Positions 1-37,828 of a stretch of DNA of 37,828 nucleotides are shown one piece after another. The translations under genes were made by a program, and so were the position numbers. Every line of letters starts with the position of its first letter. The first letter of the stretch is position 1. Source of the DNA: a virus; IMG/VR virus record IMGVR_UViG_3300046001_006083, positions 1-37,828 of that record; one strand, written 5' to 3'. A model generated the notes under the pieces. The model ran no database searches, was not told the DNA's origin, and worked only from the letters and a program-made list of their open reading frames with translations.

Positions 1-127
1 TCGTCCACGCAAGTTCGCAGTCGGCAAAGTCTGTGTCGCCGTTCAGCTTGTCCCAGACAAGCCAGCAGGACGTTGGCGGGAGCGCGTAGTAGTTTCCGCC
101 AAAGATGATTTGGGTCTTGCCCAAGTC
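1..127. repeat. terminal direct repeat, left copy (assembly overlap)
   Basis: These 127 bases are identical to 37702-37828. The copy lies inside a methyltransferase gene that becomes intact only when the ends are joined. This fits a k-mer-length overlap from a circular or circularly permuted genome rather than a biological terminal repeat. The unique length is 37,701 bp. Confidence 0.95.
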
Positions 128-373
128 TCTGACCATCTGCATCAGTTCGTCGCTGATTGGCTGATCGTCCCAGCTATCGTCGCCGTAGTCTTTCTGGTAA
201 AGTCCTTTGACGCGGGGGCTAAAGCCGGTGGTCCGCGTTTTGGCCTTTCCGGCGCTTTCTCCGATCCCATAGGGGGGGTCTGTCAAAACGGCGTCGTGCT
301 GCTCGATGCCGTATAGGACGTGAGCGCAGTCTCCTAGTATCAGACGGCAATCCCCGATGATTTCCTCACGCAT
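1..373 (-). CDS. DNA N6-adenine/N4-cytosine methyltransferase, N-terminal part (continues at window end)
   Basis: This is the first part of an orphan S-adenosylmethionine-dependent DNA methyltransferase; the rest lies at 37367-37701 across the circular join. Joined, the gene is 708 nt and encodes 235 residues. This part carries the catalytic DPPYGIG motif about 30 residues from the ATG at 373; the FMGSGTTG cofactor motif is in the C-terminal part. DPPY before FxGxG is the order of beta-class enzymes of the N6_N4_Mtase family. The ATG at 373 overlaps the stop of the upstream HTH gene (366-368). No cognate restriction enzyme is adjacent, so protection of phage DNA or epigenetic control is the likely role. 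The target base and sequence cannot be read from the protein. Confidence 0.93.
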   Translation of the reverse strand, partial: MREEIIGDCRLILGDCAHVLYGIEQHDAVLTDPPYGIGESAGKAKTRTTGFSPRVKGLYQKDYGDDSWDDQPISDELMQMVRDLGKTQIIFGGNYYALPPTSCWLVWDKLNGDTDFADCELAWT

Positions 374-539
374 CACCTGTCTCCGCAAACGGAAACCCAA
401 TAACCCGCGCCCGTATCAGAACGCTTTGCTCCAGCCGGTTAAGCGCTTTTGCAACTTCCGCTACGGGACGATTGGATAGTGAGCCGGACTTAACGATTTG
501 GTCCTCTGCGGGATGCCAATTTCCGGGAGCTTTAACCAT
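366..539 (-). CDS. small GcrA/Myb-like HTH protein (57 aa)
   Basis: This 57-residue ORF starts at an ATG at 539 that overlaps the end of the preceding HTH gene by 8 bp, and its stop overlaps the methyltransferase start. It opens with NWHPAEDQIV and continues with predicted helices ending in LIRARVIGFPF. That layout resembles the first three helices of GcrA/Myb-like DNA-binding domains and is shared with the N-terminus of the gene just upstream. It probably arose by duplication of that domain and acts as a DNA-binding regulator, perhaps of the methyltransferase it is coupled to. The family link is by pattern only. Confidence 0.7.
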   Translation of the reverse strand: MVKAPGNWHPAEDQIVKSGSLSNRPVAEVAKALNRLEQSVLIRARVIGFPFAETGDA

Positions 540-930
540 TGTCATCCTCCCAAACTGAAAACAGCAAGTGGCGCTTTGCAGGAACCGGCCTCGTCCGCAC
601 CGGCTCAGGCTCAGGTTCTGGCCTTGGCACAGTCAGGTGATCCCCTCGCGCAAAGGCCATTGCCAGAGCTTGCACAAACCGCTTGTCAGCCTCCCGGTGT
701 CTCGCTTCGGCTTGTCGGTCCTGATCAAACCCGTTTGCATACTGGCTGGTCAAGGCGGAACGGCCAAGGTCTTTCTGCCACGGAATGCCGATGCTTCTGG
801 CGCGCTCCCGGATCACAAACTCCGTCCGGCCCAGTTTCTCGCCAATCTCAGCGGGCGAGAAGCCTAGCTTTTTCATCTTGCGGATTGTGTTATCCTGAAC
901 GGACGTGAACCAATCTCTAGGCTGCCTCAC
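532..930 (-). CDS. GcrA-like helix-turn-helix regulator
   Basis: This 132-residue protein has an N-terminal helix-turn-helix of GcrA/Myb type (residues about 6-50): RDWFTSVQDN, then KLGFSPAEIGEKLGRTEFVI, then RARSIGI. A charged linker follows, with a run of alternating Pro-Glu near residues 103-110 and a basic tail. GcrA is an alphaproteobacterial cell-cycle regulator that binds methylated promoters and the housekeeping sigma factor. Whether this protein does either is unknown. The GTG start at 930 has a GGAGG five bases upstream and overlaps the DnaA-like gene by 14 bp. It sits two genes ahead of a DNA methyltransferase, a suggestive pairing given the methylation-dependent DNA binding of GcrA. 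Confidence 0.75.
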   Translation of the reverse strand: MRQPRDWFTSVQDNTIRKMKKLGFSPAEIGEKLGRTEFVIRERARSIGIPWQKDLGRSALTSQYANGFDQDRQAEARHREADKRFVQALAMAFARGDHLTVPRPEPEPEPVRTRPVPAKRHLLFSVWEDDNG

Positions 931-1282
931 GATAGCCTCCGTTGCGGGCTTTGCTCATCGTGCGCTCATAGCCCTTGGCCAGCACATAGAAGGCAAAGTC
1001 AGGACCGCCCGCCTTACGGATTTGAACAGCTTGCCGGTAGCTAATTCCGATCCGCTCACAGTGAGCGCGAACGCCGTGCAGGATAGTGGTATGGTCACGG
1101 CCACCGATGCGCCTAGCAATCTCTGGATAGGACAGATGCGAGCACTCGACAAAGGCTCGGTAATAGACCTCCTGACGCGGCCTGACGATGTGTCTGGACC
1201 TAGCCTGCCCTGTTAGGGCTGCGATGGTCAGGCCGTGGTCTAAGGCCACCTCTCGCAGTATGTTGGCAATCGTTTGCCTCAT
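917..1282 (-). CDS. stand-alone DnaA domain IV (DnaA-box-binding) protein
   Basis: This 121-residue protein matches only the C-terminal DNA-binding domain of the replication initiator DnaA. It contains HIVRPRQEVYY, LSYPEIARRIGGRDHTTILHG (residues about 50-70, including the DnaA signature GRDHTT at 61-66) and a helix after it. The AAA+ ATPase part of DnaA is missing. A protein of this kind could bind DnaA boxes on the phage or host chromosome and either recruit or block host initiation. The start ATG at 1282 overlaps the HNH gene stop by an ATGA. The family is clear; the direction of the effect on replication is inference. Confidence 0.9.
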   Translation of the reverse strand: MRQTIANILREVALDHGLTIAALTGQARSRHIVRPRQEVYYRAFVECSHLSYPEIARRIGGRDHTTILHGVRAHCERIGISYRQAVQIRKAGGPDFAFYVLAKGYERTMSKARNGGYREAA

Positions 1283-1653
1283 GTCTCTTTCCCCTTAAAA
1301 GGCCTCTTTGGCCATGTGGTTTTAGTCTTTGGAAACGGACGGGACGGGATTAGCGGCTTGTCCCGTTTTGCGCGGCGGGCGGCTTGGCCTGTCTCGCCAG
1401 CTTGCGCCTTCGCCTTGGCTATCCGCTTAACGTCGTCTCCGGTTTTGTCTGTCCGGTGACAAGCCTTGTGGGCCACCCTCAGATTGTCGTCGCTGTCATC
1501 GAAGGCCAAAGCCCAAGGGATGATATGGTCTAGCTCGTAATCTTCCCCGGCTAAAACCTTCCGTTTGCACAGGTGGCAGACACCACCGTCACGAGCGAAC
1601 AGGCGCAAACGGCGAGCCTTGGACATTGAGGGTCTAGGCGGCGCAGCGGTCAC
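1279..1653 (-). CDS. HNH endonuclease
   Basis: This 124-residue HNH nuclease has a zinc-binding first pair CHLC (C26, C29), the catalytic DHIIPWAL (D42, H43), an asparagine in the DNLRV segment (N57) and a second zinc motif ACHR (C65, H66), followed by a basic tail. The GTG start at 1653 overlaps the stop of the DUF1064 gene (GTGA) and has GGAG about ten bases upstream. An ATG at 1626 is a less well supported alternative. Because it sits with the DUF1064 nuclease and replication genes rather than beside the terminase, a recombination, repair or host-DNA role is more likely than packaging. It could also be a free-standing homing nuclease. Confidence 0.9.
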   Translation of the reverse strand: MTAAPPRPSMSKARRLRLFARDGGVCHLCKRKVLAGEDYELDHIIPWALAFDDSDDNLRVAHKACHRTDKTGDDVKRIAKAKAQAGETGQAARRAKRDKPLIPSRPFPKTKTTWPKRPFKGKET

Positions 1654-1967
1654 GTCTCGAAAATCTCCACACCATGAATCGCCAGCATTAGCTTTTTCTT
1701 GAGCCGGTAAACCGGGGTTTTCATGCCCTTCACGTCCTCGACCACAACACCAGCACCAAACGGAGTGCCGTACTGGAAGTCAGCTTTGTAGGTGCATATC
1801 AGACAGTTGTTGACGACCAGCCGGAACGAGGGCTGAATCTCTAACCCGGTGATTTGACCGGCTCGCTCTAGCAGCTTGAGTTCCCCATACCGGCGAGCTT
1901 CCTTGGCTGAGTCGAACGTAATCCCGTCGACGACGGTTTTCCGGTTCTGGTACTTCGGAGCTTTCAT
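1650..1967 (-). CDS. DUF1064 putative endonuclease
   Basis: This 105-residue protein has the hallmarks of the DUF1064 family: KYQNRKTVVDGITFDSAKEA near the start, LELQP-like GLEIQPSF, then YKADFQY and VVVEDVKG with a following lysine-rich stretch. The spaced Glu, Asp and Glu-Asp-Val-Lys residues are those of a PD-(D/E)xK-type nuclease fold. Family members are common in phage replication regions and are thought to act on branched DNA. The ATG at 1967 is preceded by GGTGGAG. It overlaps the downstream HNH gene, so the two nucleases are probably co-translated. Confidence 0.85.
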   Translation of the reverse strand: MKAPKYQNRKTVVDGITFDSAKEARRYGELKLLERAGQITGLEIQPSFRLVVNNCLICTYKADFQYGTPFGAGVVVEDVKGMKTPVYRLKKKLMLAIHGVEIFET

Positions 1968-2004
1968 CGCTCCACCTTCCAGCTAGATACGGTAGGGGGA
2001 GGGG

Positions 2005-2148
2005 TCATTTGGAAAGGATCGCGCCCAAAACGATGAACTCAGCGATAGCTAGAAGGCCGCACCAAACGGCAAGTCCGTAGCGTTTTTTGGCGGTAAATAC
2101 GGCTGACCCGGCGGCCCCCAGCATTCCGAAGAACAGCGCGGTCATCAT
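2005..2148 (-). CDS. small membrane protein (47 aa)
   Basis: This short ORF starts at an ATG at 2148 that overlaps the stop of the gene upstream. It encodes two hydrophobic stretches (LFFGMLGAAGSAVF and LAVWCGLLAIAEFIVLGAIL) joined by a short basic loop KKRYG. It reads as a two-pass inner-membrane protein. No family was recognised. Early phage genes of this kind can alter the membrane or exclude other phages, but nothing here shows that. Confidence 0.6.
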   Translation of the reverse strand: MMTALFFGMLGAAGSAVFTAKKRYGLAVWCGLLAIAEFIVLGAILSK

Positions 2149-2426
2149 TTGCCCGTCTCCACCCTCAACTCCTCGACACTCAAAGCCCGAAGAGCCTGAT
2201 ATATCGACGCTCTGGACTTCTTCTGTTTGACGGCCTTGGCAAGTTGGACTTTCAGCGCGTCGCGTTCACGGGCGATGGCGGCAAGGCGTTCGTTCTTTGT
2301 CAGCGGCATGGGCGGAACGACAAACTCAGGATTGACCCACACCCAATCTTTCGGGTTGCCGTGATTGACTTTTGCCGAGCGCAAAAACCACGGCCAACGG
2401 GTCAGGCGGCGAAGTGCGTTAAGCAT
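2145..2426 (-). CDS. unknown early protein with coiled coil (93 aa)
   Basis: The ATG at 2426 overlaps the upstream gene by 8 bp; longer in-frame starts would run deep into that gene and are not favoured. The N-terminus is basic and aromatic (MLNALRRLTRWPWFLRSAK). The second half is a charged helix, from LTKNERLAAIARERDALKVQ into a lysine-rich stretch, likely a coiled coil. No family was recognised. It belongs to the leftward early operon. Confidence 0.65.
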   Translation of the reverse strand: MLNALRRLTRWPWFLRSAKVNHGNPKDWVWVNPEFVVPPMPLTKNERLAAIARERDALKVQLAKAVKQKKSRASIYQALRALSVEELRVETGK

Positions 2427-2688
2427 CGGTTTGCTCCCTTTTTGCGGCTCGCGTAGCTGCGGCCTTGGCTCTAGCGGCTTCCATGTTGGCGGCCTTGCCA
2501 GACAGGCGCTCAAGTTCGGACTCATAGAAGGCGACAGCTTTTGACCGCGCCTCATCTGGCGTTGCCGCGTGAATGGCGACGGGAAGCCAATCAATCTTCG
2601 TCTTGCCCTTGGCTCCGGCCATCGGCATACGGATACGGGCGATAGCGCCGTTTTCTGCGCTGTCCCATGTGACTACTTCGTAAGTCAT
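2419..2688 (-). CDS. unknown early protein (89 aa)
   Basis: The gene starts at the ATG at 2688, whose A is the last base of the upstream HTH stop (TGATG), a typical coupled junction. The first 40 residues (MTYEVVTWDSAENGAIARIR) look like a small beta domain. The remainder is an alanine- and lysine-rich helix, ending with a tail that repeats AAATRAAKR. No family was recognised. Confidence 0.7.
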   Translation of the reverse strand: MTYEVVTWDSAENGAIARIRMPMAGAKGKTKIDWLPVAIHAATPDEARSKAVAFYESELERLSGKAANMEAARAKAAATRAAKREQTDA

Positions 2689-2882
2689 CACTTGCTCCGG
2701 TATTTGATGACGGTGACGCGCTCGACACCAACCATGTTGCAAAGCTGTTCGGTTGGTGCGCGGTGGCCCCGCAGAACGTCGCTTAGAACGGTCTGATTGA
2801 CGCCAGTAGCTTCGCACCACTCCTTGCGCTTGCCGTCTCCGACCATGCGCTTGATGGCCTTAACGACTTGATCTCTTGTCAT
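2688..2882 (-). CDS. small Cro/XRE-like HTH regulator (64 aa)
   Basis: This 64-residue protein is almost all one helix-turn-helix: GKRKEWCEATGVNQTVLSDV, then LRGHRAPTEQLCNMVGVERV. The pattern resembles XRE/Cro DNA-binding domains, with ATGVNQTVLSDVLRG as turn and recognition helix. It is the first gene of the leftward operon. It sits directly at the divergent control region and has an excellent AGGAGG seven bases before the ATG at 2882. It is the best candidate for a switch protein acting on its own promoter and the rightward promoter. No integrase accompanies it, so it does not prove lysogeny. Confidence 0.8.
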   Translation of the reverse strand: MTRDQVVKAIKRMVGDGKRKEWCEATGVNQTVLSDVLRGHRAPTEQLCNMVGVERVTVIKYRSK

Positions 2883-2908
2883 GCGTCCTCCTAATGTTGT
2901 CGTGACGG

Positions 2909-2930
2909 TATGCGAACATAATCGTACAAT
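2909..2930. promoter_or_regulatory. candidate operator in divergent control region
   Basis: Between the divergent genes lie an inverted repeat TATG-CGAA-CATA (2909-2920) and, next to it, an imperfect palindrome ATCGTACAAT (2921-2930). They fall where the leftward promoter would be, between a TTGATT-like -35 on the minus strand and the HTH gene. They are candidate binding sites for that HTH protein. The claim rests on symmetry and position only. Confidence 0.3.
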
Positions 2931-2946
2931 CAAGCGAAAAGATGGC

Positions 2947-2976
2947 TTGACGACCCATCCGCTGCTGTGGCTATAT
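2947..2976 (+). promoter_or_regulatory. rightward early promoter (sigma-70 type)
   Basis: TTGACG at 2947-2952 is followed after 17 bases by GCTATA (2970-2975), and the first gene of the rightward operon starts at 2999 behind AAGGGAGA. The same TTGACG hexamer recurs at two other candidate promoters in the genome (6313 on the plus strand, 35147 on the minus strand). Reading is from sequence only. Confidence 0.55.
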
Positions 2977-2998
2977 GTGTCCAACAAGGGAGAGACGC

Positions 2999-3166
2999 AT
3001 GACTAACTTCAAGACCAACTCCAACCTGTTCCTTGGCCCGATGGCTTGGGTCAAGAACGGCATGAAAGTCGCTATCGACGCTAACAAGGCTGGTCACGTC
3101 GAGATTACCCGCCACGGTGCCTACGTCACTTGGCACACCGGATGCACCCTGATTGGAGGCAAGTGA
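2999..3166 (+). CDS. unknown small early protein (55 aa)
   Basis: This is the first gene of the rightward operon. The ATG at 2999 lies six bases after AAGGGAGA; an upstream in-frame ATG at 2975 would fall in the promoter and is rejected. The protein (MTNFKTNSNLFLGPMAWVKN onward) has alternating hydrophobic residues suggesting a small beta barrel, with VEITRHGAYVTWHTG near the end. No family was recognised. Its stop overlaps the next start as TGATG. Confidence 0.65.
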   Translation: MTNFKTNSNLFLGPMAWVKNGMKVAIDANKAGHVEITRHGAYVTWHTGCTLIGGK

Positions 3167-3489
3167 TGACCGCGCAAACGAAACTCGACAACGCGCTTGA
3201 CCAGTTCGCCATGGAGAACGGCGACGGCTTTTATTGCCGCGATTGGTCCAGCGCATACGAATATCAGGACGAGGGCTTTGCAATGGCAGAGCGTGCCGTT
3301 GCCCTTGGCGTTGCCGAGGAAGACCGTGAAAACTGGCTTGAGGAGCAGCGCGAGGCGTTCCCCCAGTCGGCCCGCTACCTGATTGCGGTGGCCTCTGACT
3401 ATCGCCTTGCCGAAATGGCAGAGGAAGCCAAGACGCCAGCCCGCACAGACTGGCTCTCCGTTGCTGCTGACATTGCGGGGGCAAAGTGA
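3166..3489 (+). CDS. unknown acidic early protein (107 aa)
   Basis: The ATG at 3166 shares its A with the upstream stop. The 107-residue product is acidic and helical, with features such as NGDGFYCRDWSSAYEYQDEG and RENWLEEQREAFPQSARYL. There is no signal peptide or membrane segment. No family was recognised. It lies in a row of four tiny coupled genes leading to the recombination module. Confidence 0.65.
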   Translation: MTAQTKLDNALDQFAMENGDGFYCRDWSSAYEYQDEGFAMAERAVALGVAEEDRENWLEEQREAFPQSARYLIAVASDYRLAEMAEEAKTPARTDWLSVAADIAGAK

Positions 3490-3674
3490 CCGACATAACC
3501 GAATCCATCCGCGCCGTCCGTCACTCAGGCCAGTTTGAGCCGTGTATGTCATCACTTACCGTTGCGATTGGTGATGTTGAGCGGCTGACTGATCTGCAGC
3601 CCGACCAGATGGAGCGGCTATGGAAGGCCGTGGCCCGTCTAGGCAATGCAGTTGCGGCCAAGTCCGATGACTGA
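3486..3674 (+). CDS. unknown early protein (62 aa)
   Basis: The GTG start at 3486 overlaps the upstream stop as GTGA. The 62-residue product is helical (VAIGDVERLTDL, QMERLWKAVARLG). No family was recognised. The coupled junctions on both sides support translation. Confidence 0.55.
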   Translation: MTDITESIRAVRHSGQFEPCMSSLTVAIGDVERLTDLQPDQMERLWKAVARLGNAVAAKSDD

Positions 3675-3870
3675 CCGCCCTCTCGCCCGCCTTCACGAAG
3701 GCCATCTACAGCTAGACCGTGGCGGCGTATATGAACCAGCCACCCGTCTTAGCGTCCGCGTGATGCTGCAATCATTCCAGCACAAACCGGGGCCAGACGC
3801 AGCGCGATACGTCCGCGATTGTCGAGCCGCTCTGCAACAATACGACAAGGCAATGGAGGAAGCCAAGTGA
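3667..3870 (+). CDS. unknown early protein (67 aa)
   Basis: The ATG at 3667 lies in the last codons of the preceding gene. The 67-residue product opens MTDRPLARLHEGHLQLDRGG and has a helical second half, including DAARYVRDCRAALQQYDKA. No family was recognised. GGAGGAAG near its end serves as the ribosome site for the annealing-protein gene that follows. Confidence 0.6.
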   Translation: MTDRPLARLHEGHLQLDRGGVYEPATRLSVRVMLQSFQHKPGPDAARYVRDCRAALQQYDKAMEEAK

Positions 3871-4598
3871 CAGTGAACTTTGAGGCTCTAGCCGCGCCGT
3901 TCCCGCCTGACGCTGTGTCGTGGCGTGTCGGGACCAGCAACAAGAAAAAGCGCCAGAAGGAAACCGGCGACAACTTCGCCAAGGCCACTAAGGGTATCGC
4001 TCTGGCCTATCTGGACGCCCGCGACGTGATGGGCCGTCTGGACGCCGTATGCGGCCCCGGTGGCTGGCAGAACCGTTATAGCCACACGGCGGGAAAGACC
4101 GTCTGCGATATTGGTATCAAGGTCGGGGATGAGTGGGTCTGGAAGGCTGACGGTGCGGGTGATTCCGACATTGAGGCGGAAAAAGGCGCGCTGAGTGACG
4201 CTTTCAAACGGGCGGCGGTTCGTTGGGGTGTTGGTAGGTATCTCTATGCCGTGTCGTCGCCGTGGTGTGATCTGGACGAACGCGAGCAAATCACCGAGGC
4301 CGACCGCAAGAAACTGCGGGCGCTGCTGACCAAGGCTGTCCCCGAGTCGCATCCCGCGATTTCGGTATCTGTCACGGTCGAGCCGGGCCAGCCAAAGACC
4401 CCGGTGCTGACGCTTGCCGAGCGCGCCGACCGCTTCGAGGACGTGTTGCGGAATACGAAACCCGCCGATCTGGCGAAGGTGTGGGCCAACGGTGCCGAGC
4501 TTTGCGCGCAACTTGATACCGCCATGCCGGAGCGGCTGGTGGAACTAGAAGAACTATACAAAGGCCTGACTGACGTGGCCGAAACCCCTTTTGTTTGA
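3867..4598 (+). CDS. Rad52/22-family single-strand annealing protein
   Basis: This is a 243-residue single-strand-annealing recombinase of the Rad52/Rad22 type. The conserved core (residues about 40-135) includes LAYLDARDVMGRLDAVCGPG, NRYSH, VCDIGIKVGDEWVWKADGAG, then EAEKGALSDAFKRAAVRWGV and GRYLY. The C-terminal third is variable and ends acidic. Such proteins anneal complementary single strands during phage recombination and repair and often work with the phage SSB, encoded immediately downstream. The GTG at 3867 overlaps the upstream stop (GTGA) and has GGAGG ten bases upstream; a GTG two codons later is an alternative. Confidence 0.9.
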   Translation: MTVNFEALAAPFPPDAVSWRVGTSNKKKRQKETGDNFAKATKGIALAYLDARDVMGRLDAVCGPGGWQNRYSHTAGKTVCDIGIKVGDEWVWKADGAGDSDIEAEKGALSDAFKRAAVRWGVGRYLYAVSSPWCDLDEREQITEADRKKLRALLTKAVPESHPAISVSVTVEPGQPKTPVLTLAERADRFEDVLRNTKPADLAKVWANGAELCAQLDTAMPERLVELEELYKGLTDVAETPFV

Positions 4599-4605
4599 GG
4601 ACAGA

Positions 4606-5028
4606 ATGAAAAACATCACGATTGCAGGGCGTCTGACCAAAGACGCCGAACAACGCACCACGCCGGGCGGCGACAAGGTGGCGGGCTTTTCCGTCGCCGT
4701 TGATGACCGTTCCGCTAAGGACGCCTCAACCATTTTCTTTGAGTGCAATCTGTGGGGAGCGCGTGGCGACAAGTTGGCGCAATACCTGACGAAAGGCTCT
4801 AGCGTCACCGTGACGGGCGATCTGACCCGCCGCGAGTACGAGGGCAAGACCTATCTAGGCGTCCGCGTGGATAATTTGACCCTGCAGGGCGGGAAGTCAG
4901 AAGCCAAGGGCGGTGGTGGCGGAAACGATGAGTTTAGCGGACCGGCAGGCAAAACGGATTCGCGAGCGCAGTTTGACCTAGACTCGGACATTCCTTTCGT
5001 TCGTCAGGTTTTCAGCTATGAAAGTTGA
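4606..5028 (+). CDS. ssb: single-stranded DNA-binding protein
   Basis: This 140-residue OB-fold SSB begins MKNITIAGRLTKDAEQR and continues with VAGFSVAVDD, FFECNLWGARGDKLAQYLTK and SVTVTGDLTRREYEGKTYL. A glycine-rich linker (GGGGG near residue 105) leads to an acidic C-terminus. The tip is unusual: the DSDIPF motif is not terminal but is followed by about ten more residues (VRQVFSYES). The acidic IPF tip of bacterial SSBs recruits partner proteins, so the extension may change partner choice. The gene overlaps the next one by 11 bp, and the extension lies in that overlap. Confidence 0.95.
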   Translation: MKNITIAGRLTKDAEQRTTPGGDKVAGFSVAVDDRSAKDASTIFFECNLWGARGDKLAQYLTKGSSVTVTGDLTRREYEGKTYLGVRVDNLTLQGGKSEAKGGGGGNDEFSGPAGKTDSRAQFDLDSDIPFVRQVFSYES

Positions 5029-5746
5029 GCCGATCCCCAACGCCCGGCCCTATGACCTGATCCGGGAGCATATCGAGGAACTGTACGCGGAGGCCAAAAA
5101 CTTTGCAGACGGTGAGCCGATTGCAACGCCGGGCCAAGCCGAGGCCGTCCAGACGCTTATGCGTCAAATCCAGCAAGCCGAGAAAGCGGCGGATGCGGAG
5201 CGGGTGAAGGAAAACGAACCTTTCGATGCCGGTAAGGCCGAGGTGCAGTCTCGTTACGCGCCGCTCATCGGCAACACAAAGGCTGTCAAGGGTAAGACGG
5301 TGCAGGCGGTCGAGGCGCTTAAGGCCTGTCTCGCGCCGTGGCTGAAGAAACTGGACGATGAGCAAAAGGCCAAGGCCGAGGCGGCGCGTCTGGTAGCGGA
5401 GAAGGCTATTCAGGACGCTGCGGAGGCCATGCGCCAAGCCCAAAGCGCAAACCTTGCCGACCGAGAGGACGCGGAGCAAAAAGCGACCGAGGCCCAAGCC
5501 GCTATGAAGGCCGCGAAGGAGGCAGAGAGCGCAAGGCCGCAAGCGTCTGGCCTTGGCCGTGCCGCCACCCTTAGAACGACTTACAAGGCCGTTTTGGTGG
5601 ACGCTCAAGTTGCTGCGGGCGCATACTGGAAGCAAGACCCGACCGCGTTCAATGCATTCCTGCAAAAGCTGGCAGATGCTGACGTTGCGTCTGGACGCCG
5701 TTCGATCCCCGGCTTTGACGTGGTCGAAGAAAAGACGGTGGTGTGA
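5018..5746 (+). CDS. coiled-coil protein of the recombination module
   Basis: This 242-residue protein has a short N-terminal domain (RPYDLIREHIEELYAEAKNF). A long alanine-, glutamate- and lysine-rich coiled coil (about residues 45-180) follows. The C-terminal part (LRTTYKAVLVDAQVAAGAYW, FNAFLQKLADADV) is globular. Genes of this layout are frequent beside phage annealing proteins and SSBs, but no biochemical role is known to me. It could be an accessory or anti-nuclease factor. The ATG at 5018 lies inside the end of ssb. Confidence 0.75.
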   Translation: MKVEPIPNARPYDLIREHIEELYAEAKNFADGEPIATPGQAEAVQTLMRQIQQAEKAADAERVKENEPFDAGKAEVQSRYAPLIGNTKAVKGKTVQAVEALKACLAPWLKKLDDEQKAKAEAARLVAEKAIQDAAEAMRQAQSANLADREDAEQKATEAQAAMKAAKEAESARPQASGLGRAATLRTTYKAVLVDAQVAAGAYWKQDPTAFNAFLQKLADADVASGRRSIPGFDVVEEKTVV

Positions 5747-6132
5747 GCAAGGCTGCGATCATCTTGAGGTCTAAGCAGGACCGTGAGAAAGTGTGCGGGT
5801 GGGTTTGGGCGCTGCCTGACCTATCCCGCATCACCCTCGCACGGCCTAAGCGCAGCCTGCCGCAAAATGATAAAATGTGGGCGATGCTGACTGAGCTTGC
5901 CGAGCAAAAGCCGATCCATTGCGGATTGCCTATGGACCCGGTGAAGTGGAAGGCCGTGATGATGCAGGCGCTAGGCGCTGAAATGGTGATGATGCCGACG
6001 CTGGACGGACAGAACTGGTTTCCGCTTGGCTTGCGTTCCTCCGACCTAGACCGGCAAGAAATGAGCGACCTAATTGAGTTTATGGCCGCTTGGGGAGCGC
6101 AGAACGGGGTTACATTCTATCATGACGCATGA
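5743..6132 (+). CDS. ninB: NinB-like recombination protein
   Basis: This 129-residue protein matches NinB/Orf-type phage recombination mediators, with ARPKRSLPQNDKMWAMLTEL as the diagnostic segment and a helical C-terminus ending FMAAWGAQNGVTFYHDA. Lambda Orf binds single-stranded DNA and helps load annealing proteins in place of host RecFOR. Its place after the annealing protein and SSB fits. The GTG at 5743 overlaps the upstream stop. Confidence 0.85.
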   Translation: MSKAAIILRSKQDREKVCGWVWALPDLSRITLARPKRSLPQNDKMWAMLTELAEQKPIHCGLPMDPVKWKAVMMQALGAEMVMMPTLDGQNWFPLGLRSSDLDRQEMSDLIEFMAAWGAQNGVTFYHDA

Positions 6133-6298
6133 CCCATTATACGCGACTCGCTCCTACTCCTGCGAGAAAAGCCGTAACGCCAGAGACGCATGGTTAGCCT
6201 ATCGATCTAGCCAAGGGATGCCTGTTGTCCAGATGCTTGGACGGTTTGACGCCGTGCCTCCGGCGTTTGCGAAACAGTGGGCGGCGATGCGAAAATAA
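6122..6298 (+). CDS. unknown small protein (58 aa)
   Basis: The ATG at 6122 overlaps the NinB end by 11 bp. The basic 58-residue product (MTHDPLYATRSYSCEKSRNA, then AKQWAAMRK at the end) has no recognised family. It closes the recombination cluster; a promoter-like sequence follows directly. Confidence 0.55.
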   Translation: MTHDPLYATRSYSCEKSRNARDAWLAYRSSQGMPVVQMLGRFDAVPPAFAKQWAAMRK

Positions 6299-6312
6299 AT
6301 CACAGCGGGGTG

Positions 6313-6340
6313 TTGACGGACCGGTCCGGTGGTGTATGTT
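6313..6340 (+). promoter_or_regulatory. rightward promoter with palindromic operator-like spacer
   Basis: TTGACG (6313-6318) is followed after 16 bases by TATGTT (6335-6340), just upstream of AAAGGGAG and the ATG at 6365. A perfect 10-bp palindrome GGACCGGTCC (6318-6327) lies between the two hexamers, a classic position for a repressor site. The layout from promoter to start codon resembles that at 2947-2999. Confidence 0.55.
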
Positions 6341-6364
6341 GGTCTCAACAAAGGGAGACCAGCC

Positions 6365-6655
6365 ATGACCACCGCAACGCAAACGCTGTCAATCCGGGGC
6401 TACGAAGGCGAGTGCTATTGCGACCATTGCGGTCGCGCCCTTCAACACGGCGTCCGGACAGACGCTCTTGGCGTTATCGGTGCCGACTGCTTCAACAAGC
6501 TGATTAAGGCCGACCGCAAGCGTTTCAGCGGCAACGGCAAGCCCGGCGCTTCGCTGGTCCGCACTTTCGCCGCGCTGCGTGAGCGCCGCTCGGACGCAGA
6601 CCTTTCGCGTATGGGCTACCACGCCCCCACTTCCTTCACTTTTGAGGTGGCGTGA
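6365..6655 (+). CDS. zinc-finger-like protein (96 aa)
   Basis: This 96-residue protein has an N-terminal cysteine pattern CYCDHCGRAL (residues about 18-27) and a later DCFNKL, forming a probable zinc-binding treble clef of C-C-C-type. The rest is basic and helical (SLVRTFAALRERRSDADLSR). Proteins with this N-terminus occur in many phages without known function; nucleic-acid binding is a reasonable guess. It is the first gene after the promoter at 6313 and has a strong AAAGGGAG site. Confidence 0.7.
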   Translation: MTTATQTLSIRGYEGECYCDHCGRALQHGVRTDALGVIGADCFNKLIKADRKRFSGNGKPGASLVRTFAALRERRSDADLSRMGYHAPTSFTFEVA

Positions 6656-6810
6656 TGCGCGGTATTTGGTTTGAAGAATACGAGCGGCTTTACAACGAAG
6701 CGGATGACGGCGAACCCGATCCGCAGGCTGTTGCCGAGGCTGTAACAGAACGCTTCGCAACCGCGGCTGATCGCTACCGCGATGCTCAAAAGTATGAGGG
6801 TTACGAATGA
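6655..6810 (+). CDS. unknown acidic small protein (51 aa)
   Basis: This short ORF is coupled at both ends: the ATG at 6655 shares its A with the upstream stop (TGATG), and its own stop overlaps the next ATG (ATGA at 6807). The product (MRGIWFEEYERLYNEADDGE, then a helix) is acidic. No family was recognised. The tight junctions are the main evidence. Confidence 0.6.
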   Translation: MRGIWFEEYERLYNEADDGEPDPQAVAEAVTERFATAADRYRDAQKYEGYE

Positions 6811-7010
6811 ACGCCGACTCTACCCGTAAAGCCATCCGCCGATCTATCCTCAAACAGTCAGGCTCAAAGCGTATCGAGGTCGTCCTAGACGCTGGCCAGC
6901 TTATTGATCTGGAAACAATCAAACAGGCTTACGGCTATAACAATGCGGAGGCTGTCAGCTACGCAATAAGCGCGGCGAGACTTGTCTTGACGAGAGACAG
7001 AAAGGCTTAA
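6807..7010 (+). CDS. ribbon-helix-helix-like protein (67 aa)
   Basis: This 67-residue basic protein has the spacing of a ribbon-helix-helix DNA-binding domain: a short strand KRIEVVLDA, then helix LIDLETIKQAYGYN, then helix NAEAVSYAISAARLVL. Such proteins bind operators as dimers. It lies between the recombination and packaging modules and could time late gene expression. The fold call is from pattern alone. Confidence 0.6.
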   Translation: MNADSTRKAIRRSILKQSGSKRIEVVLDAGQLIDLETIKQAYGYNNAEAVSYAISAARLVLTRDRKA

Positions 7011-7013
7011 ACC

Positions 7014-7253
7014 ATGACGACGATGCTGGATAAAATGTCCCGCGCTATCGTTGAGGCAGGATTTCCCGCCGAACGGATGAGCATGGACGAAGCCGAAGTC
7101 CTCGCCCGCGCTGCCCTTCAAGCTATAAGGGAGGTTGACGAAGATACCTTTCGAGCCGGTGAAATGGCGATGCCGGGGTATAATGATTGCGGACCCGGCG
7201 AGCCTTGGCTGGCCATGATCGACCACATTCTGTCTCAAGGTCATGGCAAATGA
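7014..7253 (+). CDS. conserved phage protein of unknown function (79 aa)
   Basis: This 79-residue acidic protein contains DEAEVLARAALQAIRE and a GDMVMPG-like GEMAMPGYN, then WLAMIDHIL. Similar short proteins are seen near early genes in many alphaproteobacterial phages, with no known role. The ATG at 7014 follows the upstream stop by 3 bp. Confidence 0.65.
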   Translation: MTTMLDKMSRAIVEAGFPAERMSMDEAEVLARAALQAIREVDEDTFRAGEMAMPGYNDCGPGEPWLAMIDHILSQGHGK

Positions 7254-7456
7254 CCGCAAAAACAGTTAGATTTGTGGAACGCGCCGGGAGATTCTACCGC
7301 CTGTATCGAGGCGGCTTCGGTGCAGATTTCCCGGTTGGTCCGTATGAGACACGGGAAGCCGCATTCGCCGCGCCGGATGATTTTTGGCAGGCAATGGCCG
7401 CGCCGATGCTCGCTTCTAGTCCTCAGGCAGAAATCCTAGAGGAAAAGCCGGAATGA
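7250..7456 (+). CDS. unknown small protein (68 aa)
   Basis: The ATG at 7250 overlaps the previous stop (ATGA). The 68-residue product has a beta-rich start (MTAKTVRFVERAGRFYRLYR) and a segment GPYETREAAFAAPDDFWQAM. No family was recognised. It is the last gene before the late promoter region. Confidence 0.6.
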   Translation: MTAKTVRFVERAGRFYRLYRGGFGADFPVGPYETREAAFAAPDDFWQAMAAPMLASSPQAEILEEKPE

Positions 7457-7463
7457 CGCGGCC

Positions 7464-7492
7464 TTGACCCGCCAAGCCCTCTAAGGCATTAT
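7464..7492 (+). promoter_or_regulatory. candidate late promoter upstream of terminase
   Basis: TTGACC (7464-7469) and CATTAT (7487-7492) are separated by 17 bases. They lie in the 95-bp non-coding gap before the small terminase gene. A perfect palindrome GGCTTAAGCC follows downstream, before the GGAGACG ribosome site. This is the only clear gap between early and virion genes, so it is the likely start of late transcription. Confidence 0.5.
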
Positions 7493-7551
7493 GCGTCTCG
7501 CTCTAAGGCCCCGCTACGGCTTAAGCCTAGACGCAAACCACGGAGACGCAG

Positions 7552-7968
7552 ATGGCCGGTCTAGGCCGACCCTCTGACTACACGCAAGAGATTGCGGACG
7601 AGATTTGCACAAGGCTCGCTAACGGGGAATCGTTGCGGGCTATTTGTGCTTCTGATCGTGATGATTGGATGCCGTCCATCGGCACAATCTTGCGGTGGGT
7701 TAGCGAGAAGCCTGAGTTTCGGGAACAATACGCGAGGGCTAGAGAGGTTCAGGCTGAGACACACGCGGATGAAATCGTGACCATCGCTGACGGCGTTTCA
7801 TGTGCTGACCCTAGCGCGATTGACGTTGCGCGTGACAGGCTGCGGATTGATGCCCGCAAATGGGTGGCGTCCAAACTGCTGCCGAAGAAGTATGGCGACA
7901 AACTGCAAGCCGAACTGTCAGGCCCTGACGGTGGCGCTATCGCGGTCACATGGCTGAAACCAGAGTAA
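7552..7968 (+). CDS. terS: terminase small subunit
   Basis: This 138-residue protein has an N-terminal helix-turn-helix of small-terminase type: RPSDYTQEIADEICTRLANG, SLRAICASDRDDWMP, then TILRWVSEKPEFREQYARAR. A helical oligomerisation region and a C-terminal tail ending VTWLKPE follow. Small terminases recognise the packaging site and regulate the large subunit, encoded next with an overlap of 19 bp. The start has GGAGACG upstream. Confidence 0.9.
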   Translation: MAGLGRPSDYTQEIADEICTRLANGESLRAICASDRDDWMPSIGTILRWVSEKPEFREQYARAREVQAETHADEIVTIADGVSCADPSAIDVARDRLRIDARKWVASKLLPKKYGDKLQAELSGPDGGAIAVTWLKPE

Positions 7969-9269
7969 TCCCCTACGCCCCTCGTCGGGTGTTTCTGCCG
8001 TTCCATAACCGAACGCAACGCTTTGCCATCGGTGTGGCTCACAGGCGGTGCGGTAAGACCGTGGCCTGCATCAATGACATGATCCGCAATGCGGTGGTGT
8101 CCGATAAGCCAAACTATCGAGCGGCCTATCTTGCGCCGTATCTGAAGCAGGCAAAGGACGTGGCATGGGAGTATCTGAAACGATACAGCCAGCCGATCTG
8201 GGCCAAGCCGCCGAATGAGTCGGAACTGTATGTTGAGCTAATCGGCGGCAAGCGCATCAAGATTTACGGCGCTGACAACCCAGACGCCTTGCGGGGTGGC
8301 TATCTGGATGACGCCACGCTGGACGAGTACGCGGATATGTACCCCGGCATCTTCGGGTCGATCATCCGCCCCATGCTGGCTGACCGGCAAGGAACAGCTA
8401 CGTTCATCGGGACGCCAAAGGGACGCAATGCGTTCTTTGATATGTTCGAGCGGGCTAAGAACGATCCCGACTGGTTTCCGTTCTTCTTGCCTGCCAGCGA
8501 GACGCAAATCCTGCCGCAAAGCGAACTGACCGCTGCTGCTAGGGAGATGACGCCGGAGCAGTATGAGCAAGAGTTTGAATGCTCGTTTGAGGCGGCAATC
8601 ATCGGCGCTTACTACGGTAAGGACATGGCCGAGAGCGAGCGGGCTGGACGGATCACAGACGTTCCGTATGACCCTGCCTTGCCGGTTTATACCACTTGGG
8701 ACTTGGGTATCGGGGACAGCACGGCGATCTGGTTCTGGCAGGCTCACGGCGCTGAAATCAGGGTGATCGACTTCTATGAGGCCAGCGGCGAGGGGATAGA
8801 CCATTACGCCAAGGTTTTGCAGGCCAAGCCGTACAAGTATGAGGCTGACTGGGTTCCGCATGACGCACGGGTGCGGGAGCTAGGCACAGGCCGGACGCGC
8901 ATTGAAACGATGATGGCGCTGAAGCTCAAGCCAAAGCTGGTGCCTAATCACAAGGTGCTCGACGGCATCAACGCGGGCCGAGTGTTGTTCCCGCGCATCT
9001 GGTTCGACCGTGACAAGTGCAAGGCCGGGCTAGAGTGCCTGCGCCAGTACCGCGCGGACTATGACGAGAAAGCCCGCGTGTTTCGTGACGGGCCTAAGCA
9101 CGACTGGACTAGCCACGCTGCCGACGCGTTCCGATACCTTGCGATGGCGTATCGTGAGATTAAGCCGGAGGTCAAGGCTGCTGACAAGCCGGTGCTAGGC
9201 GTCCGTGACATGACATGGGATGACTTGATGGCCGGACAGCCGTCTAGGGCTAGGCATGAACGCGCATGA
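7950..9269 (+). CDS. terL: terminase large subunit
   Basis: This 439-residue DNA-packaging motor has an N-terminal ATPase with Walker A AHRRCGKT (30-37), Walker B near YLDDATLDEYADM (118-130; D124, E125) and a coupling motif FIGTPKGRN. The C-terminal RNase H-like nuclease includes TTWDLGIGDSTAIWF (D250) and a final HAADAFRY. It translocates DNA into the prohead through the portal and cuts concatemers. Length and motif order are usual for the family. It belongs to the terminase type common in short-tailed alphaproteobacterial phages. The ATG at 7950 lies inside the small-subunit gene. Confidence 0.96.
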   Translation: MAETRVIPYAPRRVFLPFHNRTQRFAIGVAHRRCGKTVACINDMIRNAVVSDKPNYRAAYLAPYLKQAKDVAWEYLKRYSQPIWAKPPNESELYVELIGGKRIKIYGADNPDALRGGYLDDATLDEYADMYPGIFGSIIRPMLADRQGTATFIGTPKGRNAFFDMFERAKNDPDWFPFFLPASETQILPQSELTAAAREMTPEQYEQEFECSFEAAIIGAYYGKDMAESERAGRITDVPYDPALPVYTTWDLGIGDSTAIWFWQAHGAEIRVIDFYEASGEGIDHYAKVLQAKPYKYEADWVPHDARVRELGTGRTRIETMMALKLKPKLVPNHKVLDGINAGRVLFPRIWFDRDKCKAGLECLRQYRADYDEKARVFRDGPKHDWTSHAADAFRYLAMAYREIKPEVKAADKPVLGVRDMTWDDLMAGQPSRARHERA

Positions 9270-9363
9270 TCGTTCTATCGACAAGCGGACCCGCGCACGA
9301 TATGTTCCCGCGAACGCTTGCGAGGGGCTATGCTTCCCACTGAACCGGAAAACGAAGCCGTAA
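9256..9363 (+). CDS. possible tiny ORF bridging terminase and portal (35 aa)
   Basis: A 35-residue ORF fills the 60-bp gap between the terminase stop and the portal start and overlaps both. It opens MNAHDRSIDKRTRARYVPAN and ends in a basic tail. There is no good ribosome site. It may only help carry ribosomes across the junction, or be chance. Confidence 0.25.
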   Translation: MNAHDRSIDKRTRARYVPANACEGLCFPLNRKTKP

Positions 9364-11411
9364 CGCTCGTCACCAAATGGATTGACGAGATAAATCTTGC
9401 CGAGCAAGAGCTTCAGCCGTGGTGGCGGGCTGGCGACGTTATCGTGCGCCGCTACAAGAACGAAAACCGCAACCGAGGTGGCGGGCGTCCGTCCGTGGAC
9501 TACCTCGCGCGACGCTTTGCGGTGCTGTGGTCTAACGTCTGTACCCTTCAGCCTGCCATCTATGCCAAGCAACCCAAGCCGCTGGTGGATCGCCGCTATC
9601 GCGACGACGATCCGGTCGGCAAGGTTGCCTCTGACGTGCTGGAGCGGGCGCTTGGGTTCAGCCTCGACCAATACGACTTTGACGGACGCCTAAAGCATTG
9701 CGTTCTGGACTATCTGCTGCCGGGCCGTGGCCAAGTGTGGATGCGCTACATCCCGCACATGAAGACGCTGAATGCGGAGGATGACTCCGAGCTTGGCGAA
9801 GGCGAGGAAGACGCTGACCGTGACGAGGTTGGCGAGGTCGAAACGCCGGAAGCAACTGAGGAAGTGGTTTACGAGGAAGTCCAGTGCGACCACGTCGCAT
9901 GGAAAGACTGGCTGACCAATCCCGCGCGAGAGTGGGCAGAGGTCCGGTGGGTGGCTCGCCGCGTCTATATGACCAAGGCTGAGTTGGTGAAGCGGTTTGG
10001 CGAGGAAAAGGCCAAGCTGGTTCCGCTTTCAACAATGTCCACTGGCACAGACACGGCCACGGATGCGCAGCGCCAAGCCAACAAGACGGCTGAGGTCTAT
10101 GAGATTTGGGACAAGCCGAGCAAAACGGCGTTTTGGGTGTCCAAGGGCTACACGGGCGGCGTTCTGGATGAGCGCGAAGACCCGCTTGGCCTGAGAGAGT
10201 TCTTCCCATGCCCTGCCCCGCTCAACGCGACGGTTGGGCCTGATAGCACGATCCCGGTGGCTGATTACGTCATGTATCAGGATCAGGCTGAGGAACTGGA
10301 CGAACTGACGGCCCGCATTGGCAAGCTGCAAGACGCGCTGCGGATGGTGGGTGTTTATGCCGGTGAAGCCAACCGAGAGCTTCAGTTGGTGTTCTCGCCG
10401 GGCAATGAGAACAAGCTGATTCCAATCGACACGTTCGACCTGTGGAAAGAGAAGGGCGGCGTTAAGGGCCTGATCGAGTGGGTGCCGGTGGATATGGTCA
10501 TCCAGACGCTCAAGGGTTGCTATGAGGCGCGCGGGCAAGTCCTGAATGACATTTACCAGATCACCGGCCTGTCAGACATCATTCGAGGCGAGAGCAACCC
10601 CAACGAGACGGCAACGGCTCAACGGCTGAAAGGCCAGTGGGGTTCGTTGCGTGTTCGTGACCGTCAGCGCGACCTTCAACGGTTTGCGCGTGATGCTATC
10701 CGGCTCAAGGCTGAGATCATCGCGGAGCATTTCAGTATTGATACGCTGAAGGCCATGACGAACGTGAAGCTTCTGACGGCGGCTGAGAAGGCCCAGATTG
10801 AGCAGATCATGCCCATGATCCAGCAGGCGGAACAAGCGGGCCTGCCAGTGCCGCCCGGTTTGGCTCCCCCGCCTGAAATGCTGGAGCTTATGAGCGAGCC
10901 AACATGGGATGAGGTGCAGGCGCTGCTGAAGAATGATGCGCTGCGTTCGTTCCGCATTGACGTTGAGACTGATTCGACCGTGGAGCCGGACGAGAACGCG
11001 GCCAAAGCGGCATTCACCGAGTTCACGGGTGCGGTGGTTGGCTTGATGACTGCTGCGGCTGGTATTGTCCCGACTGCGCCTTACACGGCCCCGCTGTTTG
11101 CGGAAATCTTGAAGCAAGGCGCACGGACGTTCAATGTCAGCCGGTCGATGGAAGACGTGATTGATAAGGTGTTTGAACAGGCAGAGGCCGCGCCGCCTGT
11201 CCAGCCGCCGGGTCCGCCACCGCCTGACGAAACAGCGGTGCAGGTGGAGCAGATGAAGTCGCAAACGGCCCAGATGCAGGCTCAGATCGAGCAACAGCGC
11301 ACCCAGATGGAAGGCCAACTAGGGGCGGCTGAACTGCAACTGAAAGGCCAAGAGCTTCAGGTTAAGGCTGCGGCTCTCTCCCGTGACCCGACCCCGCAAG
11401 GTGTGGCATGA
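9330..11411 (+). CDS. portal protein
   Basis: This is a large portal of 693 residues, in the size range of P22/podovirus portals. Recognisable parts are the N-terminal WWRAGDVIVRRYKNEN, a long helical crown/wing region with RARGQVLNDIYQITGLSDII-like EARGQVLNDIYQITGLSDII (about residues 395-414) followed by GESNPNETATAQRLKGQWGS, and a glutamine-rich coiled-coil tail (QVEQMKSQTAQMQAQIEQQR). The ring forms the packaging channel and tail attachment site. The ATG at 9330 is preferred; a TTG four codons upstream is possible. The C-terminus is proline-rich before the coiled coil. Confidence 0.92.
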   Translation: MLPTEPENEAVTLVTKWIDEINLAEQELQPWWRAGDVIVRRYKNENRNRGGGRPSVDYLARRFAVLWSNVCTLQPAIYAKQPKPLVDRRYRDDDPVGKVASDVLERALGFSLDQYDFDGRLKHCVLDYLLPGRGQVWMRYIPHMKTLNAEDDSELGEGEEDADRDEVGEVETPEATEEVVYEEVQCDHVAWKDWLTNPAREWAEVRWVARRVYMTKAELVKRFGEEKAKLVPLSTMSTGTDTATDAQRQANKTAEVYEIWDKPSKTAFWVSKGYTGGVLDEREDPLGLREFFPCPAPLNATVGPDSTIPVADYVMYQDQAEELDELTARIGKLQDALRMVGVYAGEANRELQLVFSPGNENKLIPIDTFDLWKEKGGVKGLIEWVPVDMVIQTLKGCYEARGQVLNDIYQITGLSDIIRGESNPNETATAQRLKGQWGSLRVRDRQRDLQRFARDAIRLKAEIIAEHFSIDTLKAMTNVKLLTAAEKAQIEQIMPMIQQAEQAGLPVPPGLAPPPEMLELMSEPTWDEVQALLKNDALRSFRIDVETDSTVEPDENAAKAAFTEFTGAVVGLMTAAAGIVPTAPYTAPLFAEILKQGARTFNVSRSMEDVIDKVFEQAEAAPPVQPPGPPPPDETAVQVEQMKSQTAQMQAQIEQQRTQMEGQLGAAELQLKGQELQVKAAALSRDPTPQGVA

Positions 11412-12520
11412 CGCAGCAGGGATTGAGGCAGGCCAGCGCCCGTGACTTGAGCGGGTTCGCAACCGAGACAAACTACAACGAAGACCTGTTGCGCCTGTTT
11501 GATGCGGAAAGCGTCCCCGCTGGCACGTTCAACGAGCGTCAGTTGCGGTGGATCAACACGCGCATGGGGGCGAGCTACACCAATCTTGATGAGGCCATGC
11601 AGGCTTATGCGACAAGCCAAGGCGCGGCTAACTGGTCTGCGATGGGTGCGCTAGAGAACACGGTAAACTTCACGCGGGCCATGCCGTTTGGAGCGACCTA
11701 CACGCGCACCGGAGCGGCCACGGGACTTACGACTGCTGGAGCGTTTCAGACGTTTGCGGCTGACGTACCGCAGCGGACTGATCGGGGTTTGGCGCTGGAA
11801 CCGGCGCGGACCAACGCGATCCTGAATAGCGGTGACGCGACGCTGTTTGCGGGCACCAACGGCTGTTCGATGGTCAAGCTAACGCAGACGTTGCCACCGT
11901 TCGAGCGGGTGAGCCTTGCATCGGCCAACAGTGCCAATAACCGCATCCGCGCGGCAGCAATCCCCCTAACCAACAGCGCCGTTTACACGGTCAGTTACAT
12001 TTACGAACTTGGCACCAGCGGTTTGCTGGCATTGTTTGCCGATGGCACGGTGTCTGCCGCTGCCCGTCGTGATGAAGACGGCCTGTGGATGTATACCGCA
12101 GGCACGAACGGCACGTTCAGCGGCGCGGTCGATACGGTGCTGACCGGCTCAATCCGGCGCGTGGTGCTGACGTTCACTGCTGCGGCGCTGGTGGTGGGCG
12201 ATGTGCAATTTGGCGCAGGCCCAAATACCAATACGGGCGGGCTAACGAGCATCCAGCACTTCATGCAGCATGAACCAGGGGTCTTTGCCACCTCACCAAT
12301 TGTGTCAGCCGGAACGGCTTTGACGCGCGGCCTGCCGGTGTTCACCGAGCCGGTGCCGCCTGCCCGCACCAAGGCGCTGCTGACCTACGCGGACGCTAGC
12401 ACGACGCTTGTAACCGGCCTGACGCCGGGCGGGACGTTTGATGTGGCTACGGCTGTCATTGGTGCAGGCAAGGGCCGCTTCAACGCATCGGAACTTGTGT
12501 CGAGGGTTTGGCAAGCGTGA
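11408..12520 (+). CDS. virion-associated fibre- or decoration-like protein
   Basis: This 370-residue protein has a helical N-terminus (SARDLSGFATETNYNEDLLR, DEAMQAYATSQGAANW) and then a beta-rich region with alternating Thr, Gly and Ala. ATYTRTGAATGLTTAGAFQT and RGLALEPARTNAILNSGDAT resemble the jelly-roll carbohydrate-binding modules found in phage tail fibres. It is unusual to see such a module between portal and scaffold. It may decorate the head vertex or head surface. The ATG overlaps the portal stop (ATGA). The specific role is not known. Confidence 0.7.
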   Translation: MTQQGLRQASARDLSGFATETNYNEDLLRLFDAESVPAGTFNERQLRWINTRMGASYTNLDEAMQAYATSQGAANWSAMGALENTVNFTRAMPFGATYTRTGAATGLTTAGAFQTFAADVPQRTDRGLALEPARTNAILNSGDATLFAGTNGCSMVKLTQTLPPFERVSLASANSANNRIRAAAIPLTNSAVYTVSYIYELGTSGLLALFADGTVSAAARRDEDGLWMYTAGTNGTFSGAVDTVLTGSIRRVVLTFTAAALVVGDVQFGAGPNTNTGGLTSIQHFMQHEPGVFATSPIVSAGTALTRGLPVFTEPVPPARTKALLTYADASTTLVTGLTPGGTFDVATAVIGAGKGRFNASELVSRVWQA

Positions 12521-12846
12521 GCCGAGCAACCTATCGCAAATGCCAATCCTGCGGCAACATTCACGACGTTGCCGCATGGCCCCGCCCCTGCCTTGAGCAG
12601 TTTCGCAAAGCCCGGTCGGATTTGCCTATGCCCGCCATTCGGTCGGATGGGATGGACCCGATTCTCAACCACGCCAACGGGCTGATGTACGACAGCCGAT
12701 CAGCCTATGAGCGCGGCGTGAAAGATGCGGGCTGCGAGATTATCGGCGGTGAGAAACTGACCCCCAAGCCACGGCCTACGCTGTCGGACCGTGAGCTTAA
12801 GCAGGACATCAAGACGGCAATGGATCAGGTGGAGGCCAGACTATGA
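12517..12846 (+). CDS. zinc-ribbon-containing phage protein
   Basis: This 109-residue protein has an N-terminal CQSCGNIHDVAAWPRPC motif (about residues 9-25), a probable zinc ribbon, then a conserved segment DPILNHANGLMYDSRSAYER and a helical tail. Similar proteins lie beside capsid genes in other phages. A role in head assembly is inferred from position only. The GTG at 12517 overlaps the preceding stop. Confidence 0.7.
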   Translation: MSRATYRKCQSCGNIHDVAAWPRPCLEQFRKARSDLPMPAIRSDGMDPILNHANGLMYDSRSAYERGVKDAGCEIIGGEKLTPKPRPTLSDRELKQDIKTAMDQVEARL

Positions 12847-13874
12847 GCGACATGGAAGACGACATTCGGGCGGCAATGGCAGAGGTGAGCGGCAACGCGC
12901 CAGAGCCTGCGCCCGTTGAGGAAGTGGTGGTCGCGCCTGAAGCGGTCATTGCAGAGGCAGAAACGCCCCAAGAGGACGCGGAAAAACCTGCGGATGGACG
13001 CGAGCGAGGCCCTGACGGCAAGTTTATTGCCAAAGCGGCTGAAACCGTGCAAGATACACCTGACCAGCCGTCCAAGGACGATACGGACCCTCCTGAAAAG
13101 TGGGCCAGCCGTGTCCCAGCCTCATGGTCGCCAGAAGCAAAGGCCGAGTTTGCTAACCTACCCAAAGCTGTCGTTAAGGCCATCGGCAAGCGCGAGTGGG
13201 AAATCAATCGAGGCTTAAGCCTGAAGGACAACGAAATTAAGCGGTATGAGCCGCTGGAACAACTTATTGCTCCCCGCCGCGACCTTTGGGCCGCACAAGG
13301 GATGGATGAGGCCTCAGCAATCAAAACGCTGCTTGCGGCGCAAGATTTGTTAGAGCGTGATCCGAAGCAGGGCCTTGAGTTTCTAGCTCGTTCGTACGGC
13401 GTCAACATTGCCAGTCTATCGGCCCAGCCGCAGGGACAGCCTCAACAGGCCCAGCCCGTGCCGGACAGCCACCCAGAGATTGCAGCCCTTAAGCAGCAAC
13501 TCCAAGTCCTGCAAAGCCAAGTCCAGACGGCGCAGACCGCGCCTATCGTCAGCCAGATTGAAGCCTTCCAGAACGATCCAGCCAATCTGTATTTTGAGAA
13601 CGTCCGCGACGACATGGCGGTGCTCTTGAACAACGGAAAGGCAGCGGACCTTAAGGAAGCCTACGACATGGCTTGCTGGATGAGGCCGGACATTCGCCCG
13701 TTCCTGCAAACACCGCAGGCCCCGGCGGCTCCCGTGCAGGACAAGGCAGCGCAAGCGCGACGGGCGGCTGTCAGCGTCACTGGATCGCCGGGACAAACGG
13801 CCATCCGCAAATCCAATGGATCAATCGAGGACGATATCCGCGCTGCTTTTGAGGAAGTCGCCGGTACGGCCTAG
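12843..13874 (+). CDS. scaffolding protein
   Basis: This 343-residue protein is acidic at its N-terminus, rich in Ala, Pro, Glu and Gln, and lies directly before the major capsid protein. It has a helical middle (PLEQLIAPRRDLWAAQGMDE, LLERDPKQGLEFLA) and a coiled-coil-like region with ALKQQLQVLQSQVQTA. These are typical of scaffolds that shape the prohead and then leave. Strikingly, residues 5-12 (EDDIRAAM) and the C-terminus (EDDIRAAF near residue 329) repeat the same motif, each followed by EV-G-A. The ATG overlaps the upstream stop by 4 bp; the gene ends with TAG. Confidence 0.85.
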   Translation: MSDMEDDIRAAMAEVSGNAPEPAPVEEVVVAPEAVIAEAETPQEDAEKPADGRERGPDGKFIAKAAETVQDTPDQPSKDDTDPPEKWASRVPASWSPEAKAEFANLPKAVVKAIGKREWEINRGLSLKDNEIKRYEPLEQLIAPRRDLWAAQGMDEASAIKTLLAAQDLLERDPKQGLEFLARSYGVNIASLSAQPQGQPQQAQPVPDSHPEIAALKQQLQVLQSQVQTAQTAPIVSQIEAFQNDPANLYFENVRDDMAVLLNNGKAADLKEAYDMACWMRPDIRPFLQTPQAPAAPVQDKAAQARRAAVSVTGSPGQTAIRKSNGSIEDDIRAAFEEVAGTA

Positions 13875-13884
13875 GAGAAGTTAA

Positions 13885-14856
13885 ATGACCTCCCCGAATG
13901 TTTCGGAAATCGCAACCACTACCCTGCGTAACCGCACGGGCAAGCTGGCCGATAACGTCACCAACAACAACGCGATTCTGTCGCGTATGCAGCGCCGTGG
14001 CACCATCAAGCCGGTTTCCGGCGGGCGCACCATCCTGCAAGAGCTGGAATACGCTGAGAACGTCACTTATCAGCGTTATTCGGGCTACGAAGTGCTCAAT
14101 ATCTCGCCTAGCGACGTGTTCACCTCGGCTGAGTTCGACTGGAAGCAAATCGCCGTTAACGTGACCATGAGCGGTCTGGAGCAACTGCAAAACTCCGGCG
14201 TTGATGCCATCATTGACCTGCTGGCCTCGCGTATCAAAAACGCTGAGAAAACCATGCAGAACGGTGTGGCCGAAGACCTGTACTCGAACGGTACGGCGTC
14301 GGGCGGCAAGCAGATTGGTGGCCTTCAGCTTCTCGTGGCTGACGATCCCACCACCGGCACTGTCGGAGGCATCAACCGGGGAACGTGGAATTTCTGGCGT
14401 AACCAGAAGTTCCAAGCGACCTCAGACGGTGGTTCGGCTGCTACGGCTGCCAACATCACCCGCTTTATGAACACCCTGTATCGCCAATGCTCGCGCGGTA
14501 CGGATAAGCCTGACCTGATCCTCTGCGATGACAACTATTTCGGCCTCTATGAGTCGTCGCTTCAGGACATCCAGCGCGTCACTAACCCCAACGAAGCGGA
14601 CGCTGGTTTTGTCTCGCTGAAGTACAAGGGCACTGACGTTGTGTTCGACGGTGGTTACGGCGGGGCCTGCCCTGACAACCACATGTACTTCCTGAACACC
14701 GGCTACATCCACTGGCGTCCTCACAAAGACCGCAACATGGTCCCGCTTGAGGAAGTCCGGTCGATCAATCAGGATGCCATGGTCAAGCCTATCGTCTGGG
14801 CGGGTAACATGACGCTCTCCAACGCCTTCCTTCAGGGCGTTCTGTTCCAGTCGTAA
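13885..14856 (+). CDS. major capsid protein
   Basis: This 323-residue coat protein begins NVSEIATTTLRNRTGKLADN and has the conserved segments NAILSRMQRRGTIKPVSGGR, YEVLNISPSDVFTSAEFDWK and QIAVNVTMSGLEQLQNSG. It ends with an extended C-terminal domain. The sequence pattern matches a capsid family common in short-tailed phages of proteobacteria with the HK97 fold. It follows the scaffold gene, with GGAGAAG nine bases before the ATG. No protease gene is visible, so the head probably matures without cleavage. Confidence 0.93.
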   Translation: MTSPNVSEIATTTLRNRTGKLADNVTNNNAILSRMQRRGTIKPVSGGRTILQELEYAENVTYQRYSGYEVLNISPSDVFTSAEFDWKQIAVNVTMSGLEQLQNSGVDAIIDLLASRIKNAEKTMQNGVAEDLYSNGTASGGKQIGGLQLLVADDPTTGTVGGINRGTWNFWRNQKFQATSDGGSAATAANITRFMNTLYRQCSRGTDKPDLILCDDNYFGLYESSLQDIQRVTNPNEADAGFVSLKYKGTDVVFDGGYGGACPDNHMYFLNTGYIHWRPHKDRNMVPLEEVRSINQDAMVKPIVWAGNMTLSNAFLQGVLFQS

Positions 14857-14880
14857 TCTCTCTCGAAAGGAGAACACATC

Positions 14881-15168
14881 ATGGCTTCGACTGCCGCTAC
14901 GGTCTTCGCGACCACTCCGACTGCGGGGATTGATCTGGACGACAAGTCCTCGACCCCGGCATTTGCCGTCAACACGACGGTTCGTGCCAACGACGCGCGC
15001 CTGCACCTCTACGCTCGCGCCTCGGAGGCCCTTTCCTCGACCCAGACCATCCTGATTGGCACCAACGGCTCTGCGTCGTCGGATGCTGGTTCGGCTGGCT
15101 TCACGGTCAACACCACGGGCGGCGTTGCTGCAGGCCAGTATTTCTGGGCCAAGCGCACCGCCATCTAA
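14881..15168 (+). CDS. small head protein (possible decoration protein, 95 aa)
   Basis: This 95-residue protein is rich in Thr, Ala, Ser and Gly (MASTAATVFATTPTAGIDLD) and probably all-beta. Its strong AAAGGAG site and place between the capsid gene and a terminator predict abundant expression. A head decoration protein is a good guess; homology was not established. Confidence 0.7.
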   Translation: MASTAATVFATTPTAGIDLDDKSSTPAFAVNTTVRANDARLHLYARASEALSSTQTILIGTNGSASSDAGSAGFTVNTTGGVAAGQYFWAKRTAI

Positions 15169-15214
15169 GGCCTTTCGCCTTCCCTAGCCTCCACTGGGGT
15201 TAGGTGTTAGCTTA

Positions 15215-15246
15215 ATGGCCTCGGGGTTCGTCCTCGGGGCCATTTT
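15215..15246 (+). terminator. intrinsic terminator after head genes
   Basis: The hairpin ATGGCC...GGCCAT (15215-15243) has an inner stem CGGGG/CCTCG around TTCGT and is followed by TTTT. It lies in the 93-bp gap after the small head protein and would limit read-through, so capsid genes could be expressed above the genes downstream. Confidence 0.75.
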
Positions 15247-15261
15247 GCTATGGAGGTAGCT

Positions 15262-15420
15262 GTGAAAAAGCCAAGACTAGAAATTCCAGCGTGGCTTGCC
15301 GTGGAAATGGGCGTGTCAGCCGTGGAAGCCATGAAGGCGCAAGTTGTAGAAACTTGCGGCGGGCGATGGGTTCCGCAGATCAAGCGTGACAGCATTGTTC
15401 ATGTAGGCGCGCGGAAATGA
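15262..15420 (+). CDS. unknown small protein (52 aa)
   Basis: The GTG at 15262 follows GGAGG by five bases. The 52-residue product (MKKPRLEIPAWLAVEMGVSA, ending VHVGARK) is basic with a helix VEAMKAQVVETCGG. The stop overlaps the glycosyltransferase start (ATGA). No family was recognised; the ribosome site and coupling support translation. Confidence 0.6.
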   Translation: MKKPRLEIPAWLAVEMGVSAVEAMKAQVVETCGGRWVPQIKRDSIVHVGARK

Positions 15421-16847
15421 TTAACGTCGTCAGCGTCCGCGTTGGGGACAAATACCCGATTGAATACGTCACCCGCCTTCACGACGGCATCGCCCGCCAT
15501 CTGGACGAAGAACAAGCCCACTATTGCGTGACGGATCGTCCGGGCGAGTTGCCGGAAGGCATCACGGCAATCCCGAGCAATCCAGACTTGCCCGGTTGGT
15601 GGGCAAAGGTCGGCTTGTTTTCTCGTCGTATGCCGTGGGATGACGGTGCGGAAGTTCTGTATATGGACCTTGACGTATGCGTAACCGGCAGGCTCGAAGG
15701 CTTGCAGCACGGCATCATTCAGGACTGGCACTGGCCCTGCTATAACAGCAGCGTCATGCGTTGGCGTCATGGCGAACACGCGGACATTTGGGACCGTTTC
15801 ACGCCAGACGTAATCGACCGCCCCACGGAAAGCCTTAAGGGCCTTCTCCCTGCCGGTCAAGTCAACGGCGGCGATCAAGAATGGATAAGCCAAGTCAGCG
15901 CATGGGAGACTTTCCCCGCTGATATGTTTGTCTCATACCGGAACGCGGTGTCATGGCCACCGGAGACAGCGAAGGCGGTAATCTTTCACGGTGAGCCTAA
16001 GCCCCATGAGGTGACGGAGGGGTGGGTGCCGGGCGTCTGGCGCGTTGGCGGTTATACGGCCATGCCAGAGCTAAAAGGCATGAACGTTACGCATGATTTT
16101 GCCTATGCCAATGTGCGGGCGAACGTGCTGCGGGATTTGCCGTGGTTTTCCGGTTTTGGCGAGCAAGACAAGGCTTGCGTCATCGTCGGCGGCGGTCCCT
16201 CGCTTTCTAACAGTGTGCAAGCCATCAAGGACCACCGCAGGCGTGGCGCGAAGATTATCAGCGTCAACAATGCGCTGCGATATCTGACAGAGCGGGGCGT
16301 GACGCCGGACGCTCATGTCATGCTGGACGCGCGGGAAGAAAATCTGCACATGGTTGAGGATGCGCCACAAGCCGTGCGCTATTTCCTCGCTTCACAGGTT
16401 CATCCGTGCGTGTTTGATGCGCTTTCGGGGCATGATGTTGTGCTGTGGCATAACGCAATGGGTTCCGGTGAGGAGCTTATGGAAATCATCAAGCCGTGGT
16501 TTGATGAGGGGCCGGACCAAAAGCCATGCGTTCTGGTACCGGGCGGGGGGACTGTAGGTCTGCGGGCCATCAATCTGGCGTGGCTGTCAGGCTACAAGAA
16601 AATCCACCTGTACGGCTTCGATAGTTCATATGCCGAGGGGGCACATCACGCCTACTCGCAAAGCCTGAACGACGGTGAGCCGACAATGGATGTCGTGCTA
16701 GGTGACAAGACTTACACTTGCGCCCGGTGGATGATCCGTCAGGCGATGGAGTTCCAACAGCAGCTTTTGTATTTGCGCGACCGAGGCGTTAAACTCATCG
16801 CTCATGGGACCGGTCTTATTCCCGATATGGAAAGGCTTTTGCGATGA
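15417..16847 (+). CDS. GT-A glycosyltransferase fused to Maf/DUF115-like glycosyltransferase
   Basis: This 476-residue protein has two parts. Residues 1-220 resemble a GT-A glycosyltransferase, with a metal-binding DLD in VLYMDLDVCVTG (84-86), a GGDQEWIS segment and VIFHGEPKPHE. Residues 250-476 match the DUF115/Maf family: CVIVGGGPSLSNSVQAI (254-270), ISVNNALRYLTERGVTPDAH, VLVPGGGTVGLRAINLAWLS and IHLYGFDSSYAEGAHHAYSQ. Maf proteins transfer sugars such as nonulosonic acids to flagellin. The fusion lies in the virion operon, with an FkbM methyltransferase 465 bp downstream. Modifying virion proteins or host surface glycans is plausible; the acceptor is unknown. Confidence 0.8.
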   Translation: MINVVSVRVGDKYPIEYVTRLHDGIARHLDEEQAHYCVTDRPGELPEGITAIPSNPDLPGWWAKVGLFSRRMPWDDGAEVLYMDLDVCVTGRLEGLQHGIIQDWHWPCYNSSVMRWRHGEHADIWDRFTPDVIDRPTESLKGLLPAGQVNGGDQEWISQVSAWETFPADMFVSYRNAVSWPPETAKAVIFHGEPKPHEVTEGWVPGVWRVGGYTAMPELKGMNVTHDFAYANVRANVLRDLPWFSGFGEQDKACVIVGGGPSLSNSVQAIKDHRRRGAKIISVNNALRYLTERGVTPDAHVMLDAREENLHMVEDAPQAVRYFLASQVHPCVFDALSGHDVVLWHNAMGSGEELMEIIKPWFDEGPDQKPCVLVPGGGTVGLRAINLAWLSGYKKIHLYGFDSSYAEGAHHAYSQSLNDGEPTMDVVLGDKTYTCARWMIRQAMEFQQQLLYLRDRGVKLIAHGTGLIPDMERLLR

Positions 16848-17059
16848 GAATGGAGCGGCCTCCGCACATAACAGACGCGCAATGGGTCAACTGGTACGGG
16901 GCCAAGCGCCGCGACGACGGGACGTTTCAAGCGCCCATGAGTGTTGCGCATTTGATGCCGGACCCCGCCCGTACCAAGCCGTCGAAGCGCCCGCAGCCTA
17001 AACCCGTGGCCGCAACAGGTCCAGACATGACGCGTCCTGTTTGGAAGCCGTCGTTATGA
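16844..17059 (+). CDS. unknown proline-rich small protein (71 aa)
   Basis: The ATG at 16844 overlaps the upstream stop. The 71-residue product starts with an ordered-looking segment (RPPHITDAQWVNWYGAKRRD) and turns into a basic proline-rich tail ending TRPVWKPSL. Coupling on both sides supports it. It could be a partner or a substrate of the glycosyltransferase; no evidence decides. Confidence 0.55.
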   Translation: MRMERPPHITDAQWVNWYGAKRRDDGTFQAPMSVAHLMPDPARTKPSKRPQPKPVAATGPDMTRPVWKPSL

Positions 17060-17136
17060 TGCTGGCGCTTGGGTTTCTTGCCGTTTGGCTGCTGTGGCTG
17101 CTAGTCGTCGGCATCTTTGTGAACACGCGCCGATGA
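17056..17136 (+). CDS. tiny single-pass membrane peptide (26 aa)
   Basis: The ORF starts at an ATG overlapping the preceding stop and ends where the next ATG begins. Its 26 residues are one hydrophobic helix (ALGFLAVWLLWLLVVGIFV) with a basic C-terminus NTRR. It could be a membrane anchor or lysis regulator. The length is small, but both junctions are coupled. Confidence 0.5.
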   Translation: MMLALGFLAVWLLWLLVVGIFVNTRR

Positions 17137-17315
17137 GCAGTCAGTATCACGAACGCAACGACAACGACCGACGCAAGGCGTGGGCAACGCTCAAATGGTA
17201 CCCGGAGCGGCTGACTGATGCTGACCGAGCACTTTTGCTGTTGGAGGAACCGGACTTTTATTTTCCGGTGGATGCCAACCGGCATTTGTATGACGAGCGG
17301 GGCTTTGCCAAGTGA
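17133..17315 (+). CDS. unknown small protein (60 aa)
   Basis: The 60-residue product begins MSSQYHERNDNDRRKAWATL and includes KWYPERLTDADRALLLLEE and DFYFPVDANRHLYDERGFAK. No family was recognised. The ATG at 17133 overlaps the membrane peptide stop, and the stop overlaps the FkbM start (GTGA). Confidence 0.6.
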   Translation: MSSQYHERNDNDRRKAWATLKWYPERLTDADRALLLLEEPDFYFPVDANRHLYDERGFAK

Positions 17316-17890
17316 AGTTGATCGACGGTCTGTGGTGGCCGGATTTTGACGTGCGCTGCCGTGCTGCGGTGGTGACTGAGTGCGCGGCGGCTATGCCTAT
17401 CGTCCTGCCGTTGGTGAAGGAAAAGCGCGTCTGCGTCCAAGCGGGCGGGAATGTCGGCGTCTATCCCCTCGCATTGGCCAAGGTGTTCGATCAGGTCATC
17501 ACGTTTGAGCCGGACGCGGCGAACTTCGATTGTTTGTCGATCAATGCCGATAAGTCTAACATTCAGCGATGGTGGGGCGCGCTTGGTGCGGAGCAGGGGC
17601 AATGTTCTGTCGTGCCGACAGAGAGAGACAATTGCGGCGCTCACAAGACGGTGCCCGGATCGGCGGTGTGGGTTGATACGATTGACAGCATACCGCTAGA
17701 CGCCTGCGACCTGATCTGGCTGGACATTGAAGGCGCGGAGGCTGACGCCATCAAAGGCGCTATGGCGACAATCGAGAAGTTTTCGCCTATAATCGTTCTT
17801 GAGGAAAAGGGACTAGGCCCGAAAGCCGATCTGCCCGGTTATTCTCGCGTGATGCGGATTGGCAATGACACTGTGTATTGGAGGACATAG
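17312..17890 (+). CDS. FkbM-family methyltransferase
   Basis: This 192-residue methyltransferase has a Rossmann cofactor site VQAGGNVGVYPLALAK (42-57), the acidic FEPDAANFDCLSIN (65-78), and the FkbM hallmark LDIEGAEADAIKGA (137-150). FkbM enzymes O-methylate hydroxyl groups of sugars or natural products. Here it probably caps a glycan made by the fused glycosyltransferase upstream. The usual aspartate of the first cofactor motif (VDVGAN in many relatives) is replaced by Gln-Ala, which may affect binding. The GTG overlaps the previous stop; the gene ends with TAG one base before the next ATG. Confidence 0.85.
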   Translation: MKLIDGLWWPDFDVRCRAAVVTECAAAMPIVLPLVKEKRVCVQAGGNVGVYPLALAKVFDQVITFEPDAANFDCLSINADKSNIQRWWGALGAEQGQCSVVPTERDNCGAHKTVPGSAVWVDTIDSIPLDACDLIWLDIEGAEADAIKGAMATIEKFSPIIVLEEKGLGPKADLPGYSRVMRIGNDTVYWRT

Positions 17891-18412
17891 ATGGAATATG
17901 TAGCGCCTGACGGACGGGACCGGATCATCCCGCGTTTCCACATTAAGCCGGTTCGCAACAACTTCCTGTCGGAAAAGGAAGGGCGAGAGGTTTGGAACGA
18001 CGTTGAGTACGTCGAACTGATCGTGCCGGGCGATAACAAGAACATTGTGGATGTGGCTGTCAAGGACGAGCACCGCGAACGCTGGCCTACCAAATACGCG
18101 GCGTTCAAAGCCAACATGGAAGCCCCGGAAAACGGCACACCGCTAGAGGAGTGGGCGGGCGTGGGCCGTAGTCAGGTCATTGAGCTTAACAGCGTCCATA
18201 TCCGCACGGTGGAGGCTCTTGCTGGCCTTTCAGACAGCCAGCTTGCCAAGTGCATCCCGATGGGCGGGCAGGCTCTGCGCGCTAAGGCTCAACGGTTTAT
18301 TGAGCAAACTGACGCGGAAAAGCCCCTTGCGGAAATGAGCCAGCGCATCCGTGAGCTTGAGGAAAAGTTGGCTCTCGCACTTGAGGCCAAAGCAGAGAGG
18401 GAACCAGCATGA
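17891..18412 (+). CDS. conserved virion-module protein (173 aa)
   Basis: This 173-residue protein has a beta-rich N-terminus with DVEYVELIVPGDNKNIVDVA and RERWPTKYAAFKA. A helix-hairpin-helix-like part (HIRTVEALAGLSDSQLAKCI) and a C-terminal coiled coil (MSQRIRELEEKLALALEAKA) follow. Proteins of this layout lie between capsid and tail genes in other short-tailed phages. A head-completion or structural role is inferred from that position. Confidence 0.7.
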   Translation: MEYVAPDGRDRIIPRFHIKPVRNNFLSEKEGREVWNDVEYVELIVPGDNKNIVDVAVKDEHRERWPTKYAAFKANMEAPENGTPLEEWAGVGRSQVIELNSVHIRTVEALAGLSDSQLAKCIPMGGQALRAKAQRFIEQTDAEKPLAEMSQRIRELEEKLALALEAKAEREPA

Positions 18413-18738
18413 GCGGTTTGGAACGTGATGTGATGTACAAGCCCGGCGCTACCTTCTTCAAAGAAGGCAAGTTCCTGATGTTCCGCTATCAGGCGGATTC
18501 GTCGTCCGTCATCGGTCCGCGCATTGCGACCGAGGCAGACAAGAAGGCACACGGCGCAGAGTATGATATGTATCTGAAAGAAGCCTTCAACCATGCGCCG
18601 GTTGAGGCTTTCGATCACGACGGGGTGGATGGTCCCGGCGGCTCAATCCGACCCGTCAGCGACGAGCGCAAGCACGTTCCGGCGGATTATGAATCCATCC
18701 CCGCCCCTAAAAAGCGCGGGCGTCCTGCAAAGGTCTAA
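18409..18738 (+). CDS. unknown protein with basic tail (109 aa)
   Basis: This 109-residue protein starts MSGLERDVMYKPGATFFKEG and ends with a lysine-rich AT-hook-like tail PKKRGRPAKV. The tail suggests contact with DNA, perhaps inside the head or at the portal. The ATG overlaps the preceding stop. No family was recognised. Confidence 0.65.
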   Translation: MSGLERDVMYKPGATFFKEGKFLMFRYQADSSSVIGPRIATEADKKAHGAEYDMYLKEAFNHAPVEAFDHDGVDGPGGSIRPVSDERKHVPADYESIPAPKKRGRPAKV

Positions 18739-18741
18739 GCC

Positions 18742-19443
18742 GTGGCCAATCTGCTTACCATCGTCCAGCGGGCCTGCCGTCTGCTTTCGATCCCTGTCCC
18801 CACCGAAGTCGTCAACTCGACTGACACTCAGGTCCAGCAACTCTATGCGCTGGCCAATGAGGAAGGCGACGAACTAGCGGGGACGTATGATTGGCAGGTC
18901 ATGCGTAAGCAGCACCTGTTCGATACGGTGGCGAGCGCGGTCCAGTCCAGCGCCATTCCGTCAGACTTTGACCATTTCATTGCCAACTCGTTTTTCAATC
19001 GCACGACCATGCGGATGATCTACGGGCCGATCACTCCGCAAGAGTGGCAGGCCATTCAGGCGCAGCCCCAACTCAACCGCGTGTTTCTGGCGTTTGTGGA
19101 GCGTGACGGGCAGTTTCTTGTGACGCCGACGCCTCCGGCTGGCCAAGAGATTGCATACGAGTACATCACAAAATACTGGGCAAAGTCGGCTGCTGGCGTT
19201 CCGCAGGCTGAGTTTCTAGCCGACACGGACGAAACCTATCTCGATGACAAGCTGTTTCCGCTTGGCCTCCGCTGGCGCTTTCTGAAGTCGAAGGGGCTGG
19301 ATTATAGTGAAGACTTCCGCAGTTACCAAAGCGAACGAAATCAAAGAATGGCAAGAGACGGCGGCAATGGTGTAATAGATACCGCTGGTGGAGCCTATTA
19401 CGGCTGGTCAACAAACATCATGGAAGGCAACTTTCCCGGATGA
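18742..19443 (+). CDS. head-tail adaptor / tail accessory protein (P22 gp4-like)
   Basis: This 233-residue protein has the pattern of short-tailed phage adaptors: LLTIVQRACRLLSIPVPTEV, QLYALANEEGDEL, YDWQVMRK, then a beta region and LGLRWRFLKSKGLDYSEDFR near the end. Such proteins form a ring below the portal to which the tail attaches. The start is GTG at 18742, three bases after the previous stop. The HNH gene that follows overlaps its stop. Confidence 0.8.
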   Translation: MANLLTIVQRACRLLSIPVPTEVVNSTDTQVQQLYALANEEGDELAGTYDWQVMRKQHLFDTVASAVQSSAIPSDFDHFIANSFFNRTTMRMIYGPITPQEWQAIQAQPQLNRVFLAFVERDGQFLVTPTPPAGQEIAYEYITKYWAKSAAGVPQAEFLADTDETYLDDKLFPLGLRWRFLKSKGLDYSEDFRSYQSERNQRMARDGGNGVIDTAGGAYYGWSTNIMEGNFPG

Positions 19444-19940
19444 TAGTTTTGATTAAACTGACGCGCGATTTTGTTGCCGTTGTCGATGAAGACGACAAAG
19501 ACTTGCTACACGATAAATGGGCGGCATCGACAATCGGAAAAGCCGTGTATGCGGTTCGTGACATTGGCGGGCGAAAGGCAAAAAAACGTCTTCTTTTGCA
19601 CCGCGTTGTGGCAGAGCGCATGGGGCTAGATTTGGTTGGGAAGGTAGTCGATCACATTAACGGTGACGGCCTCGACAATCGCCGTGTTAATCTTAGGGCG
19701 GTGACGCGCACCGAAAACGCAAGAAACCTGACCGGCAAACGCGCTAACAACACTTCTGGCTTCATGGGCGTAAGTTTTGAACCGCGTTACCGCCACAAAT
19801 GGTCTGCGTTGATTTCGGACGGCAGGAAAAAAACAATTATTGGCCGGTTTGATACTGCGGAAGAAGCAAATGAGGCCCGCCTAGCGGTAGAGCGCCAAAT
19901 GTGGGGCGTTCAGCCACGCCGTGAGGCTGCACACGCATGA
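19440..19940 (+). CDS. HNH homing endonuclease with AP2-like domain
   Basis: This 166-residue nuclease has an HNH motif of LLLHRVVAE and VVDHINGDGLDNRRVNLRAV (residues 69-88), then an AP2-like DNA-binding part (SGFMGVSFEPRYRHKWSALI, GRFDTAEEANEAR). This combination marks free-standing homing endonucleases that invade phage structural operons. Base and codon use differ visibly from the neighbours, with A/T-rich stretches such as runs of A in the middle, suggesting transfer. It is inserted so neatly that both ends keep ATGA overlaps. Confidence 0.92.
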   Translation: MIVLIKLTRDFVAVVDEDDKDLLHDKWAASTIGKAVYAVRDIGGRKAKKRLLLHRVVAERMGLDLVGKVVDHINGDGLDNRRVNLRAVTRTENARNLTGKRANNTSGFMGVSFEPRYRHKWSALISDGRKKTIIGRFDTAEEANEARLAVERQMWGVQPRREAAHA

Positions 19941-20131
19941 TTCTGTTCGTCACCATTTCTGACACGAAAAACCAAGAGACGCAGCGCAAGAAGATTAACT
20001 CTCTGCTTGCCGTGTATGGGCCGGGCTATGGGTCCACCTTGCCTGACGCTGCGGACAGCCCTGACGGGCGGTTGTTTTATATTGGCTCGCAGGGCTATCA
20101 GAACCGCTCGGGAGCATGGGTCGCGCTATGA
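19937..20131 (+). CDS. unknown small virion-module protein (64 aa)
   Basis: The ATG at 19937 overlaps the HNH stop. The 64-residue product (MILFVTISDTKNQETQRKKI, then LPDAADSPDGRLFYIGSQGY) looks beta-rich. No family was recognised. Before the HNH insertion it would have followed the adaptor gene directly. Confidence 0.6.
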   Translation: MILFVTISDTKNQETQRKKINSLLAVYGPGYGSTLPDAADSPDGRLFYIGSQGYQNRSGAWVAL

Positions 20132-20295
20132 TGCATCTAGCGCCTTGGGAACGTGTTGGCATGGCTTACGGGGCATATCGGGCCACCATGAAGCAATGGG
20201 AAGCGCTGGCCTATGCGCTGGCAAAAACGGGTGTGCCGGTGGTGGAGGCTCTGGCAAAAACGAAGCAACAGGCGGGAGCCGGGGCCTTTAACTGA
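20128..20295 (+). CDS. unknown small protein (55 aa)
   Basis: The ORF is coupled at both ends (ATGA at 20128, TGATG at 20295). It encodes a 55-residue mostly helical protein with MAYGAYRATMKQWEALAYAL and VVEALAKTKQQAGAG. No family was recognised. Confidence 0.6.
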   Translation: MMHLAPWERVGMAYGAYRATMKQWEALAYALAKTGVPVVEALAKTKQQAGAGAFN

Positions 20296-21983
20296 TGAGA
20301 CAAGCAGCGCAGCGATACGGTCGCCAGCCTTTACGGGCGCTATCTCAACAGCGGGTGTCTATCGGACGCGCTGTGCCTGCGCCTGTCGGCGGATGGGATG
20401 CACAATCCCCGCTGGCCAATATGCCTGCGGAAAACGCGGTCATCCTCGACAACTTTATTCCTCGCGCTGGTTATGTGGAACTGCGTAAGGGTTATGTGCC
20501 GTGGCAAGAGGGCCTGCCTTTGCCGACTGAATCGCTGTTGGTCTGGCGCGGTGGTGTAGCGTCAAACGCTGACGATATTTTTGCAGCGGCGGGCGGTTCA
20601 ATCTATGACGTAAGCAACCAGAATGACGCGCCGGTTGAGGTGTTTTCTGGCGCTGGCAATGCGCGCTGGCAATGGATCAATTTCGCCAATGACGCGGGGA
20701 CGTTCCTGATTGCAGCGAATGGGTCTGTGGACCCGATCTATTACGACGGTTCCGCGTTTGCCTCGACGGCCATCACCGGGACGGCAGGGGTGATTACCCT
20801 TGACCCGCGCACCTTGATCGACGTGATGGATCACAAGGGCCGCTTGTTTTTTGTGCAGGAAAACAGTCTGCGGTGCTGGTTCCTTGAGCCATTTTCCGTT
20901 CAAGGCACCGCCAATCTGCTGGACCTTGGCCCGATCTTCGATAAGGGCGGCTCAATCCTTTGCCAAGCCACTTGGACGCTGGACGGTGGTTCCGGGGCCG
21001 ATGATCTAGCGGTATGGGTGACGACGCAGGGTCAGGTGGCCGTGTATCAGGGTCTTGATCCTTCGGACGCGAACAACTGGGCGCTTGTTGGGGTCTATGA
21101 CCTTGGCCTGCCGCTCTCGCGTCGGTCGCTCATCAAGTACGGCTCCGACCTTGTAGTGCTGACGACTGACGGCGTTGTGCCGCTTTCGCAGGCGCTGAAA
21201 CTGGACCGCGCACAAGAGAACCTTGTGGCGCTGACGCAGAAAATCCAGAACGCTTTTCAGCAAGCGACAAGTCGATATCGCGGCAACTTTGGATGGGAAG
21301 GCGCCCTTTATCCGAAGGGCACGCTGGCGATTTTCAACGTCCCGACGGCCAACCTGACGCGCTCGGAACAATATGTGCAGAACGTCCAGACGGGCGCGTG
21401 GTGCCGGTTTACGGGCATCAATGCGTTCTGTTGGGCCGTGGCCAATGACCAAATGTACTTTGGCGCGGCGGATTCGGTCTGTCTGTGGGATAGCGGCTAT
21501 GCCGACAACACGACCGGCATTGTCGGGGATATCAAAACGGCCTTTAACTATTTTGGATCGCGCGGAAGCCTGAAGAAGTTTGAAATGCTTCAGCCGGTTC
21601 TGCGTATCGGTGCGGACCTTGCCCCGGCAGTTGAGGTGGTCACGGACTTTAAAGAAGCCATCCCCACGGCGGTTCCTACTACTATCCGCACGACGGGCGG
21701 GCGATGGGACACGGGCCTGTGGGACACCGCGTTGTGGTCTAACAGCGTGGAGACGCGCGATAGCTGGACGAGCGTTACCGGCATTGGCTATTGCGGCGCG
21801 GTGCGGATGCGTGTTGCCCCTAACGCCACGCTCTACATCGACCTTGGCGTGGATGACGATACGTCCCTCGCTTACGCGTCAGACGGCATTATCGCGATGC
21901 AAACGGCACGAAATACGAACGCGCCGTGCGAGATCATCGCCTTCAATCTGAAGTACGAGAACCAAACGGGCGGGCAGCTTTGA
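20295..21983 (+). CDS. tail structural protein (562 aa)
   Basis: This 562-residue beta-rich protein opens with a basic segment and PVGGWDAQSPLANMPAENAV, ILDNFIPRAGYVELRKGY. Repeated blade-like strands follow, including IDVMDHKGRLFFVQENSLRC, LVVLTTDGVVPLSQALK and GTLAIFNVPTANL. The N-terminal motif is shared by large tail proteins of short-tailed phages, where they form part of the tail tube or nozzle. The location after the adaptor supports this. A beta-propeller fold is my inference from the repeats. Confidence 0.8.
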   Translation: MRQAAQRYGRQPLRALSQQRVSIGRAVPAPVGGWDAQSPLANMPAENAVILDNFIPRAGYVELRKGYVPWQEGLPLPTESLLVWRGGVASNADDIFAAAGGSIYDVSNQNDAPVEVFSGAGNARWQWINFANDAGTFLIAANGSVDPIYYDGSAFASTAITGTAGVITLDPRTLIDVMDHKGRLFFVQENSLRCWFLEPFSVQGTANLLDLGPIFDKGGSILCQATWTLDGGSGADDLAVWVTTQGQVAVYQGLDPSDANNWALVGVYDLGLPLSRRSLIKYGSDLVVLTTDGVVPLSQALKLDRAQENLVALTQKIQNAFQQATSRYRGNFGWEGALYPKGTLAIFNVPTANLTRSEQYVQNVQTGAWCRFTGINAFCWAVANDQMYFGAADSVCLWDSGYADNTTGIVGDIKTAFNYFGSRGSLKKFEMLQPVLRIGADLAPAVEVVTDFKEAIPTAVPTTIRTTGGRWDTGLWDTALWSNSVETRDSWTSVTGIGYCGAVRMRVAPNATLYIDLGVDDDTSLAYASDGIIAMQTARNTNAPCEIIAFNLKYENQTGGQL

Positions 21984-22450
21984 GGCTAGTCTCCGGCCCG
22001 TTCTCGCCTTTGGTCGCTCAGTGGGTAGCGGATCAAATCGGGCACGGGCTGGACTGGGGGCCATGCGAGGCTATTGGGGTGGTCGATAAGAACGACAATC
22101 TCGTTGGGGGTGTGGTTTTTTCAAACTTCAGGCCGGACATAGGCAACATAGAGGTCAGTTTTGCCTCCATAAAAGCAAACTGGTTGACGCCTAAGCTCGT
22201 CACGGGTATCCTTGGATACGCATTCAATCAGTTGAAATGCGCTCGGATCACCAGCCAGACCCCCAAGCGGAATCGTCGGGCTCGCCAGTTCCTCCAAAAG
22301 TTTGGTTTCAAACAAGAGGGATGTGTTCGACTTGGCTTCGGTGACGATGACTCCATCATTTCAGGCTTGCTGGCCTCTGAGTGGGCCTGTCATCGGTTCA
22401 ATCGAGAACGTGCTTCCACGTGTCTCCACGAACAATCCCGCGTATCGTAG
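21980..22450 (+). CDS. GNAT-like acetyltransferase in virion operon
   Basis: This 156-residue protein resembles phage GNAT proteins found among podovirus tail and core genes. PFSPLVAQWVADQIGHGLDW lies near the start, followed by AIGVVDKNDNLVGGVVFSNF, then SQTPKRNRRARQFLQKFGFK where the acetyl-CoA loop and GF-K motif lie. The exact substrate is unknown. The TTG start overlaps the stop of the tail gene (TTGA). Composition is poorer in G+C than the flanks, and the C-terminus after GLLASEW looks unrelated to the fold. Confidence 0.75.
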   Translation: MRLVSGPFSPLVAQWVADQIGHGLDWGPCEAIGVVDKNDNLVGGVVFSNFRPDIGNIEVSFASIKANWLTPKLVTGILGYAFNQLKCARITSQTPKRNRRARQFLQKFGFKQEGCVRLGFGDDDSIISGLLASEWACHRFNRERASTCLHEQSRVS

Positions 22451-22595
22451 CGAAAACGCGGCCCTTTTGGCCGTTCCAAATCCAGCAGCTTTCCTGCTTG
22501 TGGACCTGATCCCAAAATCTCTGAGGAAGTTGTTTTATATTGGGAAAGTGAGTTGTGATACCCGGCAAGATCAAGTGGTAAAATATCATGGGTAA
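22347..22595 (+). CDS. possible small protein overlapping GNAT gene (82 aa)
   Basis: An 82-residue ORF starts inside the GNAT gene in another frame and fills the otherwise empty gap to the next gene, overlapping its start by 8 bp. It has protein-like segments (NNPAYRSENAALLAVPNPAA, FLLVDLIPKSLRKLFYIG). Upstream bases are weak as a ribosome site. The overlap with the next start supports it; the A/T-rich composition makes codon bias uninformative. Confidence 0.45.
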   Translation: MTPSFQACWPLSGPVIGSIENVLPRVSTNNPAYRSENAALLAVPNPAAFLLVDLIPKSLRKLFYIGKVSCDTRQDQVVKYHG

Positions 22596-23496
22596 CAAGC
22601 CTCGGCCCCCCGCAGCCCCTGATCCCGTCCAGCTTGCCAACGCACAAAGCGCGGCAAACACCGCTACGGCGCGTGAGCAGCAGCGGCTAAACATGGTGAA
22701 TACGTCCGGCCCACAAGGGACTGTGCGTTATGTCGCTGACCCGTCCGCACCCGGTGGCTATCGTCAAGAGACGGCACTTAGTCCGCTTGAACAGCAGAAC
22801 TACGAACGCTCAACCGGCGTTTACGGCAGCGCACTAGACACGGCTGGCCAGCAGATTGGCCGCGTCAACACGGCGCTTGGCCAAGGCCTAAACACCGAAG
22901 GCCTGCCCGATCTGCAAGGCTTTAACGCGCCAGACTTTGACCGCCAACGGTTTGAGGATTCGGTATATGCGAGCCAAACCCGTCGCCTTGACCCGCAGTT
23001 TGCACGGATGGAAAGGTCGCAAGATGCACGTCTTGCCGCGCAGGGCCTTGGAGCGAATAGCGAGGCTACACGAAACCTCCGATCTGATTTTGCTAGAGAT
23101 CGAGCAGACGCGTATGGAGAGGCCGCGAACCAAGCTATCCAAGCCGGTGGCGCGGAGCAATCTCGCGCTATTCAGCAAGCCATTGCGGGCGGGACATTCG
23201 GTAATCAGGCGCGGACGCAGGGCTTGCAAGAGCGGGCTTACGTCCAGAACCAGCCCCTTCAGCAGCTTCAGGCTCTGTTAGGCACGGGTCAGGTCGGTAT
23301 GCCGCAGGGTATCCAGTACAGCCCGACCGGCGTGGGGCAGACCGACGTGCTGGGTGCTAACGCCATGAGCCTTGGGCAACAGAATGCAAACTATCAAGCG
23401 CGCATGGCACAAAACACCGGCCTGATGAGCGGCTTGTTCTCGCTCGGATCGGCTGGCATCGGCGCTGGCTTGTTTGGTGGCGGAAGGGGCGGATAA
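22588..23496 (+). CDS. internal virion / ejection-type protein (302 aa)
   Basis: This 302-residue protein is rich in Gln, Ala and Gly, starts MGNKPRPPAAPDPVQLANAQ and contains PQGTVRYVADPSAPGGYRQE. A long helical region (FARMERSQDARLAAQGLGAN) and a glycine-rich hydrophobic end (LFSLGSAGIGAGLFGGGRGG) follow. Proteins with this pattern sit after tail genes in short-tailed phages and are packaged in the head for ejection into the cell. That role is inferred from composition and place. Confidence 0.7.
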   Translation: MGNKPRPPAAPDPVQLANAQSAANTATAREQQRLNMVNTSGPQGTVRYVADPSAPGGYRQETALSPLEQQNYERSTGVYGSALDTAGQQIGRVNTALGQGLNTEGLPDLQGFNAPDFDRQRFEDSVYASQTRRLDPQFARMERSQDARLAAQGLGANSEATRNLRSDFARDRADAYGEAANQAIQAGGAEQSRAIQQAIAGGTFGNQARTQGLQERAYVQNQPLQQLQALLGTGQVGMPQGIQYSPTGVGQTDVLGANAMSLGQQNANYQARMAQNTGLMSGLFSLGSAGIGAGLFGGGRGG

Positions 23497-23497
23497 G

Positions 23498-24946
23498 ATG
23501 GCTCGCGCTCCCATGCCTGCCCCGCAGATGATCGAAACCCCGGCTATGCGCCGTAGCGCCCTGCTGGCCAAAATGCTTGAAGAACAGCGCCAGCCGACTG
23601 AAATCAGGGGCGGTTACGGCGAGCTGGCGGCTAGGCTGTTGGGTCAAGGCATTACGCAATGGTCAAAGGGCCGTGCGGATAAGGCAGTAGAGAGCGAAAA
23701 GACGGCTGCGGATGACGCCGTGCGCGCTCGCCTTGCAACAGCCCTTGGAGGTAGTCAGTTTCCGGGTGACCGCTCGGCTCCGGCGGTTCCGATGGCCACT
23801 GCCCTGACGAATACGCAAGAGCCGCAACAGGCCCAGACTGCCCCTGTTATGCCGGTCATGGGTTCACCTATGCCTCCGGTTGGTCAGCCCGTTCCGATGG
23901 CCGATGTTCCGCTCGTACCGCAAGCCCCGGCCTCTATTCCTCAAGCGGCTCCGCAAGGGCAAGTCCCGCCCACTCTTGCCTCGCACATCCGTCAACTAGC
24001 GGACTCGGGCGACCTGCAAGGCGCGCAGGCTATGCTAAATAACTATCAGTCTCAGCAAGCGATGATGGAAATGCTGCCGCCGGAAATCCGCAACGATCCG
24101 GTTATGGCATGGCTCGCCGCGACGAACCCGGATGAGTTCACGAAAGCCGTCTCGCAACAGTACTCCCCGCAAGTGGTGGCGGAAGGCGGCGCTCAACGCA
24201 TTGCCGGAACGGATGAGACGTTCCGCAACGCTCGCACGTTTGTTGCCGGTGGCGACATCATGCAGACCGCTCCGAATGGGGTCACGGACGTTGGCGACGT
24301 GTCTCCGACCTATGGCGACAGAACGCAGCGCATCGTTGCGGAGCGTCCGCAAGTCGTCACCACGGGCGAGGGTGCGGTTACGACGTTCTACGGCCCCCAA
24401 GGCGAGATTGGCGGGCAAATCCAAGGCCGCGAGCGTCCGGTCGCTCCGTCGCCCGTCTCGACCGAGATTGCAGGCCGCATCAGTGCGATTGATACGGACG
24501 TAATGCCGACGATTGGCCGGATGCGTGAGCTTCTTCAATCGGGCGATGTGATTTCGGGGCTTGGCGCTGAACAGCGGTTGTTTGCTGCTAGGGCGGCGGC
24601 TGCGGTAGGCGACCCGAACGCCCGTCGTCAGGTGGCGGCAACGGAAGAGTATCTGAACACGTCTGGACGCCTCCGCGTCGGAATGGCCAAGTCTCTAGGG
24701 GCTAACCCGTCCAACGCGGATATTCAGCTTTTGGAGCGTGTGACGGCGGGCGACCTTAACCAGTCGATTGATGGCTTGCTGGCGACTATTGGGCAGGGCG
24801 AAGAGATGGCGACCCGTCAGCGCAGCGCGGCGCAACAGCAACTTGGCGCGGCGGCGGCTCCGGTTGGCCAAGCGTCTCCGCAGGTGGCCTATGACGCTCA
24901 AGGGAGGCGCTTCGTTGTCCGCAATGGCCAATGGGTGCCGGAGTGA
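23498..24946 (+). CDS. internal virion / ejection-type protein (482 aa)
   Basis: This 482-residue protein has a helical N-terminus (RRSALLAKMLEEQRQPTEIR, YGELAARLLGQGITQW). A Pro/Gln/Val/Met-rich linker (residues about 100-170) leads to a helical C-terminal half with ARAAAAVGDPNARRQVAATE and GRLRVGMAKSLGANPSNADI. The order matches internal core proteins of podoviruses. The ATG at 23498 follows the previous stop by one base; a longer in-frame start at 23474 has no ribosome site. No lytic domain was seen. Confidence 0.7.
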   Translation: MARAPMPAPQMIETPAMRRSALLAKMLEEQRQPTEIRGGYGELAARLLGQGITQWSKGRADKAVESEKTAADDAVRARLATALGGSQFPGDRSAPAVPMATALTNTQEPQQAQTAPVMPVMGSPMPPVGQPVPMADVPLVPQAPASIPQAAPQGQVPPTLASHIRQLADSGDLQGAQAMLNNYQSQQAMMEMLPPEIRNDPVMAWLAATNPDEFTKAVSQQYSPQVVAEGGAQRIAGTDETFRNARTFVAGGDIMQTAPNGVTDVGDVSPTYGDRTQRIVAERPQVVTTGEGAVTTFYGPQGEIGGQIQGRERPVAPSPVSTEIAGRISAIDTDVMPTIGRMRELLQSGDVISGLGAEQRLFAARAAAAVGDPNARRQVAATEEYLNTSGRLRVGMAKSLGANPSNADIQLLERVTAGDLNQSIDGLLATIGQGEEMATRQRSAAQQQLGAAAAPVGQASPQVAYDAQGRRFVVRNGQWVPE

Positions 24947-27093
24947 TCCAGCAAGCCCCGCCGCTGCCTCCGGGCCTTAGCTTTGCGCCGCCGCAGGGAG
25001 CGTCGCCTCCGCTGCCTCCCGGCTTGAGCGCAACGCCGCCCGCCCCGCGTCAACAGCGAACGTCACAGCCCGGTCCCCAATCAGCTCCGCAAGCCGCGCC
25101 TAAACCAGTTCTGAATGAACTCGGCATCACGGACGCGGAAGAACGCGACGCGCTAATTGATCAAGGCTACACGCCGGAAGAAGCCGACCGCGTCATACAA
25201 GAAAACTACGTTGCCCGCGCTGGTCCGGTGGTTGGTTATGGCGTAACCCGCGAAGAAGAACTTAGCCCGCAAGACACGCCAGAAAGCTTGCGGGCGCAGG
25301 GCTATGAATTGGACCCCGCCACAAACCGATGGGCGCGGGTGGTGGGCAGGCAAGAAGCGCCAAATATGCCAGCGCCGTTGTTGCCAAAAGCAAGTGACCT
25401 TGCCGCCCGTAATGCTGCGGAATCGCAAATGGCGGGAAGCGAAGGCGGTTTGGCTGACCGCATCCGTGCGCTTTCGTCCGGCATGAGCTTTGGCTTGTCG
25501 GATGAGCTTGAAAGAGCGTTGGTGGAAGCCCAGACGCGTGGCGAAAATCTCAATCGGCGCATTCTTGGCGAAGAAATCCCGTATACGGCAGAACAGTACG
25601 GCGAGGCCTATAGCGACGTTGCGCGCGGCAACGCAGAAGGTTTTGCCCGTGGCCGTCCCCTTCAGAATTTTGCTTTGCAGTTGGCTGGTGGGGCTATTGC
25701 GCCCGGTATGTTGCCTGCTGGTGGTTATATTGCAGGCGGCGCAACCGGTGGAGCGAGGGCGGGCCGTGCGGCACAGGTCGGCGGTGGCGTTGGTGGCGCA
25801 ACTGGATTCGGAAATGCGGATGGCCCGCTTGTTGAGCGCCTAGCGCCGACCATAGAGGGCGCAGGGATCGGCGCGCTGACTGGCGCGGTTGGCCAAAGGT
25901 TTGTGGATCGGTTTGCGAGCGGCGCGGCTGGCGCTGACATGACGGCGGCTCGCCAGCTTTCGCGTGAGGGAGTGCAACTGACACCGGGGCAGATGCTTCA
26001 AGAAGCTCCGCTTGTCGGTGGCGTTATCCGCGCAACGGAAGACCGCATGGCAGGGTTTCCAATCGTCGGAGACTTTATCCAAGCCTCGCGTCGGCGCGGA
26101 ATTGAAACGGCTAACTTGGCGGCGGTGAATCGCGCCTTGTCTCCGCTTGGCCAAACCGTCCCGGCTAAAATCGAACCCGGTTACGAAGCGGTTGAGTATG
26201 CCCAAGACCAGCTTGGGAAGGCTTACGCGGATGTACTGTCGCGCGTGAACGTGACCGTGGACCAGCCGCTCCAAAGCGGCATTGCTCAGGTTTTGGCGGA
26301 TGCTCCGGCATCTATGGGGCAGGATCGGGCACAACAGCTTGCGGAGATTCTGTCGTCCCGCGTGATGCGGAACGTCGATCCTGCAACGGGCGCTATTGCT
26401 GGCGATGAGTTCAAACGCATCGAAACGGTTTTAGGCCAGCAACAGCGCGAGCTCACGCGGTCTATGGATAGTGACCAGCGCGCACTTGGTCAGGCCCTTG
26501 GTGACATTCGCAGCGAGTTCCGCGATGCGTTGGCAAGGCAAAACCCGGTCGAGGCTCCTAGACTTCAACAAATCAATACGGGCTACGCTAATCTCGTTCG
26601 CGTTGAAGACGCAGCGGGGGCTACTGGATCAATAGCGCGCGAAGGCGTGTTTACGCCTGCACAACTCGCCGCAGCCGTTCGTCGCAACACGGGCAGCCGG
26701 TCTCAGCGTGGGGCCGGTGAGGGCCTTATGCGCGACCTTGCGACCAACATGGGGGAAGTATTGCCATCTACCGTGCCTGACAGCGGCACGGCTGGACGCG
26801 TTGGCCTTGCGGCGGGCCTCGGAGGCGTCTCGGTGCTTAAGCCTGAAATCGCCATTCCGCTTATTGCTGCGTCAAGTGCGCCCTACACCAAAATTGGGCA
26901 GTCGCTGATTAACGCCATTTATCAGGCGACTGACCCTGAACAGGCCAGACCAGCGTTGGCCGAAATGGCACGGTTGGCGCAGCGGAACCCGGAGCTTCAG
27001 GAAGCCTACCAGCAAGCCGTTCAGCACGTTGCTCGGCTCGTTCAGCCCGACGTTCAGAGTCAACCACAAACCATGCCGCGAGCGCAGCAATGA
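24931..27093 (+). CDS. large internal/ejection-type protein with glycine-zipper segments (720 aa)
   Basis: This 720-residue protein opens with two PPLPPGLS repeats and a Pro/Gln-rich tether. A segment DAEERDALIDQGYTPEEADR, a long helical body and a Gly/Ala-rich hydrophobic part (about residues 250-310) follow, including GGAIAPGMLPAGGYIAGGAT and IEGAGIGALTGAVGQ. Glycine zippers of this kind insert in membranes in ejection proteins of short-tailed phages, which form a channel across the cell envelope. The last third is helical. The start could be ATG 24931 or GTG 24943 (GTGA overlap). No transglycosylase motif was found. Confidence 0.72.
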   Translation: MGAGVIQQAPPLPPGLSFAPPQGASPPLPPGLSATPPAPRQQRTSQPGPQSAPQAAPKPVLNELGITDAEERDALIDQGYTPEEADRVIQENYVARAGPVVGYGVTREEELSPQDTPESLRAQGYELDPATNRWARVVGRQEAPNMPAPLLPKASDLAARNAAESQMAGSEGGLADRIRALSSGMSFGLSDELERALVEAQTRGENLNRRILGEEIPYTAEQYGEAYSDVARGNAEGFARGRPLQNFALQLAGGAIAPGMLPAGGYIAGGATGGARAGRAAQVGGGVGGATGFGNADGPLVERLAPTIEGAGIGALTGAVGQRFVDRFASGAAGADMTAARQLSREGVQLTPGQMLQEAPLVGGVIRATEDRMAGFPIVGDFIQASRRRGIETANLAAVNRALSPLGQTVPAKIEPGYEAVEYAQDQLGKAYADVLSRVNVTVDQPLQSGIAQVLADAPASMGQDRAQQLAEILSSRVMRNVDPATGAIAGDEFKRIETVLGQQQRELTRSMDSDQRALGQALGDIRSEFRDALARQNPVEAPRLQQINTGYANLVRVEDAAGATGSIAREGVFTPAQLAAAVRRNTGSRSQRGAGEGLMRDLATNMGEVLPSTVPDSGTAGRVGLAAGLGGVSVLKPEIAIPLIAASSAPYTKIGQSLINAIYQATDPEQARPALAEMARLAQRNPELQEAYQQAVQHVARLVQPDVQSQPQTMPRAQQ

Positions 27094-27197
27094 TTCCCAT
27101 CATCCACCCGCCTGTAAACGGCACGGCAAGAATGACGGCTAACACGATGTATCGGGACATGACCGCAGCATACACCAAAGGAGGCCCGCTTGGCTAG
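27090..27197 (+). CDS. tiny protein between ejection and fibre genes (35 aa)
   Basis: The ATG at 27090 overlaps the previous stop (ATGA), and the TAG stop at 27195-27197 overlaps the TTG start of the fibre gene. The 35-residue product begins MIPIIHPPVNGTARMTANTM and ends TKGGPLG. The ribosome site AAAGGAGG of the fibre gene lies inside it. The perfect fit between both junctions is the evidence. Confidence 0.55.
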   Translation: MIPIIHPPVNGTARMTANTMYRDMTAAYTKGGPLG

Positions 27198-28365
27198 AAA
27201 CGGGTCGGGGAGCTATTCTCCCCCCTCAAACACATGGAACCCTGCGGTTCCTGAAACCGCTATCCTGTCCGATGATTGGAATGCGACGCTTGCGGACCTT
27301 GCAACGGCGCTGACGCAATCGCTTGCATCCGACGGCCAGACGCCTGCCGCTGCGGTTATCCCGTTTGCCCAAGGCATCCGCGTATCCGACGGCCTGATTA
27401 CCGCGCCGTCCATTAGCGTGATTGGTGACACGGACACGGGCTTTTACTTTCCGGCGGCAAACTCGGTCACGCTGCTTTGTGGTGGCGTGTCAGTTCTGGC
27501 TGCCACAACGGCTGGCGTAACCTTTCCGCTCGGTGTGACGTTTGCTGGCAATCAGACTGTAACCGGCAACCTGACGGTCAACGGTAACACGACTATTGGC
27601 AATGCCGGTGCGGATACGCTCTCGGTTGTGGCGACTGGCACGTTCACTGGAAATCAGACGTTCAACGGAACGGCCACGTTCACCTCGACTGTGACCGTTC
27701 CTGACGCATCGTTCACAAACGCCAAACTGGCAAACATGGCGACGATGACGCTGAAGGGCCGTGTAAATGCGGGTTCTGGCGTCCCGGATGATCTGAACGC
27801 TACGCAGGCAACGACCATTCTTAATCCGGTGGTTGGCGATAGCGGCTCGGGTGGTTTGAAGGGCTTGGTTCCGGCTCCGGCGGCAGGTGACGCGGCTGCG
27901 GCCAAGTTCCTTAGTGCGGCGGGTGTATGGGCTGCTGCCGTGCCTGTCGGCTCAATCACGATGTATGCCGCGAACACGGCTCCGGCTGGCTGGCTGGAAT
28001 GTAACGGAACGGCTGTGTCCCGCACGACCTACGCCGGATTGTTTGCTGCTATCGGCACTGTGTTTGGGTCGGGTGACGGGTCCACCACGTTCAATCTGCC
28101 GGAGATGCGCGGCGAGTTTGCGCGCGGTTGGGATAATGGGCGGGGCATTGATCCGGCTCGCGCGTTTGGTTCGGCGCAAGCAGATGAGCTTGAAGCGCAC
28201 CTTCATAGCGTTCAGCCGCCTGCTGCAAGCAGTGAGGGCGGTTCGGGCAATACGACCACCGGCACCGGAGGCGCGGAAACCATTACGCCATACAACACCG
28301 ATTCTACGGGCGGAACCGAAACCCGCCCGCGCAACATCGCCCTCATGTTTATCGTCAAGTTCTAA
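27190..28365 (+). CDS. tail fibre with phage tail collar domain
   Basis: This 391-residue fibre has an N-terminal attachment part (NTWNPAVPETAILSDDWNAT). A middle with short beta repeats (TVTGNLTVNGNTTIGN, TFTGNQTFNGTATF) follows, then a tail-collar domain from about residue 252: VGSITMYAANTAPAGWLECN, TTFNLPEMRGEFARGWDNGR. The histidine-containing EAHLHSV and a final RPRNIALMFIVKF match the collar family. Such fibres help bind the host surface. The TTG start has AAAGGAGG six bases upstream. Confidence 0.92.
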   Translation: MARNGSGSYSPPSNTWNPAVPETAILSDDWNATLADLATALTQSLASDGQTPAAAVIPFAQGIRVSDGLITAPSISVIGDTDTGFYFPAANSVTLLCGGVSVLAATTAGVTFPLGVTFAGNQTVTGNLTVNGNTTIGNAGADTLSVVATGTFTGNQTFNGTATFTSTVTVPDASFTNAKLANMATMTLKGRVNAGSGVPDDLNATQATTILNPVVGDSGSGGLKGLVPAPAAGDAAAAKFLSAAGVWAAAVPVGSITMYAANTAPAGWLECNGTAVSRTTYAGLFAAIGTVFGSGDGSTTFNLPEMRGEFARGWDNGRGIDPARAFGSAQADELEAHLHSVQPPAASSEGGSGNTTTGTGGAETITPYNTDSTGGTETRPRNIALMFIVKF

Positions 28366-28374
28366 GGGTCAATT

Positions 28375-30330
28375 ATGTCTAACACGCCCCGCAAGACTTT
28401 TCCTGAGCTTGAGGCGCTTACTGCTCCGGTAGTCGATAGCGATGTGCTGGCTGTTTACCGCTCGCCGGGTCCAGCCAAGCGCACGACGGCCTCTGTTCTC
28501 GGCACCTACGTTGGCACCGTCATCGGTACGGCTTTTACGCGGTCTTTGCTGGCCACTGCCAACCAAGCGGCCTTCCTTGCAGCGTTCGGCCAGATCGACC
28601 TCGTTGAGACAGATTTTGTGCAGGCGGGAACGGGCGCAACGGCTGTCACTGGCCAAGCCAAACTGCGTCAGGCTTCTGTTCAGCCTAATGCGGGCGAGTT
28701 TGGCGCGTTCACTAACGCTACGGTGACGACGGCCACACTCCTCGCCGCCTTCACCGCTGCGATGGCAGACGGACGGCCCGTGGAGTTGTCGGGAAGCTAC
28801 ACGATCAACGGCCCGATCACGCCGGTTATCCCGGTCGAGGGGGCGGAACTCCACGTCATCCTGAAAGATGATGTGACGATTACCGTTGACGCCGGATCGA
28901 CGGCGTTCAACCGCGTTTTCTATGCCGAAAGCACGACGGTCAAGAGCCACAGCTTTTCCGGCCCCGGCACCCTGACCATCAACTGCAACAACAAGGCAGC
29001 GGCTGGCATCTGGCTGCGGCATACGGCTTCGTCAAAGGGCGGCACTGTCGTTCTGAACCCGCCAATCACCGTCAAAAACCTGACCGGCACGGCAGCGTTC
29101 ACGACGGCAGCAGGCATCATCGTCCTTGGCCGCTATGAGCGCATTATCATGCGGTCGCCTACGGTCGAGGACGTAACCCGTTCGGATGCGTCGGGCGAGT
29201 GCAGCGGCATTACCTGCTCGGGCTTTGAGGGCGAGGTGGAGATTTACACGCCCGTCGTCCGGCGCGTGTTGGTTGGTGCCGGTACGGGCGATGCCGACTG
29301 CGTCAAATGCTTTGGCCACCAGAGCGGCACGACCAACAACCGCCGTGAAGGCTCGGTGCGGATTTACAATCCCGTGTTGGAGGACGGCCAAAGCCGCCTC
29401 TACAAGGACCAGTGCGGCAACACGATCATCTATCGCCCGATTGGCCGTCGCTACGCAGCAAACGGCGTGGCCGTGTCCAGCGCGGTAGATTTCGACTTCC
29501 AGAAGGGCGGCGGCTTGGTTCTGGACGCCACGCTGGAATACTACAAGAGCGGTGCGACCTCGCCCATCAGCGCGTCGCACAACGTCTTCGCTTTCCAGCA
29601 AGTCGTCGATAACTATCAGATGTACGGCGCGGCCCGGAACACCACGATTATCACCGAGGTGGCTATCGCGCGGATTGCTTTGGTGGTCGAGGGCGGCTTT
29701 GCATCCACGACGGAACTTGACGGCGGGACGATCATTGCGTCTGGCTCGCTGGCAACCACCGCGATTGACGAAGGCATTATGGTCTTCAACGCGGCAGAGG
29801 TTCTGGCCAAATCGACCACGACGACGCTGTCTGTGCGGAATTTCAACGCGCCTAACACCAACCCGGTGATTGCGTATCGTGGTTATCTCGGCTCAACCAT
29901 CACGGACTTTACGAGCAAGCTAACCGTCCGTGTTGACCGCTGCGCTACGTCGCTGGCCATTACGGGTAACGCCACCCGCGCTATTTCTGACATCGCCAAC
30001 AATCCGATCCTTGCCTATCAGGCGTTTGAGATTGGCGACAATCCCGGTTACCGCAACTGGTATCGGAACTTCGATATCTGTCTCAAGCGAATGCGGGCTG
30101 GCACGAAGTTTTCTGTCTTGCTGGATGACAGTTCGTTCCTCGACACGGACTACGCAACGCCGGTTTCGGTGCCGTGGGGAACGAGTGGTACACTGTCACT
30201 TAAGTGCGACGGTGTGACCAATACGAACACGACTGGCAATGATACGGTGATTGTGGCGTATTTGGACGCTGCGTCGCCTAACTCATGGTTCACGCTGGAC
30301 GGCGGGCTTAACTGGCGGACGGGCAACTAA
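28375..30330 (+). CDS. tail spike, beta-helix type
   Basis: This 651-residue protein has a short N-terminal adaptor (SNTPRKTFPELEALTAPVVD, VLAVYRSPGPAKRTTASVLG). From about residue 140 it has repeating strands with Gly, Asn and Thr turns (VELSGSYTINGPITPVIPVE, GPGTLTINCNNKAAAGIWLR) typical of right-handed parallel beta-helices. It ends in a beta-rich trimerisation-like domain. Spikes of this kind cut or bind host capsule or lipopolysaccharide; the catalytic residues could not be assigned. It follows the collar fibre by nine bases. Confidence 0.82.
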   Translation: MSNTPRKTFPELEALTAPVVDSDVLAVYRSPGPAKRTTASVLGTYVGTVIGTAFTRSLLATANQAAFLAAFGQIDLVETDFVQAGTGATAVTGQAKLRQASVQPNAGEFGAFTNATVTTATLLAAFTAAMADGRPVELSGSYTINGPITPVIPVEGAELHVILKDDVTITVDAGSTAFNRVFYAESTTVKSHSFSGPGTLTINCNNKAAAGIWLRHTASSKGGTVVLNPPITVKNLTGTAAFTTAAGIIVLGRYERIIMRSPTVEDVTRSDASGECSGITCSGFEGEVEIYTPVVRRVLVGAGTGDADCVKCFGHQSGTTNNRREGSVRIYNPVLEDGQSRLYKDQCGNTIIYRPIGRRYAANGVAVSSAVDFDFQKGGGLVLDATLEYYKSGATSPISASHNVFAFQQVVDNYQMYGAARNTTIITEVAIARIALVVEGGFASTTELDGGTIIASGSLATTAIDEGIMVFNAAEVLAKSTTTTLSVRNFNAPNTNPVIAYRGYLGSTITDFTSKLTVRVDRCATSLAITGNATRAISDIANNPILAYQAFEIGDNPGYRNWYRNFDICLKRMRAGTKFSVLLDDSSFLDTDYATPVSVPWGTSGTLSLKCDGVTNTNTTGNDTVIVAYLDAASPNSWFTLDGGLNWRTGN

Positions 30331-30623
30331 TGATCCTCGAACCTGGCCACCTCATTACCCTCGGCCTCGCTGGTGTGGCCGTCATCATCTGGCTGGTGCG
30401 GCTTGAAGGCCGCGTCAACGGCAAGGCCACGACCGATCAGGTTGCGGCTGTGTCGGCGCATATCGGCACGACCGCTGCCGTCGTTGCCACGTTGCAAGCT
30501 AAAGACGCCTCGCATGACAATACGCGCGACGAGGTCATTCGGCTGCAAGAGCAAATTAAGCACCTGACGGACCTTATTGAGCGTTTGTTGCCGCCGCCCA
30601 GTCACAGAAAGCCAACGGCATGA
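30330..30623 (+). CDS. single-pass membrane protein of lysis cassette (97 aa)
   Basis: This 97-residue protein has one N-terminal membrane segment (LITLGLAGVAVIIWLVRL, residues 6-23). A helical coiled-coil-like domain (TAAVVATLQAKDAS, EVIRLQEQIKHLTDLIERLL) and a basic tail follow. It lies directly before a holin gene and could be a second holin, an antiholin or another lysis accessory. The ATG at 30330 shares its A with the spike stop. Confidence 0.65.
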   Translation: MILEPGHLITLGLAGVAVIIWLVRLEGRVNGKATTDQVAAVSAHIGTTAAVVATLQAKDASHDNTRDEVIRLQEQIKHLTDLIERLLPPPSHRKPTA

Positions 30624-30856
30624 CTGACATTCCCCTGCCAGATCATCCTATTCGCAAGCACTGGGCTTGGCAGGCGTTTGACCGCCTGTGGCGCCCTACG
30701 GCTGGTTGGGTGGTTGTCATTGGCACAGCGTATGCCGGGTTCATTGGCCACGCCATCGGCAAGCCCATGAATGAGGGCTATCTTGCCGTGTGGCTAACGT
30801 TTGCGGCTGCGGTGCTTGGCCTTAAGTCGTGGGAAAAACTGAAGGGCGTTGCCTGA
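30620..30856 (+). CDS. holin (GTA-type 3-TM)
   Basis: This 78-residue protein starts with a charged segment (IPLPDHPIRKHWAWQAFDRL) and has hydrophobic stretches GWVVVIGTAYAGFIGHAIG and YLAVWLTFAAAVLGL. The pattern and size match the holin family of gene transfer agents and alphaproteobacterial phages. The stop overlaps the endolysin start (TGATG), fitting a coupled holin-endolysin pair. Confidence 0.78.
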   Translation: MTDIPLPDHPIRKHWAWQAFDRLWRPTAGWVVVIGTAYAGFIGHAIGKPMNEGYLAVWLTFAAAVLGLKSWEKLKGVA

Positions 30857-31239
30857 TGTCGTTCGTTCTTGGCTCACGCTCCCGTGCTAGGCTCAAGGGC
30901 GTTCATCCCGACCTGGTGCGCGTGGTTGAACTTGCCCTCACGTATAGCCCGCATGATTTTACCATCACCAAGGGTTTGCGAACGGTCGCTCGCCAACGTG
31001 AACTTAAGGCAGCTGGCGCGTCGCAAACGATGAACAGCCGTCACATTACCGGCCACGCGATTGATTTTGCGGTGTTGGTGGGCGGCAAAGTGCGTTGGGA
31101 CTGGCCGCTTTATGGTCAGGTCGCGGAAGCGTTCCTGCGGGCGGCAAAAGAACTGAAGGTGCCAATCGTTTGGGGTGGTTCGTGGAAAACCTTGCGCGAC
31201 GGTCCGCACGTTGAGCTAGACCGAAAGCGCTACCCGTGA
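30856..31239 (+). CDS. endolysin, M15-family peptidase
   Basis: This 127-residue peptidase has the zinc motif SRHITGHAIDFAV (H63, H67, D70) and the second histidine in RDGPHVEL (H118), as in M15 D-Ala-D-Ala or L-Ala-D-Glu endopeptidases. It lacks a signal peptide, so it should be released by the holin. The ATG at 30856 overlaps the holin stop. Confidence 0.93.
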   Translation: MSFVLGSRSRARLKGVHPDLVRVVELALTYSPHDFTITKGLRTVARQRELKAAGASQTMNSRHITGHAIDFAVLVGGKVRWDWPLYGQVAEAFLRAAKELKVPIVWGGSWKTLRDGPHVELDRKRYP

Positions 31240-31676
31240 AGTATCTCCGCATCATTACTCCGACCGGCTGGCTCGTCATTGCAGCGGTTGCGGTGGTGCT
31301 GTTCGGTCTCGCCGGTTTGGCCCGCCCTAGCTTCCTCGGCTTCAAGTTTGACCCGTTCGGCATTGATGCGCGGAAACTCGACCGACTGGAAAGCCAAGTC
31401 TCGGTGCTAGAGCGCGAGGCGGTCGGCAACGCTGAAATAGCAGCGGCAACACAAACATTTCACACGCGGGAGGTTGTAATCCGCGACCTTGCCCGCCAAG
31501 CTGAAACCGAAGCGAGGACGGCACCGGATGCTGAAACGCCCCTTAACGCTGACCGCGTGGCTCGCATACGCGCTGCTGATCACCGGCTGTGCATCGTCGC
31601 CCCGTCCATCTGCGCCAGTCCTGATGCTGCCGGAAGCGGCGCGGACGCCCTGCCAGTTGCCGACCCTGCCGGATAG
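31236..31676 (+). CDS. Rz: i-spanin (Rz-like)
   Basis: This 146-residue protein has an N-terminal membrane segment (WLVIAAVAVVLFGLAGLA), then a long helix (DRLESQVSVLEREAVGNAEI). This is the inner-membrane spanin layout. A lipoprotein gene is embedded in another frame at 31528, as in Rz/Rz1 pairs. The GTG start overlaps the endolysin stop (GTGA). Confidence 0.85.
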   Translation: MKYLRIITPTGWLVIAAVAVVLFGLAGLARPSFLGFKFDPFGIDARKLDRLESQVSVLEREAVGNAEIAAATQTFHTREVVIRDLARQAETEARTAPDAETPLNADRVARIRAADHRLCIVAPSICASPDAAGSGADALPVADPAG

Positions 31677-31827
31677 CCCAACCATCGCTGACCTTGAAGT
31701 CACGCACGACGCTAGGGGCCTAATGCTGGCCGTTTGTGACGGGCGACGGGATTTAGCGGTCCAAGCCTTCGACGCTCAATCTCGCGCCCTGACACCCCCT
31801 CCCCGCCCGTTCTGGCGCTTTTGGTGA
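31528..31827 (+). CDS. Rz1: o-spanin lipoprotein (Rz1-like)
   Basis: This 99-residue lipoprotein, MLKRPLTLTAWLAYALLITG followed by Cys, has a lipobox L-I-T-G-C at residue 21. The proline-rich mature part (ASSPRPSAPV) and a conserved core with CQLPTLPDSPTIADLE follow. It starts inside the Rz gene in a different frame and extends past it, a common form for spanins. The partner Rz would span the periplasm to it. Confidence 0.85.
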   Translation: MLKRPLTLTAWLAYALLITGCASSPRPSAPVLMLPEAARTPCQLPTLPDSPTIADLEVTHDARGLMLAVCDGRRDLAVQAFDAQSRALTPPPRPFWRFW

Positions 31828-31833
31828 CCCGAC

Positions 31834-32907
31834 ATGGCCCAGCCTAGCCTTTCCCGCGAAGTCGCTCTTGAGACAATTCAGCGCGTTGAGGCGAAGTTAC
31901 GGGAGGGTTTTCGGCCCACTGGAATCGGCGGGTCTGGGCCTGGTGCGGCATCCGCTGCGGCTGATGCGTGGGGCATATCGCGCGGCACGTTCAACGGCAG
32001 GCTGGCGGCGGCAAAGCTCCATTACGGGCTAGAGCCGGACGACACGCTTTATCGGTCGCAACGGTATCAGCAGCCGGTTCCGCGAGCCGTCGTTCACAAT
32101 GCGCCCCCTCCCGAGCCGCAAATGAGCCGACCATCTGGCAACCCGGTTCGGGTGCTGGCGATTGGTGACTTGCATCAAGACCCGCGACACCCCGACCGGC
32201 TTCGGGTGCTGACATGGATTGCGCGGTATGCCTCGCTCCATCGGTTTGATCACATCGTCCAGATTGGCGACTGGTCAACATGGGATAGCGTAAATCAGCA
32301 CGACCGGAACGACACCGCCGGGGCAAAGCATAAGCCGTCCATTGCGCGGGACATGGAGAACCTGAAGGATAGCCTTGCCGCGTGGCGAGCGGGCATCGCG
32401 CCAGATTACAAGCCCCGCCAGACCGTTGTGCTAGGCAACCACGAAAACCGGCTAGAGCGTTTCGAGAACGCTAACCCGGAAGCCCTGGGCACATTCACCA
32501 CGGAACGCGATCAAGCCTTCCTCCAATACGGCTGGAAGACGCGGCCCTATGGCGAACTGTTCTACATCGAGGGCGTGGCGTTTACCCATCACCCCGTCAA
32601 CGGCCTAGGCAGAGCGTTCGGCGGCGAGACTGGCCCGCAACGGGCGGCGAACAAGACAACCGTTCCCGTCGTGTCGGGCCACACCCACAAGCGACAAGTT
32701 CACGACGCGGCGAAGATCGGCCCGGTTGACGTTATCAGCATGGTCGAAATCGGATGCGCTCTGCCGTGGGGCGTGGTCGAGAGCTATGCAAAACACGGCA
32801 TGACGGGCTGGTGGCATGGCGTGGTGCCGATGACGGTTCACGGCGGGGTCATCACTGACCTAGCCTTTGTCAGTATGCTTACGCTTGAGCGAGACCATGC
32901 AGATTGA
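31834..32907 (+). CDS. HTH domain fused to metallophosphoesterase
   Basis: This 357-residue protein begins with a helix-turn-helix-like part (ASAAADAWGISRGTFNGRLA, residues 39-58). A proline-rich linker leads to a calcineurin-like phosphoesterase with GDLHQD (111-116), GDWSTWDS (145-152), GNHENRLERF (201-210) and SGHTHKRQ (281-288), the standard metal ligands. The HTH suggests action near DNA; the substrate is unknown (nucleic acid or nucleotide). It is placed after the lysis genes at the end of the late operon, an unusual spot for an enzyme. Confidence 0.88.
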   Translation: MAQPSLSREVALETIQRVEAKLREGFRPTGIGGSGPGAASAAADAWGISRGTFNGRLAAAKLHYGLEPDDTLYRSQRYQQPVPRAVVHNAPPPEPQMSRPSGNPVRVLAIGDLHQDPRHPDRLRVLTWIARYASLHRFDHIVQIGDWSTWDSVNQHDRNDTAGAKHKPSIARDMENLKDSLAAWRAGIAPDYKPRQTVVLGNHENRLERFENANPEALGTFTTERDQAFLQYGWKTRPYGELFYIEGVAFTHHPVNGLGRAFGGETGPQRAANKTTVPVVSGHTHKRQVHDAAKIGPVDVISMVEIGCALPWGVVESYAKHGMTGWWHGVVPMTVHGGVITDLAFVSMLTLERDHAD

Positions 32908-33076
32908 GCCCTTTGCCCGGCTCCTGTTCATGGAGGCCGCAAAGGGCTTGAACCGCAAGGCGTCGGCCAGGTTTGCCCGATACCAGGCCCGCATCGGTCG
33001 CCCGGTTCCGCGTTCATCTACAGACCGAAGGCCAGACCCCGGCACGTTGGATGATGGGGACGCCGAACTCGGCTAA
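32897..33076 (+). CDS. unknown basic small protein (59 aa)
   Basis: The ATG at 32897 overlaps the phosphoesterase end by 11 bp. The 59-residue product is basic (RLLFMEAAKGLNRKASARFA) and ends acidic (LDDGDAELG). It is the last gene of the rightward block, 29 bp before the terminator hairpin. No family was recognised. Confidence 0.55.
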   Translation: MQIEPFARLLFMEAAKGLNRKASARFARYQARIGRPVPRSSTDRRPDPGTLDDGDAELG

Positions 33077-33105
33077 CCCCTACCCCGTTCCCGTTGGGGC
33101 TTGTG

Positions 33106-33141
33106 GCCCGCCGCTTCCTTAACCGGGGCGGCGGGCTTTTT
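33106..33141 (+). terminator. strong intrinsic terminator at end of rightward block
   Basis: A perfect 9-bp stem GCCCGCCGC / GCGGCGGGC with a 13-base loop (33115-33127) is followed by TTTTT at 33137-33141. It lies between convergent gene blocks. The opposite strand has no matching T tract, so it mainly stops rightward transcription. Confidence 0.92.
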
Positions 33142-33145
33142 GCGT

Positions 33146-33658
33146 TTATCCCGCCCTCTCTGACTGAATGAGGTCTAGGATGGCGTCGGCTGCTTCATCA
33201 CGCTCCCAGCAGGACCATCGCGCGGCATTACCCGCCAGCCAAGCCCGGTCTAGTTGGGCCAGCGCCCGCTCCCGCAATTCTCCTGTATCGGCGGATGGCT
33301 TAATGGGGGCGGGGTGGGCGCAACCGCAATCGACGCAATGCGTTTGCTGTCCCGCACTATCGACCGACCATGCGTCGTGCGGGCAAGCCACAGCCTCCAC
33401 AGGTGCGTCAGCCGATGAACCCTCTCCTTGGGGAGACGCTGCGAGGTCCATCGTCTCGCCGTCCAGTTTGGCAAGTTCTGCCAGAGCCGCCTCGCGTTTT
33501 GTCGGCACGGCTTCTTGGGGAGAAGCTGCGAGCATATCTCGCCACAGGCCAATCAGCGGCCCGTAGCTATCCAGACGGACAAGCGGCAGCAGGGCTTCGC
33601 GCCCGTTCACCAGCATCGCCTCAGTCGGCTCGCGGGGAACTCTCACTGTATCAGTCAT
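33146..33658 (-). CDS. conserved phage protein with C-terminal cysteine cluster (170 aa)
   Basis: This 170-residue protein starts MTDTVRVPREPTEAMLVNGR and has WRDMLAASP, an N-terminus widespread in phage hypothetical proteins. It then has a disordered middle and a cysteine/histidine cluster (CPHDAWSV, CVDCGCAHPAP) that may bind zinc. The tail is helical. The ATG at 33658 overlaps the upstream stop (ATGA). No function is known. It is the last gene of the leftward block. Confidence 0.75.
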   Translation of the reverse strand: MTDTVRVPREPTEAMLVNGREALLPLVRLDSYGPLIGLWRDMLAASPQEAVPTKREAALAELAKLDGETMDLAASPQGEGSSADAPVEAVACPHDAWSVDSAGQQTHCVDCGCAHPAPIKPSADTGELRERALAQLDRAWLAGNAARWSCWERDEAADAILDLIQSERAG

Positions 33659-33858
33659 GGCTTGTCCTTGTGGTTGGCAGGACGACTGTGCATCGGACAA
33701 TCGCCGGAATAGTAAAAACAGGTGCCAACATCGGTCGGGATGCCCTGACCACGGCGGTTGTCGGACACGGGGCAAGTGCAGCCGCCGTCTATGGCCGCGT
33801 CGGAACCCGGCTTAGGTTTCTCCGCTTCCTCTAGGCGTGTGACGAGAGGGGTGGTCAT
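33655..33858 (-). CDS. cysteine-rich small phage protein (67 aa)
   Basis: This 67-residue protein has GSDAAIDGGCTCPVSDNRRG and later CFYYSGDCPMH, with four cysteines and a histidine that may bind zinc. Similar sequences occur in many phages of Gram-negative bacteria without a known role. ATGA overlaps join it to both neighbours. Confidence 0.72.
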   Translation of the reverse strand: MTTPLVTRLEEAEKPKPGSDAAIDGGCTCPVSDNRRGQGIPTDVGTCFYYSGDCPMHSRPANHKDKP

Positions 33859-34046
33859 GCTTTAGCCTCATCGCTCGGGAGAATTTTGGACAGGACATAG
33901 GAGAGTTCCATCGCGGCGCACCGTTCGCTGGCTGCTAGGTGCGGCTGCCTCTCGGCGTCGTGACGCTTGGCAGCGTCGAGGCAGACAGCGCGCCGACCCT
34001 CTATGATCTTCGCTATCTTGTTAATGCTGATACGTTGCCCGCTCAT
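33855..34046 (-). CDS. unknown small protein (63 aa)
   Basis: This 63-residue helical protein opens MSGQRISINKIAKIIEGRRA and includes HLAASERCAAMELSYVLSKI. The first part could hold a helix-turn-helix-like segment, but this is weak. Coupled junctions on both sides support translation. Confidence 0.6.
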   Translation of the reverse strand: MSGQRISINKIAKIIEGRRAVCLDAAKRHDAERQPHLAASERCAAMELSYVLSKILPSDEAKA

Positions 34047-34456
34047 CCCCTCTCTCCTGCATTGGGGGTGGTGGCTTCTCCGGTAGTGAGAGTAGCGCGG
34101 GCTTCCGACAGCATCGCGATCAGTTTGTCAGACGCATCGATTGCATGGTCGCGCCCGGCCATATCGGAGCCGCAGGAGCCTCGGCAGGTCTTAATGTAGC
34201 CGTTGACCTCGCGAAGCAGCCGCGCCCACTCAGAGGCCCTTTCCAGCACATATTCTCGCGGCCACGGGGTAGCTCGAAGCACCCGGTTCTCGTCCCGCAT
34301 CCTCTCAACAGTAGCCAGAAGCTCGGCTCGTTCGGAGAGGAGGATGCGGAGGTCTGCGGTTCTGACGACAGCGCCTCCAAGGGTCATGGCGTGGTTAGCG
34401 GTCAAGTCCGCCGTCAGCCGCTCAACAGCCCGTTGCAGTTCATCCGGTGCGGTCAT
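34043..34456 (-). CDS. coiled-coil protein (137 aa)
   Basis: The ATG at 34456 overlaps the upstream stop (ATGA); a GTG at 34468 is less likely. The product is mostly helical, with LQRAVERLTADLTAN and RAELLATVERMRDENRVLRA forming a coiled coil, then a cysteine pair in KTCRGSCGSD. No family was recognised. Confidence 0.65.
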   Translation of the reverse strand: MTAPDELQRAVERLTADLTANHAMTLGGAVVRTADLRILLSERAELLATVERMRDENRVLRATPWPREYVLERASEWARLLREVNGYIKTCRGSCGSDMAGRDHAIDASDKLIAMLSEARATLTTGEATTPNAGERG

Positions 34457-34650
34457 GTCATCCACCACAGCGAGACGACGCCAGCGAGGGCCAGCAGGAT
34501 GATGATGCTTCTCGGACGAAGCACCTCGGCCACGGCGCGGACCCAGAGCGGCACCTCGTCGGAGGGGCGGAAGTCAAACCCGCGATTGCTCTGGTTGGTA
34601 GCCTGAGCGGCTTTCATGCGGTGGCAAACGTATTCTGCTCGGTCAATCAT
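34453..34650 (-). CDS. tail-anchored small membrane protein (65 aa)
   Basis: The ATG at 34650 overlaps the HTH gene upstream by 8 bp. The 65-residue product has a soluble N-terminus (MIDRAEYVCHRMKAAQATNQ) and one C-terminal membrane helix (SIIILLALAGVVSLWWM). It would be anchored in the inner membrane with its N-terminus inside. No family was recognised. Confidence 0.65.
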   Translation of the reverse strand: MIDRAEYVCHRMKAAQATNQSNRGFDFRPSDEVPLWVRAVAEVLRPRSIIILLALAGVVSLWWMT

Positions 34651-34876
34651 TGGTTTCCTCCCTTTCGGACGCTGCTGCCATTTCGGCAAATTGGTTCGCC
34701 CATGTTGTGTTTTGGTAATCCGCCAGCTTGTCGCGGACCCATGCGGAATGCTTTTCAGGAACCCCGTGAGCGGCATAGGTGCGGCTGGTGCGTTCGTTGA
34801 CGCCGATAACCCTAGCCGCCGCCCTCTGGCTTAGCTTGAGGGCGGCGATGGCGGCTCGATACTGGTCAGAAGTCAT
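34643..34876 (-). CDS. helix-turn-helix protein (77 aa)
   Basis: This 77-residue protein starts MTSDQYRAAIAALKLSQRAA and has a clear helix-turn-helix (LSQRAAARVIGVNERTSRTY, then a tail AAHGVPEKHSAW). The pattern resembles small phage Cro- or transposase-like DNA-binding domains. The ATG at 34876 overlaps the gene upstream by 11 bp; the longer in-frame ORF runs antisense to nothing recognisable and lacks a ribosome site. Confidence 0.75.
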   Translation of the reverse strand: MTSDQYRAAIAALKLSQRAAARVIGVNERTSRTYAAHGVPEKHSAWVRDKLADYQNTTWANQFAEMAAASEREETND

Positions 34877-35078
34877 ACAGGTTCCGCGTGAATGCTTCCT
34901 CCGCGCGATTGTCGCACGGATCGGAAAACCAGTTGTCATAGCCAGCGGCGTAGCCAGTCTTGAAGTCGCGATTAGCGTCTGGCCAAACGTGAAAATCTTT
35001 TCCTGCCTCTGCCGCACCCTCGCCTGCCTCACGACCGGCTGCGTATTGTTCGCCGTCAAAACCGTATTGGTCGGTCAT
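34866..35078 (-). CDS. unknown acidic protein (70 aa)
   Basis: This 70-residue acidic protein (MTDQYGFDGEQYAAGREAGE, then DFKTGYAAGYDNWFSDPCDN) has two similar YAAG segments. Its ATG has GAGGAGAAG upstream and lies just after a minus-strand promoter-like sequence, so it probably heads a short operon of seven genes. No family was recognised. Confidence 0.65.
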   Translation of the reverse strand: MTDQYGFDGEQYAAGREAGEGAAEAGKDFHVWPDANRDFKTGYAAGYDNWFSDPCDNRAEEAFTRNLYDF

Positions 35079-35118
35079 CTGTCTTCTCCTCGGGGCTTGA
35101 TTGCCCTCGACACACAGA

Positions 35119-35147
35119 CCCTAGGCCCGGACCGCCCTAGGCGTCAA
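35119..35147 (-). promoter_or_regulatory. leftward promoter with paired CCTAGG sites
   Basis: On the minus strand TTGACG (35147-35142) is followed after 18 bases by TAGGGT. Two CCTAGG palindromes (35120-35125 and 35136-35141), spaced 16 bp centre to centre, lie in the spacer and near the -10. That could bind a dimeric regulator on one face of the helix. The downstream gene starts at 35078. Confidence 0.45.
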
Positions 35148-35439
35148 CACCCTTAGACAAATTATTTTCCATCGCCGCCATAAGCTGCTGGCGTTGTGCC
35201 GCTGCCTTGTCGCAAGCGTCTTTCATCTCGGAGAGCGTCGGGAAAAAGTTGGGCTTTTCGGAACGGTAGATAAACCGCTCAACCACCGCCTTGGAAACGT
35301 CAGCCGGGTATTTGGCCAGACAATCGCTGTAGAGCCGCAGGATGACCTTAAGGCTGTTCTCGCTGTCCTGACGGTGCGCTGTGACCGCGTGGAGCGTTGA
35401 AACCAGTTCCTCGCACCTTTCGACCGTCGCAGGCGTCAT
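35137..35439 (-). CDS. possible helicase-loader-like replication protein
   Basis: Following DUF1376, this frame encodes a helical protein with TPATVERCEELVSTLHAVTA, LRLYSDCLAKYPADVSKAVV and RSEKPNFFPTLSEMKDACDK. The YPADV and F-PT-SE patterns resemble small phage proteins thought to handle replicative helicase (G39P-like). The start is uncertain: ATG 35439 (100 aa), GTG 35511 (124 aa) or GTG 35754 (205 aa), the last with GGAGAC before it but overlapping 290 bp of DUF1376. I list the shortest because the conserved part begins here. Confidence 0.6.
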   Translation of the reverse strand: MTPATVERCEELVSTLHAVTAHRQDSENSLKVILRLYSDCLAKYPADVSKAVVERFIYRSEKPNFFPTLSEMKDACDKAAAQRQQLMAAMENNLSKGVDA

Positions 35440-35464
35440 GGCGCTCTGTACGGCCCGTAGAGCC

Positions 35465-36277
35465 TCAGAACGGTTGTCGTCCGTCAGGCCCTCGAATAAA
35501 TACCCCGTCACTGTCCGTAGGTAGCCACCCGTCGTCGGGTAGGTCAGGCTGACTTGCGGCTGCGGAACGACGCTCAATGAGGATATCAACCATTGATGCA
35601 GGTTTCTGTCTGTGTCCTCCGGCGCTTGGCTTTCCAGCTTGGCCAGCGCCGCGCCGGTTGCGACACCACGTCCGCCAAGTGGCTGGCCAGTCGAGTTTGC
35701 AGCCTCCTGCGCCCGGCTTACTAATCCAGAAATCACGGAATTGATCGGCTTCACGTCTTGTCTCCTCGGGGGTCATGTTCTGGCTGGCTGCGAATGAAAG
35801 ATCGGCTTGCGATGGAACCCAATCCGAAGGCAATCGGGAGCCTTTCTTTGGAGAAGACGTAGTCTTCTCTTTCTTTAACTCTGGTTCTGGTTCTGGAGAA
35901 TGCTTAAGCGATCGTGAAGCATTTGCTGACGCCAGTTTGTTAGATTTCAATGCCTTAGCTCTCGCACCGGCTTTCCCGGAATCTGATCTTTTCTGCGACT
36001 TTTCTTCAGCGATTGAGAGTTCAGCGGAGAGCCTTTTCTGCGTAAACCCGCCCTCGCAAGGCGTGAAAAACTCCAGAACCTCGGCACAGATTTTCAGCCA
36101 ACGGGACGGCGTTAGGCCCGCGATTCTGGCCAGCTTTACGGGGTTGTCAGACAAGACGCCTTCGGAGCGCCACATGGTCATAAGCAGGAGCAAATAGGCC
36201 CCGTGCTGCTCGGTTGTCAGGTGCCGCGTGTCGCCAAGGTAGTCGGCGACGTAAAGCTGCATGAAGGGGGCGCTCAT
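35465..36277 (-). CDS. DUF1376/YdaU-like replication protein
   Basis: This 270-residue protein opens with the DUF1376 hallmark FMQLYVADYLGDTRHLTTEQ, HGAYLLLLMTMWR. A winged-helix-like part (SRWLKICAEVLEFF), a basic low-complexity linker and a C-terminal domain ending WISKPGAGGCKLDWPATWRT follow. Such proteins stand where replication initiators or primosome parts lie in phages without their own helicase loader. The ATG at 36277 overlaps the upstream stop (ATGA); earlier in-frame codons are rejected. Confidence 0.87.
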   Translation of the reverse strand: MSAPFMQLYVADYLGDTRHLTTEQHGAYLLLLMTMWRSEGVLSDNPVKLARIAGLTPSRWLKICAEVLEFFTPCEGGFTQKRLSAELSIAEEKSQKRSDSGKAGARAKALKSNKLASANASRSLKHSPEPEPELKKEKTTSSPKKGSRLPSDWVPSQADLSFAASQNMTPEETRREADQFRDFWISKPGAGGCKLDWPATWRTWCRNRRGAGQAGKPSAGGHRQKPASMVDILIERRSAAASQPDLPDDGWLPTDSDGVFIRGPDGRQPF

Positions 36278-37116
36278 TCGTCGCCTCCGCACCATGTGCC
36301 GCATTCTGCGTCTTGCTCGTCATCGGGCGGGATGTCGAAAAAGTCGGGCTGTTCCTCAACCTCGCGAACAAGGTCGGAAAACGTCCATTCTTTTGAGAAT
36401 GAGCCTTTGCTGTTCACTTCCTGTGTGGCCCACCAAGCCGCCCGCTCGGGGTTTTTTCGGATAAGGCCCTTGAGGGTCCCGCGACCCTTTAGGAAGCAAA
36501 GGTCACAGTTTCCCTCGTGGGGCTTAAGGCCAAGGTCAAAGTCCTGAGCCGCCCAAAATGCCTCTACATCGCGGCGCGTTATTTTTGCGTTTGCTAACGG
36601 CACCTTGCTGGTCCACGGAGACTTGCCTTCGTAATTCCGCGCGAGCGTTTTAAGGACGCGGTGTCCTTCGTCGTGCCGAAGACCTACGGCATTGTTCCAA
36701 GTCGTCCAGCCCTTCTCGGTCTGGATAAAATGCTTGATCGTATTGACCTTCATTTCCTCCGTGCAAAAGCGCATCACGGAATTGGGCGTGAAGGATTTAG
36801 CCTTTATAAGCCGCTCAAACGGCTCGCCGTCCCGACTGGAGCTATTGTAGCTGACGCGCTCGTAGCGGCCCGCGCTAGGTCCAGATCGAGAGACAAACTC
36901 AAGCCACACAATATCGACGCCCCATCTCGCGCCACACTCATAAACGAAGCGTAGCGTTTCAGGCCGCTCCTTGCCAGTGTTGGCAAAAACAACGACGTGA
37001 TTTCCCGGCAAAAGACCCTTGTAGGAGCGTAAGGCCCGCCAAAGCATGTAAGCAGACGTGCGCCCGCCGCTGAATGACCAGACGGTCGGTCCGTCAAAAA
37101 CGAACGGGTCGCTCAT
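36274..37116 (-). CDS. PAPS-reductase-like PP-loop protein
   Basis: This 280-residue adenine-nucleotide alpha-hydrolase protein has the PP-loop SFSGGRTSAYML (14-25), VVVFANTGKERPETLRFVYE (41-60), a lone cysteine in MRFCTEEMK (C118), and GNCDLCFLKG (C204, C207). The last looks like a metal or iron-sulphur site, as in phage PAPS-reductase and DndC-like proteins. Possible jobs are sulphur chemistry, DNA or tRNA thiolation, or another nucleotide-activated reaction. It is separated from a DNA methyltransferase only by a 250-bp gap. No other Dnd gene is present, so phosphorothioation is unproven. Confidence 0.85.
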   Translation of the reverse strand: MSDPFVFDGPTVWSFSGGRTSAYMLWRALRSYKGLLPGNHVVVFANTGKERPETLRFVYECGARWGVDIVWLEFVSRSGPSAGRYERVSYNSSSRDGEPFERLIKAKSFTPNSVMRFCTEEMKVNTIKHFIQTEKGWTTWNNAVGLRHDEGHRVLKTLARNYEGKSPWTSKVPLANAKITRRDVEAFWAAQDFDLGLKPHEGNCDLCFLKGRGTLKGLIRKNPERAAWWATQEVNSKGSFSKEWTFSDLVREVEEQPDFFDIPPDDEQDAECGTWCGGDE

Positions 37117-37298
37117 GATGGAACCGCCCGAAGGCTTGCGCTGTTAGATTGGTCGCGGTATATCCGCATTGTCGATGGCTCCTCGAAAGCCGTTGGCACA
37201 GGGAGGGCTTGAAGCGACTGGCACGAAGCTTCGCCCTCCCTCCCTTTTTGCAACATTGCAAGGACGAAAGCAAGGCGCTAACCTCGCCAAGCCGCCAT
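37113..37298 (-). pseudogene. small ORF with in-frame amber codon ahead of PP-loop gene
   Basis: An ATG at 37298 has an excellent GGGAGG ribosome site but is read for only six codons (MAAWRG) before TAG (37280-37278). In the same frame the sequence stays open for 54 more codons, including an ATG at 37256, and ends in a TGA at 37115-37113 that overlaps the PP-loop start (ATGA). The continuation reads like a protein (LQALPVPTAFEEPSTMRIYR). It may be a gene broken by a point mutation, a leader plus a second ORF, or a recoded gene. Other genes here use TAG as a normal stop (for example scaffold), so general TAG reassignment is unlikely. Confidence 0.5.
37201..37249 (+). terminator. terminator-like hairpin on plus strand, antisense to gene direction
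   Basis: Arms GGGAGGGC (37201-37208) and GCCCTCCC (37233-37240) enclose a second stem GAAGC/GCTTC, and TTTTT (37245-37249) follows. The structure looks like an intrinsic terminator for rightward transcription, although all genes nearby are leftward. It may stop antisense transcripts, or act as an RNA structure in the leftward leader. Confidence 0.45.
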
Positions 37299-37331
37299 GC
37301 GTTTCCTCCCTTGTTATGGTGGCTAGACTAG

Positions 37332-37365
37332 CCCGGCGGTTTGAGAACATCACCGCCGGGTCTTT
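37332..37365 (+). terminator. terminator-like hairpin beside methyltransferase stop
   Basis: The stem CCCGGCGGT / ACCGCCGGG with an 11-base loop (37341-37351) is followed on the plus strand by TCTTTCTT. It lies just past the methyltransferase stop. The T-rich side faces the plus strand, so it fits rightward termination best; for the leftward operon it would be an attenuating hairpin without a U tract. Confidence 0.5.
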
Positions 37366-37366
37366 C

Positions 37367-37828
37367 TTAAATCAAAACTTCCTGAATAGGCTTGGCGACA
37401 GGCTCCGCGAACAAGCGGGGCTGCTTGTAGGCTTCTGCGATGCGGCGGCAGGCGGCTTCAAAGTAGCGTTCCTCGCGCTCAATGCCCGTGAACGACAAGC
37501 CAGCAAGCGCACAAGCTACGCCCGTTGTCCCTGATCCCATGAACGGGTCTAGCACCGAGCGGGTGTCAGCCGGTAACTGAGCGAGGCACCATGACATGAC
37601 GTTGACCGGCTTCTGTGTGGGGTGGTCGCCGCGCTTTTCACCGTTCCCGCGCACACATCCATTCCAAAGAAAGCGGATACGTCTGACTGCCTTCTTCATG
37701 TTCGTCCACGCAAGTTCGCAGTCGGCAAAGTCTGTGTCGCCGTTCAGCTTGTCCCAGACAAGCCAGCAGGACGTTGGCGGGAGCGCGTAGTAGTTTCCGC
37801 CAAAGATGATTTGGGTCTTGCCCAAGTC
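37367..37828 (-). CDS. DNA N6-adenine/N4-cytosine methyltransferase, C-terminal part (continues at window start)
   Basis: This part continues the gene at 1-373 across the join; bases 37702-37828 repeat 1-127. It holds FGGNYYALPP, the target-recognition middle, HPTQKPVNVMSWCLAQL and the cofactor site DPFMGSGTTGVACALAGLSF with GIEREERYF. The stop TAA lies at 37369-37367, beside a hairpin. See the N-terminal part for function. It is one gene of 235 residues, not two. Confidence 0.93.
   Translation of the reverse strand, partial: DLGKTQIIFGGNYYALPPTSCWLVWDKLNGDTDFADCELAWTNMKKAVRRIRFLWNGCVRGNGEKRGDHPTQKPVNVMSWCLAQLPADTRSVLDPFMGSGTTGVACALAGLSFTGIEREERYFEAACRRIAEAYKQPRLFAEPVAKPIQEVLI
37702..37828. 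repeat. terminal direct repeat, right copy (assembly overlap)
   Basis: This is identical to bases 1-127. Joining the copies restores the methyltransferase reading frame exactly, which supports a circular map rather than truncated ends. Confidence 0.95.

Follow-up and report, generated by a model that had tools for sequence, protein, structure and literature searches.

Results

Organization of the locus

The window analysed here, a 37,828-bp IMG/VR virus contig (record IMGVR_UViG_3300046001_006083, positions 1 to 37,828), encodes a portal protein and a large terminase, together with a small terminase subunit of the Sf6 type. Its capsid protein shares 52% identity with that of Myxococcus phage Mx8 and 57% with that of Bradyrhizobium phage ppBjS10J-1, and together these features identify the phage as Mx8-like. 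The major capsid protein gene (13885..14856; phrog_9953 major head protein, E 1.5e-119) is followed by the gene of a small, β-rich head protein of 95 residues (14881..15168), 26% of which are serine or threonine and which is also encoded directly behind the capsid gene in relatives. A terminator-like hairpin (15214..15244), consisting of a 13-bp stem followed by T's, and a 56-residue open reading frame (15250..15420) precede a 476-residue glycosyltransferase–Maf fusion (GT-Maf; 15417..16847), which comprises a GT8-fold domain (residues 1-213) and a Maf-fold domain (residues 225-474). Three tiny open reading frames of 71 (16844..17059), 26 (17056..17136) and 60 residues (17133..17315), the second specifying a membrane peptide, lead to an FkbM-family methyltransferase of 192 residues (17312..17890). 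All of these features lie on the plus strand, and stop-to-start overlaps (ATGA/GTGA) join GT-Maf, the three tiny genes and FkbM. The tail-side module begins with the next gene, at 17891. This layout agrees with a preliminary description of the same DNA, which had placed the enzymes between the head and tail modules together with three tiny coupled genes, one of them a membrane peptide.

GT-Maf combines a GT8-type domain with a Maf domain

The 476-residue open reading frame carries a DLD motif at residues 84-86, as previously described. Residues 247-407 match PF01973 (E 1.3e-25, 90.6 bits against a cut-off of 34.6), the MptE-like family formerly known as DUF115/Maf, in line with the similarity proposed earlier for residues 250-476. 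Residues 7-209 match the phage glycosyltransferase family phrog_1962 (E 4.9e-20), whereas a Pfam search with residues 1-213 returned no match, Glyco_transf_8 included; the anticipated GT-A half is thus recognized by the phage profile but not by the Pfam GT8 profile.

An AlphaFold2 model of GT-Maf, built from the window and locus sequences only, has a mean pLDDT of 90.6 and a single weak stretch (residues 215-220) located between the two halves. In fold searches, residues 225-474 superimpose on the Magnetospirillum Maf protein (5mu5) with a Z score of 21.8 and an r.m.s.d. of 2.9 over 224 residues, and archaeal MptE (8sd5) also matches this half (Z 15.2). A sequence profile search alone also retrieves 5mu5 (E 6e-6). 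Residues 1-213 resemble the GT8 enzymes LgtC (Z 16.9 over 197 residues) and glycogenin (Z 16.6 over 189 residues), so that the model reveals a Maf fold and a GT8-type GT-A fold in the two halves. Residues D84, D86, G152-D153-Q154 and H191-G192-x-P-K195-P196, which belong to the DLD (84-86), GGDQ (151-154) and HGxPKP (191-196) motifs, are invariant in 11 diverse orthologs. We take them to be equivalent to the DxD, GDQ and HxGxxKP-type motifs of active GT8 enzymes, the last motif being two residues shorter in GT-Maf. The N-terminal half therefore has fold and motifs in common with the GT8 family (LgtC, glycogenin, GlyE) and differs from it by escaping the Pfam GT8 profile and by being one half of a Maf fusion.

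The downstream methyltransferase matches FkbM (PF05050; E 7e-10, 39.7 bits against a cut-off of 22.7) and a phage methyltransferase family (E 1e-25), and its N47, E66-P67 and D138-x-E140-G141-x-E143 residues, corresponding to the SAM-site and DxEGxE motifs, are invariant. Over about 50 relatives, dN/dS amounts to 0.08 for GT-Maf and 0.16 for FkbM, which indicates that both are real genes under constraint. Profile and comparative evidence, complemented by fold comparisons for GT-Maf, therefore upholds both the GT-A/Maf fusion and the FkbM assignment.

The hairpin and the tiny genes are not specific parts of the cassette

The 15214-15244 hairpin is more stable than all 200 shuffled sequences (0 of 200 as stable; z = -5.7), and it recurs upstream of GT-Maf in most close relatives, where the 13-bp stem is kept with bases changed on both sides. 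The terminator reported just ahead of GT-Maf is thus well founded. It probably sets head versus tail expression and, as this may be all it does, we do not consider it cassette-specific.

The 56-residue open reading frame located between the hairpin and GT-Maf has no match in the 57 closest relatives and is probably outside the system. The three tiny genes are accessory: of the 54 close relatives encoding GT-Maf as well as FkbM, matches were found in 2 for the 71-residue product, in 14 for the 26-residue peptide and in 39 for the 60-residue product. We therefore rejected them as system parts, contrary to the preliminary description, even if the 60-residue product (dN/dS 0.05) is common, though not universal.

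A recurrent and repeatedly re-fused cassette

GT-Maf is carried by 57 close relatives of the window phage. FkbM is encoded downstream of it in every one of the 54 whose contigs are long enough, and the remaining three contigs break off within GT-Maf or shortly behind it. Across Mx8-like contigs, gene content varies in the stretch that separates the small head gene from the tail-side gene. Whereas the window phage and its close relatives have GT-Maf with FkbM, five contigs (L079, L080, L082, L143 and L147) have GT-Maf without it. The domain order is opposite to that of the window in the Maf–GT fusions of L167 (2625-4157) and L168 (5968-7320), and Maf and GT are separate genes in L169. A 471-residue Maf–FkbM fusion followed by two separate GT genes occupies the site in L153 (1927-3342) and L154 (2268-3683). 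Maf is fused to a Methyltransf_25 domain in L131, L133, L134 and L136, accompanied by separate methyltransferase and GT8 genes in L132, and alone in L090, L095, L096, L126 and L127. Nothing comparable is present in Mx8 itself, BUCT555, ppBjS10J-1, Ruegeria 45A6 or Rhizobium I3_18. The Maf and methyltransferase parts of these fusions are confirmed by Pfam, and the GT parts were assigned with a profile built on the GT-Maf family.

The preliminary description had suggested a survey of co-occurrence in related phages. Counting each distinct capsid-gene end once, 63 of 101 distinct sites have Maf, 55 of these with a GT and 53 with a methyltransferase, and neither a GT nor a methyltransferase occurs at any of the 38 sites without Maf, these counts being inflated by kinship and by GT-Maf having been one of the search queries. 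Mapped on the capsid tree, the presence of Maf requires no fewer than 10 changes (3 of which are imposed by well-supported branches) and the architecture 16, all at the same site. In independent-pair tests on this tree, neither GT nor methyltransferase was significantly associated with Maf, the supported pairs being too few. The strongest evidence of a common pathway comes from the fusions: at this single site the domains are joined in different pairs and in more than one order, and hence very probably act together, as judged from gene architecture. We consider the enzyme identities and the common pathway of GT, Maf and methyltransferase well supported.

FkbM and GT8-like genes also lie close together without Maf on two other virus contigs outside this lineage (L152 1779-3970 and L158 2626-3890), and we accordingly propose priming by Maf for the capsid–tail site only. 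Searches of phage isolates returned GT-half matches only, both for GT-Maf and for the reversed Maf–GT protein, and no match for the Maf-only protein; the Maf–Methyltransf_25 protein had one methyltransferase-half match in phage records, in an uncultured phage. No cultured carrier is therefore known. When bacterial and archaeal genomes were scanned with the GT-Maf alignment, the sole match was a GT-half relative in a Legionellales MAG, so that the scan pointed to no host or prophage.

Candidate acceptor proteins

The major capsid protein and the 95-residue head protein are the two candidate acceptors, and both accompany the cassette in the relatives that we read. The 95-residue protein weakly and non-significantly resembles capsid decoration proteins in a fold search (best E 0.14); many of the top matches are phage capsid proteins, none of them significant. 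The small head protein is also found in phages without the cassette (L115, L125) and is therefore not cassette-specific.

Within one sub-clade, a longer head protein occurs in five of five Maf-positive phages and in one of 14 Maf-negative phages, which represents very few independent events. Maf-positive contigs among L126-L136 encode head proteins of 157-183 residues, with genes often abutting or overlapping Maf, and in the Maf-negative L104-L125 most are 88-100 residues long. Despite this strong pattern, we do not tie Maf to the longer head protein, since the independent events are too few.

The β-rich 370-residue protein put forward earlier as a target (window 11408-12520) is encoded between the portal and scaffold genes and has weak tail-protein similarity. 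Its gene is a variable gene at a fixed site: it is found in 18 of 54 close relatives, and several contigs that reach its flanking genes show no match. Unlike the capsid and 95-residue proteins, it does not always accompany the cassette, and it is unlikely to be an obligatory target.

Discussion

Comparison with known glycosylation systems

Maf enzymes attach nonulosonic acids to serine or threonine residues of flagellin and have three domains, including an N-terminal Rossmann-like domain and a C-terminal helical domain (PMC11339370). The central Maf/PF01973 domain of the flagellin glycosyltransferases (Magnetospirillum 5mu5, Clostridium CbMaf) has the same fold over 224 residues in GT-Maf, and protein O-glycosylation is a likely shared activity. 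GT-Maf aligns with residues 244-503 of 5mu5 and ends there; it is devoid of the Rossmann-like and helical domains and bears a GT8 domain in front instead. Its gene is located between capsid and tail genes and not in a flagellin or flagellar locus. GT-Maf represents a compact enzyme, with a Maf catalytic domain that dispenses with the flagellin-type accessory domains.

Maf, GT and FkbM are found together in bacterial flagellin islands (PMC5109656; for FkbM, see also PMC4875605). In Geobacillus and Enterobacteriaceae, as in the phage, Maf and/or a GT together with FkbM are encoded in the locus of a surface protein that is abundant and self-assembles. The phage cassette differs from these islands by having two enzyme genes with fused domains and no sugar-biosynthesis genes, and by lying beside a capsid gene; among the window proteins scanned, we found no sugar-nucleotide gene.

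The A064R protein of chlorovirus PBCV-1, a GT–GT–methyltransferase protein, builds the O-methylated end of the capsid-protein glycan (PMC9614988). The PBCV-1 system (A064R and A061L) resembles the phage cassette in that a virus-encoded protein with two GT domains and an O-methyltransferase equips the capsid protein of the same virus with a methyl-capped glycan. It belongs to a eukaryotic virus, makes N-glycans and uses a second glycosyltransferase of another new family rather than Maf, so that by analogy A064R is the closest functional precedent but not a homologous system. In mycobacteriophages of the Che8 type, phage-encoded glycosyltransferases are reported by papers citing the original work (among them PMC12619734) to be linked to glycans on virion proteins; these papers place the genes towards the 3′ end of the genome, and not next to the capsid gene as in the window, and make no mention of a Maf domain.

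Glycosylated virions are known from only a few groups of phages. In the papers searched, a set that excluded most subscription journals, we found no phage Maf, no paper tying a Maf-type enzyme to a phage and no prior description of this arrangement. The Maf domain and the modular re-fusion set the cassette apart from known virus-encoded protein glycosylation.

A proposed model for virion protein glycosylation

Our favored interpretation, which we regard as probable, is that the cassette constitutes a compact phage-encoded protein O-glycosylation kit that modifies a virion protein, probably one of the head. The Maf half would begin by linking a sugar to serine or threonine residues of the acceptor, this sugar probably being a CMP-activated nonulosonic acid made by the host, or a similar molecule. 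Only Maf, among the three activities, is found on its own at the site, which suggests that it probably performs the first step by transferring sugar to protein. The GT8 half would then add a second sugar from a UDP-sugar, and FkbM would cap the glycan by O-methylation, the donors and the order of these steps being inferred. Since the cassette directly follows the head genes within the virion operon, we expect the acceptor to be a virion protein, most likely the 95-residue head protein or the major capsid protein, and we place moderate confidence in this class of target. The capped glycan would alter the particle surface and presumably benefit the phage. The re-use and re-fusion of the same parts at the same spot in related viruses suggest that these phages decorate their own virions with a capped sugar. 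Glycosylation and capping of a virion protein, as envisaged in the preliminary description, is thus the best-supported reading, shorn of any role for the tiny genes and of the 370-residue protein as an obligatory target. Points that weigh against it are the missing C-terminal helical domain of bacterial Maf, the occurrence of the small head protein in cassette-free phages, the few independent events behind the longer head proteins and the failure to find a sugar-nucleotide gene among the window proteins scanned.

The main alternative, also raised previously, is that the enzymes modify flagellin, O-antigen or another glycan of the host surface and thereby block further infection or the release of progeny onto cell debris. 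Phage glycosyltransferases that alter host surface glycans are well established, and in Escherichia phage Chlobot a distant relative of the GT half is encoded next to the genes for integrase and tail fibre; Maf domains, moreover, are known from flagellin glycosylation (PMC11339370). The cassette, however, recurs beside capsid genes, between head and tail genes of many phages, as part of the virion operon and not as a separate moron, which makes a host target less likely. No gtr-type flippase or membrane glycosyltransferase lies beside it, and late expression would leave little time for superinfection exclusion. We therefore regard this alternative as unlikely, albeit the foremost rival. The gtr-type serotype conversion was set aside, as the cassette contains neither a flippase nor a membrane bactoprenol glycosyltransferase and its only membrane piece is the non-conserved 26-residue peptide.

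Modification of another virion protein, such as a tail fibre, tail-needle or ejection protein, could tune adsorption and would fit the tail genes directly downstream in the same operon, but the site is fixed on the capsid side in all architectures seen and the cassette shows no link with any one tail gene, making this quite improbable. Only one half of GT-Maf might be active, the cassette then adding a single sugar, methylated or not: Maf alone in several relatives implies that one sugar can suffice, and FkbM is absent beside GT-Maf in the five contigs mentioned above. The invariance of the catalytic-type motifs of both halves and of FkbM, and the low dN/dS across the whole fusion, leave little room for this scenario. 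Least plausible, and hardly tenable in our view, is glycosylation of phage DNA bases as a protection against restriction. DNA-glycosylating phage glycosyltransferases are known (cited in PMC12619734), but the folds are those of Maf and GT8 and the gene belongs to the virion operon instead of accompanying DNA genes, on which grounds we set DNA modification aside. Neither was a hydroxymethylase or base-modification gene found among the window proteins scanned, a set that left out some small open reading frames of a contig that may be incomplete.

With a virion protein as the preferred acceptor, we tentatively suggest, at slightly less than even confidence, that the flagellin-type Maf machinery has been taken over by Mx8-like podophages and serves them as a modular system for capsid O-glycosylation. 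A Maf-like enzyme would prime the glycan, and exchangeable GT8 and methyltransferase modules, repeatedly swapped and fused at a fixed position after the capsid gene, would generate serotype-like variation of the virion surface. A small gene set re-fused in varied orders at a capsid-adjacent site makes virion protein O-glycosylation directly testable and, if the model is correct, it would widen the known range of ways in which phages change their own surface.

Other genes in the window

HNH_3 endonuclease genes are scattered through the virion operon of the window (19440-19940) and of L018, L035, L052, L053, L080 and L143, and some relatives have one within the cassette interval. A PAPS-reductase-family gene (36274-37116) adjoins a DUF1376/primosomal gene on the minus strand. 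A GNAT acetyltransferase gene (21926-22450), located between tail genes, is conserved across Mx8-like phages, and its counterpart is labelled a potential holin in the Mx8 record.
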